Assembly: GCA_025359945.1 (NCBI GenBank)
Contig: JANYDD010000051.1
Location: forward strand, 1 to 64,000
Source: Bdellovibrio sp.
Lineage (GTDB): Bacteria; Bdellovibrionota; Bdellovibrionia; Bdellovibrionales; Bdellovibrionaceae
Length of the DNA stretch: 64,000 bases
Direction: 5' to 3'
Shown here: positions 1 through 64,000 of the stretch, piece by piece
Position numbering within the stretch: position 1 is the stretch's first letter
Layout of the letters: every line of letters begins with the position of its first letter
Notes under the pieces: model-generated
The model's database searches: none
Told to the model about the DNA's origin: nothing
What the model saw: the letters and a program-made list of their open reading frames with translations, nothing else
Translations under genes and position numbers: made by a program

Positions 1-702
1 AAAAACCTGTATCGCAAAATTTTTGGTCAACAGTTCGTCGATGATTTTATCTGGTTCAGGTTCAAAGATAAGATCCGGTGAAAAAGGACTATCCCCGCTA
101 TCATTGACCAATGTCTGCAGTGATAAATCTACCGGCAACAAAGTTTCGCAAACCACTTTTTGAGATATTGCCGATTTGAATTCGTTGTAGACCAAACGGA
201 CTTCTTCATAGGCGCCGCTCAGGTAAAACCTCATTGCGGTATCTGCAACCTTGGCGGCTAAATTATAAGAAATATCTTTATCCAACCGATTCATTGAATC
301 TAAAATTTGAATTTTTCGTTTGGTTAGATATTCAAATGCTTTTTTTCCAACCACAAACAAATCAATCTTTTCAAGACTGGTTTCATTTACTTTTAAATAG
401 TTTTCCGTGAACTTATTAATATTATTGTTAAAGCCACCGCAAAGCCCACGATCACTAGAGATGACGATCAGAAGAACTTTTCGTATCGACTGAGGCGGCG
501 TTAAAAGCGGATGATGAACTCTTTGAGTCAGGGCAATATTCGAAATAGCTTTCAATAGGGCTTGCGCATAGGGCCTTAGACTAACGATTTGATGCTGGGC
601 CTTCCTGAGCTTAGCCGCCGACACCATTTTCATGGCTTTCGTAATCTGCTGAGTATTTTTGACCGAATCTATCCTCAGTCTTATGTCTTTTAAACTGGCC
701 AT
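1..702 (-). CDS. atpG: ATP synthase F1 gamma subunit (3' end outside window)
   Basis: This is the central rotor shaft of F1, turning inside the alpha3-beta3 ring at the cytoplasmic face of the inner membrane. The frame is open from the ATG at 702 to the window edge (234 codons); the usual family length is about 290, so roughly the last 50 residues are missing here. The N-terminus MASLKDIRLRIDSVKNTQQI followed by TKAMKMVSAAKLRKAQ is the classic gamma signature, and SSDRGLCGGFN follows near residue 85. It lies 7 bp downstream of atpA in the same operon; atpD and atpC would be expected just beyond the left edge. Confidence 0.95.
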   Translation of the reverse strand, partial: MASLKDIRLRIDSVKNTQQITKAMKMVSAAKLRKAQHQIVSLRPYAQALLKAISNIALTQRVHHPLLTPPQSIRKVLLIVISSDRGLCGGFNNNINKFTENYLKVNETSLEKIDLFVVGKKAFEYLTKRKIQILDSMNRLDKDISYNLAAKVADTAMRFYLSGAYEEVRLVYNEFKSAISQKVVCETLLPVDLSLQTLVNDSGDSPFSPDLIFEPEPDKIIDELLTKNFAIQVF

Positions 703-709
703 TTTTTTC

Positions 710-2224
<1,515 letters not shown>

Positions 2225-2767
2225 CTAGTGGGATCTCCTTTTTAGTGTCTCACTCATCCGTTTTAAATGTGATTCTAAACTGTCATCAAAAGTCCAACCA
2301 CCTACTTGCGCGATGGTTCCTCCCAAAAGGGAAGGCTCTTCCTCGAAAGTCAAAATGACTTTTTTTCCTGTGGCTTGGGTGACTTTATCTTCAATCTTTT
2401 TTCGCTGTTCAGCGCCTAGACTTGCCGCCGAACGAACTCTTCCGCGGCACACGCCATTAGCATCGTCTGTTAGTTCTTGGTAGGCCATTACAATCTCAGA
2501 AAAATACGAAAGCCGATTGTTTTCGGATAGAAGTATGATCGTATTAAATAATTCATTACTTACTTTTTTTTCCAAGCTCAGCTGAATAATATGCTTTTTC
2601 TGATCAGGCGAAATGACTGGGGTTTCAAAAAATTCTTTAATTTTTGAGTCCATCGAAAAAACCTGATCTATCAGTCGCAGCTCAGAAAAAACCAATTCAA
2701 CCTTTTTATTTGCCTCGGCCACTTGATATAGGGCCTGCGCATAGTTTTTTGAAATATCAGATGTCAT
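2225..2767 (-). CDS. atpH: ATP synthase delta subunit (OSCP type)
   Basis: This 180-residue protein is the stator link joining the top of F1 to the b/b' stalk. It shows the N-terminal helical domain (YAQALYQVAEANKKVE) and the conserved C-terminal part ending with EPSLLGGTIAQVGGWTFDDSLESHLKRM, typical of bacterial delta (E. coli is 177 aa). Its start overlaps the end of atpF by 4 bp and its stop abuts atpA, so it is an internal cistron of the minus-strand atp operon. Confidence 0.96.
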   Translation of the reverse strand: MTSDISKNYAQALYQVAEANKKVELVFSELRLIDQVFSMDSKIKEFFETPVISPDQKKHIIQLSLEKKVSNELFNTIILLSENNRLSYFSEIVMAYQELTDDANGVCRGRVRSAASLGAEQRKKIEDKVTQATGKKVILTFEEEPSLLGGTIAQVGGWTFDDSLESHLKRMSETLKRRSH

Positions 2768-3357
2768 CTATGAAGTGCTCCAATATTTGAAATAAAATCC
2801 ACTTGAAGTTTTTGGTGATCCTCGTGACTGACTTGCGCTTCAAAATGGCTTCTTGCTGCCCCCACTGCTTTGCTGATAAGTTGATCTCTCAATTGCCCTC
2901 GGGCTCGGTCAGCTTCAAGCGCCACCGCAGACAGAGCTTCTTCTTTCAGTTTTTTTGATAATCCCAAAGCATCACTAACAATTTGAGTCTTCAAATCAGA
3001 AGCTTCGGCCGTAGCGCGAAGCAAACTGGCAGCTTCGGTTTGATCTAAAATTTTAATTTTATTTTCTAATTCATTGAGCTCTGCTTGCGCTTGTCTCTTT
3101 GCCTGCTCAGCCTTTTGCGACTGACTCAAATAGTCTTCTCTTCTTTTCTTAAAATGTGCGCTCAAAGTTTTTCTAGTTAAAAAATAGATTCCCACAAAAA
3201 GGATGACAACATTCACTAACTGAAAACCCATTGTGTGAATGACCTTGGGACTTAATCCATGACCAGTCTCGCCGTGTTCTGACGATGCAAAAGCAGAAGC
3301 AAAAGAAAGCAGGCTTACTATTAAAATGGCCCTGAAAATTTTTAAAAAGTTTTTCAC
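2764..3357 (-). CDS. atpF: ATP synthase F0 b subunit with N-terminal signal-like segment
   Basis: This is the peripheral stalk b subunit, 197 aa. Residues 1-24 look like a Sec signal peptide ending in SFASAFA; a second hydrophobic span (about residues 42-62, FQLVNVVILFVGIYFLT) is the usual membrane anchor, and the rest is a long charged coiled coil rich in K, E, Q and A. The double hydrophobic N-terminus is longer than in E. coli (156 aa). It begins on the last base of the b' gene and overlaps atpH by 4 bp. It pairs with the preceding b' gene to form a heterodimeric stalk. Confidence 0.93.
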   Translation of the reverse strand: MKNFLKIFRAILIVSLLSFASAFASSEHGETGHGLSPKVIHTMGFQLVNVVILFVGIYFLTRKTLSAHFKKRREDYLSQSQKAEQAKRQAQAELNELENKIKILDQTEAASLLRATAEASDLKTQIVSDALGLSKKLKEEALSAVALEADRARGQLRDQLISKAVGAARSHFEAQVSHEDHQKLQVDFISNIGALHR

Positions 3358-3803
3358 TAGTGATTCTTTCCTGTGGGCAAAAGCTTTCCAATAATAGCTT
3401 CGCTTAAAGCCGGAACTTGAATGTTCAACTGTGACTGAGCGGTCTTTACATCTTGATCAATCTGAAATTTTACCTGATCTCGAGCCGTTTGCGCTTCGGT
3501 TCTAGCTTTAGAAATTATTTTTTCGGACTCGGCGGAAGCGGTGGCCCTAACCTCCTCAAAGATTTTTTGTATCTTTGTTTGAAGGGCTCGAGTTTTAGTC
3601 TCGTAGATTTGGTAAGTTTGCTGAATTTTCTGCTGGCTTTCCTGAGCGATCTCTTCGGTACCCTTTGTACTAAGCTCGCGCTTTTGAAGGGCCGCCGTAA
3701 AATCCCTAAAGACTAGCTGAGAAATAATAACAAAGCTTAATATAAAAACAAAAAACTGGACGAAAACTGTCCCATTAATTCCTAGTTGTTCAATAATTGC
3801 CAT
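3357..3803 (-). CDS. atpF': ATP synthase F0 b' subunit
   Basis: This 148-residue protein has one N-terminal membrane span (about residues 10-30, TVFVQFFVFILSFVIISQLVF) followed by an amphipathic coiled coil (KRELSTKGTEEIAQESQQKI). It is the first gene of the contiguous F1-stalk operon. Organisms with two adjacent b-type genes build a b-b' heterodimeric stalk, as in photosynthetic bacteria and many deltaproteobacteria-like lineages. Which of the two copies is called b or b' is by position and the shorter N-terminus, and is therefore an inference. Confidence 0.88.
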   Translation of the reverse strand: MAIIEQLGINGTVFVQFFVFILSFVIISQLVFRDFTAALQKRELSTKGTEEIAQESQQKIQQTYQIYETKTRALQTKIQKIFEEVRATASAESEKIISKARTEAQTARDQVKFQIDQDVKTAQSQLNIQVPALSEAIIGKLLPTGKNH

Positions 3804-3922
3804 TTGGTTTTGCCACTTAAAAAAATTTTGATTGCGAAACTGTCCGACAGTAACATCACAGGTTTAATTCGTGGTCAAGAAACTCAAAAATTCTTAGAAG
3901 TGCCGCATTGATTTTTTACGAA

Positions 3923-4288
3923 TTAATTTTTGGGCATGTACGAAGCACCTTCGAAGACCACACCCTCTTCAATTTTTAAACTGGGTGAGGTCACTGTGCC
4001 ACGAAACACTGCCGGAGGATGCATAACCACTTTTTTTCTAGCGAACAAATGTCCCTCGACTTTTCCGCGAATAATTATATTTTCAGCTTCAATTTCGGCC
4101 TGAACGCTTGCCCCGTGATTAATAATTAGGGTGTCTTGGGTAAAAATCTCACCCTTGAACTCCCCGCCGATTTGAACGGTCCCCTCGAATGTAAGCTTTC
4201 CTTCGAAGCGAGACCCCGTGTCCAATATAGCGGTAACCTGACCTTGCAGGGGATCTTCCCCAATAGATTTTTCTTTTAGGAGCTCCAT
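3923..4288 (-). CDS. Bactofilin (polymer-forming cytoskeletal protein)
   Basis: This 121-aa protein carries a bactofilin/DUF583 core: TAILDTGSRFEGKLTFEGTVQIGGEFKGEI followed by repeated short beta strands (IIINHGASVQAEIEAENIIIRGKVEGHLFARKKVVMHP-like pattern). Bactofilins polymerise without nucleotide into filaments that position cell-wall enzymes or chromosome-segregation factors. It lies 2 bp downstream of parB, so it is probably co-transcribed with parAB; in Myxococcus, bactofilins are known to organise the ParABS system. A role in origin positioning is therefore a reasonable inference here. Confidence 0.9.
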   Translation of the reverse strand: MELLKEKSIGEDPLQGQVTAILDTGSRFEGKLTFEGTVQIGGEFKGEIFTQDTLIINHGASVQAEIEAENIIIRGKVEGHLFARKKVVMHPPAVFRGTVTSPSLKIEEGVVFEGASYMPKN

Positions 4289-4290
4289 AA

Positions 4291-5244
4291 CTAGAACCTC
4301 TCGATCAAAGCATTAAGCTCGTCGTCTGAATAAAACTGAATAGCCAGCATTCCTTTACCCTGGTGGTAATTAATCGTGACTTTGGTTGATAATTTTTTCT
4401 GCAGGTTTTCCACCAGATCTTTGAGAAAATCCGGAGGTCCAGGCTGATCTACCTCTTTGGTCGCGTTCGGAAGTAGATTTTTATAAGCCAAAACGACCTT
4501 TTCCAACTGTCTAACGCTTAGCCCTTCTTCGACAGTTTTTTTAGCTACTTTCACCATTTGCTGGGCCTGGGGTAAGGATAGCAAAACTTTGGCGTGCCCT
4601 TGCGAAAGCCCCCCCTTGACCACCATATCTCTAACTTCTGTTGGTAAGCCCAAAAGACGCATGGAATTGGCAACAGTGGCCCGTTCTTTTCCCACTTTTT
4701 CCGCTATCTGCTGCTGGTTCAAAGAAAACTCCTGAGCCAGCCTTAAGTAAGCTTCGGCTTCTTCTATGGGGTTCAGGTCTTCGCGTTGAACGTTTTCGAT
4801 AATTGCAAGCTCAAGAGTTTCTCTATTGGAAAGTGTTTTTACTATGACCGGAACTTCTTGCAGCCCCGCCAACTGAGATGCACGCCACCGACGCTCGCCA
4901 GCAATAATTTCGAAAAGCCCTGAATTCAATTTTCTAGCAAGGATCGGCTGCAAAACGCCTTTTTCCCTTATCGACTGCGAAAGTTCCTGAAGCTTTTCTT
5001 TTTCAAAATATTGCCTAGGTTGAAAACTCGACGCCTGAAGTTTTTCAATGGGAACATTCCAAACGCGATTTTCAGAACTTCCGCTCAGCGTTTCGGCAGG
5101 TTGGGAATTAGAAACCTCGACTTGGGGTTTGGCAGGTAAATTATTTGAAGAGGAAATTTCACTATGTCCTCCGCCCAGCAAAGATCCCAGGCCGCGGCCC
5201 AGTCTAGCTTTCTTGTTACTATTATCTTGTATGGTTTCAGCCAT
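4291..5244 (-). CDS. parB: Chromosome-partitioning protein ParB
   Basis: This is the CTP-dependent clamp that loads at parS and spreads along DNA near the origin. At 317 aa it shows the ParA-stimulating N-terminus (ARLGRGLGSLLGG, residues 14-26), the ParB/Srx nucleotide-binding fold with GERRWRA at 116-122 and ENVQREDLNPIEEA at 150-163, a helix-turn-helix around residues 174-200 (LNQQQIAEKVGKERATVANS), and a C-terminal dimerisation domain. It overlaps parA by 8 bp. Two parS-like sites occur nearby, at 6152-6167 and 7763-7778. Confidence 0.97.
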   Translation of the reverse strand: MAETIQDNSNKKARLGRGLGSLLGGGHSEISSSNNLPAKPQVEVSNSQPAETLSGSSENRVWNVPIEKLQASSFQPRQYFEKEKLQELSQSIREKGVLQPILARKLNSGLFEIIAGERRWRASQLAGLQEVPVIVKTLSNRETLELAIIENVQREDLNPIEEAEAYLRLAQEFSLNQQQIAEKVGKERATVANSMRLLGLPTEVRDMVVKGGLSQGHAKVLLSLPQAQQMVKVAKKTVEEGLSVRQLEKVVLAYKNLLPNATKEVDQPGPPDFLKDLVENLQKKLSTKVTINYHQGKGMLAIQFYSDDELNALIERF

Positions 5245-6061
5245 TTAAATTTTCCCCAAGGGCGTTAGAGTTTACGGATTCATGTCTCACTTTATGTTTT
5301 GTGATAATCTCTTGGGCCAATTCCATGTACTTGATCGCACCAATGGACTTTGCGTCATATTCAAAGATTGTTTGTCCATGGCTTGGGGACTCACTCAATC
5401 GAATGTTTCTGGGAATTATTGCCGCAAACACTTTGTCAGCGAAATGATTTTTTATTTCCGAAACTACCTGATGACTAAGGTTGTTTCGAGTATCAAACAT
5501 CGTCAAAACAATACCTTCGATGTGAAGCTGGGGATTTAGATTTTTTTTAATTAAGCCTGCCGTATTCAGCAGCTGAGAAAGCCCTTCCAAAGCATAGTAT
5601 TCACATTGAAGCGGGACCAAAAAACTATCGGCGGCAGTCAAAGCATTCAAAGTCAGCAAGCCCAGTGAAGGTGGACAGTCTATTAGTATGTAGTCAAACT
5701 GGTTACTCACGCTAGCCAAAGCTTCCTTCAGGCGATATTCTCTATTTTGAATATCCACTAGTTCAATTTCCGCGCCCACCAAATCGGGGTTTGCAGTGAC
5801 TACCTTCAGTCGCTCGTGGTGAGTATTCATGATGGTTTCCTGGATATCCATCTCGCCAATCAGAACGTGATAGATATTTTTCTCCTGGGACTCGTATCTT
5901 TTCAGACCCAAACCACTTGATGCGTTGCCCTGTGGATCCATGTCCAGAAGTAAAACCTTTTTTCCCGAGAGCGTTAGGGCCATTGAAAGGTTGATCGAAG
6001 TTGTTGTTTTTCCAACGCCGCCCTTTTGATTTGCTATGCAAATTATTTTAGACATTTTCAC
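5237..6061 (-). CDS. parA: Chromosome-partitioning ATPase ParA
   Basis: This 274-aa protein is a deviant Walker-type ATPase that moves ParB-parS complexes over the nucleoid. The deviant Walker A motif KGGVGKTT is at residues 13-20, the switch region DMDPQGNASSGLG near 41-53, and Walker B DYILIDCPPSLGLLT near 125-138. No N-terminal DNA-binding extension is present, so it is the short chromosomal Soj type. It is transcribed away from the lipoprotein gene at 6171, with a parS-like site between the two. Confidence 0.97.
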   Translation of the reverse strand: MKMSKIICIANQKGGVGKTTTSINLSMALTLSGKKVLLLDMDPQGNASSGLGLKRYESQEKNIYHVLIGEMDIQETIMNTHHERLKVVTANPDLVGAEIELVDIQNREYRLKEALASVSNQFDYILIDCPPSLGLLTLNALTAADSFLVPLQCEYYALEGLSQLLNTAGLIKKNLNPQLHIEGIVLTMFDTRNNLSHQVVSEIKNHFADKVFAAIIPRNIRLSESPSHGQTIFEYDAKSIGAIKYMELAQEIITKHKVRHESVNSNALGENLNG

Positions 6062-6151
6062 CCCTACTTTTGTCTTGGAGCTTGTTTAATTTAGACTCAC
6101 TATTTTCTGCGAACATTTCAAGATTTTTAATCATGACGCCGATATCAAGAG

Positions 6152-6167
6152 CGTTCCATGTGGAACA
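6152..6167. promoter_or_regulatory. parS-like ParB-binding site, 1 core mismatch
   Basis: CGTTCCATGTGGAACA matches the widespread parS consensus TGTTCCACGTGGAACA at 14 of 16 positions. It lies between the divergent parA and lipoprotein genes and ends only 3 bases before the ATG at 6171, so ParB binding could also affect that gene. Binding is inferred. Confidence 0.75.
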
Positions 6168-6170
6168 ATT

Positions 6171-6683
6171 ATGAAATATTCGACAGCTATACTTTTTCTA
6201 ATTTTGAGTTCCTGCCAAAAATTTGATGAAAGCCCCGAGCTTAAGGATCCCATATATCAGGACATCCTGAAACAAGCCGACGACGAAAAGAAATCGGGGG
6301 ATGCTCTAAGAAAAACTCTCGTGGCCTCCGAGAAAGACGCGCGCGAAGCTAAAGAAAAAAAAGGCGAACTGCGTATAGCAAAAAAAAAGATCGAAGAAAT
6401 CTCTTTAAACATAGTCAAAGCTCAGCAGCGCGGCGCCAGCCAGGAATTTCGCGCGCTAAAACGGAAGGCTTACGCCAGACAACAATATAAGCTGGCCTTT
6501 TCCAGGGGCGAGCCTTGGCCTCAGGCCTCAGAGTTTCTGCAATATCAAGAGTTTAAAGCAGCTCAGTCGCGATCACGATTATGGAAGCCGGACGCCCGCA
6601 TCAAAGAAAAGACTGCAATGGCCAAAAAGGGGGCCTCCGGAAAGCACGGTTCCCCGTCAGAAGCAACGGGGCCGACGCATTAA
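6171..6683 (+). CDS. Predicted lipoprotein of unknown function
   Basis: This 170-aa protein starts with MKYSTAILFLILSSC: a short hydrophobic stretch ending in a lipobox (LSSC, Cys at residue 15), so it should be processed by signal peptidase II and anchored to a membrane. The mature part is highly charged and lysine/glutamate rich, probably helical (residues 30-110), with no recognised domain. There is no convincing ribosome-binding site because the parS-like site occupies that region. Its stop codon lies at the beginning of the first of three degenerate repeats. Function not recognised. Confidence 0.7.
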   Translation: MKYSTAILFLILSSCQKFDESPELKDPIYQDILKQADDEKKSGDALRKTLVASEKDAREAKEKKGELRIAKKKIEEISLNIVKAQQRGASQEFRALKRKAYARQQYKLAFSRGEPWPQASEFLQYQEFKAAQSRSRLWKPDARIKEKTAMAKKGASGKHGSPSEATGPTH

Positions 6684-6793
6684 AATTTCCCTTGTTAGAG
6701 AGCCGTCCAAAACTTCGCACATTCTTATCCCATATTTTGCGAAAGACTCTGCGCTTAAGCATTTAGAATCATTTAGATTTAAAATGCGTCGAG
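6672..6793 (+). repeat. Degenerate repeat, copy 1 of 3
   Basis: This copy shares with the one at 7504-7630 a common order of short words: CATTAAAATTTCC, TGTTAG, a C-rich word, ATATTTT, GAAAG-CTCTG, AGAATCATTT and GATTTA. It starts at the stop codon of the lipoprotein gene. It contains a weak inverted repeat, GCATTT...AAATGC. Similarity was judged by eye. Confidence 0.6.
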
Positions 6794-7318
6794 ACTTTCC
6801 GAAGCAACTACCACTCCCGGTAAAATTTTGACTTTTACTTGGGACTAAAGTTTTGAGTAATCAGATGATTATCCAATGATTTCAAATATTAAATAGGTAT
6901 CCACACGATCCGTATTGACCAATTGTCATTGTGTACTCTGAAAGCTGGATATCTACGTACTCATCAGCCAATCTGATTGACTACTAAGCAGCAATAGATA
7001 AGCGCCAGCCCGTTTTTACGAGGCCAAATTTAGCGTAGTAAGAATTTGTCGCCCAGACTTTCTCAATGAACCTCTCAAAACGATAGAGATTCCGAAACGA
7101 ACTAGGACCAAAGCTTTAAATGAGCTTTTCGTGTTTTAGAAATAGTTAGAACGATTATTAAGTTACTCGAAATAAAGCGTTAATCAGTTTTAAGTCGGTA
7201 AGGGTCGATTTAACGTCTTTAACAATATCTTTAACAACAGAGCCCACTGGCCAATTCCCATGACTGCTGCAATAATTTAAGGCACTGACTATTCAAAGCG
7301 TTAAAATTGGGCATTTTT

Positions 7319-7382
7319 TGGATAGTCACGCAATACAGCATGAGTATCCATGACTATCCATGCTGTATTGCGTGACTATCCA
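7319..7382. repeat. Perfect 24-bp inverted repeat with 16-nt loop
   Basis: The arms 7319-7342 and 7359-7382 are exact reverse complements; the loop 7343-7358 is AGTATCCATGACTATC and itself repeats the word TATCCATG found in the arm. It is not followed by a T-run on either strand, so it does not look like a standard terminator. It may be a cruciform, a protein-binding palindrome or a remnant of a mobile element. Confidence 0.9.
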
Positions 7383-7503
7383 TATCGATAAATCAATGTC
7401 ATTTAACACTAAATAATTGAGTTTCCCGTTGTATTTAAGGCAAGTGAGCGTGGGGCGTAGGCTCATTCCCGCGAAAGAAGCATTTGTTAACAATCCCCCC
7501 CCC

Positions 7504-7630
7504 CAGGGCTGACTCATTAAAATTTCCTCTGTTAGGGGCACGTACAAAAACTTGCCCCTTTTTTTGCCTATATTTTAGGAAAGGCTCTGCCATTATGCGT
7601 CTAGAATCATTTCGATTTAGAATACGTCAA
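7504..7630 (+). repeat. Degenerate repeat, copy 2 of 3
   Basis: This is the closest match to copy 1 (same blocks CATTAAAATTTCC, TGTTAG, ATATTTT, CTCTG, AGAATCATTT-GATTTA), with scattered substitutions and small indels. It is preceded by a ten-C run at 7495-7504. Confidence 0.6.
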
Positions 7631-7762
7631 CCACGTTGTTATGGAAGCCAATTCTTATAGTTTAAGATCATTTTCTATACTCTGCCAGATATAAATTCAC
7701 GGAACATCGCGACCTGCAATCCAGGTCCGCAATATCTGTTAACCCCAATGTATTTGGTTGGG

Positions 7763-7778
7763 AGTTCCACGTGGAACA
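7763..7778. promoter_or_regulatory. parS ParB-binding site
   Basis: AGTTCCACGTGGAACA contains the complete 14-bp palindrome GTTCCAC|GTGGAAC and matches the parS consensus at 15 of 16 positions. It lies in non-coding DNA about 1.7 kb from the parA start, the usual origin-proximal setting. Confidence 0.88.
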
Positions 7779-7849
7779 AATGAATTGTTGTTTCGGGTCC
7801 CGCGAGCTCTCGCACGGTGACCCATCGCTTAAGAGCTTTCGTCCTATCA

Positions 7850-7976
7850 GGGCACCCGCAATTAAATTTCCTTTTCAACAAACCCTTATGAACCTTCGCA
7901 CTTTCGCCCCCTTTACATTAGGAAAGTCTCCGTGCCGACGGATTCAAAATCCAAATTACTTTAAATCCGTCGGCGC
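7850..7976 (+). repeat. Degenerate repeat, copy 3 of 3, with 11-bp hairpin
   Basis: This is a more diverged copy (AATTAAATTTCC, CTTCGCAC, ATTAGGAAAG, TCTCCGTG). Its 3' part forms a perfect 11-bp inverted repeat, GCCGACGGATT at 7934-7944 and AATCCGTCGGC at 7964-7974, with a 19-nt loop. The equivalent arms are decayed in copies 1 and 2. Confidence 0.5.
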
Positions 7977-8071
7977 TGTTCACGCCATCGTTCTCACAAA
8001 TTTAAAATGAATTCTGCTGTGCAAAATTACGTAGACGCCCGTTTAGAAATAAAAAATCCGTCTGTGCCGGA

Positions 8072-8749
8072 TCAATCCGGGTTTTTAACTGTTTTAACTA
8101 CGGCGTATTTAATCTCACCAGCCGGTAACTTATATTCACCAACCAAAGATGGCGTCCAAAATGTACAAAGCTGAGTCGGAAGTTCTGAAACCTCGTTAGA
8201 CCATTCCTCGCTTTTCATATGGTAGTAGGTGCCGCCCGCCGCAAAAGGTCTTCTTGTTAACAGTAAAGCTTTTGACAAAGGTGCAAAGGCTCTGGAGACT
8301 GCAACTTTAACAGAGTCATTGGGCAAGGATTCCACTTGAACATTCAAAACCTCAAAATTAGTCGCCCCGACAGCTGCTTTCGCGATTTTCATAAATTCAC
8401 ATTTGCGTTGGTCGACTTCGACAGCCTTAATTTTCACGTTGGGGTTTAAAATTGCAAAAATCAAAGACGGAAACCCATTTCCAGCTCCAAAGTCATAGAT
8501 TTCTGAAATTTGCTGGTCCTTAAAAACAATCTCATTTGCCAAAATTGAATCTGCAAAGTGGATATTGTCGGCATGAAACACTGTCTTTGCAGAAATTAAA
8601 CTCAATTTGTCGTTGTATTTCAAAAGTAGCTCGTGAAATTTTTTGAGACTAAGCAAAGCGTTCGCAGGCAAAAATTTAAACCACTGATCAATCCTCCAGT
8701 GGATTATTCCTTCCAAACTGGGGCTAGCTTCGGGTTTTCGATTTTCCAA
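8072..8749 (-). CDS. rsmG: 16S rRNA (guanine527-N7)-methyltransferase RsmG
   Basis: This 225-aa SAM-dependent methyltransferase modifies G527 of 16S rRNA. The glycine-rich SAM loop is YDFGAGNGFPSLIFAI (about residues 89-104), followed by VEVDQRKCEFMK and later VAVSRAFAPLSKAL, all typical of GidB/RsmG. Its start lies inside the 3' end of mnmG (26-bp overlap), so translation is coupled. The gene pair next to parAB is the standard near-origin arrangement. Confidence 0.95.
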   Translation of the reverse strand: MENRKPEASPSLEGIIHWRIDQWFKFLPANALLSLKKFHELLLKYNDKLSLISAKTVFHADNIHFADSILANEIVFKDQQISEIYDFGAGNGFPSLIFAILNPNVKIKAVEVDQRKCEFMKIAKAAVGATNFEVLNVQVESLPNDSVKVAVSRAFAPLSKALLLTRRPFAAGGTYYHMKSEEWSNEVSELPTQLCTFWTPSLVGEYKLPAGEIKYAVVKTVKNPD

Positions 8750-10634
8750 GCAAAGTCTCCTTGGCAGTCCTTGTTCTCATAAAGATTAACAACGACTGGA
8801 TGGCAGAAGGATTCACGCCGCTTATTCTTTGAGCCTGTCCCAAAGTTCTTGGCCGAACACGATTTAGCTTCTCCCTCTCCTCGGCAGAAAGACCTAATAA
8901 ACTTAAATAATCCAAATCCACAGGAAGCAATGTTTCCTCAAACTTGGCAGCTTGGCCGATCAATTCATTCTGACGCTTTATATAACCGTCGTACTTTACT
9001 TCGATTTCAACCGAGTCATTGATATTGGGATCGCTCAAAATATCTGACTGATGATCAAATCCAAGACCTTTAAGGTGTGAACAATTAATTTCTGGGCGAC
9101 GCAGCAAATCTTTGTAACTTATCGATTTTAATAAAACTGACGAGCCAATTTCCAGAAGCTTTTTTTGAGTTAATTCATTTGGGTAAAGCTTTTGGTTACC
9201 GAGCTCTTTTAACAGGGCTGACCTGGACTCACGCACTCCAAACATAGCCTGCTGACGACCCTCTGGAACTAAACCGACATCGGCAGCAACGTCTGCTAAC
9301 CGATCGATAGTATTATCTTCTCTTAAAACTAATCGGTGTTCTGCCCTAGAGGTAAACATTCTATAAGGCTCTTGGGTCCCCTTGGTAACCAAGTCATCTA
9401 TTAAAACTCCGATGTAAGCCTGACTGCGACCAAGAACCAAGGGCGATCGGTGAGAAACTCTAGCCGATGCGTTAATGCCTGCAATCAAGCCTTGCACCGC
9501 GGCCTCTTCGTAACCACTGGTGCCGTTGATTTGCCCTGCCAGAAATAAATTTTTAATTGGCCTAGTTTCAAGTGAGTGAAATATTTGTTGGGGCTCAACA
9601 AAATCGTATTCAACAGCATATCCATATCTCTCGAACCGAACATTTTCTAAACCAGGGATTGTCCGAATAAAAAGGTCCTGAACGCTTCGCGGCAAGCTGG
9701 TTGAGATTCCCTGCAAATAAATCAAATCAGTCTCAAGACTTTCGGGCTCTAGAAAAGTTTGATGGCTTGTCTTCTCTTTGAAACGAACAACCTTATCTTC
9801 AATACTTGGACAATACCTTGGACCCACGCCCTCGATGATTCCGCAATAAAGTGGCGATTTGTTTAGATTTTTATTAATAATTTCATGTGTTTGATCGGTT
9901 GTCCGCGATAAGAAGCAAGGAACCTGCTGAAGCTTAAACTGACGCTCAGATCCAAAACTAAAAGGGTAAAAAGTCTGATCTCCCCACTGTTCGATCGTTT
10001 TACTAAAATCAATCGACTGCCGGTTAAGCCTTGGGGGTGTCCCAGTTTTTAGTCTTTGCACTTTAAATCCAAAAGCGGCCAATTGGTCGGATAGTCCATG
10101 AGTTGCTGGTTCTCCGACTCTCCCCCCCGAAGTCTGTTCAAAACCCACATGCATCACTGCATTCATAAACGTGCCCGTTGTAATTATTGTACATTTGGAC
10201 CTAACGACAGATCCATCTTGAAGGACCACTCCAAAACACTCGCAGCCTAAAAGTTCTAACTTTTTAACTTCACCTTCTAATACTGAAAGATTTTCTTGGG
10301 CACGCACGACTTCACCCATTCTGCGCGAATATTTTTCTTTATCTGTTTGCATCCGAGTTCCTCGAACCGCCGGACCTTTGCTGGAATTTAACCGCTTAAA
10401 CTGCAAGCAAGTTTCGTCCGCCGCCTTGCCCATTTCGCCACCAAGAATATCAAGCTCGCGGACCATGTGTCCTTTTGCTAATCCGCCGACAGAAGGATTG
10501 CAGCTCATCCCAGAAATTTTATCTAAGTTGGTAGAAATCAACAGAGTTTTGTGTCCTAACCGTGCCGAAGCCAAAGAAGCTTCTACGCCGGCATGACCTG
10601 CCCCTACTACAACGATATCAAAATGAAATTTCAT
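8724..10634 (-). CDS. mnmG: tRNA uridine-5-carboxymethylaminomethyl modification enzyme MnmG (GidA)
   Basis: With MnmE, this FAD enzyme forms the cmnm5 modification at the wobble uridine (U34) of tRNAs. The 636-aa protein has the dinucleotide-binding motif VVGAGHAGVEAS at residues 9-20, the MSCNPSVGGLAKGH signature near 43-56, GTFMNAVMHVGFEQTSGGR, and the YIGVLIDDLVTKGTQEPYRMFTSRAEHR block near residues 410-440. The length is normal. It lies 10 bp downstream of mnmE in the same orientation, consistent with their forming one complex. Confidence 0.97.
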   Translation of the reverse strand: MKFHFDIVVVGAGHAGVEASLASARLGHKTLLISTNLDKISGMSCNPSVGGLAKGHMVRELDILGGEMGKAADETCLQFKRLNSSKGPAVRGTRMQTDKEKYSRRMGEVVRAQENLSVLEGEVKKLELLGCECFGVVLQDGSVVRSKCTIITTGTFMNAVMHVGFEQTSGGRVGEPATHGLSDQLAAFGFKVQRLKTGTPPRLNRQSIDFSKTIEQWGDQTFYPFSFGSERQFKLQQVPCFLSRTTDQTHEIINKNLNKSPLYCGIIEGVGPRYCPSIEDKVVRFKEKTSHQTFLEPESLETDLIYLQGISTSLPRSVQDLFIRTIPGLENVRFERYGYAVEYDFVEPQQIFHSLETRPIKNLFLAGQINGTSGYEEAAVQGLIAGINASARVSHRSPLVLGRSQAYIGVLIDDLVTKGTQEPYRMFTSRAEHRLVLREDNTIDRLADVAADVGLVPEGRQQAMFGVRESRSALLKELGNQKLYPNELTQKKLLEIGSSVLLKSISYKDLLRRPEINCSHLKGLGFDHQSDILSDPNINDSVEIEVKYDGYIKRQNELIGQAAKFEETLLPVDLDYLSLLGLSAEEREKLNRVRPRTLGQAQRISGVNPSAIQSLLIFMRTRTAKETLLGKSKTRS

Positions 10635-10644
10635 CTAGCGCTCT

Positions 10645-12057
10645 TTACTTTCCAATGCAGAATTCTTTAAAAATGCGATCCAAAACGTCGTCGGTCACTG
10701 ACTTACCCTGAATTTGGTGAATACTGCTAAGAGATTCGTATAAAAAAAAAGCAGATATTTCCGGGCTCTCTCCCTCAATGATTTTCGTACACGCCATTTC
10801 AATTTTTTCAAGCGCTTGTACCAATAACTCGAAATGCCGCCGCTGAACTATAGTGGGCTCTTGCCCAGTTTTCTGAACAAGGGTCGACGTCAGCCACTGC
10901 TCAATCACATTTAAATCTGATTCATTTAATGCCGAGGTCAACAAAAACCCAGGCTTTAACAAAAGCTTCGAATCAATGCCCGAGATCTCTAACCAACAAA
11001 GCATTTGATCCGCAAAAAGCTGGTGGTCAGCAATTAAATCTGATTTATTAAATATTAAAATCACTTTCGAAAGATCAATTTTTTTTAAGATCTCAAGATC
11101 ACCTTCCTGCAAACCTAAACCGCTATCGACCACGTAAAAAATAAGATGCGCTCGATCAATCCAAAGAAAAGTTTTCTCAATTCCCTTTTTTTCGATGGTC
11201 TCGGCGGCCTGCCTGATGCCCGCCGTGTCAATAAAACTGACTAAACGACCACCTAAATTAAATTTAAACTCGATGGAATCTCTGGTGGTACCTGGAACTT
11301 CTGTCACGATGGCCCGCTCTTCACGAGCTAACAAATTAAATAAGCTGGATTTCCCTGCATTCGGCATTCCAACTATCGCCACCTGACAGCCACCCGCCAA
11401 AATATTTCCGCGCTCAAAACTCGTTACCAAAGCTCTAATTTCATGGGCAATATCAAAGCCCTTCCTAGCCAAATCTGTTGGCGAAATGGATTGAATATTT
11501 TCTTCCGAGAAATCGATGTTGGCTTCAAGATGCGCCAAACAAAAAAGAACATTTTTTTCGATCTCCTCCAACTTTACCGACAGTCCACCTTTAAGCTGTC
11601 GGCCGGCCTCAAAGGCCATTTCAAGACTTTGACTTTGGATTAATGCCAGAACACTTTCTGCCTGAACCAGATCAATTTTTCCGTTCATAAATGCTCTGAA
11701 TGTGAATTCCCCACGATCAGCTGCCCGGGCGCCGAAATAAATCAATTCTGCCAAAACTTGGTTCACCAACGCCGCACTTCCGTGGCAATTGATTTCCAAA
11801 GTTTCCTCGCCAGTAAAAGAATGGCCTTGTTTGAAATAGCTGACGAGGACTTGGTCCAAATCCTGATTAGACCGACTTTTCAAGTAACCAAAATAAATTT
11901 TGTGAGACTCGGGGAATTCTGGCAAAAATGCAGCAAGTGAACGGGTGACCACCAAAGCCTTGGGACCTGAAACACGAACGACTGCGATGGCTCCTTCGCC
12001 CGAAGCTGTGGATTGCGCACAAATTGTATCTTGGGAATGGTCTCTCAACCAATTCAT
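10645..12057 (-). CDS. mnmE: tRNA modification GTPase MnmE (TrmE)
   Basis: This 470-aa, K+-activated GTPase is the partner of MnmG in U34 modification. The N-terminal folate-binding domain begins DTICAQSTASGEGAIAVVRVSG; the G domain has G1 GMPNAGKSS at 230-238, G2/G3 with VPGTTRDS near 255-262 and DTAG near 277, and G4 NKSD near 340. The C-terminus ends in CIGK, keeping the essential cysteine. Gene order mnmE-mnmG-rsmG, all on the minus strand, supports one transcript. Confidence 0.97.
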   Translation of the reverse strand: MNWLRDHSQDTICAQSTASGEGAIAVVRVSGPKALVVTRSLAAFLPEFPESHKIYFGYLKSRSNQDLDQVLVSYFKQGHSFTGEETLEINCHGSAALVNQVLAELIYFGARAADRGEFTFRAFMNGKIDLVQAESVLALIQSQSLEMAFEAGRQLKGGLSVKLEEIEKNVLFCLAHLEANIDFSEENIQSISPTDLARKGFDIAHEIRALVTSFERGNILAGGCQVAIVGMPNAGKSSLFNLLAREERAIVTEVPGTTRDSIEFKFNLGGRLVSFIDTAGIRQAAETIEKKGIEKTFLWIDRAHLIFYVVDSGLGLQEGDLEILKKIDLSKVILIFNKSDLIADHQLFADQMLCWLEISGIDSKLLLKPGFLLTSALNESDLNVIEQWLTSTLVQKTGQEPTIVQRRHFELLVQALEKIEMACTKIIEGESPEISAFFLYESLSSIHQIQGKSVTDDVLDRIFKEFCIGK

Positions 12058-12077
12058 TAATGAACTTTCAAAGACGA

Positions 12078-12614
12078 CTAATCATTATTAGCTTCTGCTG
12101 TCGCCTTAGTGGGGAAAATTTTAATTTTTTTAAATACTCCGTCTCCTATGGATCTGCTTTTCACTCGATCGTCGCCCGCTAGATATTGGTGAATTACTTT
12201 TCGATCTCTGGGCGGTAATGCTCGGAAGTAAACAGATTTTCCTTTTTCCAAAGCTTGGCTTTTTAATTTTTCGGCCATGTCGATCAGTTGCGCTTGAGTT
12301 TCTTCCCGAAAGCCACCGCAATCGATAGCGATCTGGCTTCGGTCCTCAGGAAAGTGGTGTTGTAATACTCGTTTTAAAAAAAGCTGGACCGCATCTATCA
12401 TTTGCCCGTCTCTACTTTTTATTAAGTCTTCATCCGGCCCAAAGATATCTATCGAGATCTGGTTTTCATCCTCGTTTAGTTTTTCACCAGAAATATCGAA
12501 TGAAAGATCAAACTGAGCTTTCTCAAACAAAGTTTGCAGTGTGAGCCTTACTAGCTCCTCCGGCGCATTTTCTATTTTTTTATTCCCAAACAACTTCGCA
12601 AAAAAACTGGTCAT
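12078..12614 (-). CDS. jag: Jag/KhpB RNA-binding protein (KH and R3H domains)
   Basis: This 178-aa protein combines a KH-like segment (ISIDIFGPDEDLIKSRDGQMIDAVQLFLKRVL, about residues 52-85) with a C-terminal R3H domain (RALPPRDRKVIHQYLAGDDRVKSRSIGDG, about 131-160). It lacks the longer N-terminal Jag-N domain of Firmicutes proteins. The position immediately after yidC is the conserved one (spoIIIJ-associated protein). It probably binds RNA with a partner and influences cell-envelope processes. Confidence 0.9.
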   Translation of the reverse strand: MTSFFAKLFGNKKIENAPEELVRLTLQTLFEKAQFDLSFDISGEKLNEDENQISIDIFGPDEDLIKSRDGQMIDAVQLFLKRVLQHHFPEDRSQIAIDCGGFREETQAQLIDMAEKLKSQALEKGKSVYFRALPPRDRKVIHQYLAGDDRVKSRSIGDGVFKKIKIFPTKATAEANND

Positions 12615-12638
12615 CGGTCCTCCCTATCATCAGGCTTG

Positions 12639-14249
12639 TTAAGTGGCTCTGTTTAAATTTTTAACCGAAATAGCACTACGATCGGACATAAAAACTTGCT
12701 GTTGAAGCACTCCAAAAAGTGTGCTGACGAAAATATAAAGAGTCAGCCCACTAGGAAGTGAAATCATCATAAAGCTAAATAAAATTGGCAAAAACTGCAT
12801 AATTTTAGCCTGCGTGGGGTCCATAGTAGTGGGCGTAATTTTTTGATGGACCCACATCGAAAGACCCATTAAAACTGGTAAGACATAATACGGGTCTTTC
12901 GCAGATAGGTCGTGGATCCATCCAAAAAAAGGAGCTTGGTATAATTCTACAGATTGCCCAAGAACTTGGTACAAGGCAAAAAAGACCGGCATTTGTAACA
13001 GCATAGGCAGACAACCACCTAGGGGATTTACTTTATTTTCACGCATCAACGCCATAATTTCTTGATTCATTTTAGTGGGGTCGTCTTTAAATTTTACTCG
13101 AACAGCTTGCATTCTAGGCTGAAGATTTTGCATCTTCTTCATTGATTTATAGCCCATCAAATTAAAAGGCAGGACTAAAAGCCTTACGAAAATAGTCAAA
13201 ATTATAATCGACCAGCCCCAATTGCCCGCGAATTGAAAAATCCATTTCAATGTGAAAAGCAAAACCTCGGCAATCTTGCTAAACCAGCCAAAGTTAATCA
13301 CACCTTTTAAATCTGAATTTATCTCTTTTAAAATACGCAGAGATTTTGGCCCGCTATAGGTTACAAAATCCAAACTCCAGTCCTTTTGCTTCATACTTGG
13401 CAAATAAGACATTTTAAAATTAAGTCCGTTTTTTTCTAACGGCGCATGTACCGAAACTTGAGGGATTAGTTCCGATAAATTGACAGTGGCTAACGTAAAA
13501 TACTGAGAACTTAGTGCTCCCCACTTTACGTTTGAAAAATCTTGCTTCAAAGATTCTTTAAGGCCAGAAGCCATCACTCGGTCAGTTGTTACTTCGTGAT
13601 TAACCACAAATTCCTGGTGTTCAAATGAAGGCGCCAAAAGGCTGGACCCGCCATAGGCCATTTTTTCTTCGCTGATTAAAACGTTTAAACCCAAAGAGCT
13701 CTCCTGGGGACTTGAAACTTGCACATGATTTTTAAAACCAAAGCCCTGGGGCAAAATCTCGATCGTTCTAGTTATTTCTGCTTGTCCAATTTGGGCTTTA
13801 CCTTCAAATGTGGTCTCGTTAATTTTCCTGACCTGGAAAAACAAAGGTTGGTCAGCCGCGCCCGTTGTTAATCGAAAAATTCCCTCTTCGTGGCCGGTTT
13901 GAAACCTAATTTGTTGTCCTTTTCGATCTTTAAATTTTTTAAGTTCGATATTTTTCAGTCCCATCCCGATCGATGAAATATGAAATTTTATGTCATCGTT
14001 TTCAAAAGCGGTCAGCAGCTCCGCTTGTGCAGGAGCAGATTTCAATTCGACAACTGGAGAGGCCTCGGATGTGCCAACAGTATTGGTATTTTTACTTTCC
14101 ACTATTGGTTTTTGAGTCGTTGAACTTGTTGTTGCAGGAGCTTGCGGATATTTTTTTGCTAAATAGGATTGCCAGCCAAACCAAACCACTCCAACAAGAG
14201 CAATCGCCAAGATCGTTTTTTGGTCCATAAAAGACGGCGATTTATTCAT
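12639..14249 (-). CDS. yidC: Membrane protein insertase YidC
   Basis: YidC inserts proteins into the inner membrane, including the F0 a and c subunits also encoded here. The 536-aa protein has the Gram-negative architecture: an N-terminal membrane anchor (about residues 9-26), a large periplasmic beta-domain, then the conserved five-helix core from about residue 330 (GWSIIILTIFVRLLVLPFNL with its hydrophilic-groove arginine, then KVNPLGGCLPMLLQMPVFFALYQVL). It overlaps yidD by 4 bp. Confidence 0.97.
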   Translation of the reverse strand: MNKSPSFMDQKTILAIALVGVVWFGWQSYLAKKYPQAPATTSSTTQKPIVESKNTNTVGTSEASPVVELKSAPAQAELLTAFENDDIKFHISSIGMGLKNIELKKFKDRKGQQIRFQTGHEEGIFRLTTGAADQPLFFQVRKINETTFEGKAQIGQAEITRTIEILPQGFGFKNHVQVSSPQESSLGLNVLISEEKMAYGGSSLLAPSFEHQEFVVNHEVTTDRVMASGLKESLKQDFSNVKWGALSSQYFTLATVNLSELIPQVSVHAPLEKNGLNFKMSYLPSMKQKDWSLDFVTYSGPKSLRILKEINSDLKGVINFGWFSKIAEVLLFTLKWIFQFAGNWGWSIIILTIFVRLLVLPFNLMGYKSMKKMQNLQPRMQAVRVKFKDDPTKMNQEIMALMRENKVNPLGGCLPMLLQMPVFFALYQVLGQSVELYQAPFFGWIHDLSAKDPYYVLPVLMGLSMWVHQKITPTTMDPTQAKIMQFLPILFSFMMISLPSGLTLYIFVSTLFGVLQQQVFMSDRSAISVKNLNRAT

Positions 14250-14470
14250 TTAAACATTCCTTTATATTCATTTTTTGTAGCAACTGGATCATAAGCAAAT
14301 GATCCCCAGGGATGGCAGTTCAAAAGCCTTCTGGTAGAAAGTTTTAAAGCCTGGGTGTACGAAAGTGTTTCGAAACATTCGATACAAAACTGAGAACAAC
14401 TGGGGGTAAATCTGCAATTTCCGCCAAACCAAAAGGAAAGCAAAGTTTGATAGAATCTAATGAGCAGCAA
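14246..14470 (-). CDS. yidD: Membrane protein insertion efficiency factor YidD
   Basis: This small membrane-associated factor assists YidC-dependent insertion. The family core is clear: [30 protein letters not shown] followed by LLNCHPWGSFAYDPV. The frame is open further upstream to 14581, but that extension lies inside rnpA and does not resemble the family; a TTG at 14470 overlapping the rnpA stop gives 74 aa, a normal YidD length, so I place the start there. The start is an inference. It is translationally nested between rnpA and yidC. Confidence 0.85.
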   Translation of the reverse strand: MLLIRFYQTLLSFWFGGNCRFTPSCSQFCIECFETLSYTQALKLSTRRLLNCHPWGSFAYDPVATKNEYKGMFK

Positions 14471-14852
14471 GGTACTTTTTCTCAAGATAAAGAAAAACGC
14501 GCCGAAAATTATTAGAAAATTCTTGGTTTGATAGGTTTTTAAGTTCTTGGCCTGGCGGCTTTCTAAAAATGAACAGCACATCTAGATTGGGGACCCCATG
14601 TTTTTCACTTTGATTTTCTTTAAGAAAGTTTTTTAAGTATTCGCGACCTTTTCGTTTCATTTTATTTCGAATCACTGAATTTGCCTGCGTCCCCGGAATG
14701 ATCCAACCGTGTCTTAACCCCAAATTTGGACCTAAACTTTTATTTTCGGCAACCACAACCAAAAGCCAGGGTGAAATCACTTTTTTTGTACCCTGACTTT
14801 TTAATCTGGTAAATTCGGATCTTCTTTTTAAAGAAGGACTACTTTCCGCCAA
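14457..14852 (-). CDS. rnpA: Ribonuclease P protein component
   Basis: This 131-aa basic protein binds RNase P RNA and helps 5' maturation of tRNAs. It contains the family motif [15 protein letters not shown] (about residues 61-75) and [20 protein letters not shown] before it. The best start is a TTG at 14852 inside the rpmH stop region (14-bp overlap), giving [19 protein letters not shown]. An overlap of rnpA with rpmH is known in other bacteria. The C-terminal end overlaps the presumed yidD start. Confidence 0.9.
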
Positions 14853-14988
14853 TTTCTACGGAAATTCGTTTTCGACCTTTGGCTCTTTTTCTGGATAAAA
14901 CGGCTCGGCCGTCTTTAGTCGCCATCCGAGCCCTAAAACCGTGAGATGTTTTTCGCTTCTTATTTCTAGGCTGGTAGGTTCTTTTCAT
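14839..14988 (-). CDS. rpmH: 50S ribosomal protein L34
   Basis: This 49-aa, highly basic protein reads [20 protein letters not shown] and continues with [21 protein letters not shown], an unmistakable L34 sequence. The ATG at 14986-14988 is preceded on the minus strand by AAGGAGA at the right distance. It is the first gene of the minus-strand rpmH-rnpA-yidD-yidC-jag-mnmE-mnmG-rsmG series and diverges from dnaA across a 149-bp spacer that should hold promoters for both. Confidence 0.97.
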
Positions 14989-15137
14989 CTGTCATTCTCC
15001 TTAAAAAATTTTCTAATTTGTTCGCGCAATTAATCATACCGCAGCATTTGGGTCAATAGTTGAAAGGGCAGTTGAATGCTCTGATCCTTGTTTGATACAG
15101 ATATCCCTTGTGGCTTGGGTGTGGCTGGGGGAATTAA

Positions 15138-16622
15138 TTGGTACTCAATCAAGAGTTTTGGGACTTAATAAAAAAAACGATTAAATCTAGAAATCGAGAC
15201 AACCGGTTGATCGAGACTTGGTTGGATCCGGTTTTTTTTGTTGAATTGATCTCGACCGGAAACCATCCAAAAATAATTTTAGGCGTTCCGACGTCTTTGC
15301 ATCAATACTTTGTGATCGAAAACCTCTTGGACAAAATTTACTCTGAAATTTCTGAGGTCCATAAATCCCCTTTTGAAGTCGATCTTATCGTGACCTCCAA
15401 CAAATCCGAATCCAATGAAAATACTCAGGTTTCTGAAGCACTTCAACAGTTTGATCGGTTTCAGCCCAGTAAAGTTTTTCCACCCAGTGTTAGTTCAAAT
15501 CAACAGTTTAGCCAAAACGGACAGATCTCGAATATCGCTACTAATTCGGCGCCAAACACCCCGATTAACGGTCCGGTCGATAAAAGCGGCCGAGATGTGT
15601 TAAACCCAGAATATACATTCTCAACTTTTGTAGTTGGGCGAAATACTGAGTTTGCGCACGCAGCATCGTTTAATGTCGCCCAAAATCCAGGCGCCGAAGG
15701 TTACAACCCCTTATTTATTTGTGGCCCAGTAGGAATGGGGAAAACCCATCTAATTCATGCAGTCAGCAATCAGATCAGGTCTTCTTTTCCGCACCTTAGA
15801 ATTATATATATCAGTGCCGAACGTTTTTTGAACGAGTGTGTCTCGGCGATTCGCCGCCAAGAAATGGATAAGTTTCGAGCCCGATATCGCGATAACGCCG
15901 ACGTACTTCTAGTCGATGACGTGCAATATATTGGTCGCGGGGAAGCTACCCAGGAAGAATTTTTTCATATGATTAATTCTTTCCTTGAAAGAAAAAAACA
16001 AGTCGTTATTGCCAGCGATCGAATGCCCAAGGACATCCTTAATATAGAAGATCGAAACCGATCTCGTTTAGAATGGGGTTTAATCGCCGACATCTCGATG
16101 CCTGATCTTGAAACAAGAGTGGCTATCTTGCGTTACAAAGCCGAAAAATTGGGGCTACGTTTAAACGAAGATGTGATTAATTATGCGGCACGAATTTCAA
16201 AAAGAAGTATCCGGGAACTTGAGGGGAACTTAAAAAAAATCAAAATGTTTTCAGAGCTCCAGGGTTTGGCAATTGATTTAAGTTTAGCAAAAAGGGTTCT
16301 TGCTAGTCACGAAAGTCAAACCACCATCAGCCTGGAAGACATCCAAAAAATCGTGGCCGATCATTATAAAGTGAAAATGACGGATATGAAATCAACCACC
16401 AGGGCTAAACAAATTGTCGTTCCACGTCAGGTTTCTATGTATTTAATTAAAAAACATTTGGATAAATCCTTAGTGGATATTGGCCGTGCTTTTGGTGGCA
16501 AAGATCACACTACAGTTATGAATGCTCTTGAAAGGGTCGATTTTCTACAATCCAAGGATTTAAGTATGAAGAATGATATCGAGGAGTTAACAACCAGAAT
16601 CCAGAATATCACAGGGGTGTGA
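15138..16622 (+). CDS. dnaA: Chromosomal replication initiator DnaA
   Basis: DnaA is the AAA+ initiator that opens oriC. The 494-aa protein has the N-terminal DnaB-interacting domain (LIETWLDPVFFVEL), a variable linker, Walker A GPVGMGKT at residues 196-203, Walker B VLLVDDVQYI near 254-263, and DNA-binding domain IV with the DnaA-box recognition signature GGKDHTTVMNAL at about 453-464. The start is a TTG at 15138 preceded by GGGGG at a 6-base distance; no better start was seen. oriC lies directly downstream. Confidence 0.97.
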   Translation: MVLNQEFWDLIKKTIKSRNRDNRLIETWLDPVFFVELISTGNHPKIILGVPTSLHQYFVIENLLDKIYSEISEVHKSPFEVDLIVTSNKSESNENTQVSEALQQFDRFQPSKVFPPSVSSNQQFSQNGQISNIATNSAPNTPINGPVDKSGRDVLNPEYTFSTFVVGRNTEFAHAASFNVAQNPGAEGYNPLFICGPVGMGKTHLIHAVSNQIRSSFPHLRIIYISAERFLNECVSAIRRQEMDKFRARYRDNADVLLVDDVQYIGRGEATQEEFFHMINSFLERKKQVVIASDRMPKDILNIEDRNRSRLEWGLIADISMPDLETRVAILRYKAEKLGLRLNEDVINYAARISKRSIRELEGNLKKIKMFSELQGLAIDLSLAKRVLASHESQTTISLEDIQKIVADHYKVKMTDMKSTTRAKQIVVPRQVSMYLIKKHLDKSLVDIGRAFGGKDHTTVMNALERVDFLQSKDLSMKNDIEELTTRIQNITGV

Positions 16623-16825
16623 ATGTGGATTGTGGAAAAACCAGTTCAAAAAGCTGTGGATCTAAATGTGGAGAGACTTATGCACAGAAAAAAACGACTT
16701 ACCGGATTTTTCGACCCCAATTTATCCACAGTGATTGCAAAACAAAAACACTTAGTTAAGTTGAATTAGGGGTTTTCCACGCTCCTACTACTACTACTAA
16801 TTATTTATATAATAGAGGTGGCTTA
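16621..16825. other. oriC: Chromosomal replication origin oriC (DnaA boxes, DnaA-trios, AT-rich unwinding element)
   Basis: This spacer between dnaA and dnaN contains two perfect DnaA boxes, TTATGCACA at 16678-16686 and TTATCCACA at 16722-16730. Near-consensus boxes include TGTGGAAAA (reverse orientation, 16631-16639), TGTGGATCT (16655-16663) and TTTTCCACG (16773-16781). The last is followed after a short GC-rich gap by five CTA repeats at 16785-16799, the hallmark of a DnaA-trio element, and then by the AT-rich AATTATTTATATAATA (16799-16814), the likely unwinding site. The order box - GC-rich gap - trio - AT-rich matches the known basal origin unwinding system of Bacillus. Confidence 0.92.
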
Positions 16826-17935
16826 ATGAAAATACAGATTGAAAAAAAAGACCTCATACATTTACTGAGCAGAGCCCAAAGCATTGTTGAGAAGCGAACA
16901 ACGATGCCGATACTGACCAATGTTTTGATGGAGGCCTCTAAAAATGATCTGACCGTATTTGCAACTGACCTAGGTGTAAGTCTTACGGACTCAATGCCGG
17001 CCGTTGTTGAACAGGAAGGCCAACTGGCAGTCAGCGCCAAAAACCTTTTTGAAATTATAAAAGAACTTGCAGAGAAACCAATCACCCTTCTTAAGAAAGA
17101 AAATAATTGGCTAGAGATTAAGCAGGGAAAATATCTTTCGAAAATTGTTGGTTTGAAATCTGAAGACTATCCGATTTTCCCAACAAACTCAGGCACCGGT
17201 TTTTTTAAAGTTGAATCGCAAGTTTTGAAAGAGATGATCGATAAAACCATTTTTTCTGTGTCCACCGACGAGACCAGGCATTATTTAAACGGGGTTTATT
17301 TTGAGCAAACTGAAACTCATGGTTACAACATGGTCGCCACCGACGGCCATAGGCTTTGTTTAGTGAACCGACCGATGACCCCAATGAAAATGTTTTCAGA
17401 GTTTAGTGGAATTATTATACCCAAAAAAGGCCTTCAAGAAATTCGAAAAATTTTAGAAACCATTGACGGAAGTGTGGAAATAGCTGTGGAGGGCGCGCAG
17501 CTGATTATTCGAAAAGATAAAACCCTACTGATGGTTCGTTTGACCGAGGGAAAATATCCAAATTACACACAGTTTATTCCACAAAAATTAAATAAAATTA
17601 TTACTTTAAATCGCGAAGAATTTTTGACTTCGATTAGACGAGTTTCTCTGTTAGCCAATCAAAAATCGAAAGTGGTCACTTTGAGTTTTACTGCTGGAAA
17701 ATTGGAAATTACTTCAGTTAACCCCGATCAGGGCGACGCTAAAGAAGAAATCGAAGTCATCTACGAGGGGCAAGATTTGAAAGTTGGTTTTAACGCAAAA
17801 TACATCCAAGAAGTTTTGTCTTCAATGACTGAAAAAGATGTTGAAATTCAGATTAATGATCACCTTTCTCCGGGATTGATGCGGCCTCATAACGATCCAA
17901 ATTATTTATGCGTTGTAATGCCGATGCGGCTATAA
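16826..17935 (+). CDS. dnaN: DNA polymerase III beta sliding clamp
   Basis: This 369-aa protein forms the ring-shaped processivity clamp. It shows three similar clamp domains, MKIQIEKKDLIHLLSRAQSIVEKRTTMPILTNVLMEA at the N-terminus, VATDGHRLCLVNRPM in the middle, and the C-terminal end YLCVVMPMRL typical of DnaN. The ATG at 16826 follows the purine-rich AGAGGTGG in the oriC unwinding region. recF follows 9 bp downstream. Confidence 0.97.
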   Translation: MKIQIEKKDLIHLLSRAQSIVEKRTTMPILTNVLMEASKNDLTVFATDLGVSLTDSMPAVVEQEGQLAVSAKNLFEIIKELAEKPITLLKKENNWLEIKQGKYLSKIVGLKSEDYPIFPTNSGTGFFKVESQVLKEMIDKTIFSVSTDETRHYLNGVYFEQTETHGYNMVATDGHRLCLVNRPMTPMKMFSEFSGIIIPKKGLQEIRKILETIDGSVEIAVEGAQLIIRKDKTLLMVRLTEGKYPNYTQFIPQKLNKIITLNREEFLTSIRRVSLLANQKSKVVTLSFTAGKLEITSVNPDQGDAKEEIEVIYEGQDLKVGFNAKYIQEVLSSMTEKDVEIQINDHLSPGLMRPHNDPNYLCVVMPMRL

Positions 17936-17944
17936 TCTTTTTTC

Positions 17945-21512
<3,568 letters not shown>

Positions 21513-21554
21513 TTGGGCTAAGTGTATTTTGAAAATTTAAAAGGAATCTAGAAA

Positions 21555-24035
21555 ATGGAATCAGTACAAAAAAAAGGTATTTCACTAGTCGATATCAACA
21601 AAGAGATGCGCGAAGCTTATTTGCAGTACTCGATGAGTGTTATCGTAGGCCGAGCACTTCCTGACGTGCGAGACGGATTGAAGCCTGTACATCGTCGAAT
21701 TTTATTTGCCATGCACGAGATGAGCAATACTCACGACAAGCCTTACAAAAAATCTGCAAGGCTAGTGGGCGATGTTATCGGTAAGTACCATCCGCACGGA
21801 GACTCGGCCGTTTACGATACGATGGTTAGGATGGCTCAGGATTTTTCTTTGCGATATCCCTTGGTTGACGGACAAGGAAATTTTGGCTCAATCGACGGAG
21901 ACAGTCCCGCGGCGCAACGTTACACCGAAGTGAGAATGACAAATCTGGCCGAAGAGCTTTTGTCTGACATCGATAAAGAGACCGTGCCTTTCGGACCCAA
22001 CTACGATGATTCTCTAGAAATTCCGCTGGTGTTGCCGTCAAAAGTTCCTAACCTTTTAGTCAATGGATCGTCAGGGATTGCTGTGGGAATGGCCACGAAT
22101 ATTCCACCTCATAATTTAGGTGAAGTGATCAATGCTTGTATTCACGTCATTGATAATCCCGAATGCACGATCGACGAATTGATCGAAAAAATTCCGGGAC
22201 CAGATTTTCCCTCGGCCGGAATTATCGCAGGCGTCTCAGGAATCCATCAAGCTTACAAAAAAGGCCGCGGCATTATAACATTAAAAGCGGTGACAGAACT
22301 TGAAACCAAAAAAGATCGTGAAGATATCATCGTCACTCAACTTCCCTATCAAGTGAATAAAGCTAAACTGATTGAGAGCATGGCGGACTTAGTTCGCGAT
22401 AAACAGATCGAGGGAATTTCGGATATTCGCGATGAGTCTTCGCGAGAAGGCATGCGGATCGTAATTCAACTGAAACGTGGTGAAAATTCGCAGATCATTT
22501 TAAATCGCCTATTCAAATACACCCAGCTTCAGGTCAGCTTTGGAATTATCATGCTGGCATTGGACGCCAAAAACCAACCTGTGACATTTGATTTAAAACT
22601 TATGCTGCAAAGTTTTATTGATCACCGTCGCGAGGTTGTTACCAAGCGAGCTATTTATGAACTCAAAAAAGCGCAAGAAAAAGCCCACATCCTAGAAGGC
22701 TTAAAAATCGCCTTGGATCATATCGACGAAGTGATTCAAACGATCAAAGGTTCGAAAGATGGAAAAATAGCTCAAGCTGCATTGATCGAGAAATTTTCAC
22801 TGACCGAAAAGCAAACCCAAGCGATTCTTGAAATGCGCCTTCAGCGGTTGACCGGCCTTGAAAGACAAAAAATCGAACAAGACCTTCTGTACTTAATGAA
22901 ACAAATCGAAGGCCTTCGTTTTTTACTTTCTGATGTAAAAGAAATTTTTAAAATCATCGTCAGCGAATTGAATGAGATCAAAGAAAAATACGCTGATAAA
23001 CGTCGCACGGAAATCGTCGGAAGTTCTGAGGAGCTTGAAGACGAAGATCTGATCGCAGATGAAAAAATGATCGTTACTTTTACAAACACAGGCTACATCA
23101 AAAGAATTCCTATTGATCAGTACCGGCTGCAAAGACGCGGCGGCAAAGGATCTAAAGGGATGGAAACTCGAGATGAAGATATTGTCACAAATATTTTTTC
23201 TGCTAGTACTAAGACCACACTTTTATTTTTTACAGATAAGGGTAGATTGTTTTGGGCAAAGGTTTACAAACTTCCCTTGGGCGTCAGAACCTCAAAAGGC
23301 AAAGCAGTTGCCAATGTTGTGGCTCTCAACACCAATGAAAAAGTCATGGCGATTTTACCGATCGACCAATTCACCGAGGATCAATTTGTCGTGATGGTGA
23401 CTGAACAAGGGATCATTAAAAAAACGCCTTTATCGGCGTTTTCGAATCCAACGGCTAGGGGAATTATCGCGCTGACCACTGATTTAAACGATTACGTTAT
23501 TGATGCAAAACTTAGCGACGGAAAGTGCGACATCTTTTTAGCCACTCAAGAGGGCATGTCGATTCGTTTCAACGAAGGTGACGTTCGTCCAATGGGCCGC
23601 GGAGCCCGTGGGGTTAAAGGGATCGCCCTGGAAAAAGGAGACTCGGTCATTGGGTTTGATGTGCTTCAAGAAAACAGCACGGACACAATTTTAATGCTGA
23701 CGGAACAGGGTTACGGAAAGCGATCTTCTATAGAAGATTATCGCATTCAAAATAGGGCCGGCGTCGGGATCATAACTCAAAAGACCACCGAAAAGGTGGG
23801 CAAGGTTGTGGCGACCAAAAAAGTAAAAAATGACCAAGAGGCCATCATCACTACCGATAAGGGACAGGTGATCAGGATCAAGGTTTCAGATATTTCCGTG
23901 ATTGGCAGAGCAACCCAAGGAGTTCGTCTGATCAACTTGACGGATTCGGATGAAAAGGTAACTTCAGTAGCCTTGATCGAAGATGTCGAGGAAGTACACG
24001 CTAGCGAAGAGACTCCGCCCTATCAAACTCATTAA
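21555..24035 (+). CDS. gyrA: DNA gyrase subunit A
   Basis: This is the DNA-breaking subunit of gyrase, 826 aa. The catalytic tyrosine is Y123 in AQRYTE. In the quinolone-determining region, [10 protein letters not shown] places serine at 84 and aspartate at 88, the susceptible-type residues at the positions equivalent to E. coli S83 and D87. The C-terminal beta-pinwheel carries the GyrA box QRRGGKG, which separates it from ParC. It lies 42 bp downstream of gyrB. Confidence 0.97.
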
Positions 24036-24044
24036 GAGACCCGA

Positions 24045-24851
24045 ATGACAAAAATAATTCGAAGCTTTTTGCCTTTATTATTTTTGTTGTCCTCTTGTGA
24101 AAGTGTTTTAGAAAAAATCTATAATCGTGGCTTGTCACAAGTAGAAGCTAAAAACTATCTCGAAGGGTTAGAGGATTTCGACAAAGTCCTAGCTAGAGCC
24201 CCAGAATCCGAATTGGCGACAAAGGCTGCACACGAGGCCTCGAAGATTTCATTGTTTGAAACCAAAAATTTTGAAAAAGCGATTGGTTATTTAAAGCACC
24301 TGGTACTAAATTCGAAAGACCCATCAGAGAGATTAGAAGCCCAAAGATCCATCGCAAAAATTTATTTTGAACATCTGCAAAATTACCCTAAAGCCATTCA
24401 GGAAATGAACCGTGTCCTTCCATTATTGATAGACCCTGACGAAAAAGAAAAAATAAAAAGCAGTTTGGCGCGAAGCTACTACTACCAAAGTAATTTCTCG
24501 CAAGCTTTGGCTGAATGTGAAGAATTGATCCAAAAGTCTAAAAACGAATCATTGATATTTGAAATGGTTGTTTTAAAAGGAAATATTTTTTTAGCGCAAA
24601 AAAAATTAGAAGAGGCCGCGAAGCTTTTTAAAAGGTTACTGATTAAATATCCAGAAAGATCAGTCAAAGAGAATGTCGCTTTAACTCTAGCCGTAGCTTA
24701 CGAGGAAATGAAAGATTATACGCAATCCATCGAAGTTCTTGAAACCATCAAAAAACATCACCCCGTACCAGAATATATTGATATGCGGATCCGCAGACTG
24801 ACCGAGCGGAAAAAAAACTTACCTGGCGCAAAAGGAAGCTATCGTAAATGA
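24045..24851 (+). CDS. TPR-repeat lipoprotein
   Basis: This 268-aa protein starts MTKIIRSFLPLLFLLSSC, a lipoprotein signal with the lipobox cysteine at residue 18. The rest is a series of helical TPR-like repeats (YLEGLEDFDKVLARAPES, FEKAIGYLKHLVLNSKDPS, YPKAIQEMNRVLPLL, FSQALAECEELIQKSKNES, LEEAAKLFKRLLIKYPERS, YTQSIEVLETIKKHHP). It resembles BamD/YfgM-like scaffolds but no specific family can be assigned. It overlaps atpZ by 4 bp, so it is co-translated with the membrane ATP synthase genes. Confidence 0.8.
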   Translation: MTKIIRSFLPLLFLLSSCESVLEKIYNRGLSQVEAKNYLEGLEDFDKVLARAPESELATKAAHEASKISLFETKNFEKAIGYLKHLVLNSKDPSERLEAQRSIAKIYFEHLQNYPKAIQEMNRVLPLLIDPDEKEKIKSSLARSYYYQSNFSQALAECEELIQKSKNESLIFEMVVLKGNIFLAQKKLEEAAKLFKRLLIKYPERSVKENVALTLAVAYEEMKDYTQSIEVLETIKKHHPVPEYIDMRIRRLTERKKNLPGAKGSYRK

Positions 24852-25042
24852 AAAATCCTTTTTTAGCTTTTACGGGAATCGGGTTTGAACTGATCGGCTT
24901 GATAGTCCTGGGGGTTTGGGGCGGCGGATGGTTAGATCAATTCACCTGGATAAACAAATTGGGCGTTCCGGCGGGCGTGTTGCTTGCCTTGGTGATTTGG
25001 TTTGTGCACATTTTTAAACTTTTACAAAAGATCAATAAATGA
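24848..25042 (+). CDS. atpZ: AtpZ/AtpI-family small membrane protein
   Basis: This 64-aa protein has two membrane spans (about residues 6-27 and 40-58), FTGIGFELIGLIVLGVWGGGWLD and PAGVLLALVIWFVHIFKLL, as in the AtpZ family, which assists assembly or ion supply of the ATP synthase. It is coupled to the TPR gene upstream and to atpI downstream (4-bp overlaps on both sides). Confidence 0.82.
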   Translation: MKNPFLAFTGIGFELIGLIVLGVWGGGWLDQFTWINKLGVPAGVLLALVIWFVHIFKLLQKINK

Positions 25043-25386
25043 AGTTGGTTCTAAGGCATCTATTGTGGATGCTGATTTCCACTTTTGCAGTTTACGCCTT
25101 GATGGGGCCCCGTCAGGGTTTAAGTTTTGGAATAGGTTACTTTCTACTTTTTGGAAATCTGTCGATTTTGACACTGGTGTGGTCGATTGCAATTCGGAAA
25201 AATCTGGTTGCTCTCTCGTTTCTAATTATTGTATTTAAATATGCGATCTTGGCAGGTGCGGTTTACTGGATCTTGGAATTGCCCGGGATCCAAGTGTTTT
25301 GGGTTTTCTTGGGGATTCTCAATTTTGTTCTGGTTACGACCTTTTTAGGAATAGTCCTGGTCAAAACTGATTCTGCTGTAGCGTAA
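25039..25386 (+). CDS. atpI: ATP synthase protein I; last codons replaced by IS insertion
   Basis: This 115-aa membrane protein has about four spans (LLWMLISTFAVYALMG, FGIGYFLLFGNLSILTLVW, LVALSFLIIVFKYAILAGAVYW, VFWVFLGILNFVLVTTFLGIVL). AtpI acts as a c-ring assembly factor. The reading frame runs into the IS256-type element: the present end TDSAVA-stop uses a TAA inside the left terminal repeat (25384-25386). Removing the IS and one target copy restores TDSAENT-stop (116 aa), so the protein is almost unchanged by the insertion. Confidence 0.85.
   Translation: MKLVLRHLLWMLISTFAVYALMGPRQGLSFGIGYFLLFGNLSILTLVWSIAIRKNLVALSFLIIVFKYAILAGAVYWILELPGIQVFWVFLGILNFVLVTTFLGIVLVKTDSAVA
25369..25376. 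repeat. Target-site duplication, left copy
   Basis: GATTCTGC lies directly outside the left IS end, within the last codons of atpI; it is identical to 26724-26731. Confidence 0.9.
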
Positions 25387-26723
25387 GAAAAACCGTGTCC
25401 AAGCAGTTGCGTCAGAGTGACGCACGAAAGGACATGAGCTATGCAATTGAGCATGGGAATTATCAAAGTCGAGATCAAAATACCTGAGCTGGTGAGAGCG
25501 ATCGAATCGTTCAAAGAAAATAGATTGGCGGCGCTGGAGCACCTCACGGTCGAAGTAAAAAGCAGTGTGAGCCAAATGTTCAACCAGCTTTTGCAGACAG
25601 AGATGTCCGTGTTTCTTGGTCAGCCTGATCAGAGCGACAATAAACGAAATGGTTATGAAGAGCGAGAGTATGCGCTGAAAGGTGTTGGTTGCGTTCGCAT
25701 TAGGATGCCCGTGGATCGCAAGCGAGATTTTAAAAGTGTGGTCATTCCATCGAGAGAGCAAATTGATCCACGATTGAAGGAAGATCTTGCGGTACTTCAT
25801 TTGGCCGGAATCTCGAACCGAGTATTGGCGATGATCTCAAAGCGTGTTTTAGGTGTGGAGGTCTCAACGGACACGGTGACGAAATCACTTACTAGCGTTG
25901 AAGACAAGGCGCTGGCGTGGCTTGAGCGTCCGCTGGAAAAGAAATACTGGGCGCTATTTATCGACGGCACCAACTTCAAAATGCAACGGCGAAGTAGCAC
26001 CGAGAAAGAGCCAGCCCTGGTTGTTCTGGGCATCGACAGCAGTAATTGCATGAGTATATTGGCTATGCAGCCGGGCCATAAAGACAGTGCTGAATGTTGG
26101 ACCGAGGTTTTTAAAGATCTTGTGGTGCGGGGATTGAATCCGCAGTCGGTGCAAATCGGAATCATGGATGGCTTGCCAGGTCTTGAAACCGCGTTCCGAG
26201 AAAGTTTTGTGAATGCAAAAACCGCGAGATGTTGGGTGCACAGCCTTCGCAATGCGATGGCGAAAACGCCAGAACGGCTTCGTCTAGCGTTTAAAAAACT
26301 GTCCCATCAAGTCATGTATGCCAAGAGTGAAAATGATGCCAGAGAGGCTTTTAAGGGTTTAAAGTCAGCCATGGGCAGCGATGCCGACCGAGCTGTTCGT
26401 TGTCTTGAGAAAGATCTTGAATCGTTACTCGTTCATTACTCTTTTGATCAGAAATTTTGGCGAACTCTCAGAACTACGAATCCAATCGAGAGGGTCAACA
26501 AAGAGCTCAAGCGCAGAACCAAGTCCATGGAGACCGTCGGCGAGAGAACTTTGAATGTCGTCTTGGCGTTCGTTGCAATGAGGCTTGAATATCACTGGCA
26601 GCGGGTTCCAGTTGACAGCGCTCATCTTGAAAAGTTAGGAAGCAGAAAGAAAAATCAGATCGAGGCCGTTGTCGCCGATCTGTTGCATTAAAATCAACCA
26701 GACACGGGAAATCTTACGCTACC
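25377..26723 (+). mobile_element. IS256-family insertion sequence, 1347 bp, with 8-bp target duplication
   Basis: The ends are imperfect inverted repeats: the outer 23 bases match at 18 positions and both contain GTAGCGTAAGA. The element is flanked by the 8-bp direct repeat GATTCTGC at 25369-25376 and 26724-26731, the size expected for IS256 transposition. It holds a single complete transposase ORF in the same direction as the surrounding atp genes. Undamaged ORF, ends and duplication indicate a recent insertion. Confidence 0.95.
25441..26691 (+). CDS. IS256-family (mutator type) transposase
   Basis: This 416-aa DDE transposase has catalytic residues D175 in FIDGTNFK, D243 in GIMDGLPGLE, and E350 in TTNPIERVNKELKRRT, with the C/H-rich ARCWVHSLRNAM between them, all typical of the Mutator/IS256 family. 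The ATG at 25441 is preceded by AAAGGA. No frameshift or stop is present, so the element should be active. It is the only transposase seen in the window. Confidence 0.95.
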   Translation: MQLSMGIIKVEIKIPELVRAIESFKENRLAALEHLTVEVKSSVSQMFNQLLQTEMSVFLGQPDQSDNKRNGYEEREYALKGVGCVRIRMPVDRKRDFKSVVIPSREQIDPRLKEDLAVLHLAGISNRVLAMISKRVLGVEVSTDTVTKSLTSVEDKALAWLERPLEKKYWALFIDGTNFKMQRRSSTEKEPALVVLGIDSSNCMSILAMQPGHKDSAECWTEVFKDLVVRGLNPQSVQIGIMDGLPGLETAFRESFVNAKTARCWVHSLRNAMAKTPERLRLAFKKLSHQVMYAKSENDAREAFKGLKSAMGSDADRAVRCLEKDLESLLVHYSFDQKFWRTLRTTNPIERVNKELKRRTKSMETVGERTLNVVLAFVAMRLEYHWQRVPVDSAHLEKLGSRKKNQIEAVVADLLH

Positions 26724-26731
26724 GATTCTGC
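26724..26731. repeat. Target-site duplication, right copy
   Basis: GATTCTGC lies directly outside the right IS end. It continues into TGAAAACACCTGA, which supplies the original end of atpI. Confidence 0.9.
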
Positions 26732-26777
26732 TGAAAACACCTGAAGCGGTTTTTTTTAAAAGTTTAGGAAATTTTTT

Positions 26778-27488
26778 ATGTCATTTTCACTGACCAGTTT
26801 AATCCCCGGCGTCGGCCCAGAAAACGCTCATATTGCAACTGCGGGTATTGTAACTGCTGCAGTATTGGGAATGGGCCTTCTGGCAAAAAAATCCCTAGCA
26901 ACGGGTCCTGACACGGCTGAAACACCTGCAGGGTCTTTTGGTTTAAAGGCAATTTTCGAATTTCTGACCGAATTCGTTCAGGGTTTGGTTGACATGGTTA
27001 TCGGAAAACACGGAAGAAAATATATTCCGATGTTTGCCGCGATTTTTACTTATATTTGGGCCAATAATTTAGTGGGAATTATCCCTGGAATGACACCGGC
27101 AACAGAAAATATCAATACCAGCTTGGCCATGGGTATTTTTATGTTTTTGATTTACAATTATTACGGATTTCAAGAGCACGGTTTTAAATATTTGCAGCAT
27201 TTCGTGGGACCAAGTCTTGGAAACTTGGTCTTGGCAATTTTGATCACGCCGATTATCGCTGTTGTCGAGATTATTTCAAACATGATGAGACCAATTACTT
27301 TGGGCTTGCGTCTTTCGAACGTCATGAAGGGCGATCACACTGTTGTTGGAGTTTTCACGGACCTAGCGCCGCTGATTGTGCCGATCCCTTTTTATGTGAT
27401 GGGACTTTTAGTTTGTTTTTTACAGGCGATGGTTTTTACTTTGCTTTCGATGGTTTACATTTCTTTAGCAACCGCGCATGATCACTAA
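26778..27488 (+). CDS. atpB: ATP synthase F0 a subunit
   Basis: This is the stator channel subunit through which ions reach the c-ring, 236 aa with five to six membrane spans. The family signature MMRPITLGLRLSNVMKGDH near residues 175-193 contains the essential arginine, and FLQAMVFTLLSMVYI follows near the end. It begins 47 bp downstream of the second target copy of the IS, with TTAGGA as a probable ribosome-binding site. Since the insertion, its transcription must cross or start within the IS. Confidence 0.95.
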   Translation: MSFSLTSLIPGVGPENAHIATAGIVTAAVLGMGLLAKKSLATGPDTAETPAGSFGLKAIFEFLTEFVQGLVDMVIGKHGRKYIPMFAAIFTYIWANNLVGIIPGMTPATENINTSLAMGIFMFLIYNYYGFQEHGFKYLQHFVGPSLGNLVLAILITPIIAVVEIISNMMRPITLGLRLSNVMKGDHTVVGVFTDLAPLIVPIPFYVMGLLVCFLQAMVFTLLSMVYISLATAHDH

Positions 27489-27558
27489 AAATTTTGTCAA
27501 AATAGTAATAAGTCTGTAAGTCTTATTCCGAATGAAACTGAATAAAAAGGAGTTCACA

Positions 27559-27906
27559 GTGAAAAAAACAGGTTCTAAATTATATCCGATGGCTTTGGCT
27601 GCATCTGCCGCCTTGAGTACTTTAATGGTTTGTGCTTCTGCCGTTGCTGAAGAAACCGCGGCTACCGCTGGAATGGGACACGACAGGGGTTTAATAGCTA
27701 TCGGTGCTGGTTTAGCAATTGGTCTGGCCGTTATCGGTGGAACTCTTGGTCAATCTAAAGCCGCGGCTGCCGCACTTGATGGAATCGCACGAAATCCATC
27801 AGCTCAGCCTAAAATTCAAACTGCGATGATTCTTGGTCTTGCGCTGATTGAGTCTTTGGTTGTACTTGCTTTCTTGATCGCATTTCCGCTTCAAGGAAAA
27901 ATCTAA
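27559..27906 (+). CDS. atpE: ATP synthase F0 c subunit with cleavable signal peptide
   Basis: This 115-aa proteolipid is the rotor ring subunit. The GTG at 27559 is preceded by AAGGAG (27547-27552), which fits better than an ATG at 27532. Residues 1-30 form a Sec-like signal peptide (PMALAASAALSTLMVCASAVA). The mature part is the usual hairpin: helix 1 AIGAGLAIGLAVIGGTLGQS, polar loop ARNPSAQPKIQ, helix 2 MILGLALIESLVVLAFLIAF with the ion-carrying glutamate. A Gln in helix 1 and Ser after the Glu are discussed under findings. Confidence 0.94.
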   Translation: MKKTGSKLYPMALAASAALSTLMVCASAVAEETAATAGMGHDRGLIAIGAGLAIGLAVIGGTLGQSKAAAAALDGIARNPSAQPKIQTAMILGLALIESLVVLAFLIAFPLQGKI

Positions 27907-27952
27907 GCACTTTCGAATTTCAGAATAAATTAGAAAATTCAATTCGTAAATC

Positions 27953-27982
27953 AGCCGGCTTAACTTGCCGGCTTCTTTGTTT
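27953..27982 (+). terminator. Probable Rho-independent terminator after atpE
   Basis: AGCCGGC (27953-27959) and GCCGGCT (27967-27973) form a 7-bp GC-rich stem with a 7-nt loop, followed by TCTTTGTTT. It lies 47 bp after the atpE stop. Confidence 0.75.
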
Positions 27983-28034
27983 AAGATCGGGTGAATTAAA
28001 CTCCGACCAAAGACTCTCTCCATGTAAGAATGCC

Positions 28035-28113
28035 TAAAATCTAGGCCTTCAAATGCGAGTTCCGCGAGGCGTACTTCCGATGACTGTTCGAGTATTTGAA
28101 GGCCTAGATTTTA
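28035..28113. terminator. Perfect 20-bp inverted repeat between convergent genes
   Basis: The arms 28035-28054 and 28094-28113 are exact reverse complements, with a 39-nt loop. It sits between atpE (plus) and the carbonic anhydrase gene (minus), where a bidirectional terminator would be expected; T-rich tracts are weak on both sides, so it may have another role. Confidence 0.5.
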
Positions 28114-28143
28114 AGCTTTCCCTTTTAAGGAACGAACGGGCTG

Positions 28144-28872
28144 TTAGTACCCAACGCTAGAAAGACCGCGGTTGCCGGTGTAGAACTCTACTTTTCCGGT
28201 GGCAATGTCGTACATAGCGCCGATGACTTGGACTTTTCCGTCTTTAACTAGCCCTGCGATAATTGGGCTTTGGGCTTCGATAGCTGCTACTTGGGCTAGA
28301 ACATTTTCTCTTGAAACTTGATCTATGTGGGATTCGTTTTTCGGGTCAAACCCTGCGCTCTTTTCTTTTTTTATTTTATCTACTGAAGGGTTTATTTTTG
28401 TCAGCAGCTGAGTCAAACTTCCAAGTTTTACGTCTTGGCAGGCGCCGGCCACTGCTCCGCACGAAGTGTGACCGAGAACCAAAACTAGTTTAGAACCTTT
28501 AACTTGAGTGGCGAACTCTAAGCTTCCTAAAATATCTGGGTTGATCACGTTGCCGGCGACTCGGGCTACGAAAATATCTCCAAGTCCTTGATCAAAAACC
28601 AGCTCAGGGGGCACTCGTGAATCTAAGCATGAAACAATTGCCGCGTAAGGGTGCTGTCCATGGGCGCCTTCTTTCACTTGCTCGATGAAATTTTGTTTTA
28701 GCATTTTTCGGCTGGTGAAACGGACATTTCCCTTTCTTAATTCCTCGATCGCAATTTGCGGCGTGGTGATTTTACTTTCATCTACTTTTTCAAAACGTGA
28801 GTTGGAGCTTTCCGAGGCCTGATGGGTCTTGGCCTGAACCAGCGCACTTGCAAAAACAAATGCAGAAATCAA
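28144..28872 (-). CDS. Exported beta-carbonic anhydrase; signal peptide interrupted by amber codon
   Basis: This zinc enzyme interconverts CO2 and bicarbonate. The zinc ligands are present: Cys and Asp in VSCLDSRVPPE, then His and Cys in LGHTSCGAVAGAC. The open frame begins at a TTG (28872), ISAFVFASALVQAKTHQ, which is only the second half of a signal peptide. Upstream in the same frame, an ATG at 28918-28920 with AAGGAG six bases before it reads MKQ-stop, then KNYFKFAFSSVSLISAF. A TAG at codon 4 (28909-28911) thus separates the natural start from the enzyme. It may be a mutation, a sequencing error, or translated weakly from the TTG. Confidence 0.85.
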   Translation of the reverse strand: MISAFVFASALVQAKTHQASESSNSRFEKVDESKITTPQIAIEELRKGNVRFTSRKMLKQNFIEQVKEGAHGQHPYAAIVSCLDSRVPPELVFDQGLGDIFVARVAGNVINPDILGSLEFATQVKGSKLVLVLGHTSCGAVAGACQDVKLGSLTQLLTKINPSVDKIKKEKSAGFDPKNESHIDQVSRENVLAQVAAIEAQSPIIAGLVKDGKVQVIGAMYDIATGKVEFYTGNRGLSSVGY

Positions 28873-29236
28873 GCTGACAGAACTGAAGGCGAATTTAAAA
28901 TAATTTTTCTATTGTTTCATTTTGTACTCCTTAAAAAAATTATTTGAATCTAAAAATTTATTTTTTGCAAAGCTCTGACATTTGCGCAATAGGATTGGCA
29001 AAAAATAACAGATTTAAATTTAACTGAGAAAACATCCTTTGAGAAAAGCCTTTTTTTGCACTCGACGCAAACTGGACTTTTTCTCAATTTCAGCGTTTCG
29101 GTTTTTGCTTGGAAGCCTTACCCGGTGATCTATTCAAAAAAAGCGACTTACAAGACAGTCTGGACCTAGCCGAGCGAGTGTGAACTTTATTTTACATGTG
29201 TAACCCTTGCCTAGAAGAATTTCCGGCACCGCAAAG
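28873..29236. other. Intergenic region without a recognised gene
   Basis: The first 50 bases (28873-28920) hold the probable original start of the carbonic anhydrase gene. The rest is AT-rich with several A/T tracts, including CTTTTTTTGC near 29050; I see no ORF, RNA gene or strong hairpin in it. Confidence 0.6.
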
Positions 29237-30604
29237 CTATAAAAGTGGGTTTACCACTTCATTAATCTCGGACTCGATTTTATTAAGTCCTTCTTGCGTA
29301 TCAGATTCAAATCTTAAAACCAAAACTGGTTGTGTGTTCGAAGCGCGCGCTAAGGCCCATCCGTTTTTAAAACTAATTCGGACGCCGTCGATCAAATTCG
29401 TTTTGTAGCTGGCAGATGCAAGATGATATTTTTGTTTCAATCGATCGACGATGCTTTGCTTTTTTTCTTCAGTTGTATCGATGCGAATTTCTGGCGTGTT
29501 ATAGGATTTTGGAAGGCCTTCCAAAAGTTCGGGGATGGTTTTTCCTGTTTGAGATAGAATTTCGCAAAGTCTTAAGGCCGCGTAAAGAGCGTCATCGAAG
29601 CCGTAATTTCTATCCGCAAAAAAGATATGTCCGCTCATTTCGCCACCGAAGGGCGCTTTTTCAACTTTAATTTTTTCTTTGATAAGTGAGTGCCCTGTTT
29701 TCCACATTATAGGCTGTCCACCACGCTCTAGGATATCCTGGAACAAACGATCAGAACATTTCACGTCGCCGATAATTTTTGCACCAGGAGTTGTTTTTAA
29801 AATCGCTCTAGAAAAAATGACCATAAGTTCATCGCCGTAGATCATTTCACCTGTGTGATCAATCACGCCGATTCGATCTGCGTCGCCGTCGAAACCAATT
29901 CCCACAACCGCTTTGCTTTTTAGAACAGCTTCCTTTAGCGCCACTAAATTTTTTTCAACCGTTGGATCAGGATGATGATTTGGAAAAGTACCGTCAGGTT
30001 TTAAAAATAAAATTTCAGGGTTAAGTCCCACCTGTGCGAAAAGCTCTTTGACAATACATCCGGCGGCGCCGTTTCCACAGTCCAGAACAAACGGAAAACT
30101 TTTTAATGTTCCAAACTCTTTTTTATATCGGGACAAATAACTTGGAAAAATCGAGTGAAAGGTTTCTTTTCCCTGACCTTCTGCAAACACGCCTCGATCC
30201 ATAATTTTTCTTAGAGCCTGAATTTCTTCACCAAAGATAGTTTGCTTTCCTAAACAAATTTTAAAACCATTGAACTCTGGAGGGTTGTGACTTCCGGTAA
30301 TCATAATTGCGCCCGAAACATCCAAATCAAAAGTGGAATAGTATGTCATCGGCGAGGTCACTAATCCTAAAAAAATCACGTCAGCACCACCATCCATTAG
30401 TCCTTGCGCCAATGATTTTTTTATTTGAGGGCAAGACAGTCTAGCATCGTGACCGACACTGACTTTAAAAGGCGGCTGGGCATATTTTTCAATTAAATAT
30501 TGAACGTAAGTTCTTCCCAGCTGGTAGGCGAAATCCACGTCGAAGTCTTGTTCGAAAACACCACGAATATCGTATTCACGAAAAACCACAGGATTTAATT
30601 TCAT
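29237..30604 (-). CDS. Phosphomannomutase/phosphoglucomutase
   Basis: This alpha-D-phosphohexomutase moves phosphate between the C6 and C1 of glucose or mannose, feeding LPS and exopolysaccharide precursors. At 455 aa it shows the phosphoserine loop TGSHNPPEFNGFK (about residues 99-111), the Mg2+ loop DGDADRIGV near 243-251, and the sugar-specificity loop GGEMSGHIFF near 323-332. It is closest to the AlgC/ManB type by these motifs. It overlaps pdxA by 4 bp. Confidence 0.93.
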   Translation of the reverse strand: MKLNPVVFREYDIRGVFEQDFDVDFAYQLGRTYVQYLIEKYAQPPFKVSVGHDARLSCPQIKKSLAQGLMDGGADVIFLGLVTSPMTYYSTFDLDVSGAIMITGSHNPPEFNGFKICLGKQTIFGEEIQALRKIMDRGVFAEGQGKETFHSIFPSYLSRYKKEFGTLKSFPFVLDCGNGAAGCIVKELFAQVGLNPEILFLKPDGTFPNHHPDPTVEKNLVALKEAVLKSKAVVGIGFDGDADRIGVIDHTGEMIYGDELMVIFSRAILKTTPGAKIIGDVKCSDRLFQDILERGGQPIMWKTGHSLIKEKIKVEKAPFGGEMSGHIFFADRNYGFDDALYAALRLCEILSQTGKTIPELLEGLPKSYNTPEIRIDTTEEKKQSIVDRLKQKYHLASASYKTNLIDGVRISFKNGWALARASNTQPVLVLRFESDTQEGLNKIESEINEVVNPLL

Positions 30605-31563
30605 TTTTGTACCTCATTTATGGCCCATCGGACCGATTCAATCATCGAGTTGGCGCTTGCTTTATTTTTTCCAAACAAATTTTTCGCAGTTCCATGATCC
30701 ACCGAAACCCTTTTTAAGGGCAACCCCAGCGTTACATGAATCCCAGATTTGTGGCCGTGGACTGTCTTAAATGGAATTAGTCCCTGGTCGTGATAAAGAG
30801 CCATATAGCCGGAATATCTCGCCCAGTTTTCTTTCTGAAAGGCCGAGTCCGCCGGCAGCGGACCCTCGATCAAATGCCCTTCAGTTTTTTTTGTTTGTAC
30901 GAATTCATTCAACCATTCAACTTCTTCGTGTCCAATAATTCCTAAATCACCAGCGTGAGGATTTAGTCCTAAAATTGCCATGGGTCGCTTAGCTTTTTTA
31001 GACCCACGTGAGCTAGCAAAAAGACTAACAGCCTGGTGAAAACAATTTTCTAATAAATTAGGGTTCAGAGTTTTCGCAACCGCAGAAACGGGTATGTGCC
31101 CGGTGGCTAAAACAACGTTAAAATGGTCTCCAAGAAAACCCATAAAGGCGTCTTTAGATTGGCAGACGCGGGTCAGAATTCCGGTATGCCCAATTTCACT
31201 AAACCCAGCCTGCCGAATGCATTCTTTGGAAAGAGGTGCAGTGACCAAAACATCTGCGGTTTTTGTTAGGCACGCTGTAGCCGCGGTTTCCACCCAAAGC
31301 GCTGGCGATACCCGAGACGAAATCAGCATCAATTTCTTCGAGTCTAATTTTTTTTGGGATGAGGCCTCGGCCCAAGATAAAAATGTTTCCACTTTAAATC
31401 GTCGTTTAAGTGATCGCAAAAGAGGATCCGAAATATGCGGTGCACAAAAAACATAAAACTGAATATTTTTCTGAGCCCCAATGCGAACCAGGGCTTTGAC
31501 GGTGACTTCAAAACCGATTCCGTCGGGATCACCTGTAGTAATTAAGATTCGCTTAAAAGACAT
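30601..31563 (-). CDS. pdxA: 4-hydroxythreonine-4-phosphate dehydrogenase PdxA
   Basis: This enzyme of DXP-dependent pyridoxal phosphate synthesis has 320 aa. It has the N-terminal TTGDPDGIGFEVTVKAL and the metal-binding histidines in SEIGHTGIL, in GLNPHAGDLGIIGHEE (about residues 199-214) and in ALYHDQGLIPFK near 255. It is located between surA-like and phosphomutase genes; surA-pdxA adjacency is also found in enterobacteria. Confidence 0.94.
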   Translation of the reverse strand: MSFKRILITTGDPDGIGFEVTVKALVRIGAQKNIQFYVFCAPHISDPLLRSLKRRFKVETFLSWAEASSQKKLDSKKLMLISSRVSPALWVETAATACLTKTADVLVTAPLSKECIRQAGFSEIGHTGILTRVCQSKDAFMGFLGDHFNVVLATGHIPVSAVAKTLNPNLLENCFHQAVSLFASSRGSKKAKRPMAILGLNPHAGDLGIIGHEEVEWLNEFVQTKKTEGHLIEGPLPADSAFQKENWARYSGYMALYHDQGLIPFKTVHGHKSGIHVTLGLPLKRVSVDHGTAKNLFGKNKASANSMIESVRWAINEVQK

Positions 31564-31572
31564 AGCTAAAAT

Positions 31573-32550
31573 TTAAACAGGATGATTAATTTTGACAAAA
31601 GAATCCTCTTTTTTACTTTCAAGCCAATTCTTCAGCTGCTTCTGAAAAGCCCGGTCAAAAAGCTTTGCGCGAAGTTCGTCTTTTTTCTTATCACACAAAG
31701 GATCTCGAACGCTTTTTTTCGCAAGAACTTTTAAGATGTAAAATCCATTCTTTGCTTTTGTTACTGGCGACAGTTGTCCAACATCTACATCCTTTATAGA
31801 GGCCTCAAGTTCGGCAGAGAACTCTCCGGATTTAAATGTTCCCAAAAGTCCGCCAGCGGTAAAATTGGGATCCTCGCTATACCTTTCAGCAACGACTTCA
31901 AAATTTTCGCCGCCTTTAAGTCGCTCGTAAGCTGCCTTGGCCCGTTCTTGGGCGCTGGACTCGCCGCCTTTTTTTGGATTGAAAAATAAATTGGCCACAG
32001 TAAATTCCTGGACTGCATTTTTCACTTGCGGAATCGTTCTTTGGCATTCCGAATAGATTTCATCTTCTGAGATCCGCAACCTAGTGGTGATTTCGGTCTC
32101 GATCAGGGAAGTCTTTTCTTTTTTTGAGCGAATCAAGTTTTGATACTCGGCTTGGTCCATTCCTTGATTTTTGAGGGCCACAAAAAGCTCTTCTTTTTTC
32201 ATTTGATTGCGTTTGGCGATTTCGCGAATTTCATCATCCACGGCGGCCTGGGTGATAGATAAATTAAGTCGCTTTATCTCAGAATCAAAAATTTTTTCGT
32301 TAATTAAATAATCAATTTGAGATTTTCGACTGGTTTTTAAGTCTTCAGCTTTTAGGTTAAGCAAAGAAAACTCGTCCAGCGGTTTCTCCTGGCTAAGGGA
32401 TTTTTCAAGATTTTTGATATCGGACTCTAAAATGATCTCGTTGTTCATGATGGCAACAATTCGATCAACAATTCGATCAGCAGACCACGCCGCCTTGGCC
32501 AGGAAAACAGAAGGTAAAAAAAGGGCTAAAGATAAAATTGGCTTTTTCAT
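31573..32550 (-). CDS. surA: SurA-like periplasmic peptidylprolyl isomerase
   Basis: This 325-aa protein starts with a signal peptide (MKKPILSLALFLPSVFLAKAAWSA) and a SurA-N chaperone region (DRIVAIMNNEIILESDIKNLE), followed by one parvulin domain (about residues 185-285: FTVANLFFNPKKGG, YSEDPNFTAGGLLGTF, GQLSPVTKAKNGFYILKVL). It should assist folding of outer-membrane beta-barrels. It has one parvulin domain versus two in E. coli SurA, so the exact orthology is not certain. Confidence 0.85.
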   Translation of the reverse strand: MKKPILSLALFLPSVFLAKAAWSADRIVDRIVAIMNNEIILESDIKNLEKSLSQEKPLDEFSLLNLKAEDLKTSRKSQIDYLINEKIFDSEIKRLNLSITQAAVDDEIREIAKRNQMKKEELFVALKNQGMDQAEYQNLIRSKKEKTSLIETEITTRLRISEDEIYSECQRTIPQVKNAVQEFTVANLFFNPKKGGESSAQERAKAAYERLKGGENFEVVAERYSEDPNFTAGGLLGTFKSGEFSAELEASIKDVDVGQLSPVTKAKNGFYILKVLAKKSVRDPLCDKKKDELRAKLFDRAFQKQLKNWLESKKEDSFVKINHPV

Positions 32551-32584
32551 GACTTTCTACCCTAGTGAGCTTAGGTGGTCGACG

Positions 32585-32629
32585 TCAAGACGGTTCAAGA
32601 CGGTTCAAGACGGGTTAGGACGGGTCGTA
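32585..32629. repeat. 10-bp tandem repeat at the end of a PPIase gene
   Basis: On the minus strand, the unit CCGTCTTGAA is repeated in three successive copies after the stop codon, and CCGTCC-TAAC continues the period into the last codons (GAC CCG TCC TAA). It fills most of the 64-bp gap before the surA-like gene. Confidence 0.7.
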
Positions 32630-33619
32630 TTTCTTTTCTTCCTTGTGGGGCTCCTTGCCAGGAGCTGGTTTTGACCCCCGAGTCTCGATACTGATTGTTT
32701 GGATCAATTCAGTGTTTTTTAAAACTTTGCTGGCGCGAATTCTTTGGTCTAACCATGACAAAAAAACCGCTTGTTCTTTTTTCGCCGCTAAGAGGGCCTG
32801 AATACTATTTTTAACTTCTTCAAATTGGGCGACGCCAGGTGCAGCTTTTCTTTCCACTTTAAAAAAATGAAAGCCGTAACTGCTTTCTAAAAGCGAACTA
32901 GGCACACCAATGGAAAGTGAGAAAGCTTTATCGAAAATATCTACTTCCCCCTTCTCTACCCAGCCGACCAAACCCCCGTTTTTAGCTTCGGGAGACACCG
33001 AGTATTTGCTCGCCAATTTGGCAAAATCCCCTTTTTTGACTTCTTCTTTTAAGGCTTCAGCTTTGGTCAAATCGTCGACTACAATCTGCCGAAGATAAAC
33101 TCGTTCCTTTCTTCGATACTTGTCCTTTTGGTCGGAATAATACTTTCTTAAATCTTCCAAAGACGGAGGAGCTATTTTTTCAGAGATCTTTTTATTTACC
33201 TTTTGATCCAGAAGGGTCTTTTCGACCAACTTTCGCCAATCGGTAAAAGATATATTCTCTTCGGCCAATTGTCTTCGAAATGAAAGATCATCCGGGTAGT
33301 TGGCCCGAAGATTATCGATCTCGGCATTGAGTTCCGTTTCGCTCACCGTAATATTTTGAATTTTTGCAAAATCCTGAACTAGACTTTGCATAATAAAATC
33401 TCGAACCACGGCTTCCTTAGCGCGCTGAACGTTAAGCGGGTCCTTAACAGAAAGTGCATCAAAATCTTTCAGTCGTCGCGAAAGCTTTTCGGCAAAATCT
33501 TTACTAGTCAATACATAGTCGTTCACTTGGACGATGGTCTGAGAGGAAATTTTTGAGGTGTTTAACGTGCATGCCGAAATGAACAAAAAAGCTGAAAAAG
33601 AAAATTGAGTCAGCTTCAC
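32615..33619 (-). CDS. Parvulin-type peptidylprolyl isomerase, lipoprotein
   Basis: This 334-aa protein begins MKLTQFSFSAFLFISAC, with a lipobox cysteine at residue 17, so it is likely anchored to a membrane like PrsA. An N-terminal SurA/PrsA-type helical segment is followed by a parvulin domain around residues 180-270 (RVYLRQIVVDDLTKAEAL, KYSVSPEAKNGGLVGWVEKGEVDIFDKAF, GFHFFKVERK). It is the second of three consecutive parvulin genes, overlapping the first by 4 bp. Confidence 0.87.
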   Translation of the reverse strand: MKLTQFSFSAFLFISACTLNTSKISSQTIVQVNDYVLTSKDFAEKLSRRLKDFDALSVKDPLNVQRAKEAVVRDFIMQSLVQDFAKIQNITVSETELNAEIDNLRANYPDDLSFRRQLAEENISFTDWRKLVEKTLLDQKVNKKISEKIAPPSLEDLRKYYSDQKDKYRRKERVYLRQIVVDDLTKAEALKEEVKKGDFAKLASKYSVSPEAKNGGLVGWVEKGEVDIFDKAFSLSIGVPSSLLESSYGFHFFKVERKAAPGVAQFEEVKNSIQALLAAKKEQAVFLSWLDQRIRASKVLKNTELIQTISIETRGSKPAPGKEPHKEEKKYDPS

Positions 33620-34488
33620 TTGCTAATTTTTGAATTCACTTTGATCGTGTATTTTTTCTTTAACGCATCAAAAAAAGTATCATATTTTACTTTTCGTTTC
33701 TCGTCATACACACCCAAACGAATCTTTCTTTTGTCGGCGTCGTTATAAGGCCGTTTGTCGATCAACTTGACGATATGAAAACCATATTGAGTTTCGATCA
33801 ACCCCTTAACTTCACCCTTTTTCATTCCCAACAAAGTTTGGTAATAATGCGGCACTAAATCGTTTTTTGACATGTATCCGACATCGCCGCCAAAGTTTTT
33901 AGTAAACACATCATCGGTGTACAGCTTAACTAGTTCAGCAAAAGGCCTTTTGCTTACTTTAACTTCGGCGAAAACTTCCTCGGCGCGCTTTTTAGCAGTT
34001 TGTTTTTGGGACGCTGTCGATCCTGCAGGAACCTCAAATAAAATATACGAGTATCGAACCTCAGGATATTTTTGATAGTAAGCCTTCATTTCGGCTTCGG
34101 TGATTGCTGGAATATTTTCGAACTGTGGGCCTAACTCAGTTTCTAAAAACCCCGCGTACAAGGCTTGCTTAACCATAAACTGGACTTTTGGATTTTGAGC
34201 AACTTTCTTCTTTTCGGCTTCTTGCAAACCGATTTCTCGGCGCACAATTTCTTCAATAAATTCTTCTCGGGTGGGTGGATTAACAAAAGCCTTTTCCACG
34301 ACGTAGTTAAATTCTTTGTTAAATTCGTCTAATGTAATTTTTCGATTTCCGGCTTCTATGTAAACCGGCGAGGTGTCGGGCCCTGGAGTTTGTGCTTGAA
34401 TTTGCACACCGATGAATAGGTTTAAAAGAAATAAACCGGCCGTTAGTTTTGGAAAAGATTTTGTAGCGGAATCCATGATGTGTTGCAT
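33616..34488 (-). CDS. Parvulin-type peptidylprolyl isomerase, exported
   Basis: This 290-aa protein has a signal peptide at about residues 12-32 (KLTAGLFLLNLFIGVQIQAQ) and a single parvulin domain (about 150-260: RYSYILFEVPAGSTASQ, KLYTDDVFTKNFGGDVGYMSKNDLVPHYYQTLLGMKKGE, QYGFHIVKLIDKRP). It is the first gene of the PPIase-PPIase-surA-pdxA-phosphomutase run and therefore probably closest to the promoter. A likely role is folding of envelope proteins. The start could be the second ATG (MDSATKSF). Confidence 0.87.
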   Translation of the reverse strand: MQHIMDSATKSFPKLTAGLFLLNLFIGVQIQAQTPGPDTSPVYIEAGNRKITLDEFNKEFNYVVEKAFVNPPTREEFIEEIVRREIGLQEAEKKKVAQNPKVQFMVKQALYAGFLETELGPQFENIPAITEAEMKAYYQKYPEVRYSYILFEVPAGSTASQKQTAKKRAEEVFAEVKVSKRPFAELVKLYTDDVFTKNFGGDVGYMSKNDLVPHYYQTLLGMKKGEVKGLIETQYGFHIVKLIDKRPYNDADKRKIRLGVYDEKRKVKYDTFFDALKKKYTIKVNSKISK

Positions 34489-34596
34489 TCTAAATCCTTT
34501 TTTATTTGAGAGTACTTTTCACCTTTCAGACTACAAGGACCCATTGCGCGCGTCAAACACCCCCTTGAGATCTTGGCTGCACCGACGAACGTCTAG

Positions 34597-35232
34597 CTAA
34601 AACTTTTTTGTGGCTTCGATCCGAAGGTTTTGCAGGGCATTTCCTAAATCAGCCAAAATTTTTGGATCGCGGGGATCGTCCGCTTTTGTGAACGGACCAT
34701 GGGGGCCGGCCCACTCGATATACAACTTTGAAAAAGGTTTTGGAAAAAAACTTTGGTTCCACGATTTTTTAAATCGCCACGCTGACGGGCTGTACACGCC
34801 GCAAACAAAAATCGGAAGTTCAGTCAGTCGACTGACTTCGATCACCCCAGATTTAACTTGGTATATTGGCCCCTTTGGCCCATCAACCGCAAAACTTGTA
34901 CTGTGCCCCTGACGCACTAATCGAAGCAAACCTTTGAGGGCTTGAATTCCACCGCGTGTTGAGGACCCTCTTGAGGTTTTACCCCCCAAAAGCCGAATCA
35001 CTTGATCGACTAATTCGCCGTCGCGACTTGTTGATGTGATCGTAGCGATATTATATTTTTTAATCAGATGAAAAATCGAAAGTTCGTCGCCATGCCAATG
35101 GGCTAAAATAAACGGCAGGCCGGCTTCATGGCGCCTTTTCATTTCCGGAGCTATGACTTCGGTCACGCGCCATGACCAAGAAATAAGTCGGTAGATGATA
35201 AAGATAAAAGTGCCTAAGAAAAGGCGTCTCAA
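34597..35232 (-). CDS. DUF374/lysophospholipid acyltransferase-like protein
   Basis: This 211-aa protein has an N-terminal membrane span (LFLGTFIFIIYRLISW) and the DUF374 hallmarks HWHGDE (about residues 46-51) and AVDGPKGPIYQVKSGVIEV (about 117-135), related to glycerolipid and lipid A acyltransferases. It probably acylates a lipid A-type or phospholipid substrate at the inner membrane; the substrate cannot be told from sequence. It lies 12 bp downstream of etfA. Confidence 0.83.
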   Translation of the reverse strand: MRRLFLGTFIFIIYRLISWSWRVTEVIAPEMKRRHEAGLPFILAHWHGDELSIFHLIKKYNIATITSTSRDGELVDQVIRLLGGKTSRGSSTRGGIQALKGLLRLVRQGHSTSFAVDGPKGPIYQVKSGVIEVSRLTELPIFVCGVYSPSAWRFKKSWNQSFFPKPFSKLYIEWAGPHGPFTKADDPRDPKILADLGNALQNLRIEATKKF

Positions 35233-35244
35233 TTTGGGTTGACC

Positions 35245-36210
35245 TTATCCTTCAAGAACTTTTTTAAACTCTTGGGTGAGCAAGGGTAAAATCTCAAACA
35301 AGTCTCCGACGATTCCGTAGGAGGCTTTTTGGAAAATGGGCGCATTCGGATCGTTGTTGATCGCGACGATATATTTGCTTCCGCTCATACCTGCTAAATG
35401 CTGAATCGCTCCTGAAATTCCCACAGCAATATATAAAGCTGGAGCTACAGTTTTTCCGGTTTGCCCCACCTGCATATTATGCGGAACCCAACCCGCATCA
35501 ACCACGGCCCGAGAGGCCCCAAGAGTGGCTCCCAAAACTAGGGCCAGAGGTTCTAACAAAGAAAAATTCTTGGCATCTTTTAAGCCGCGGCCACCAGAAA
35601 CAACAACAGAGGCCTCGGTTAAATCTAATTTTGATTGCGACGAGCGGATAACGCTTTTGACTTCTGCCAAAAGTTTAACATCGGGTTTTTGTTTCTCGAC
35701 CAAAACAGTAGGGCTTGAATTTTTTTGGCCAGTAACCCAGGTGATTTGATTGGGGCGAACTAAAGCCATCTGAGGTTGCCGTGCCATTTGCAAAGTGGCG
35801 ACAACTTTACCGGCTAAAAATGGTTTTTTTACTTCCAACTTGCCATTCTGCAATTGAATCTGTGTGACATCAGAAGCAAGGCTTGAATTCTGATGCACTG
35901 CCAGCATTGGAAATAAATCTTTGGTCAGGCTTGAAGCCGAAGCTAAAACAGTCGTTGGTTTAATTTCTGCGCACAGTCCTTTCAAGGATTCTAGATAAAG
36001 TTCAGACTGGTATAAATCAAAAGCTGTGTTTTTAAATTGAAAACACTTTTTGACCCCATAAGCGGACAATACAGAAACATCAACAGCAGGCGATCCAAAG
36101 ATTACGCAGTTAGTTTCGCCTTCCTGAGCCTGAGTCCAAGACAAAAGTTCTAAAGAACTTTTTTTTAGTTGGCCGGAATGGGTTTCTAGAAAAATGAGAA
36201 ATGAATTCAT
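35245..36210 (-). CDS. etfA: Electron transfer flavoprotein alpha subunit
   Basis: This 321-aa FAD-binding subunit passes electrons from acyl-CoA dehydrogenases to the quinone pool. The C-terminal FAD domain has the characteristic sequence VVSGGRGLKDAKNFSLLEPL, then LGATLGASRAVVDAGWVPHN, VGQTGKTVAPALYIAVGISG and AGMSGSKYIVAINNDPNAPIF (about residues 205-300). It overlaps etfB by 4 bp. Confidence 0.95.
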   Translation of the reverse strand: MNSFLIFLETHSGQLKKSSLELLSWTQAQEGETNCVIFGSPAVDVSVLSAYGVKKCFQFKNTAFDLYQSELYLESLKGLCAEIKPTTVLASASSLTKDLFPMLAVHQNSSLASDVTQIQLQNGKLEVKKPFLAGKVVATLQMARQPQMALVRPNQITWVTGQKNSSPTVLVEKQKPDVKLLAEVKSVIRSSQSKLDLTEASVVVSGGRGLKDAKNFSLLEPLALVLGATLGASRAVVDAGWVPHNMQVGQTGKTVAPALYIAVGISGAIQHLAGMSGSKYIVAINNDPNAPIFQKASYGIVGDLFEILPLLTQEFKKVLEG

Positions 36211-36980
36211 GACAGCACCTTTGCTTCATTTCGGAGTTTTTGGACTAGGGCCGAAACTTGTTCTTGCGCAGATCCCGATAACATCTGACCGGCAGGTTTT
36301 TCAGCGGGCAATTCAAGTTTGATTAAATTCCAGCTTGCTGGGGACAGATCTAAACTTGCCCATTCGATTTCTTTTATGGTCTTTTTTTTGGCTTTCATAA
36401 TTCCAGGAAGGCTTGCGTATCTAGGAGTATTTAACCCTTTGTTGGCCGAAATCACACACGGCAAAGAAATCTCAACTACCTCTTTGGTGCCACCTTCGAC
36501 GTCGCGTTCGGCAGTTAACTTTTTGTCCTGAAGTTGAATTTTTGAAACCACGCTAACGTGAGGAATTTTCAAATACTGGGCAAGCATTTGCGGCACCGAT
36601 GACGAATTTGTGTCAATCGAAAGTTTACCCGCCAGAATTATATCAAAGCCTCCGGCCATTTGAATCACCAACGACAAAGCTTGAGCGGACAAAAGCGGAT
36701 CTAAAAATTCTGCCGAGTCGATCGCGATGGCTTCATCAGCCCCCATCGCTAACGCCGTTCGTAAAGACTCTACGGTTCTTTTTTTTGGCCCCAAACTAAC
36801 CACAAAAATTTGCGAGCCCGGTTGAGCATCGCGGATTTTAATGGCCTCTTCTACGGCGTATTCATCGTAGGGATTCATCACCCATTTGATATTTTGCGTT
36901 TCCAGACTTTTGCCGTCGGCTGAAATTTTCACCTTAGTCTCTGTGTCGGGAACTTGCTTGATGCAGACAAAAATTTTCAT
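36207..36980 (-). CDS. etfB: Electron transfer flavoprotein beta subunit
   Basis: This 257-aa partner of EtfA starts MKIFVCIKQVPDTETKVKIS, the family-typical N-terminus, followed by NPYDEYAVEEAIKIRD (about 37-52), ALAMGADEAIAIDS and AGKLSIDTNSSSVPQMLAQYL. It is the first gene of an etfB-etfA-acyltransferase unit. The family-typical adenine-nucleotide-binding region is intact. Confidence 0.95.
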   Translation of the reverse strand: MKIFVCIKQVPDTETKVKISADGKSLETQNIKWVMNPYDEYAVEEAIKIRDAQPGSQIFVVSLGPKKRTVESLRTALAMGADEAIAIDSAEFLDPLLSAQALSLVIQMAGGFDIILAGKLSIDTNSSSVPQMLAQYLKIPHVSVVSKIQLQDKKLTAERDVEGGTKEVVEISLPCVISANKGLNTPRYASLPGIMKAKKKTIKEIEWASLDLSPASWNLIKLELPAEKPAGQMLSGSAQEQVSALVQKLRNEAKVLS

Positions 36981-37405
36981 CCGTTTAGGCCTTTCTGTTT
37001 TCTGAGTGTGCAGTTTCGAACCTTCGATTATGTCGAACTGTGGTCATTTTGCAATCCGCTTAGCACAGTCGATGTCTAGGTTAACACTTCGCAATGTTAA
37101 AATGTTTAATCCTCCAGACGCTAGACAGTTCAATCAATGAAAAGTTAATATTTAATAGGGTCTTTGAAAAGTAACTGTGGGAGGGAAGCTTTGTGAAAAA
37201 ATTCTGGCCTAGGCATTGGCAGAAACCTTAGCCAGCAACCCTAACCAGCAGCTGCGGCTGCCGACTGACAACGAACGTCCAGAACTTTTTCACAAAGTTT
37301 TTAGCTCCCGGATAGTTTTCAAACACCCTCAAGGAATCCATTCCATCAATTTTGATTCAATATTGAATCAGTGTTGATTCCTGACTTATTTCTTTCGGAG
37401 AAATC
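36981..37405. other. Divergent intergenic region between etfB and sdhC
   Basis: No gene seen. It must contain promoters for both directions. Its central part (37157-37329) is a 173-bp element made of two 51-bp imperfectly complementary arms, described separately. Confidence 0.7.
37157..37329. repeat. 173-bp element formed by long imperfect inverted repeat
   Basis: The arms 37157-37207 and 37279-37329 are complementary with few mismatches and small bulges. Blocks include AGGGT, TTTGAAAA, GGGAG, CTTTGTGAAAAA and TTCTGG, and their complements. The 71-nt loop contains a smaller hairpin around CAGCTGCGGCTGC. It could be a miniature transposable element, a structured RNA or a strong terminator-like structure. 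Confidence 0.75.
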
Positions 37406-38107
37406 ATGCAGTCTGTAGATTTGAATTCGGTCAAAAGTTTTCGCTGTCCCTCAAATTATTTTTTCACATCGGTGGGGAAAAAACTAGTTATGGGAATTTC
37501 TGGTTTGGTTTGGGCCGGATTTGTAATGGGTCACATGGCTGGCAATATGCTGATGTTTATCAGTCCAGGCGCTTACAATTCCTACGGGCATGCGCTGACT
37601 TCCGGCGGACTTATCTATGTGGTCGAAACCGTTTTGTTGACGGCCTTAAGCATTCACGTTTTTTTTGCGGTTTGGTTGACCGTAGACAATCGCAGGGCCA
37701 GGGGATCTCAAGGGTATGCGCTTAGTCAAAAAGGCAGCAAAGGGGCATCAATAGCATCGCGAACAATGGCCGCTCAAGGGTCATTGATTTTGGCTTTTAT
37801 TATTTTTCATTTAATTACTTTTAAATTTGGCCCGGTTTACGAAACAACCGTCAACGGCGTTCAGATGCGTGATCTTCATCGATTGATGGTCGAAGTGTTT
37901 CAGCAGCCAGGATATTTTGCGTGGTATGTTTTTTGTTTGGTGTTATTAGGCGTCCATTTACGCCACGGCATAAGTTCAATTTTTCAATCTTTAGGTGTAT
38001 TGAATTCCAACAATCAAGCCACCTTCCAAAAGGTGGGAATTGTGTATGCGATAGTTGTCTCTTTAGGTTTTCTTTCTCAGCCCATTTCTGTTTTCTTATC
38101 GAGGTAA
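37406..38107 (+). CDS. sdhC: Succinate dehydrogenase/fumarate reductase cytochrome b subunit
   Basis: This 233-aa membrane anchor has five spans and belongs to the single-subunit, dihaem b558 type. Candidate haem-ligand histidines occur on successive helices: GHMAGN, LSIHVFF, IFHLITF and GVHLRHGIS, the pattern of Wolinella- and Bacillus-like enzymes. The ATG at 37406 follows TCGGAG. It is the first gene of sdhCAB; the flavoprotein follows 9 bp later. Confidence 0.92.
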   Translation: MQSVDLNSVKSFRCPSNYFFTSVGKKLVMGISGLVWAGFVMGHMAGNMLMFISPGAYNSYGHALTSGGLIYVVETVLLTALSIHVFFAVWLTVDNRRARGSQGYALSQKGSKGASIASRTMAAQGSLILAFIIFHLITFKFGPVYETTVNGVQMRDLHRLMVEVFQQPGYFAWYVFCLVLLGVHLRHGISSIFQSLGVLNSNNQATFQKVGIVYAIVVSLGFLSQPISVFLSR

Positions 38108-38116
38108 ATCATATTT

Positions 38117-40033
38117 ATGACAAAATTAAATGGCCAAGTTCCAAGCGGATCGATTGAAGAAATCTGGAATAATCACAAATTTAATTTAAAATTAGTAAAT
38201 CCCGCCAACAAAAGAAAACATTCAGTGATCGTTGTTGGCACAGGCTTAGCCGGAGCAAGTGCCGCGGCCTCTTTGGGAGAGCTTGGTTACCAGGTAAAAG
38301 CTTTTTGTGTGCACGAAAGCCCCAGAAGGGCGCATTCGGTCGCCGCACAAGGTGGCATTAACGCCGCGAAAAATTATAAGAATGACGGAGACTCGGTACA
38401 TCGGCTTTTTTATGACACCGTAAAGGGTGGGGATTTTCGTGCGCGCGAAGCTAACGTGCATCGTTTGGCCGAAATCTCGACAACAATTATCGACCAATGC
38501 GTGGCTCAGGGAGTTCCGTTTGCTCGAGAATACGGTGGGCTTTTAGCCAATCGATCTTTTGGCGGAGCTCAAGTTTCGCGAACTTTCTATGCCAGGGGCC
38601 AAACGGGTCAGCAGCTGCTCTTGGGTGCTTATTCGTCGATGATGCGGCAGGTGGAAAAAAAGCAAGTCGAGCTTCTCACTCGCCGAGAAATGTTGGACCT
38701 TGTTGTGATCGACGGGAAAGCTCGTGGAATTGTGGTCAGAAATCTTCTGACCGGAGCACTGGAGTCTCATGTTGCAGATGCCGTGGTTCTTGCGACGGGT
38801 GGATACTCGAATGTGTTTTTTCTTTCAACCAACGCGATGGCGTGCGCGGTCACCGCCACTTGGCGCGCCTACAAGCGCGGCGCTTTTTTTGCTAATCCTT
38901 GCTTTACTCAAATTCATCCCACGTGCATTCCGGTTTCCGGAGAACTGCAATCAAAACTCACCCTAATGAGCGAATCGCTTCGCAACGACGGCCGCGTTTG
39001 GGTGCCAAAAGCAAAAGGCGACAAAAGGCAGGCCTCGCAAATCCCGGATTCAGAGCGCGATTATTTTTTAGAGCGCATTTATCCAAGCTTTGGAAATCTA
39101 GCTCCAAGGGACGTGGCCTCGCGGCAAGCCAAATTCCGGATCGACGAAGGCCATGGCGTTGGCCCTACGGGATTGGCTGTTTATTTAGATTTTAGGGACG
39201 CCATCTCTAGAGTTGGCAAAAAAGCGATTGCCGAAAAGTACGGAAATCTTTTTGAGATGTATGAAAAGATCACAGGCGAAAACCCCTATGAAATGCCGAT
39301 GAGAATTTTTCCTGCGCCACATTACACCATGGGCGGACTGTGGGTTGACTACAATTTGATGAGCACCTTGCCGGGATTGTTCGTCGCGGGCGAAGCTAAT
39401 TTTTCTGACCACGGCGCCAATCGTTTGGGGGCATCGGCACTGATGCAAGGCTTGGCAGACGGATACTTCGTTTTGCCCTACACCTTGGGAAATTATATCG
39501 CTCAGAAAGCTAAAGATAATGTCACGATCGACCATCCCAAATTTAAAGAAGCAGAACAAAATATCCGATTGCAAATTCAAACCATGATGAAAATAAAAGG
39601 TTCACGCACAGTGGACTCGATCCACAAAGAGCTTGGCCGAATTATGTGGGAATACTGTGGCATGTCGCGCAGCGAACAGGGCTTACAAAAAGCGCTAAAA
39701 CAAATCCCCGAGCTTCGCGAAAAATTTTGGAATGACGTGCAAATCCCAGGCAGCGAAAATGACGTTAACACCGAGCTTGAAAAAGCCGGACGCGTCGCTG
39801 ATTTCATCGAGCTTGGCGAATTAATGTGCCAAGACGCTTTGGAAAGAAACGAATCCTGCGGGGGACACTTTCGCGAAGAATACCAAACCCCAGACAACGA
39901 AGCGCTTCGCAATGATCAAAATTTTTGCCACGTAGCTGCTTGGGAATTCAAAGGCGAAAAAGAAAAAGCCCAGCGCCATATTGAAGATCTGAATTTTGAA
40001 AACGTAAAATTGGCTAGCCGTTCTTATAAGTGA
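38117..40033 (+). CDS. sdhA: Succinate dehydrogenase/fumarate reductase flavoprotein subunit
   Basis: This 638-aa catalytic subunit oxidises succinate or reduces fumarate. FAD-binding motif [20 protein letters not shown] (about residues 41-60); the histidine for covalent FAD attachment is in [15 protein letters not shown] (about 75-89); the dicarboxylate-site region HPTC and [23 protein letters not shown] are present. The protein is of the type that pairs with a dihaem SdhC and a three-cluster SdhB. Direction of reaction in vivo cannot be told from sequence. Confidence 0.95.
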
Positions 40034-40056
40034 GCCCGACAAGTGAGGAATCCTGC

Positions 40057-40842
40057 ATGAAAGACCATACTCTGAAATTAAAACTTAAAGTTTGGCGCCA
40101 GGCCTCTAGCAAAACGCTGGGGCGATTTGTCGAATACGAAGCCAGCGAAGTTTCAACGCACTCATCTTTTTTGGAAATGATCGATCAAGTGAACGAAGGC
40201 CTGATCAAAAAAGGTGAAGAACCCATTACTTTTGACCATGATTGCCGCGAAGGAATTTGCGGAAGCTGTGGGTTTATGATCAACGGTGAAGCTCACGGTC
40301 CACTCAAGGGAACCACCGTTTGCCAACTTCACATGCGCAATTTTAAAGACGGAGAAACCTTGACCATCGAGCCTTGGCGCGCGCAAGCCTTTCCGATCAT
40401 CAAAGATTTAATGGTGGATAGATCTGCGTTTGATAGAATTATAGCCAAGGGTGGGTATATTTCTGTCGATACGGGGAATGCGCCAGATGCGAATTCTCTG
40501 CCCGTTCCTAAGCCCGATGCTGACGATGCCTTTATGTCGGCGGCATGCATTGCTTGCGGCGCTTGCGTGGCCTCGTGCAAGAATGCATCGGCGATGTTGT
40601 TCGTATCTGCCAAAGTGAATCACTTGTCGTTACTTCCGCAAGGCGGCGTCGAACGACCCGAACGTGTTCACAGCATGGTGGCTCAAATGGATGCCGAAGG
40701 TTTTGGAGCTTGCACAAGTACAGGATCATGCTCGGCATCTTGCCCTAAAGAAATTTCGCTTTCGAATATCGCTAAGCTGAATCGAGAACTTTTGTTTTCG
40801 GCATTAACAAGGCGCCAGGCGCCATCAGGGGATGGCGTCTAA
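40057..40842 (+). CDS. sdhB: Succinate dehydrogenase/fumarate reductase iron-sulfur subunit
   Basis: This 261-aa electron-transfer subunit begins at the ATG at 40057, preceded by GTGAGGAA; the frame extends to 40030, but those nine codons overlap the sdhA end. The [2Fe-2S] ligands are in [12 protein letters not shown] and VCQL; the other two clusters are in [15 protein letters not shown] and [15 protein letters not shown]. The last codons contain a 7-bp hairpin (CGCCATC/GATGGCG, 40820-40837) at the convergent end with the hydrolase gene. Confidence 0.94.
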
Positions 40843-41717
40843 GGCCTGTGAGCTTTGTGCAGATGCTGATCAATTTTTAGATTTAAATAATCCGGAAAAT
40901 CCAGCTGCGTGCAGTGCGATCCATATGGGACCACGACGAACTCGTGATCTTTTAAATTATTTCTGAAAACTTCTTGTCTTGAGATTGGAGTCACGTGGTC
41001 TTTCTCCCCCGCAACCACAAGCGTAGGTTTGGTAATTAAGGGCAGCTGCTTTTCACCATCAAAATCCATCATGCTATCGAACAGACCAATAAAAACACTT
41101 AACGGAACTTGCGCTACACCTTTTAGATAAATTTCAATGTCCTGAAAGGGGGTCAGTTTTAAATTAAATCCCCCAACAAGCCCCGTGAAAAAAGCCGACA
41201 CGGGATTATCGACGACGTTTTTCCAAATCATGTCCCACGTAATGCTGTTGTTCGAGTATTGGGATTGAACGTAGCGAAAAGCATTTTCCACCAAAGGCAT
41301 ACCAAACATATCTTTGATTGGGTTTTTTACAAAACCATTTACAAAAGAAAAGCTTAAAACGCGGTCCTGATATTTCTTGGAAAACTCCACTAAAATGGGA
41401 ACTCCAAAACTATGCCCTAAGAAATGGGCGTGAGAAATTTCTAAATGTTTTAAGAGAAAAAACAAATCTTCGGAAAGGCTTTCAATTTTTAAATTTTCAT
41501 TCGAAATGGGCTGCGCACTTTTGTGGTGCCCTCGCAAATCAAACGTGATGACCTGATAATTTTTTGAGAAATATTCAGTCTGAAAATGCCAGTGGTTCAT
41601 TTGGCAAGCCAGGCCATACACAAAAACCAAAGGGGTCCCGCGACCGCGGACTTCGAAATAAATCTCGGTGTCATCAAAGCTTTTAAAGGTGCCGGTTTTT
41701 TTTGAAATGGATGTCAC
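40839..41717 (-). CDS. Alpha/beta-hydrolase fold protein
   Basis: This 292-aa protein has the alpha/beta-hydrolase catalytic triad pattern: nucleophile elbow GHSFG (about residues 103-107), aspartate in [10 protein letters not shown] (about 238-247) and histidine in [11 protein letters not shown] (about 265-275). The substrate is unknown; such enzymes include esterases and lipases. There is no signal peptide, so it is probably cytoplasmic. It overlaps sdhB by 4 bp tail to tail and the FHA gene by 4 bp head to tail. Confidence 0.85.
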
Positions 41718-42397
41718 GGTTCAAATGAAATTCGAAGAATGGTTTCACCAATTCGAATTTCGTCTCCTTCCCGAAGGATCTCGGTTGTTTTAGGGTGATT
41801 ATTAAGTTTTACAAACTCTGGGCTGTGGTTGATAAAACGGGCTCGTCCAAGGTCGGGCTGAAGTTCAAAGGCCAAGGCCGGGCTGCCGGGGTCGTCTAAA
41901 ATAATGTCCAAAACTTTACTGCCGACTTTTCTGGGGCCGTATCCCAACAAAACATGCTGATCCAATTGAATCCCTTGGGTAAAGGTAAGTTTAATCATGG
42001 GTTCAAAGGCCTGAACGGGACTAAACGTTTGAGCCGCAGGCCCCAGCGCGCGCGCTTTCTCGGTAATCCACCACTTGATTTTGGCTCGCCAGTGGTCTTC
42101 TGCGGCCGGCGCTTGGTAGTCGACAACAAGCATTTCTGTCTGACCAATACTTATTTTCTCGCCAGGACTTAATAGAACTTCGTCCACTTTTACTGCGCCT
42201 AAGAAAATACCATTGGCGGACCGAAGGTCCTCTAGATACCAGCTGTCATCGCGGAAAATGATCTGAGCGTGTTCATTCGACGTTTTTTTGTCTTTAAGCT
42301 GGATGTCGCCTTTTGATCGACCAATAATTGCCCCATTTTTTAGAGGGAAAATCTTGTTTTTAAGCTGGCCATTAAGGATTTTGAAAGCAAGGGACAT
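41714..42397 (-). CDS. Tandem FHA-domain protein
   Basis: This 227-aa protein has an N-terminal FHA domain with the phosphothreonine-binding residues in IIGRSKGDIQL, KKTSNEHAQIIF and SANGIFLG (about residues 25-65). A second, more divergent FHA-like fold lies at about 130-225 (LGYGPRKVGSKVLDIILDDPGSPALAFELQ, ARFINHSPEFVKLNNHPK, REGDEIRIGETILRI). It probably recognises phosphoproteins; no kinase gene is present in the window. It is co-transcribed with the hydrolase gene. Confidence 0.85.
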   Translation of the reverse strand: MSLAFKILNGQLKNKIFPLKNGAIIGRSKGDIQLKDKKTSNEHAQIIFRDDSWYLEDLRSANGIFLGAVKVDEVLLSPGEKISIGQTEMLVVDYQAPAAEDHWRAKIKWWITEKARALGPAAQTFSPVQAFEPMIKLTFTQGIQLDQHVLLGYGPRKVGSKVLDIILDDPGSPALAFELQPDLGRARFINHSPEFVKLNNHPKTTEILREGDEIRIGETILRISFEP

Positions 42398-42540
42398 CTT
42401 TCCACATTAAGATGACTTGATTTATTGTTCAACCCATCACTGTCATTGAACTTGTTCTCTGGAAAGTCTCGTGATACCCCTTTTGCACCTTGCAAATACA
42501 ATTGAGTATTTTGCCGCTAGACCATAAGGAGTTTAAAAAA

Positions 42541-43008
42541 ATGGAAAAGCAAGAAAAGCCATCAACCGAATCGAAAAGCACAAACCCAAAAAATAAGCCT
42601 CGCCCCTACGAAGCCGTCTTGATTTTACAGTCCGAGACCCCCATCGACGAACAAAAAGAAATTTTACGCAAAAGTAAAAATATCATTCTAAATTTTAAAG
42701 GCAGCGTTTTTTCTTTAGATACTTGGGGAAAAAGAAATTTAGCAAACCCAATCAAGAAAAATAAAAAAGGAATCTATTTTCATTATTTGTTTGAAGCCCT
42801 TCCCGGATCAATTATGGAAATGGAACGTAACTACAGAATTAATGACCGAGTTCTCCGCTACATGAATACCAGCTTAGATTCGCGAATTCCTCTTTCCAAA
42901 CACGCCGAAGCTTTTAAGACCAAACTGCAAGAGTCAGCTCAGCGTGAAAAAGAGCGCGAAGCTAAATTTCAGGCGCGTAGGTCTGCAATGGCCGCGGATC
43001 GTGAGTGA
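42541..43008 (+). CDS. rpsF: 30S ribosomal protein S6
   Basis: This 155-aa protein shows PYEAVLILQSETPIDEQKEIL, GSVFSLDTWGKRNLANPIKKNKKGIYFHYLFEA and MERNYRINDRVLRYM, the S6 fold. The ATG at 42541 follows AAGGAG; an open extension to 42490 is not used. Both tails are longer and more charged than in E. coli (the mature core is about 95 aa). The stop overlaps the next gene; rpsR is not between rpsF and rplI. Confidence 0.95.
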   Translation: MEKQEKPSTESKSTNPKNKPRPYEAVLILQSETPIDEQKEILRKSKNIILNFKGSVFSLDTWGKRNLANPIKKNKKGIYFHYLFEALPGSIMEMERNYRINDRVLRYMNTSLDSRIPLSKHAEAFKTKLQESAQREKEREAKFQARRSAMAADRE

Positions 43009-43925
43009 GGGAACGTCCGCTCTCAAAATTTTTCCTTTTAGTTTCGTTAGGCACAATCCTTAGCTTTTTATCATTATTTATGGCGGGACCTTTCTTAAGA
43101 GTGGTCCACCGAATTTATGGATCAAAAATGTTTTGGTTTTGCGGCGCATTTATCAGTGCGTTTTTGGCGCTTGGAAAAATACCCTTACTGCCTGCTTTGA
43201 TTGGATCGGTTTGGCTGACAGTTGGTTTGTTCGAAGAATTCGAACTTCGCGGGAAAGCCGGTTTTATGGCCGGCCTAACGGCTGTAGTGGCGGGAACTAT
43301 TTTTATGATCGAAGTCCCCGCAATTTGGTCCGCAAATCTGGGGATTGATCTGAAAGAAGAACTTAAAAAAGCACTTCAGCTTCAATTTGATGGCAACGCC
43401 ACGCTAAAAAATTGGATGGAGGCCTCGCAGATGGACGCCAATATGATTTTGGCGATGACCCCTGGGTTTGTGGCGGTATTGTTACTGATGACCTTGGCTT
43501 TTGGACTAATATTGGATCGAAAGTTAGCCACTGCGTTTGGTCTAAAATTCAACCAAGTGGCTACGCAGATTCGGTTGATTGAATTCAAAGTTCCTGAATT
43601 TACGATTTGGTTTTTGATGATCGTTTTTGTGATGAGTTTCTTGCGCACACCCTACCCGTGGGTGACGATCGTGGGGTCAAATCTACTGATTGTTTTGGTG
43701 GGGGTTTATTTTTTTCAAGGATTGGCGATCCTTGAAACCTTGTTTTTGGCATTGCGAGCAGGCTTTTTAATTCGAATGGCAGTCTACTTTTTGATTGTAG
43801 GACAGCTCTTTTTTTTACTAAGTTTTCTTGGTATCATCGACTATTGGCTTGATTTTAGAGCAAAAATCCGTAAAAGAAATCAAGCCCAACGGAATAACGG
43901 AAAACAAAATGGAGAGCATTTATGA
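43005..43925 (+). CDS. DUF2232 (YybS-like) integral membrane protein
   Basis: This 306-aa polytopic membrane protein has about eight hydrophobic spans (for example FFLLVSLGTILSFLSLFMAG, FWFCGAFISAFLALG, AVVAGTIFMIEVPAIW, GFVAVLLLMTLAFGLILD, FTIWFLMIVFVMSFL). Position between rpsF and rplI is characteristic of DUF2232/YybS proteins. Function is unknown. The GTG at 43005 overlaps the rpsF stop by 4 bp, and the stop overlaps the rplI start by 4 bp, so all three are coupled. Confidence 0.8.
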   Translation: MRERPLSKFFLLVSLGTILSFLSLFMAGPFLRVVHRIYGSKMFWFCGAFISAFLALGKIPLLPALIGSVWLTVGLFEEFELRGKAGFMAGLTAVVAGTIFMIEVPAIWSANLGIDLKEELKKALQLQFDGNATLKNWMEASQMDANMILAMTPGFVAVLLLMTLAFGLILDRKLATAFGLKFNQVATQIRLIEFKVPEFTIWFLMIVFVMSFLRTPYPWVTIVGSNLLIVLVGVYFFQGLAILETLFLALRAGFLIRMAVYFLIVGQLFFLLSFLGIIDYWLDFRAKIRKRNQAQRNNGKQNGEHL

Positions 43926-44365
43926 AAATCATATTACAAAAAGATGTTAAGGACGTGGGCAAAGTAGGCGACGTGGTGAACGTGTCTTCAGGCTTTGCGC
44001 GAAATTTTTTATTTCCACGCAAATTAGCTGCCGAAGCTTCTGAAGCTAAAGTGACCGAGTGGGAACATTTAAAACGGGTGGCTGAATCCAAAAAGAAAAA
44101 GGCCGTTAAAGAACGCCAAGAGCTTTTAGAAAAAATCAGCGGCGTTTCTGTAAAATTCAAAATGGCTGCAGGCGAGACCGAAAAACTTTTCGGGACGGTG
44201 ACCACGCATGAAATCTCAAAAGAATTTTTTAAGCTTGGGTTTTCTATCGATCGCAAAGACATTCACCTTGACGAGCCCATTAAAATGTTGGGAACACACA
44301 AGGCAATCGTTCGCATGGGCGAAGGTTTAGAAACCTCTGTTCAAATTGTTGTCGAAAAAAACTAA
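43922..44365 (+). CDS. rplI: 50S ribosomal protein L9
   Basis: This 147-aa protein has the L9 N-terminal domain MKIILQKDVKDVGKVGDVVNVSSGFARNFLFPRKLAAEA, the long central helix (EHLKRVAESKKKKAVKERQELLEKI), and the C-terminal domain LFGTVTTHEISKEF. The length is normal. It is the last gene of the rpsF-DUF2232-rplI unit. Confidence 0.96.
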   Translation: MKIILQKDVKDVGKVGDVVNVSSGFARNFLFPRKLAAEASEAKVTEWEHLKRVAESKKKKAVKERQELLEKISGVSVKFKMAAGETEKLFGTVTTHEISKEFFKLGFSIDRKDIHLDEPIKMLGTHKAIVRMGEGLETSVQIVVEKN

Positions 44366-44480
44366 TTTAAAAAAACAAAATTTAGTTTGGGCCGGGTTAG
44401 GCATGATCTACCTGGTCGTTCGCTTTGGATTTACCCTTAAGTTAGATTCGTATGGTTGATATGCATCTTACATTCTTGAA

Positions 44481-44972
44481 ATGATCCTGGTGATCGGGTC
44501 TGTGGTCCTTACCGCCAGAGATTTTTTCAAAAACCCAATTCCATCAAGAATCCAACTTTATTTTTTTCCATTGTCAGCGATCGCTGGATTTTTAGTTTTT
44601 AGGTTTGCGGGCTGGTTTCGAATTGTAGCTCCCTTTGATTTGCGATCTGGACTTACGATTTTATTTTTACTGGTAGTAGCCCGGTTACTTGAAGAACTTA
44701 TTTTTCGATTTTTTTTGTGGGCTTCGGTTTTGAGTTTCTCCGCAAAACCAATTTGGGCCTGGGTTCTGACCACTCTGTTTTTTAGCTACTCACATTTGCA
44801 CGCAATTTGGTTTGCGCCGGAATCAATTCACGGCTTTATCATCTACCAAACTCTTTACACTATAGCCTTGGGTGCTGCCTGCGGGTATTTTATTTGGAAG
44901 AACTTGTCCATCTTTAACGCCGTTCTAGTTCACTTCGCATTTAATTTGGGATTTTTCCTAGCAACTTTCTGA
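44481..44972 (+). CDS. CPBP-family intramembrane metalloprotease
   Basis: This 163-aa membrane protein carries the three CPBP motifs: EELIFRFFLW (about residues 73-82), FFSYSHLHA (about 100-108) and HFAFNLGFF (about 151-159), which supply the glutamates, histidines and asparagine of the putative active site. It is shorter than many family members but has four or five spans. Family members process prenylated or membrane proteins, or confer bacteriocin immunity. The start is uncertain because an in-frame stop lies shortly upstream. Confidence 0.8.
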   Translation: MILVIGSVVLTARDFFKNPIPSRIQLYFFPLSAIAGFLVFRFAGWFRIVAPFDLRSGLTILFLLVVARLLEELIFRFFLWASVLSFSAKPIWAWVLTTLFFSYSHLHAIWFAPESIHGFIIYQTLYTIALGAACGYFIWKNLSIFNAVLVHFAFNLGFFLATF

Positions 44973-45112
44973 ATTCCAAAGTCCCGCGAAGAAAGCTGCA
45001 AAAGTATAGATAAGTTTGTTGTCGATAAACTTGAAAAGTTTGGTTAGACTAAACAACTCGATTTATCGGATTTTAAATGTTTGACGCAATTTTTACGAAT
45101 ATGAATATTGGT

Positions 45113-47488
45113 TTAATTGGCCCCGGGATTTGCTGCCTTTCCGGCGGCGCGCTTGTAGTCGATTTGATTTAGAAAATTGGTATAAGCGCATGTTCGCTTG
45201 TCTAGACTGCCATCGCGGTAGTCTTTAAATTTGACGACGACTCCGTTCATTTCAATCTTGGCGTCTTCGCATTCTTTGGTGACATCTGAAAGATCTGTTA
45301 GGCCAAGCGCTTGGATACAAAAGTGATCTTTTAATTTTGGATCCACATTTTCCGCCAGCCCTGCCGCCAGATTTTTTTCTTTCGAGTCTTTTTTGTTCAA
45401 TAGAAGAAAGGCATTTTTGCTGTAAGGTTTAAAAAATTTTGAGAACGAATCAAGTTGAGTGGCGCTTAGTAGCGCACCGCTTTTTAGATCTATACTCTGC
45501 GTGTAAGGATTTTTTAGTGAAAACACTTGTCGAGTGAAATCTTGGGTCTCTAGAAATATCAGAGTTCCTAGGTCATCAGGATTCGACACAAATTTTGCAA
45601 GTTTTTGAGCCTGGTAGTTTTGGACCGATCCAGCGATAGCGGCCACACGTTCTCGGAAAACCCGATCAGGATCCAAGAGTTTTGTGACTCTGGTGTAAAG
45701 TTCGGTGCTGTCATTCTTGGTGACTTCTTGATCAGATTCCCGAAGCCTTTGTCCCAATTTTACTATTGCATCAACCTCTCCCTTAAGTTCGGGAATCCGT
45801 AACAAGCCTCCCCTGGACTTTGAAAATTCGGGTGGAATTGACTTGAAAAAACTATGGATATTCTCAACGTTTTGTAGGGTGCTTGGAGTTCCTAGTGGCT
45901 GGTCCATAAAGTTTAGGAAAAACCTCGAGAGCTGTTCATCTTCGGGCAGATCAACAGTTTTTTGAACAACAAGTTGATAGCTGGAAATTCTTGCACTTAT
46001 TCGATCGAACGCCACATCGCTGGACAATCTTTCCTGGATTGCTTTGGCAGGGGGAAATTGCGTAATATCTTCAGCGCCAAAATATTCGAAAAGCGCTCTT
46101 TGAACGGCAACTTCCATTGTGGTGTTACCCTGACCACCCGATAAATTATCTACCCCATACTTTTGTCTTTTGATTTTTGAGTTCTGGATTTCGGTTCTGA
46201 AGCTATCGACCAAATCAAGGAATTCCTTTTCATTGAATATGAGACGAACGAAGTTGTATCTTCTCTCATCCTCACTAAACTGAGTTTGCAGTTCAGGAGA
46301 ATTTTGCTGAACCACAACAAAACCATTTGACGATCCAAAAAGTTGAGCCCCATAGTCTCGAACAGCTGAAAAGATAGCTTTTGCCATGTTCTTTTTTACC
46401 GCGTCTGGGACTGAAGAAAGCTCTGCTGACCGAGCTTTTCCGCGGGCTTCGGAAAGCTCGGACTGAAGCTCTGCCGTCGCAGAAGTAAAGCCACCCCGGA
46501 TTTTTTGCGAAATCGCTTGGCCAGCTGCCGTTCGAATCGAAGACCCTAGCCATCCAGTTACGGTGTCCACAGCGTCCTTTGCCGTTTGGCCTTTTCTGAC
46601 TAGATTCATTGCCTCATTGAATTCTTTCTTCATTACGGGCGAACAATTTTTGCACTGTTCTCCGCTAAGTTCTGCCAATAGTGATTTCTGTCGGACTAGG
46701 TTGCAGTGCTGCTTTGATAAGTTTTCTAACGTACATGACAGACCTGAAACTAAAAGCGCTTGGTGGGAAGTCTCGAACATGATTCCGGGCGAACTTTGTT
46801 TGGCATCTGAAATGTCAAAAATATTCTGCAACACCCGGCCGGCCAGTGAAATCCCGATCCCCAACGGAGAGGCTGCAAAAAATCCGGCAATGCCAATTAA
46901 ACCAGCCACGACCTGTCTTCGTAAAATTGGATTTCGATTTAAACAATCGGAATTCTTTCGCAGCACCAACGCAAGTTCAGTTCCTATTCCATCCAGCTGT
47001 TGGACGCCGGTCAAATACTGTTCCCTAGTCGCGCGTGCACGGGCAATGCCTGCGTGAGCTCTTAGCCGAATTAGCTCTTGGCGGGCGGTCACAACAATTT
47101 GTTGTAAAGCCGACTGCGGCGGATACAAAGCGGCATCTTCAGGTGTTATTTGCTTTCTCATGGCGATGTCTGAAAGCGCTTCATCAATGATTTTTTCTTG
47201 TTCTTTAATGGCTTCGGATTCGCCATAACTATCGATTTGAGTCAGGATGCCATCGATTTCTGGCAATCTGGCTAGGCCCGAGAGCTCGATCGCGCATTCG
47301 CGCTGCTGATCAAAGATCTTGTCGGCGGCTTGACGAAGGTTTCTTAGTGAATCACGAACACTTTGGGTCGCCGTTCCGTTCGTACTATCACAGCGATAGC
47401 TTTCCAAAAGAACTTGTCCGGCTTGAGAGCTCAATTGAGCATCTGCAGGATCGATCAGTGCAAAGAAAAAAAGAAAGAAAGAAATCAC
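45113..47488 (-). CDS. Large exported protein of unknown function (791 aa)
   Basis: I do not recognise the family. Residues 1-17 (MISFFLFFFALIDPADA) form a signal peptide. The mature protein is mostly helical and charged, with long coiled-coil-like stretches (LRQAADKIFDQQRECAIEL, SATAELQSELSEARGKARSAELS) and one hydrophobic segment near residues 188-215 (VVAGLIGIAGFFAASPLGIGISLAG). Cysteines occur in spaced pairs (for example GEQCKNCSPV), compatible with periplasmic disulfides. It overlaps the upstream 129-aa gene by 4 bp (ATGA), so the two are translated together. Confidence 0.8.
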   Translation of the reverse strand: MISFFLFFFALIDPADAQLSSQAGQVLLESYRCDSTNGTATQSVRDSLRNLRQAADKIFDQQRECAIELSGLARLPEIDGILTQIDSYGESEAIKEQEKIIDEALSDIAMRKQITPEDAALYPPQSALQQIVVTARQELIRLRAHAGIARARATREQYLTGVQQLDGIGTELALVLRKNSDCLNRNPILRRQVVAGLIGIAGFFAASPLGIGISLAGRVLQNIFDISDAKQSSPGIMFETSHQALLVSGLSCTLENLSKQHCNLVRQKSLLAELSGEQCKNCSPVMKKEFNEAMNLVRKGQTAKDAVDTVTGWLGSSIRTAAGQAISQKIRGGFTSATAELQSELSEARGKARSAELSSVPDAVKKNMAKAIFSAVRDYGAQLFGSSNGFVVVQQNSPELQTQFSEDERRYNFVRLIFNEKEFLDLVDSFRTEIQNSKIKRQKYGVDNLSGGQGNTTMEVAVQRALFEYFGAEDITQFPPAKAIQERLSSDVAFDRISARISSYQLVVQKTVDLPEDEQLSRFFLNFMDQPLGTPSTLQNVENIHSFFKSIPPEFSKSRGGLLRIPELKGEVDAIVKLGQRLRESDQEVTKNDSTELYTRVTKLLDPDRVFRERVAAIAGSVQNYQAQKLAKFVSNPDDLGTLIFLETQDFTRQVFSLKNPYTQSIDLKSGALLSATQLDSFSKFFKPYSKNAFLLLNKKDSKEKNLAAGLAENVDPKLKDHFCIQALGLTDLSDVTKECEDAKIEMNGVVVKFKDYRDGSLDKRTCAYTNFLNQIDYKRAAGKAANPGAN

Positions 47489-47874
47489 TTTTTCACCAAC
47501 CGAAGTTTTTTTAACAAATCTTTGCTTTGTTCATTTTTAGAAAAAAGCAAGCGCCCTCCCCGAGTCGAAAAAACATGAACTTTCTCATTTTCTTGAATGG
47601 CAAAAATGGCGCCCTGGGGTCCGACTAAGTGTTCGACCTTGGGGGGTGGATTTGACATTTCAGCAGCAATTTTTTGCGCAGAACGTATGGAAATCGCTCG
47701 ATATGGTTTTGCCAAAATAAGTTCGTGCTTTTGCGGGCCAACCCAAAAGGCCGTTTGATATTTTGCCGCATTCGAAATCAAAAGAGTCTGGCCAGGAGGC
47801 ATTTTAATTTCGTAGATGCCAACCAAGGGTTGTGAATACTCAGCAAAAACAAAGTTTAGAAGAAAGAAAAGCAT
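47485..47874 (-). CDS. Small exported protein, partner gene of the 791-aa protein
   Basis: This 129-aa protein begins with a short signal peptide (MLFFLLNFVFA). The remainder looks beta-rich (YEIKMPPGQTLLISNAAKYQTAFWVGPQKHELILAKPYRAI), ending in a basic tail KDLLKKLRLVKK. I recognise no domain. Its stop overlaps the start of the 791-aa gene, suggesting that both products act together in the periplasm or outside the cell. Confidence 0.7.
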   Translation of the reverse strand: MLFFLLNFVFAEYSQPLVGIYEIKMPPGQTLLISNAAKYQTAFWVGPQKHELILAKPYRAISIRSAQKIAAEMSNPPPKVEHLVGPQGAIFAIQENEKVHVFSTRGGRLLFSKNEQSKDLLKKLRLVKK

Positions 47875-48130
47875 TTGAATCCAGAATATGCGTCTTTGAA
47901 ATTTTCAACAAGTCCAACCCCAAGTCGGCATAGACGAAGGCCGGGCTGTTAGCACTACAGATTTAGAATTTATGCGCGCCCGACGAGCTGCCGGCCACCA
48001 AATGGCCAAGTTAAACGGCTGATCGCTATTAGAATTTCGCCAACGGTTTTAACAAAGTTAAAAAAATGCCCGAAAAGCCATAGCAAACTTAAATTTTTGA
48101 AATACTTGAAAAGCTGACCAAAAAAGTAGC

Positions 48131-48316
48131 CTAATCCGCAAGAATTGTTTTTTGAACGAAGTCTACGGTTTGTTCGCGAAGGTCGTTCAGGTCTTTGGGC
48201 TCGGAGTTTCCTTTGGAAAAATCGGCCAAGAATTCTAGAACTTGATCTTCGGGCAGTTGAAATTTTTCGATTAGAATTTTCTTGATTTCGTCCATCATCT
48301 TACAGGTAGGATGCAT
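48131..48316 (-). CDS. Small hypothetical protein (61 aa)
   Basis: The product, MHPTCKMMDEIKKILIEKFQ followed by LPEDQVLEFLADFSKGNSEPKDLNDLREQ, has protein-like amphipathic composition and is predicted helical. No strong ribosome-binding site precedes either the first ATG or the second and third ATGs (MMDEI), so the start and expression are uncertain. No relation to neighbours is evident. Confidence 0.5.
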   Translation of the reverse strand: MHPTCKMMDEIKKILIEKFQLPEDQVLEFLADFSKGNSEPKDLNDLREQTVDFVQKTILAD

Positions 48317-48498
48317 CGGAGACTCAGCACAGTTAATGGAATCTTTTTGGTAGATTAGAACCTAGCCTTTCTTCTAGTCCAAAATAATCACGCGACGAGA
48401 ATAGCTCTTTGTCTTTTAGAAATTTCTACCAAAATCGGGAAGCCGCCGACCTGAACGGCTTGGCTCATCGGTCTTGAGCCTGTCTTTCGCGTCTTATT

Positions 48499-49281
48499 TT
48501 AAATTGGAAAATGATAGTGTTTGTATTCCTTATCAAGACGGTCGGGTACGACCACGTCTTTCATCTGAGGATCACTAAGTGCCGCATATCCTATGTCGAA
48601 ATCAAGAGTGACAGCGAAGAATAATTTAGAAGATTTCAGAGCGTTTAGGATCATGGAGTCACTGAATGCAGTCCCAGTCTTTTCGCAAATCCCAATCGCA
48701 CCCGGCCAATCTAGGGAACTGCCAAACAATTCCTTCTGGGATTGCCCGTGAGGGCTAATGTATTCAACTCCGCGATCAATCAATGCCTGATCTTCCAGCT
48801 CAATCTTGGCCTTAAGGAATACTTCGCAGATTTCCAGCCAACCTTTTTGGCCTGAATGCGGGCCCGCGGAGAATTCCTTCTTGATTTTCTTGAGTTGAGA
48901 TTCGTTAAAGACTTTGTCTTTGTCGGAGTCGGCGGCCATACTTGTTTTTAGACTGCCTTTGAGAGTTTGAATTTTGGCTTTTGCCTCTTTTGGGATTTTT
49001 ATTTTAGATTGAACATCGACCATGTCGAAAAGATTTTCGGTCAGAATCAGGCGTCGCTGAAACTCCAGGTATTCTGACCTTGTGTTAACGGTGGCAAATA
49101 AACGGTAGTCCTTTTGCAGCAAGAGCTCCCAGACATCGACTACATCGCTGTGAGAATCGCGAATATCATAGTTGGCTGAGATCAAAATATTCGTATCAAG
49201 GATAGTTCCCTTGTGAGAGTCAAACTTCTTAATGGATGTCAGGTAAGATTCAATTTCTGAGAACGGTATGACTTTCCCCAA
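48499..49281 (-). CDS. PIN-domain protein, putative toxin of a two-gene pair
   Basis: This 260-aa protein has the acidic residues of a PIN ribonuclease: ILDTNILISANYD (about residues 27-39), a Glu in NTRSEYLEFQ (about 66-75), FSDSMILNALK (about 210-220) and TLDFDIGYAAL (about 228-238). A helical insert of about 100 residues makes it twice the length of a usual VapC-like toxin. The start is a TTG three bases after the stop of a small basic protein gene, with AGAGG upstream. By organisation it resembles a type II toxin-antitoxin locus, but that function is inferred. Confidence 0.65.
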   Translation of the reverse strand: MGKVIPFSEIESYLTSIKKFDSHKGTILDTNILISANYDIRDSHSDVVDVWELLLQKDYRLFATVNTRSEYLEFQRRLILTENLFDMVDVQSKIKIPKEAKAKIQTLKGSLKTSMAADSDKDKVFNESQLKKIKKEFSAGPHSGQKGWLEICEVFLKAKIELEDQALIDRGVEYISPHGQSQKELFGSSLDWPGAIGICEKTGTAFSDSMILNALKSSKLFFAVTLDFDIGYAALSDPQMKDVVVPDRLDKEYKHYHFPI

Positions 49282-49282
49282 T

Positions 49283-49474
49283 TCAAACCTCTGGCTGCCG
49301 AGCGATTTTACGTTTCAGACCTTCCTTGATTTGCTCCTGTTCTTTTTCGATTTCCTTAAAAATTTTATTGGCCTTTTCAATCTGATCATCTGTCAGTTTG
49401 GGCTTGCGTCGAGCTCTAGATTCACTTGCCAATGTGCGAATGCTCTTGAGTGGTTTATTTTGCCGAATAGTCAT
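49283..49474 (-). CDS. Small basic protein preceding the PIN gene, putative antitoxin
   Basis: This 63-aa protein starts at the ATG at 49472-49474, with GGTGGAGG six bases upstream. The sequence (MTIRQNKPLKSIRTLASESR, then PKLTDDQIEKANKIFKEIEKEQEQIK) is charged and helical, with a basic N-terminus that could bind DNA and an amphipathic helix that could bind the toxin. The stop overlaps the region of the next start, so expression is coupled. No named antitoxin family is recognised. Confidence 0.6.
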   Translation of the reverse strand: MTIRQNKPLKSIRTLASESRARRKPKLTDDQIEKANKIFKEIEKEQEQIKEGLKRKIARQPEV

Positions 49475-49555
49475 TTTATACCTCCACCTGAGCTTCAATA
49501 TAGCATGGCTTTTCGAGCTATAACGGCTTGGAAATACTCTATTTTTATCGGATTG

Positions 49556-49804
49556 TCACTCGAATATATGGCGCCCGATTGGCGGACAATGTTTGCAAAC
49601 ATTTTCACTCTTCGCAGCTAAAAGTCCAATTTCCCTCCGGTCATTTTTTTGGGTTGCGGGCTCAAGTTTTCCTAAACCCTGCGCTGCTTTTTCAACAGCC
49701 ATTTTCTGACTCCAAGCTGCAACCTGCTTTAAGGTGTAGTGTCCGCACGCCGTAGTCAAAATGACCGAAATCAGCGTTGCTATCCCATCGATTAATTTTT
49801 CCAT
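49556..49804 (-). CDS. Small putative membrane protein (82 aa)
   Basis: The product starts MEKLIDGIATLISVILTTAC, with a hydrophobic segment at residues 5-20 that could be a membrane anchor or lipoprotein-like signal ending in Cys20, followed by a charged region. A strong ribosome-binding site (AAGGAGTAAGG) precedes the ATG at 49804, which supports translation. The tail contains a CKHC motif near residue 70. Function not recognised. Confidence 0.5.
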   Translation of the reverse strand: MEKLIDGIATLISVILTTACGHYTLKQVAAWSQKMAVEKAAQGLGKLEPATQKNDRREIGLLAAKSENVCKHCPPIGRHIFE

Positions 49805-49924
49805 TCCTTACTCCTTCCATAATTCGGCAGGACCGTTAGACCTTGCCCGTTAGACTTACTTCCGCCGCCAAAATTATTCGTTCTCTAGACTTGGGTCGTG
49901 CACCCGGCAACCGGGATTGAACTT

Positions 49925-51379
49925 TTATTTATTGGCACCCGGTGCAAAGTTTCGCGGCCTAGATTGGCCGCCGCCACCGCCGTATTGGGCCCCAGGTGGA
50001 GGTGGGGGTGGAGGCAATGGATGGCTGGTCTGCTCGAACTCGGCATCTTTGAAACGCCCGTACTCGCCCTCCCACTTTAACTTAACTGTTCCCGTAGGAC
50101 CATTCCGCTGTTTTCCAATAATAATTTCAGCGGCGCCTTGTTTTTCGGGATCGTCTTTTTCGTAATAGTCTTCTCGAAAAAGCATCATGATAATGTCGGC
50201 ATCTTGCTCGATGGATCCTGATTCCCGCAAATCTGATAGCATCGGGCGCTTTTCCGTTCGGCCCTCAACACCTCGATTAAGCTGTGCTAGAGCAATGACC
50301 GGAATGCTTAGTTCCTTGGCCAAGGCTTTTAAGCTTTTCGAAATTTCGCTGACGGCGCGCTCGCGGCTTTCAACTCTTTGTTTAAGATCCATCAGCTGCA
50401 AGTAATCAATCATCAAAATATCTAAACCATGTTTGGCCTTCAAGCGCCGAGCGCGGGCGCGGACCTCTAGCGGACTAATTCCCGAAGTGTCGTCGATAAA
50501 TAAATTACAGTCGCTAATAAACCCAGCAGTTTGAATTAACTTGGGCCAAGCGTGATCACCGATGCGACCCGAGCGAATGTCTTTCATATTGATTCGAGAC
50601 TCCGAAGCCAAGAGCCTCATCATCACAGATTCTTTTGACATCTCGAGCGAGAAGAAGGCGACGGTTTTTTTCTCGCGCAAAGCCATATTACTAGCCAGGT
50701 TTAAACTAAAAGCAGTCTTTCCCATCGACGGCCTGGCCGCTACGATAATAAGCTCGCCGGCATGAAGGCCAGACGTCATTTTATCCAAATGTGTAAAACC
50801 TGTTCCAACGCCAGTGACGTCGGACTTCTGATTGTAAAGCTCTTCGATTTTAATCAAACTAGTTTTTACGATTTCCATCGAATTTACCAAACCATTGGTT
50901 TGGCTTTTCTCGCCGATCTTGTAAAAAGATTCTTCCGAATGATCGATGAACTGATCAACGTTTTCAAAATCCTCTCTGTAGGCTTTTTCAATAATGTCCG
51001 AACTAGTGTGGATCATTTTTCGGAGTAAGGATTTTTCACGGACAATATTCGCGTACGAGACCACGTGGGCCGAGGATATGGTCTTGTTGACCAGTTCTAA
51101 CAAAGTTCCTGTACCGCCGATGATCTCGAGTTCATTTTTTGACTGCAGCAGATTTGAGATCGTAATTAAATCCACCGGCATGCTCTTGGACTGAAGCTCC
51201 AGGATTGTTAAAAAAATTTTTTGATGCGCGGGTTTGTAAAAGTCATTGGCTACGATCAAATCGCTGATCTGGTCCCAGGCTTCGGGGTCTAAAAACAAAC
51301 TGCCCAATATAGCTTGCTCCGCTTCAATGTTCTGTGGAGGCAGTTTGGTCTCTAAAAAGTTCATAGTAGGAGTGGCCAT
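49925..51379 (-). CDS. dnaB: Replicative DNA helicase DnaB
   Basis: This 484-aa hexameric helicase has the N-terminal primase-binding domain (PPQNIEAEQAILGSLFLDPEAWDQI), Walker A AARPSMGKTAFSLN around residue 215, and the RecA-like motifs VAFFSLEMSKESVMMRLLA and LDILMIDYLQLM. The extreme C-terminus is an unusual tail, LPPPPPPPGAQYGGGGGQS, then RPRNFAPGANK. The start is the ATG at 51379; MNFLETK five residues in is an alternative. Confidence 0.97.
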   Translation of the reverse strand: MATPTMNFLETKLPPQNIEAEQAILGSLFLDPEAWDQISDLIVANDFYKPAHQKIFLTILELQSKSMPVDLITISNLLQSKNELEIIGGTGTLLELVNKTISSAHVVSYANIVREKSLLRKMIHTSSDIIEKAYREDFENVDQFIDHSEESFYKIGEKSQTNGLVNSMEIVKTSLIKIEELYNQKSDVTGVGTGFTHLDKMTSGLHAGELIIVAARPSMGKTAFSLNLASNMALREKKTVAFFSLEMSKESVMMRLLASESRINMKDIRSGRIGDHAWPKLIQTAGFISDCNLFIDDTSGISPLEVRARARRLKAKHGLDILMIDYLQLMDLKQRVESRERAVSEISKSLKALAKELSIPVIALAQLNRGVEGRTEKRPMLSDLRESGSIEQDADIIMMLFREDYYEKDDPEKQGAAEIIIGKQRNGPTGTVKLKWEGEYGRFKDAEFEQTSHPLPPPPPPPGAQYGGGGGQSRPRNFAPGANK

Positions 51380-51479
51380 ATTAAAAAAATCTCCGAATTT
51401 CTGACGAGCAGAAAAAAACCAACTTTCTGCTTTGCAGAAAAAAACTAAAGTGCCTAGGCATCAGTTTATTTTGGTTACG

Positions 51480-51531
51480 AAAAGAAAAACAAGGCGGGTA
51501 AGTTCAAAGATGAAAAACAAGATGACCCGCC
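51480..51531 (-). terminator. Probable terminator of the queE-fis unit
   Basis: On the minus strand, GGCGGGT (51531-51525) and ACCCGCC (51499-51493) form a 7-bp GC-rich stem with a 25-nt loop, followed by TTGTTTTTCTTTT. It lies about 100 bp beyond the Fis-like stop and before dnaB. Confidence 0.6.
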
Positions 51532-51628
51532 TCTTCCATCTGTAAGTATTGGAAAGAAAAAAATAAGAAGCAAGAAATAAAATTTAAGGAATAAAAATTT
51601 TCGACAGAGCTTCTCTGAAGTCTTATTT

Positions 51629-51931
51629 TTAAGCGTTCGATTTCTTAATGTTAATTTTGTAATTATCGATTTTCTTTTTCAGAGTGTTGCGGTTGATCCC
51701 CAACATCTGGGCGGTCTTAACTTGATTACCCCGATGCGCCGTCAAAGCGATCTCTAAAAGAGGCCGCTCAACTTGAGCCAAGACAATATTGTATAGCCCG
51801 TTCAATTCAACCTGGGCTTCTTTCTGTTGTTCGAACAGAACTTCCAGTTTGCTTTTAACTAATTTTTCAAGGCTGACAGAGTTAAGGTTGGCGACGAAAA
51901 GATGGTCAGGGCTGGGGACATTTGAACTCAT
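51629..51931 (-). CDS. Fis-family DNA-binding protein
   Basis: This 100-aa protein ends in a Fis-type helix-turn-helix (GNQVKTAQMLGINRNTLKKK, about residues 68-87), very similar to the C-terminus of Fis and NtrC-type activators. The N-terminal half (LEKLVKSKLEVLFEQQKEA) should form the dimer. It is a nucleoid-associated or regulatory protein. It lies 6 bp downstream of queE, so the two are co-transcribed. Confidence 0.88.
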   Translation of the reverse strand: MSSNVPSPDHLFVANLNSVSLEKLVKSKLEVLFEQQKEAQVELNGLYNIVLAQVERPLLEIALTAHRGNQVKTAQMLGINRNTLKKKIDNYKINIKKSNA

Positions 51932-51937
51932 GTTTTT

Positions 51938-52576
51938 TTAAACTCCACGTTGATCAGAAGACCAAATATATTTATGTAGCTGCAATTGCAAGCGCGCAGG
52001 TGAATTAACCGATAAAATTTTTTCCGCCAACCATTTCGGCGAGATGATTTCGAATGATGGACTGTATAAAACGAGAAAGTTTTTAAACAAATCATGTTGA
52101 CGACAAAATGTTTCTGACCAGTTAAAATCTTTTTCAGAGCCAAGCACAAACTTAAATTCTGTCGACGATGAAGCCCATTTTAAATTCTCAAGATTGAAAG
52201 TATCCGCGGCGCCACTGTCAGGGGTTTTTACATCCAAAATCAATTTGGCCCTTGAATCGACTTGGTCACAAAGTAGGGATCCGCTAGTTTCAATTGAAAC
52301 TAAAAAATTCATGTCACAAAGATTTTTAATCAACGGAAAAATTTCTTTTTGCAAAAGGGGCTCACCACCCGTCAAACAGACATAACGTGTTCCGTAGGAT
52401 TTAATTTTACTGATGATTTCTTCAAGGCACATTTTCTGGCCCTCGTAGTAAGAATATTTGGTGTCACAGTAGGTGCATCGCAAATGACAGGCCGTAGTTC
52501 TGACGAAAACCGTGGGGTAACCGACCCACGAAGATTCTCCTTGAATTGAAAAAAAAATTTCATTTATTTTTAGCAC
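51938..52576 (-). CDS. queE: 7-carboxy-7-deazaguanine synthase QueE
   Basis: This radical-SAM enzyme of queuosine synthesis makes 7-carboxy-7-deazaguanine. The 212-aa protein starts MLKINEIFFSIQGESSWVGYP and has the CX3CX2C cluster motif CHLRCTYC with cysteines at 30, 34 and 37, then the glycine-rich SAM motif TGGEPLLQ near 76-83. Other queuosine genes are not in the window. It diverges from ftsK. Confidence 0.94.
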   Translation of the reverse strand: MLKINEIFFSIQGESSWVGYPTVFVRTTACHLRCTYCDTKYSYYEGQKMCLEEIISKIKSYGTRYVCLTGGEPLLQKEIFPLIKNLCDMNFLVSIETSGSLLCDQVDSRAKLILDVKTPDSGAADTFNLENLKWASSSTEFKFVLGSEKDFNWSETFCRQHDLFKNFLVLYSPSFEIISPKWLAEKILSVNSPARLQLQLHKYIWSSDQRGV

Positions 52577-52681
52577 TTCGTCTAGGTCCTTAGGTGTTCG
52601 GTTTGGCAGATACCATGGATCAAAGTCAAGGCTTGGGCCCTGGCTGGTGCATCCCCAATAATAATCGCATAGACTGACAGA

Positions 52682-54994
52682 ATGAACCGACTACTTGTTC
52701 GATTTCAACACGATCTCCGGGGCATTTTCTTTTTATTTTCAGCGCTCTTCGTGGGCCTATCGTTGGCAAGCTTTAGGCCGCAGGACCCGTCCTTTAATTC
52801 GATCGGAAAAACCTCCCAAGTATTGAATTATTGCGGCTTTGCGGGCAGTTTTTTGGCCGATGGGTTGCTGCAGATTTTTGGCATAATGAGTTGGCTGTTT
52901 GTCCTGTGTTTTGTTTTTTGGGGCTTGGAGAGTCTTCTCAACAAGAATAAATCAACAACCCCAAGGCTAAGATGGCTTTGGTTTTTTTTGATGGCTTTAA
53001 CCCTTTGTGCTCTGTCTGCAGTTTATTTTCCGCAGACCCGCATATTTCAGAATCAAATTTCAGCCGGCGGCATTTTAGGGCTGGCCACTTCGCAAACTTT
53101 GGTGAAATGGTTTAACCCCATTGGTCTGCAAGTTGTTCTGTGGACAGCGTTTTTAATTCTTGTGGTTTTTCTCTCGGAGCGGTCGATTGTCGAAATGCTT
53201 TCTCGTCCCAAAGGCGCTTTAATTTGGCTTTTCAGCAAGCCATTTAAAATCAAATTGAATTTAAAATGGCCGGATCGAAAAACAAAGATCGTCACGGCCT
53301 CACCCGCTGAAAAATCGGCTCCCAATTTTCAAATGATCTCCGGGGCCTCGCAAAACTTGTCGGATGGTGGCGGAGCCCTTTCGGGCTTCAAACTTGAAAT
53401 GCCTTTTTTAAAAACGAAAAAGGAAAATCTCGCAAAACCCTCAAGTAAAATTCGCGCCAACAGGCACGTCGAACACTGGGAGCTTCCCAAGTTGTCATTA
53501 GTTTCAGAACCTCCGCAAGTTCGAGTTAAAATCGAAGAAAAAGAAATCAAAAGAAAAGCCGAACTTTTAAAAGAAAAATTGGCACATTTCTCGGTCACTG
53601 GTGAAGTGGTTGCTGCCCGTCCTGGGCCCGCAGTCACGCTTTTTGAATTTAAGCCCGACGTCGACGTTAAACTAAGTAGAATCACCGAACTTGAAGATGA
53701 CTTGTCGCTGGCACTATCCAGTGAATCTTTGCGGATTATTGCGCCTATTCCAGGCCGCGACGTCGTTGGGATCGAAACCTCAAATTCGCAGCGAGAGACA
53801 GTCTTTTTAAAAGAAAGCTTAGCCGATGATCAGTTCTGGCGAGATGATTTTAAATTGCCTATTTCGCTGGGAAAACAAGTTGATGGTGAACAGCAAATCG
53901 TCGACCTTAGAAAGCTTCCCCACTTAATGGTGGCTGGTACGACGGGCTCGGGGAAGTCGGTTTTTGTGGTTTCCACGATCACTAGTTTTTTATTTAAACA
54001 TTCCCCTAAAACGCTTCGGTTGCTTTTGATTGATCCCAAGCAAGTGGACCTTGCGGCCTTTGAGAAAATCCCGCATTTGGTGATGCCTTTGGTCACTGAT
54101 TCAAAGCAAGCGGTGTTAGCGCTGAAATGGGCCGTTCGAGAAATGGAAAAAAGATACCGTTCTATGAGCCGCTTTGGCGCCAGGGGCTTAGAAGCTTTTA
54201 ACGAGAATATTGAAAAGATGACCGGCGATCAAAAAAAAGAACACGATAAAATTAACTTGGACCTTGAGGAAAAACACCAAAAAGCAGACCAGTACTACAC
54301 CGAGAAATTACCCTACCTGGTGATTGTGATCGAAGAATTCGGCGATCTGATGAGCGTCGACAAAAATAATGTCGAGCATTCGGTGGTGCGTTTAGCTCAG
54401 AAAGCCCGTGCTTGTGGAATTCATTTAATATTAGCTATGCAAAGTCCACGAAAAGAAATCATCACCGGTTTGATCAAAACAAATATTCCGGGTCGAATCA
54501 GCTTTAAAGTTTCATCGTCCATGGATTCTCGAATTATTCTGGATGAGAAAGGCGCCGAACGACTTTTGGCTCAAGGGGATTTGCTGTACAGAAATCCGGG
54601 GGGATCAAACCTTATTCGTCACCACGCGCCGTTCTTAAAAGACGAAGACGTTACTCAAGTAGCTAGGTTTTGGTCTGACCAGGGTGCCCCCGAATTTAAT
54701 GAAAGTGCCCTTCGCATTTTTGACCTAAGCGCCGGGGATGACTTAAGCTTAGATGACGGGCCACAAGAGCCCGGCGACTCCGAGGAATCGGACGAAAAAT
54801 ACGACGAAATCGTAGCGTGGGCTTCGACACAAAAAGAAATCAGCGCGTCCCTGGTACAAAGGCGCTTTCAATTGGGCTATCCAAGGGCCGCAAGAATGAT
54901 TGAAACGTTTGAAAAACGCGGGATCGTCGGGCCTTCGAATGGCAGCAAACCGCGTCAGGTTTTGATTAGTCAGTTTGGATCCCTGCACGAGTAA
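52682..54994 (+). CDS. ftsK: DNA translocase FtsK/SpoIIIE
   Basis: This 770-aa pump clears chromosome termini from the closing septum. Four N-terminal membrane spans (to about residue 165) precede a short linker and the translocase core: Walker A AGTTGSGKSVFV near residue 418, LLLIDPKQVDLAAFEKIPHLVMPLVTD, Walker B YLVIVIEEFGDLM, and a C-terminal gamma winged-helix domain (ISASLVQRRFQLGYPRAARMIETFEKRGIV) that reads KOPS. The linker is short compared with E. coli FtsK (1329 aa). Confidence 0.96.
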   Translation: MNRLLVRFQHDLRGIFFLFSALFVGLSLASFRPQDPSFNSIGKTSQVLNYCGFAGSFLADGLLQIFGIMSWLFVLCFVFWGLESLLNKNKSTTPRLRWLWFFLMALTLCALSAVYFPQTRIFQNQISAGGILGLATSQTLVKWFNPIGLQVVLWTAFLILVVFLSERSIVEMLSRPKGALIWLFSKPFKIKLNLKWPDRKTKIVTASPAEKSAPNFQMISGASQNLSDGGGALSGFKLEMPFLKTKKENLAKPSSKIRANRHVEHWELPKLSLVSEPPQVRVKIEEKEIKRKAELLKEKLAHFSVTGEVVAARPGPAVTLFEFKPDVDVKLSRITELEDDLSLALSSESLRIIAPIPGRDVVGIETSNSQRETVFLKESLADDQFWRDDFKLPISLGKQVDGEQQIVDLRKLPHLMVAGTTGSGKSVFVVSTITSFLFKHSPKTLRLLLIDPKQVDLAAFEKIPHLVMPLVTDSKQAVLALKWAVREMEKRYRSMSRFGARGLEAFNENIEKMTGDQKKEHDKINLDLEEKHQKADQYYTEKLPYLVIVIEEFGDLMSVDKNNVEHSVVRLAQKARACGIHLILAMQSPRKEIITGLIKTNIPGRISFKVSSSMDSRIILDEKGAERLLAQGDLLYRNPGGSNLIRHHAPFLKDEDVTQVARFWSDQGAPEFNESALRIFDLSAGDDLSLDDGPQEPGDSEESDEKYDEIVAWASTQKEISASLVQRRFQLGYPRAARMIETFEKRGIVGPSNGSKPRQVLISQFGSLHE

Positions 54995-55043
54995 AAATTT
55001 GAGCTATATTTTTTGGATTCAATCTGGTGAGAATCAAGTCTTG

Positions 55044-55880
55044 ATGTTTGTTTTAAAAAATTTAATTGATTTCAGAGTTTTGTTTTTTGGTTTGGTCCTT
55101 CTGACTAACGCCGTCAGTTTTTCTGATGAAATCGCCACGATTAAAAAAGCTCAATCCCTGTTTCTTGAGAAAAAACGACTTTTAGCCATAGAGATATTGC
55201 TGTCCGCGGGCAAGGATTCCAAGCCGTCTAAAAAAATAATTTCAACCATCAACGAAATTTCCGAGGCCTTTTTGTCAGAAGAAGCTTTGCAGCTTTTCGA
55301 AAGTTCTTTATCCCTACAAGCCACAGAACCCCTGCAGAGCCAGGCCAAAATCATCGAGGCCTTGAAAATCGAACCCGATAATTTTTTGTTGCTGAACGAG
55401 AAATTTAAATATCAAATCTTGGCCCAAGAGTGCGCCAAAGCCTGGGCGGAAATTGCAGAAGTACTAAAAAAGAATCCGCATTTTTTGCGCTCGCAGATTT
55501 CGGATCGATTGGTTCAGATTTGCTTGAAAAAACCACTTTCTGAAAAAGCGCTAGCCGATAAAAAAGACACCTTTTTTTATTGGTCGCACCTGGAAGGGAT
55601 TTCTTTGGTTGCCCAAAAATCTATGGCAAAGGCCAAGGATAAATTATATTTTTCTGCGAAATTAGAGCCCTTTTTCCCAGAAAATTATTACTGGCTTTGG
55701 ATGATTGAAAAGTCCCAACACAATCCCGAGGATAAATCACGTCAATGGGCTGAGAAGTACATAGCGTCTTGCAAAGGTTTAACCTCGCAGTTGAAAAGAA
55801 GCTTTGGATTTGACCCCTTCTTGTGTAAGAAAACGGCCGAGCTTGAAAGTGATCTTGGGAAAACCAGTAAAACCCAGTAA
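55044..55880 (+). CDS. Exported TPR-like protein of unknown function
   Basis: With the ATG at 55044 the protein is 278 aa and begins with a signal peptide, MFVLKNLIDFRVLFFGLVLL, then TNAVSFSDE; the frame is open upstream to 54975, inside the ftsK end. The mature part is helical with TPR-like spacing (AQSLFLEKKRLLAIEILLSAG, QAKIIEALKIEPDNFLLLNEK, ECAKAWAEIAEVLKKNPHF). It probably acts as a periplasmic scaffold. No specific family is recognised. Confidence 0.7.
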   Translation: MFVLKNLIDFRVLFFGLVLLTNAVSFSDEIATIKKAQSLFLEKKRLLAIEILLSAGKDSKPSKKIISTINEISEAFLSEEALQLFESSLSLQATEPLQSQAKIIEALKIEPDNFLLLNEKFKYQILAQECAKAWAEIAEVLKKNPHFLRSQISDRLVQICLKKPLSEKALADKKDTFFYWSHLEGISLVAQKSMAKAKDKLYFSAKLEPFFPENYYWLWMIEKSQHNPEDKSRQWAEKYIASCKGLTSQLKRSFGFDPFLCKKTAELESDLGKTSKTQ

Positions 55881-55901
55881 AACATAGGAGGGGGGTGTGC
55901 C

Positions 55902-56123
55902 ATTCTCATTCATTTTAGAAATTTAGTTTTATGGAGTTTCGCGCTTTTATTTATTTGCGCTTGTGGGGTGAAGAGTCGCCCGCTTCCACCCCTAGAGCCT
56001 TCGCCATTGGGGCGTGGCCAACCCGCTATTTCTAACTCGCCAGATGGATTCGCGGAAAAAAAACGCAAATTAGAAGACAATTTCGAGGAGCCCGAAGATT
56101 TCGATGAAAATGAAAAAGAGTAA
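55902..56123 (+). CDS. lptM: LptM-like short lipoprotein, apparent ATT start
   Basis: This 73-codon frame encodes a lipoprotein signal peptide, FRNLVLWSFALLFICAC, continuing GVKSRPLPPLEPSP. The CG-[LV]-K-x-x-PL pattern is that of LptM (YifL), a lipoprotein that helps LptD maturation and is commonly found upstream of dapF or lysA. Between the preceding in-frame stop (55878) and the lipobox there is no ATG, GTG or TTG; an ATT at 55902 lies 10 bases after AGGAGGGGGG. Either ATT is the start, or a base is missing. dapF begins inside its end. Confidence 0.72.
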   Translation: MLIHFRNLVLWSFALLFICACGVKSRPLPPLEPSPLGRGQPAISNSPDGFAEKKRKLEDNFEEPEDFDENEKE

Positions 56124-56853
56124 ATCGTGGTATTCTGTTTTTGACGGAACTGGGAATACCTTTGCGATAACATGGTCCCCTGCCACGCGCAAAAATAGAA
56201 AGACTCTGGAAAAAATTTGCCAGCGACCGCCAACAGACCTGGGATTGAAACGCATCGACGGTTTCTTATTTTTGCGAAAAACAAAAGATGGATTTGCTTG
56301 GAAATTTTATAACCAAGACGGGTCTGTGGCAGAAATGTGCGGAAATGCGGCTCGATGTGCTTCGGAATTTATTTTTATGCAGCACCATCTAAAAAAATTT
56401 ATTCTTCAAGCCGGTCAGATCGAAGTTTTTTGCCAACGAATCAAAAAACAGCAGTGGACCTGCAAATGGAAAATTTTTTACCAGCCTGCAGAAATCAAAG
56501 GTCACTTTTTTGTCAACACTGGGGTGCCACACTTAGTTCTCAACGAACCTCCAAGCGAAGCAAAAGCTAAGCGTTTAAGAAAATTGAAATATCCCGGTCC
56601 CACAGGTTCAAACGTTACTTTTGTTCAAGGGTTAAAAACCAGAACCTTCGAGCGTGGAGTCGAAGATTTCACCTTAAGTTGCGGGACCGGAGCACTAGCA
56701 GCAGCCCTTTTTAATCATCAAATAAAACGCCAAGCCTTTCCTATGGATATCCTTACCCCCGGGGGTAAGCTTCGGGTGGATTTCCAGTTTAAAAAATCGC
56801 TGGTCGTTTTACGTGGCGCTGTAAAGAAAATTTTAGATAGGAGAACTAGGTGA
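56104..56853 (+). CDS. dapF: Diaminopimelate epimerase
   Basis: This 249-aa enzyme converts LL- to meso-diaminopimelate for lysine and peptidoglycan. The two catalytic cysteines are in MCGNAARC (first Cys, about residue 79) and LSCGTGALAAA (about 196-206). The N-terminal motif FDGTGNTFAI replaces the usual GxGNDF, with Thr for Asp. The ATG at 56104 lies within the 3' end of the lptM-like gene. It is followed by dapA with a 4-bp overlap. Confidence 0.92.
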   Translation: MKMKKSKSWYSVFDGTGNTFAITWSPATRKNRKTLEKICQRPPTDLGLKRIDGFLFLRKTKDGFAWKFYNQDGSVAEMCGNAARCASEFIFMQHHLKKFILQAGQIEVFCQRIKKQQWTCKWKIFYQPAEIKGHFFVNTGVPHLVLNEPPSEAKAKRLRKLKYPGPTGSNVTFVQGLKTRTFERGVEDFTLSCGTGALAAALFNHQIKRQAFPMDILTPGGKLRVDFQFKKSLVVLRGAVKKILDRRTR

Positions 56854-57677
56854 AAAAAATCCTAACGGCTTTGGTGACACCGTTTTTCGAAAATAAAATT
56901 GATTACCTGTCTTTGGAAAAATTAGTCGTTGACCAACTAAAAAACGGCATCCACGGATTTGTGGTGGCCGGAACAACTGGCGAGGGCTCTGGCCTTTCTG
57001 CAATTGAGCGAATCGAACTTTTGAATTGGGTCCGAAAAAATGTCCCCAGCAAAACTGAAATTTTGGTTGGAACTGGAACTAGTTCTTATTTGCAAACTCT
57101 TGAAGATTCCTTACAGGCCCAAGACGCTGGCGCTCTGGCTCTGTTGATCGTTGTTCCCCCTTATGTCAAGCCGCCTCAGCGGGGGCTGGTGCAATATTAT
57201 CAGAAACTTGCAGCATCGCTAAGAGTGCCTATTTACCTATATAACGTCCCCGGAAGAACGATCACTGGTCTTCAGGCCGATAGTATTATTACATTAAGCA
57301 AAACACCTGGAATCGCCGGAATCAAAGAAGCTTCTGGAGATATTTCTTTTTTTAGAAAATTTAAAGATCAGATTCAAAATCCTGATTTTAAATTTTATTC
57401 AGGCGACGATGCTACCTACGAGGAATTTTTAGAAGCTGGCGGCCACGGCATCATCAGCGTGGCATCGCATATTCTACCCGCCCAATTCGTGCAGGGAAAA
57501 ATAAAAAACCACGTGCAGTTGATCAATGGACTTTTCGTCGAAGCCAATCCTATACCAGTGAAAATGGCACTTTTTTTAAAAGGAATAATTCGAAGCCCCG
57601 AGTTAAGATTACCACTGGCAGCGATGGACCCGAATCTTTTGCCGGGCTTAAAAAAACTTTTAGAGATCAAAATATGA
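56850..57677 (+). CDS. dapA: 4-hydroxy-tetrahydrodipicolinate synthase
   Basis: This 275-aa TIM-barrel aldolase condenses pyruvate with aspartate semialdehyde. It has the GTTGEGSGLSAIERIELL signature (about residues 42-59), the catalytic tyrosine in IYLYNVPGRT and the Schiff-base lysine in AGIKEASGDISFF (about 158-170). It is coupled to dapF and dapB by 4-bp overlaps. Confidence 0.94.
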   Translation: MKKILTALVTPFFENKIDYLSLEKLVVDQLKNGIHGFVVAGTTGEGSGLSAIERIELLNWVRKNVPSKTEILVGTGTSSYLQTLEDSLQAQDAGALALLIVVPPYVKPPQRGLVQYYQKLAASLRVPIYLYNVPGRTITGLQADSIITLSKTPGIAGIKEASGDISFFRKFKDQIQNPDFKFYSGDDATYEEFLEAGGHGIISVASHILPAQFVQGKIKNHVQLINGLFVEANPIPVKMALFLKGIIRSPELRLPLAAMDPNLLPGLKKLLEIKI

Positions 57678-58381
57678 AACGAAAAAGAATTGCTTTGATC
57701 GGAGCCTCGGGAAGAATGGGCCAAGCCATCGCAAGCGCTCTTCAAAAAGACAAAAGCGTTTCTTTAGATCTTGGTTTCTCAAAATCGCGGCCTAGCGAAA
57801 AAGTTGTAAAGCAGTTTTTTGTCTATAAAACGAAATTTGATTTAAAAGATTTTAATCAAATTGACCTAATTATTGATTTCTCGTCGTCGAGTTGCAGCCT
57901 AAAAGCCTTAAAGCTAGCAACTCATGCTAGAATTCCTTTTATCAGTGGAACGACAGGTTTTTCGAAAAAACAGTTTGCCTACTTTGAAAGGGCATCCAAG
58001 AAAATACCTATTTTTTATTCTAGTAATTTCAGCTTTGGAATTTTAGTTTTACGGAAAATTTTAAGTGACCCACAACTGAAGAAGTTTTTTCAGCGGGTTG
58101 AAATTGAGGAAACCCACCATCGTTTAAAGAAAGACCGCCCCAGCGGTACTGCAAAAACGCTGCAAAAAGATCTTTCGCTGGATTTTGGACCAGTCCGCAT
58201 TCATTCAATTCGAAAAGGTGTTGAACCAGGGCATCACCGCGTTTTATTCAAAAATAATTTCGAACAAATAGAACTTTCGCACAAAGCCTTTAGTCGAGAA
58301 GTTTTCTCAAACTCAATCAGTTTGATTTTAAATTTCATGGCTGGAAAGAGAATCGGTTTCTTTGATATGATGTCTTTATGA
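57674..58381 (+). CDS. dapB: 4-hydroxy-tetrahydrodipicolinate reductase
   Basis: This 235-aa NAD(P)H-dependent reductase has the nucleotide-binding motif ALIGASGRMGQAIASAL at residues 6-22, the catalytic stretch EIEETHHRLKKDRPSGTAKTL (about 151-171) with the histidine pair and lysine, and NFSFGILVLRK before it. It is shorter than E. coli DapB (273 aa), mainly in loops. It overlaps both neighbours by 4 bp. Confidence 0.92.
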   Translation: MKRKRIALIGASGRMGQAIASALQKDKSVSLDLGFSKSRPSEKVVKQFFVYKTKFDLKDFNQIDLIIDFSSSSCSLKALKLATHARIPFISGTTGFSKKQFAYFERASKKIPIFYSSNFSFGILVLRKILSDPQLKKFFQRVEIEETHHRLKKDRPSGTAKTLQKDLSLDFGPVRIHSIRKGVEPGHHRVLFKNNFEQIELSHKAFSREVFSNSISLILNFMAGKRIGFFDMMSL

Positions 58382-58857
58382 ATGCATGTTTGATCGGAAT
58401 TTTTACTGAATCTATTTTAGCAGAAGACGAAATCAAGAAAATCATTGCCGGTGTCCAAGGATTTTCAGACGTTGTTTCGGTCTCTAGCATTTACAAGAAA
58501 AAAGACCTTCGTCTGCAGCAGTTCTGGTCGGTGATCAAAGTTGAATCGGCTTTAAGTCTAAATGTCGTCGCCGAAAATCTTTCAGGGCTTAACCAAACCG
58601 AAAGTCATTTAGTTCTTTTAGCTTTCAACAATGAAGTTCAGATGGATCCTTCTTTGACACTTCCGCATCCACTATTGTCAGAGGAATTTATCGTCGGTCT
58701 TTGTAGCAGCGAGGTCTGGGGCCAGTATCAACATCCCATATTAAACAAAACTCTTTTCGAGATTTATCAGACCATAGACAGACATCAGGGGGTCGAATTT
58801 CATGTTCAAAGCAATAAACTTTTTGAAACTTCTCGGCGTCGCAGTTCTACTAACTGA
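58378..58857 (+). CDS. FolK-like (HPPK fold) protein lacking catalytic aspartates
   Basis: This 159-aa protein aligns by eye with HPPK (FolK): VVSVSSIYKKK for the TVSSFYRT strand, then NEVQMDPSLTLPHPLLSEEFIVGLCSSEVWGQYQHPILNKTL for the NEVI...LTVPH...F...P..EIAPELVFP region. The LDLDI motif that binds two Mg2+ ions is replaced by SHLVL, and the arginine-rich loop before it is absent. It therefore should not be a functional pyrophosphokinase. Its location at the end of the dap genes, with overlaps on both sides, suggests a structural or regulatory role; that is inference. Confidence 0.7.
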   Translation: MNACLIGIFTESILAEDEIKKIIAGVQGFSDVVSVSSIYKKKDLRLQQFWSVIKVESALSLNVVAENLSGLNQTESHLVLLAFNNEVQMDPSLTLPHPLLSEEFIVGLCSSEVWGQYQHPILNKTLFEIYQTIDRHQGVEFHVQSNKLFETSRRRSSTN

Positions 58858-59245
58858 CTTGGGATGTGCTTCAGGTGTGACCGTGAAGGATCTGAATCGA
58901 TCTTTGATCGAAATCAAAAGTGCTATTGTAAAGGTGATCGGAGACCCCGAAAAAACCTCGCCTAACAATCGTGAGTTTACCTCTAGGTACTACCCACCCG
59001 CTCCTGATTTTAAATTTGATCCGATGAAAAGCAAAATGCGGCTGAAAGCAAAAATAACTTTGTTAGGTGACCGACGCCCTTATGATTTGCAGGTCGAGGT
59101 TTTTCGCGAAGTTAAAACTTCCGAAGGGTACAGCGACCCGGAACTAGACCTTAAATATTCGCGGGATTTATCTTTGGATATTCGGGGAAAGCTTCACCAA
59201 AGCCGAGATGATCGCAACTTCATTGACGACTTTCGACCCTTCTAA
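58802..59245 (+). CDS. Predicted lipoprotein of unknown function
   Basis: This 147-aa protein begins MFKAINFLKLLGVAVLLTDL, then GCAS, giving a lipobox cysteine at about residue 22. The mature part has strand-like segments (MRLKAKITLLGDRRPYDLQVEVFREVK, LDLKYSRDLSLDIRGKL). I recognise no family. The start lies inside the FolK-like gene (56-bp overlap in another frame), and the next gene may begin just after its stop. Confidence 0.7.
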   Translation: MFKAINFLKLLGVAVLLTDLGCASGVTVKDLNRSLIEIKSAIVKVIGDPEKTSPNNREFTSRYYPPAPDFKFDPMKSKMRLKAKITLLGDRRPYDLQVEVFREVKTSEGYSDPELDLKYSRDLSLDIRGKLHQSRDDRNFIDDFRPF

Positions 59246-59258
59246 ATACCATAAAGTT

Positions 59259-61136
59259 GTGACAAAACAGCCTGTTCTTCTTTTTCTATTGTCAGCCGCA
59301 TTTTTTATTTTCCCAACCGAGCTAAAGTCTCCGACCTTAGTGCGCGTTCAGCAGGGATTAAAATTTGGTCCGCAGTTCTTTGATCCTGCTAGAAACTTGT
59401 TCGAACAAAATCATCTTGAAGAAGAAAACTGGGGTCATGAAACGAAAACCGAAATCGATCTAAATCAAGTTGTGGGAAAAGCGTATCAAGAAAATATCGA
59501 AATGAAAGTAGTTGAAGCCCCTGCACTTGTTATCCACCGAGATCCGGTCTTTTCAGAGGGATTAACGGGCGACCAAAAGCGAAGGCTAGCGCGCGCCGAA
59601 ATACGATCAGAAGATTTTGGAGAAAGTGTTGAAGCCGTCGCCCAACTGCCATTCCCACAGCAATCCCTTCTCGAGGCCGCTCAACAGATTGACCCAAGGG
59701 TTAGTATTTCCGAAAACTGGGTGCAAGGATCCTTGCGTTTGCAAGGCGGCGTTGCCCTGGGCGATCAGCGCGTCTTGATTTCTCGAATCTACAAAAATCA
59801 AGTCCATGAAGTCGGGGATTTTGATCCTAAGAAAAACAAATTTAAAATTAAAATTCAAGAACCTTTAGGAGAAATCAAAGTCGAAATTCTTTCCGCCGAA
59901 GGCGAAGTTATCGCAGAAGGTTCCCGGCCCATAGATATCGGTCAGTCTTCTGACGTCACAACCGTCCTCGTTAGTCCGCCGTCTGCAGTCAAAGCGAACG
60001 TATATAATTTTGTGAAAAACCCTGATCTTGGAAAAAAGCAAAATCCGAAAAATTATATAAATACTGCTTCGACCGTCTTGCCAGATATTGGCAGGTCGGT
60101 ACCGGTGTCCGCGCCTGAAATTCCCAGAATCTCAAAGTCATCTGTAGTTAGAACTGTCGCCAGCGAAAATTCAATTGCACCATCAAACCAAATACAAACA
60201 ATGAATCAGGATTTAAATATCCCTGGATTTAAACTCTCATTTGTCGAATCCTTGCGAAAGGCTTTGGATATTGATGAATCGGACCAAAATTGGATGTTGG
60301 GACAAGTTCTGTTAGATGATCAACCCATTGAAGGTGCCGAGATCAGGTTGACCCCGATCAGCACGGCCACGGATCTGGGGGTTAGCCATTATTTTCAAAA
60401 TTGGTTTCCAGATAATAACAAAACCAAAACTGGAACGGATGGAGTTTTCTTGATTTCGGGTTTGTCTGCAGGTTTTTTTAAAGCGCAAGCCTTCAAAAAC
60501 AAAATGCTGATCGGAACCACATTGGTTGAAATTCAAACTGGCCGCATCGCTTCGTTAGTGATCAAAACAAGTTTAAAAAAATCAGTTTCCAAAGTTCAAG
60601 TGTATGACGCCTTTTTAATGAACCCAGCAATAGCGCAAGTTCAGATGACTAGTCTACTTCAGCCCTTTGAAACTTCTGGGTACCAAGATTTGACGTTTTC
60701 GTCTGGACCTGAATCCGCTCCGTGGGGAATCGCTGAATTGACCCCGAAAGATCTCCGGTACGCACGTGCAAGTTACAACTACACCGAGGGTGATGCCCAA
60801 ATCTTTTTGCCTTTAATCCAAAAGCAGTGGCTTTTCCAATTTAACCAGCCATCTTCGGAACTGGCAGCTGAGCCCGTGCAATTGGTTGGGTTTGTGCCGG
60901 ATCAAGATTTTGAGGTTTTTCTTCCGCCCGAAATTAGGTCCGATAAAATTCAAATCTTTTACTTTGATGCCACTGGAGTTTTAGTACCTCGCGGATTGGC
61001 GGGCGGCGGTTTTGTCATCAATCACTTACCGGCCGACTTAGTGTCGGTCAGCGTGATTTCAGGCATGGGAAAAATTTCTACACAATTGGTTTGGACGTCG
61101 CACAGCACGCCTTCAGTTGCAAAATTTCTTTTTTAA
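59259..61136 (+). CDS. Large exported protein of unknown function with CarboxypepD_reg-like domain
   Basis: The frame is open from 59208, but a GTG at 59259, 14 bases after the preceding lipoprotein stop, gives TKQPVLLFLLSAAFFIFPTE, a clear signal peptide. The product is about 625 aa. A middle domain (about residues 330-440: LDDQPIEGAEIRLTPI, TDGVFLISGLSAGFFKAQAF, GRIASLVIKT) resembles a carboxypeptidase-regulatory-like/CNA-B beta-sandwich. The rest is beta-rich and not recognised. Its 3' end overlaps murD by 59 bp tail to tail. Confidence 0.72.
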   Translation: MTKQPVLLFLLSAAFFIFPTELKSPTLVRVQQGLKFGPQFFDPARNLFEQNHLEEENWGHETKTEIDLNQVVGKAYQENIEMKVVEAPALVIHRDPVFSEGLTGDQKRRLARAEIRSEDFGESVEAVAQLPFPQQSLLEAAQQIDPRVSISENWVQGSLRLQGGVALGDQRVLISRIYKNQVHEVGDFDPKKNKFKIKIQEPLGEIKVEILSAEGEVIAEGSRPIDIGQSSDVTTVLVSPPSAVKANVYNFVKNPDLGKKQNPKNYINTASTVLPDIGRSVPVSAPEIPRISKSSVVRTVASENSIAPSNQIQTMNQDLNIPGFKLSFVESLRKALDIDESDQNWMLGQVLLDDQPIEGAEIRLTPISTATDLGVSHYFQNWFPDNNKTKTGTDGVFLISGLSAGFFKAQAFKNKMLIGTTLVEIQTGRIASLVIKTSLKKSVSKVQVYDAFLMNPAIAQVQMTSLLQPFETSGYQDLTFSSGPESAPWGIAELTPKDLRYARASYNYTEGDAQIFLPLIQKQWLFQFNQPSSELAAEPVQLVGFVPDQDFEVFLPPEIRSDKIQIFYFDATGVLVPRGLAGGGFVINHLPADLVSVSVISGMGKISTQLVWTSHSTPSVAKFLF

Positions 61137-62448
61137 AGAAATCTCCTCGCGCATTAAAGCTTTTAAATTCATCCCAACTAGTTCCGCCAGGCGAAAGTAA
61201 CACTGTTTGGTAATTTTGAAAGACCTGCGCTAGCAAAGGAATGATAGATTTCAAACTTGGTCCTTGGCCGATTCCTGGCAGTCCAGAAATTTTTTTTATT
61301 TTGTCTCCGTCTTGGCCAAAAAAAATAATGTCGATCTGAATATTTTTAAAATTGTTTTTGGAAAGCTCTGGACCCAAGGTCTGCCACGGCAAATTCTTAT
61401 CGCGCCCGCCTAGCAAAAGCAGAACTTTACAGGCCGATTCGCAGACCGCACTAAGGGCGGCGACTACGGAATCCACGGTTGTGGACTTGCTGTCGTTTAT
61501 AAAGCGGGTTGAATTTATTTCGGCAACAAATTCCAGCCGATGCGGAAGACCTTTAAAATTTAAAAGAGGATCACTTGCCTTCCGAAAATCAGAAATTTCT
61601 GGCAGCGAAAACTTTAAAATTGACAGCGCCAAAGCTGCATTTTGCCCCTGGAACGACCCCACTAACTTAGATTTCTTTATTAAATCAAATTGATCGGGTG
61701 TCACAGTCTGGATTTTAGAATTTATCTGAGTTTTAGAAAATTCCACGAGCATCGGATTGGCTGCATTAATCAGCCCCATTTCCGCCTGGTCAAAAATTTT
61801 CCACTTGGTTTTGAAATAATCTAGTCGCGATTCATATCGTTCAAGATGATTTGAAAAAAAACTACAGATAGCAGCGATGTGCAATTTTAAATTTCGGAAA
61901 TTTTCTAACTGGTAGCTAGAAAGTTCGACCACTACCCATTCAGCTGGGGGTCGCAAATTTTTCTTTAAATCGATAACATATTGTAGAAGAGGAACCCCAT
62001 AATTTCCGCCCACAAAAGTTTCAGGGTAAACCGCCTTGAAGCCTTGTTCTAGCAGGGCCACGACGGTGCTTTTACCCACCGACCCAGTGACGCCAATCAC
62101 CTTTTCGGCTTTAATAAAACTAAACGCAATCTCGGATTCATTGGTTACTAGAAAGCCATTTTTTTGAAATTCAATAATCCAGGAAGATTTCAACGGATAT
62201 CCTGGCGAAACGATCAGGACCTGGGGATTAAAATCTTTAAGCAGTTGTTGGCTATCGTGGAAATCAGCCTCGGATGGGTTATCCGAAAAACTAGTGATTA
62301 AATTTTTAGGATAATTAATAAGCTCCAGAAATTTTAGCAATGTCCTACCTGAAATTCCTAAACCAACGATCGCCAATCGCATTTGTTTTTCAGAAAAAAT
62401 TTGTTTTAAAGTTTTTGAAATTGGTGCCAAAGCTTTTCCCCGATTCAT
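61078..62448 (-). CDS. murD: UDP-N-acetylmuramoylalanine--D-glutamate ligase
   Basis: This cytoplasmic ligase adds D-glutamate to the peptidoglycan precursor. The 456-aa protein has an N-terminal dinucleotide-type fold (RLAIVGLGISGRTLLKFL), the ATP loop GVTGSVGKST (about residues 117-126), ELSSYQLE, NHLERY, and the C-terminal GLPHRLEFVAEINSTRFINDSKST and LSPGGTSWDEFKSFNARGDFF. Serine replaces the usual asparagine in GSNGKST. The start may be the internal Met at 62382 (MRLAIVGLG). No other mur genes are present. Confidence 0.93.
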   Translation of the reverse strand: MNRGKALAPISKTLKQIFSEKQMRLAIVGLGISGRTLLKFLELINYPKNLITSFSDNPSEADFHDSQQLLKDFNPQVLIVSPGYPLKSSWIIEFQKNGFLVTNESEIAFSFIKAEKVIGVTGSVGKSTVVALLEQGFKAVYPETFVGGNYGVPLLQYVIDLKKNLRPPAEWVVVELSSYQLENFRNLKLHIAAICSFFSNHLERYESRLDYFKTKWKIFDQAEMGLINAANPMLVEFSKTQINSKIQTVTPDQFDLIKKSKLVGSFQGQNAALALSILKFSLPEISDFRKASDPLLNFKGLPHRLEFVAEINSTRFINDSKSTTVDSVVAALSAVCESACKVLLLLGGRDKNLPWQTLGPELSKNNFKNIQIDIIFFGQDGDKIKKISGLPGIGQGPSLKSIIPLLAQVFQNYQTVLLSPGGTSWDEFKSFNARGDFFKKEILQLKACCATSKPIV

Positions 62449-62486
62449 TTTGACAGTCTTTCAGGTCCAGAGTTTAATTTAAGTCT

Positions 62487-63929
62487 GTGGAACTTCAAGA
62501 TTTTTCAAAAGCAAAATATACAGCGATAGTTAGTGATTTGCATCTTAGCGAGGCCGAACCTATTCACCCGCGCTTTCCCTTGTGGAAGAAGTTTAAGACC
62601 AGAGAATTTTTTTTTGACGACGTATTTGTGCAGTTTCTGGATTATTTGCAGCAAAAATCTTCGGGCGAAAAAATTGAACTCATTCTCAACGGCGATATTT
62701 TCGATTTTGATAGCGTCATGTCTTTGCCAAAGGATCCCACCTTCCGAGTGTCCTGGTTGGAAAAAAAGCGTGGCCTTTTTCCTAGACCCGAACGATCTCA
62801 ATTTAAAATTCAGGTGATTCTAAAGGATCACGAAGTCTTCATGAACGGACTTAAAAAATTTATTCAAAATGGGCATCGCGTAGTCTTTGTCATCGGAAAC
62901 CACGACGTCGAACTTCACTTTCCACAAGTTCAAAAACAGATTACCCTTTTTCTAGGTCTGGACGAAGCCCAGAAAAAACAGATTCGATTCTGCGAGTGGT
63001 TTTATATTTCAAATCAAGACACTTTGATTGAACACGGAAATCAATACGACCCCTACTGCGTCTGCGAACAACCAACCCATCCTTTTGTGCAAGGGTATAA
63101 TTTTAAAAGCATGAAGCTTCCGTTTGGAAATGTTGCGTGTCGAATGATCCTCAATGGAATGGGCTTTTTTAATCCGCATGTGGATTCGAATTATATAATG
63201 TCTCTTCCAGAATATATTCGTTTTTTCTTTAAATATATCGCTCGAGCTCAACCCTTCCTGGTGTGGACTTGGTTTTGGGGAGCCTTGGTCACACTTTTTT
63301 ACGCTTTCCAAGAAAGCCTTGAAGTGCCAATTAAAAATCCTTTGGGCGTCGAAGATCGAATCGACGAGATTTCTAAAAAATCGAACTCAAGTTCACGTGT
63401 CGTCCGAGAATTGCAAGAACTGGCGGCGATTCCGGCTAACACCAGCCCGTATTTATTGGCAAAAGAGCTTTGGTTGGACCGAGCTTTGATTGTTTTTATC
63501 GCTTTTATTGTCATTCTAGAAATTATGCTAATTTTAAATTCGATATCCAATTTGTCTTTCTACTGGGCTTTTATTCCCCTGTTTGCGATGCTTCCTTTTT
63601 ATTTGTTTTACAGCAAATCGGTCACCTCTTTGGTCTCTAGTTATAAACAACCCGATGATCGAATCTTGGCGCTTTCAAGTTTAATTACACAAACGGATCG
63701 AATCGTTTACGGCCACACTCATCACATTAGACACGAAATGATCGGAGCAGTTGAACACCTGAATTCAGGCTGTTGGTCGCCAGCTTTTCTGGATGTCGAG
63801 TGTACAAAATCAATTGATCAAAAAACTTTTGTTTGGATCGAGCCCTATGAAGACAAACGAAAAGCTTCACTGAGAATTTTTAAAGACCAAAAATCCAAAG
63901 AAATTCTAAATAAATCGATTTCAGTGTGA
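62487..63929 (+). CDS. Membrane-anchored calcineurin-like metallophosphoesterase
   Basis: This 480-aa protein has the metallophosphoesterase motifs SDLHLSE (residues 16-22), NGDIFDFD (about 68-75), GNHDVELHF (about 137-145), LIEHGNQYDP (about 178-187) and YGHTHH (about 408-413). Between the last two lie three hydrophobic spans (about 253-270, 328-352 and 355-375), so the enzyme domain is split by a membrane hairpin. It resembles LpxH-like UDP-diacylglucosamine hydrolases in the motifs, but the substrate is unknown. A GTG start is used. Confidence 0.87.
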   Translation: MELQDFSKAKYTAIVSDLHLSEAEPIHPRFPLWKKFKTREFFFDDVFVQFLDYLQQKSSGEKIELILNGDIFDFDSVMSLPKDPTFRVSWLEKKRGLFPRPERSQFKIQVILKDHEVFMNGLKKFIQNGHRVVFVIGNHDVELHFPQVQKQITLFLGLDEAQKKQIRFCEWFYISNQDTLIEHGNQYDPYCVCEQPTHPFVQGYNFKSMKLPFGNVACRMILNGMGFFNPHVDSNYIMSLPEYIRFFFKYIARAQPFLVWTWFWGALVTLFYAFQESLEVPIKNPLGVEDRIDEISKKSNSSSRVVRELQELAAIPANTSPYLLAKELWLDRALIVFIAFIVILEIMLILNSISNLSFYWAFIPLFAMLPFYLFYSKSVTSLVSSYKQPDDRILALSSLITQTDRIVYGHTHHIRHEMIGAVEHLNSGCWSPAFLDVECTKSIDQKTFVWIEPYEDKRKASLRIFKDQKSKEILNKSISV

Positions 63930-64000
63930 AAAATCTGGGGTAGAGTTTTATTTGACGGACCCCAGTTCCGATGTCAGGCTTATGGCTAAGTACCTATTGT

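Follow-up and report, generated by a model that had tools for sequence, protein, structure and literature searches.

Within a 64,000-nucleotide stretch of a Bdellovibrionaceae genome (the window, which here means the whole of the DNA analysed), a complete insertion sequence of the IS256 family lies in the last four codons of atpI. It is likely that a single element from outside the lineage was pasted into the 3′ end of this gene in the same orientation as the operon, and that it is tolerated there, with atpB and atpE presumably supplied by read-through and the transposase perhaps kept at a low level. The anatomy of the element, its target duplication, its intact transposase, the empty site that is restored when the flanks are joined, and the absence of the insertion from the relatives inspected can all be read directly from the DNA. 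What an earlier, sequence-only reading had reported at this level is real; its functional story, a natural experiment in the disruption of an essential operon, is overdrawn. The features are collected in Table 1.

Table 1. Features of the insertion and its surroundings (positions in the window)
Feature	Position	Strand	Basis or remarks
AtpZ/AtpQ-like small gene	24848-25042	+	PF09527, 24.4 bits, just under the cut-off of 26.6
atpI as now read, 115 aa, last residues and stop from the IS	25039-25386	+	Position and likeness to the gene in relatives
Left target-site duplication, GATTCTGC	25369-25376		Repeat search, end comparison
IS256-family insertion sequence, complete, 1347 bp	25377-26723	+	Repeat search, NCBIfam match, relatives' ends, end comparison
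Left terminal inverted repeat	25377-25399	+	Outermost base T, against G in the right end and in relatives
Predicted leader RNA hairpin	25394-25436	+	Folding prediction, supported by nine related elements
tnp, 416-aa IS256-family DDE transposase	25441-26691	+	D175/D243/E350, C264..H267
Right terminal inverted repeat	26701-26723	-	Repeat search, end comparison
Right target-site duplication, GATTCTGC	26724-26731		Repeat search, end comparison
atpB, F0 subunit a, single copy	26778-27488	+	AGGA ribosome-binding site of its own, not within the IS
atpE, F0 subunit c, single copy	27532-27906	+	

Structure of the insertion sequence

The sequence-only reading had described a complete 1347-bp element with matching ends and an exact 8-bp duplication. 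Its coordinates proved exact in a repeat search and an end comparison, and the same 8 bp stand on both sides of the element. The ends (TGTAGCGTAAGAaaaaCCGTGTC / GGTAGCGTAAGAtttcCCGTGTC) carry the terminal inverted repeat of about 20–30 bp that is expected of IS256 insertion sequences. In an inverted-repeat search the 22-nt terminal arms are 82% complementary (18/22), and mismatches in the first 23 bases of the two ends are confined to a 4-bp island and the outermost base, which is T instead of G. Related elements in other Bdellovibrionota genomes, with 57–66% protein identity, have ends of the form GGTAGCG, GGTGGCG, or GGTCGCG, and two of them are flanked by exact duplications of their own, of 8 bp in L058 (GTTTGACC) and of 9 bp in L059 (GTTTTATTG). 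These ends and duplications show that the boundary and the duplication length are right, and that the T at the left tip is a substitution rather than a misplaced boundary. The duplication falls within the 8–9 bp expected of the family, and the chance of an exact 8-bp match at fixed boundaries is 4^-8, or about 1.5e-5. Alternative boundaries with a duplication of 9 or 10 bp (the flanks share GATTCTGCTG) were rejected, as the relatives and the right end begin with GG.

The transposase had been described as an intact DDE enzyme, and the open reading frame is indeed complete, with all catalytic residues present. It matches the Mutator-type transposase family of Pfam (PF00872, 203.3 bits against a cut-off of 21) and passes the cut-off of the NCBIfam IS256 equivalog (NF033543, 262.2 bits against 150). 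The residues D175, D243, E350, and C264/H267 are invariant across 10 elements with identities down to 26%, and the DDE and C/DxxH residues correspond to those of ISCth4 (D175, D241, E348, and C262/H265; PMC7780238). The structure of the ISCth4 transposase (6xg8, 6xgw, 6xgx) is also the sole PDB match, at 111.6 bits over residues 16–382.

The insertion site in the ATP synthase genes

Joining the flanks gives an empty site in which atpI encodes 116 aa ending VKTDSAENT, with a gap of 33 nt to atpB, in agreement with the restored frame ending TDSAENT that had been noted earlier. With the element in place the frame continues GTA GCG TAA, and the protein ends VKTDSAVA, so that three residues (ENT) are exchanged for two (VA). 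The earlier description of a nearly intact AtpI with a stop supplied by the element, and of subunit a and c genes downstream, is thus borne out. AtpI has no match in Pfam or NCBIfam, and its name rests on its position and on likeness in relatives. On the 5′ side, gyrA, a TPR gene, the AtpZ-like gene, and atpI overlap or lie 9 nt apart. The genome is a draft (2.74 Mb in 106 contigs, 96% complete), which is the one ground for supposing that the junctions are an assembly chimera. Such an artefact is hardly credible, since the duplication is found at both junctions, the flanks rejoin in frame, and an insertion sequence present in a single copy does not confuse assemblers.

The F0 a/c pair stands apart here, the remaining ATP synthase genes being absent after atpE. 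Directly after atpE, on the minus strand, is a gene for a carbonic anhydrase family protein (28144-28872, NF011765). Between the two, a strong hairpin (28020-28125, z about −6.4) has 27-nt arms that are 93% complementary, and an 84% copy of it occurs in the same genome (L047, G000:C42:13188-13282). In these copies the loop (TGCGAGTTCnGCGAGGCGTACTTC) is kept, and the stem sequences differ yet stay complementary. This genome has just the two copies, and 65 further genomes of the family have none.

Elsewhere in the window there are a perfect inverted repeat of 24 bp around a 16-nt loop (7319-7382) and an imperfect one of 51 nt (76%) around a loop of 71 nt (37157-37329), the latter adjoined by an imperfect palindrome at 37345-37378. 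Three SurA/PpiC-type peptidyl-prolyl isomerase genes lie in a row on the minus strand (31573-34488). Rfam and tRNA scans of the 64,000 nt found nothing.

Expression of the downstream genes

The sequence-only reading held that atpB and atpE are severed from the promoter upstream unless the element reads outward. The transposase gene runs in the same direction as the two genes, no terminator-like site is found on the plus strand from 25377 to 26778, and RNA across the junction between the element and atpB folds no better than its shuffles (z −0.27). On these results a block is not supported, and the idea of a disrupted essential operon is overstated. The upstream genes are so closely spaced that transcription from them can read through, and read-through is the simplest supply of atpB and atpE.

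It is unlikely that the element itself drives the two genes, either from an outward-facing promoter within its right end or from a hybrid one. There is precedent for such an arrangement, as ISCth4 and IS256 have a −35 in the right terminal inverted repeat and IS256 forms hybrid promoters with it (PMC7780238). The right end here has CTTACG at bp 6–11 (26713-26718), in the same place as the ISCth4 −35 and matching TTTACA at 4 of 6 positions. However, the hexamers 16–18 bp further on (AAACAC, AACACC, and ACACCT) are not −10-like, and the IS256-type combination of a −35 in the repeat and a usable −10 in the flank is absent. Furthermore, the best promoter-like match in 26641-26777 scores 8/12, which was equalled in 241 of 300 shuffles, and promoter-like sites in the scan of the region are at about chance level, where the scans were for sigma-70-type sites.

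A different concern is polarity. Poor translation of the transposase would leave about 1.25 kb of RNA untranslated, and Rho-dependent polarity may then reduce the supply of atpB and atpE. Taken to its extreme, the element would be strongly polar and the two genes underexpressed, the insertion being deleterious and due to be lost, or the genome coming from a subpopulation. The predicted masking of the transposase ribosome-binding site, which would leave that stretch of RNA open to Rho, is in favour of this; we regard it as very unlikely, because no terminator-like site was found and because a respiring cell with no second copy of the genes for subunits a and c would probably not survive a severe block.

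The favoured reading, a tolerated insertion with read-through, implies the following course of events. The element would have entered by the copy-out/paste-in reaction usual for the family, duplicating 8 bp and landing in the direction of the operon. In model bacteria AtpI helps in assembly and is not essential. The insertion would be tolerated because the change to AtpI is so small, because the protein is dispensable elsewhere, and because transcription from upstream would cross the co-oriented, terminator-free element into atpB and atpE, which would be translated from ribosome-binding sites outside it. Transcripts reading in from atpI would at the same time include the left-end strand; by masking the ribosome-binding site of the transposase gene, this strand would hold the transposase at a low level.

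A predicted hairpin in the transposase leader

In the predicted fold, CGUGUCC of the terminal inverted repeat strand (25394-25400) and GGACAUG at the transposase ribosome-binding site (25430-25436) form the two arms of a stem, which enclose an inner hairpin at about 25406-25425. The leader of this element has a z of −2.8, and leaders fold better than the shuffle mean in all nine subgroup elements (z −2.3 to −4.7). The predicted unpaired fraction of the ribosome-binding site here is 0.32 with the first 26 nt of the element and 0.75 without them, and in most elements of the subgroup the site is likewise predicted to open when these are removed. Pairing is stronger between arms of the same element than between arms exchanged among elements (−11.6 vs −9.5 kcal/mol, p 0.0012); this element and seven others fit the pattern, and L034 is the exception. 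Leaders of distant IS256 elements are structured too (z −0.6 to −7.7), which means that structure by itself does not set this subgroup apart.

The subgroup might conceivably share a conserved riboregulatory leader, although we think this rather improbable. The transposon end would mask the ribosome-binding site, so that insertions in active operons are silent for transposase yet transparent to read-through, and AtpI ribosomes stopping at the TAA (25384-25386), ahead of the hairpin arm that starts at 25394, could tune transposase translation.

Age and origin of the insertion

A search of the genome for further copies, suggested by the sequence-only reading, found none of the same kind, the next best matches being at 65–66%. 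The genome also has one further complete member of the subgroup, together with fragments of the transposase family, and with so small a number the insertion does not belong to a burst. The second element (L041 1501-2784, G000:C18:85872-87155) has 65% protein identity and reaches the contig end exactly with ...GACGCTACC.

About 30 relatives, all from other genera, were inspected, and none carries the insertion, where the same element at the same site in all of them would have marked it as old. In most of those that could be read atpI is close before atpB (mostly −11 to +41 nt apart); for a few relatives a simple open reading frame rule gave no clean atpI, and the comparison is not exhaustive. 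The absence places the insertion after the split from those genera, and no more. The event had been called recent, which is plausible. The exact duplication, the intact reading frame, and the foreign G + C content (48.1% in the element vs 39.2% upstream and 42.8% in atpB-atpE) favour a fairly late arrival from outside the lineage, though the nearest relative available for dating it is from another genus (AtpB 64% identical). Moreover, with a substitution already present at the left tip, the insertion is not necessarily very young. An old, domesticated insertion, fixed in the genus and by now integral to the operon, is possible in that all relatives compared belong to other genera; it is nevertheless doubtful in view of the exact duplication, a transposase with all its catalytic residues, the near-matching ends, and the foreign G + C content.

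Two scans of named genome contigs found no relatives of the transposase and one usable AtpB relative, from Bdellovibrionaceae UBA2316 (L044). The stretch before atpB in L044 is the same as in L025, a genome from the family of this organism, which places the organism in Bdellovibrionaceae. A scan of viral contigs likewise found no transposase relatives, plasmid IS256 transposases are all below 60% identity (about 26–31% among the matches listed), and literature searches turned up no publication on the element or on its insertion here.

Taken together, this is a complete, co-oriented, terminator-free IS256 insertion, probably of late date, at a tolerated place. It provides a clean case of a co-oriented element between an ATP synthase helper gene and single-copy genes for subunits a and c, a position that is evidently tolerated, and adds a Bdellovibrionota subgroup of IS256 whose ends are defined and whose leader is predicted to form a hairpin. 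The insertion itself is ordinary insertion sequence biology and leaves the general picture unchanged.

Comparison with known systems

IS10 and IS50 are shielded against outside transcription, and the pairing of the left-end strand with the transposase ribosome-binding site appears to resemble this known shield. RNA structure over the transposase ribosome-binding site has been documented for ISPpu9 of Pseudomonas putida (PMC8450116), and mRNA structure acts in IS200, according to work cited within the same paper. The structure predicted here would share with the four systems an RNA fold covering the transposase ribosome-binding site, although ISPpu9 is a different insertion sequence; the leader pairing would be a known kind of control.

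A close likeness is to the subgroup in Bdellovibrionota genomes (L041, L054-L059, and L034). Those elements occupy other insertion sites, and several are broken or at contig ends, but they share 57–66% protein identity, GGTAGCG-like ends, the leader hairpin over the transposase ribosome-binding site, and, where both flanks are known, duplications of 8–9 bp. ISCth4 is longer (1503 bp vs 1347 bp), has low sequence identity to this element, and differs from it in that the ends here are without good promoter hexamers as measured against the E. coli consensus. The two are nevertheless alike in having transposases related by sequence, with the DDE and C/H motif at equivalent spacing, terminal inverted repeats, and target duplications of 8 bp.
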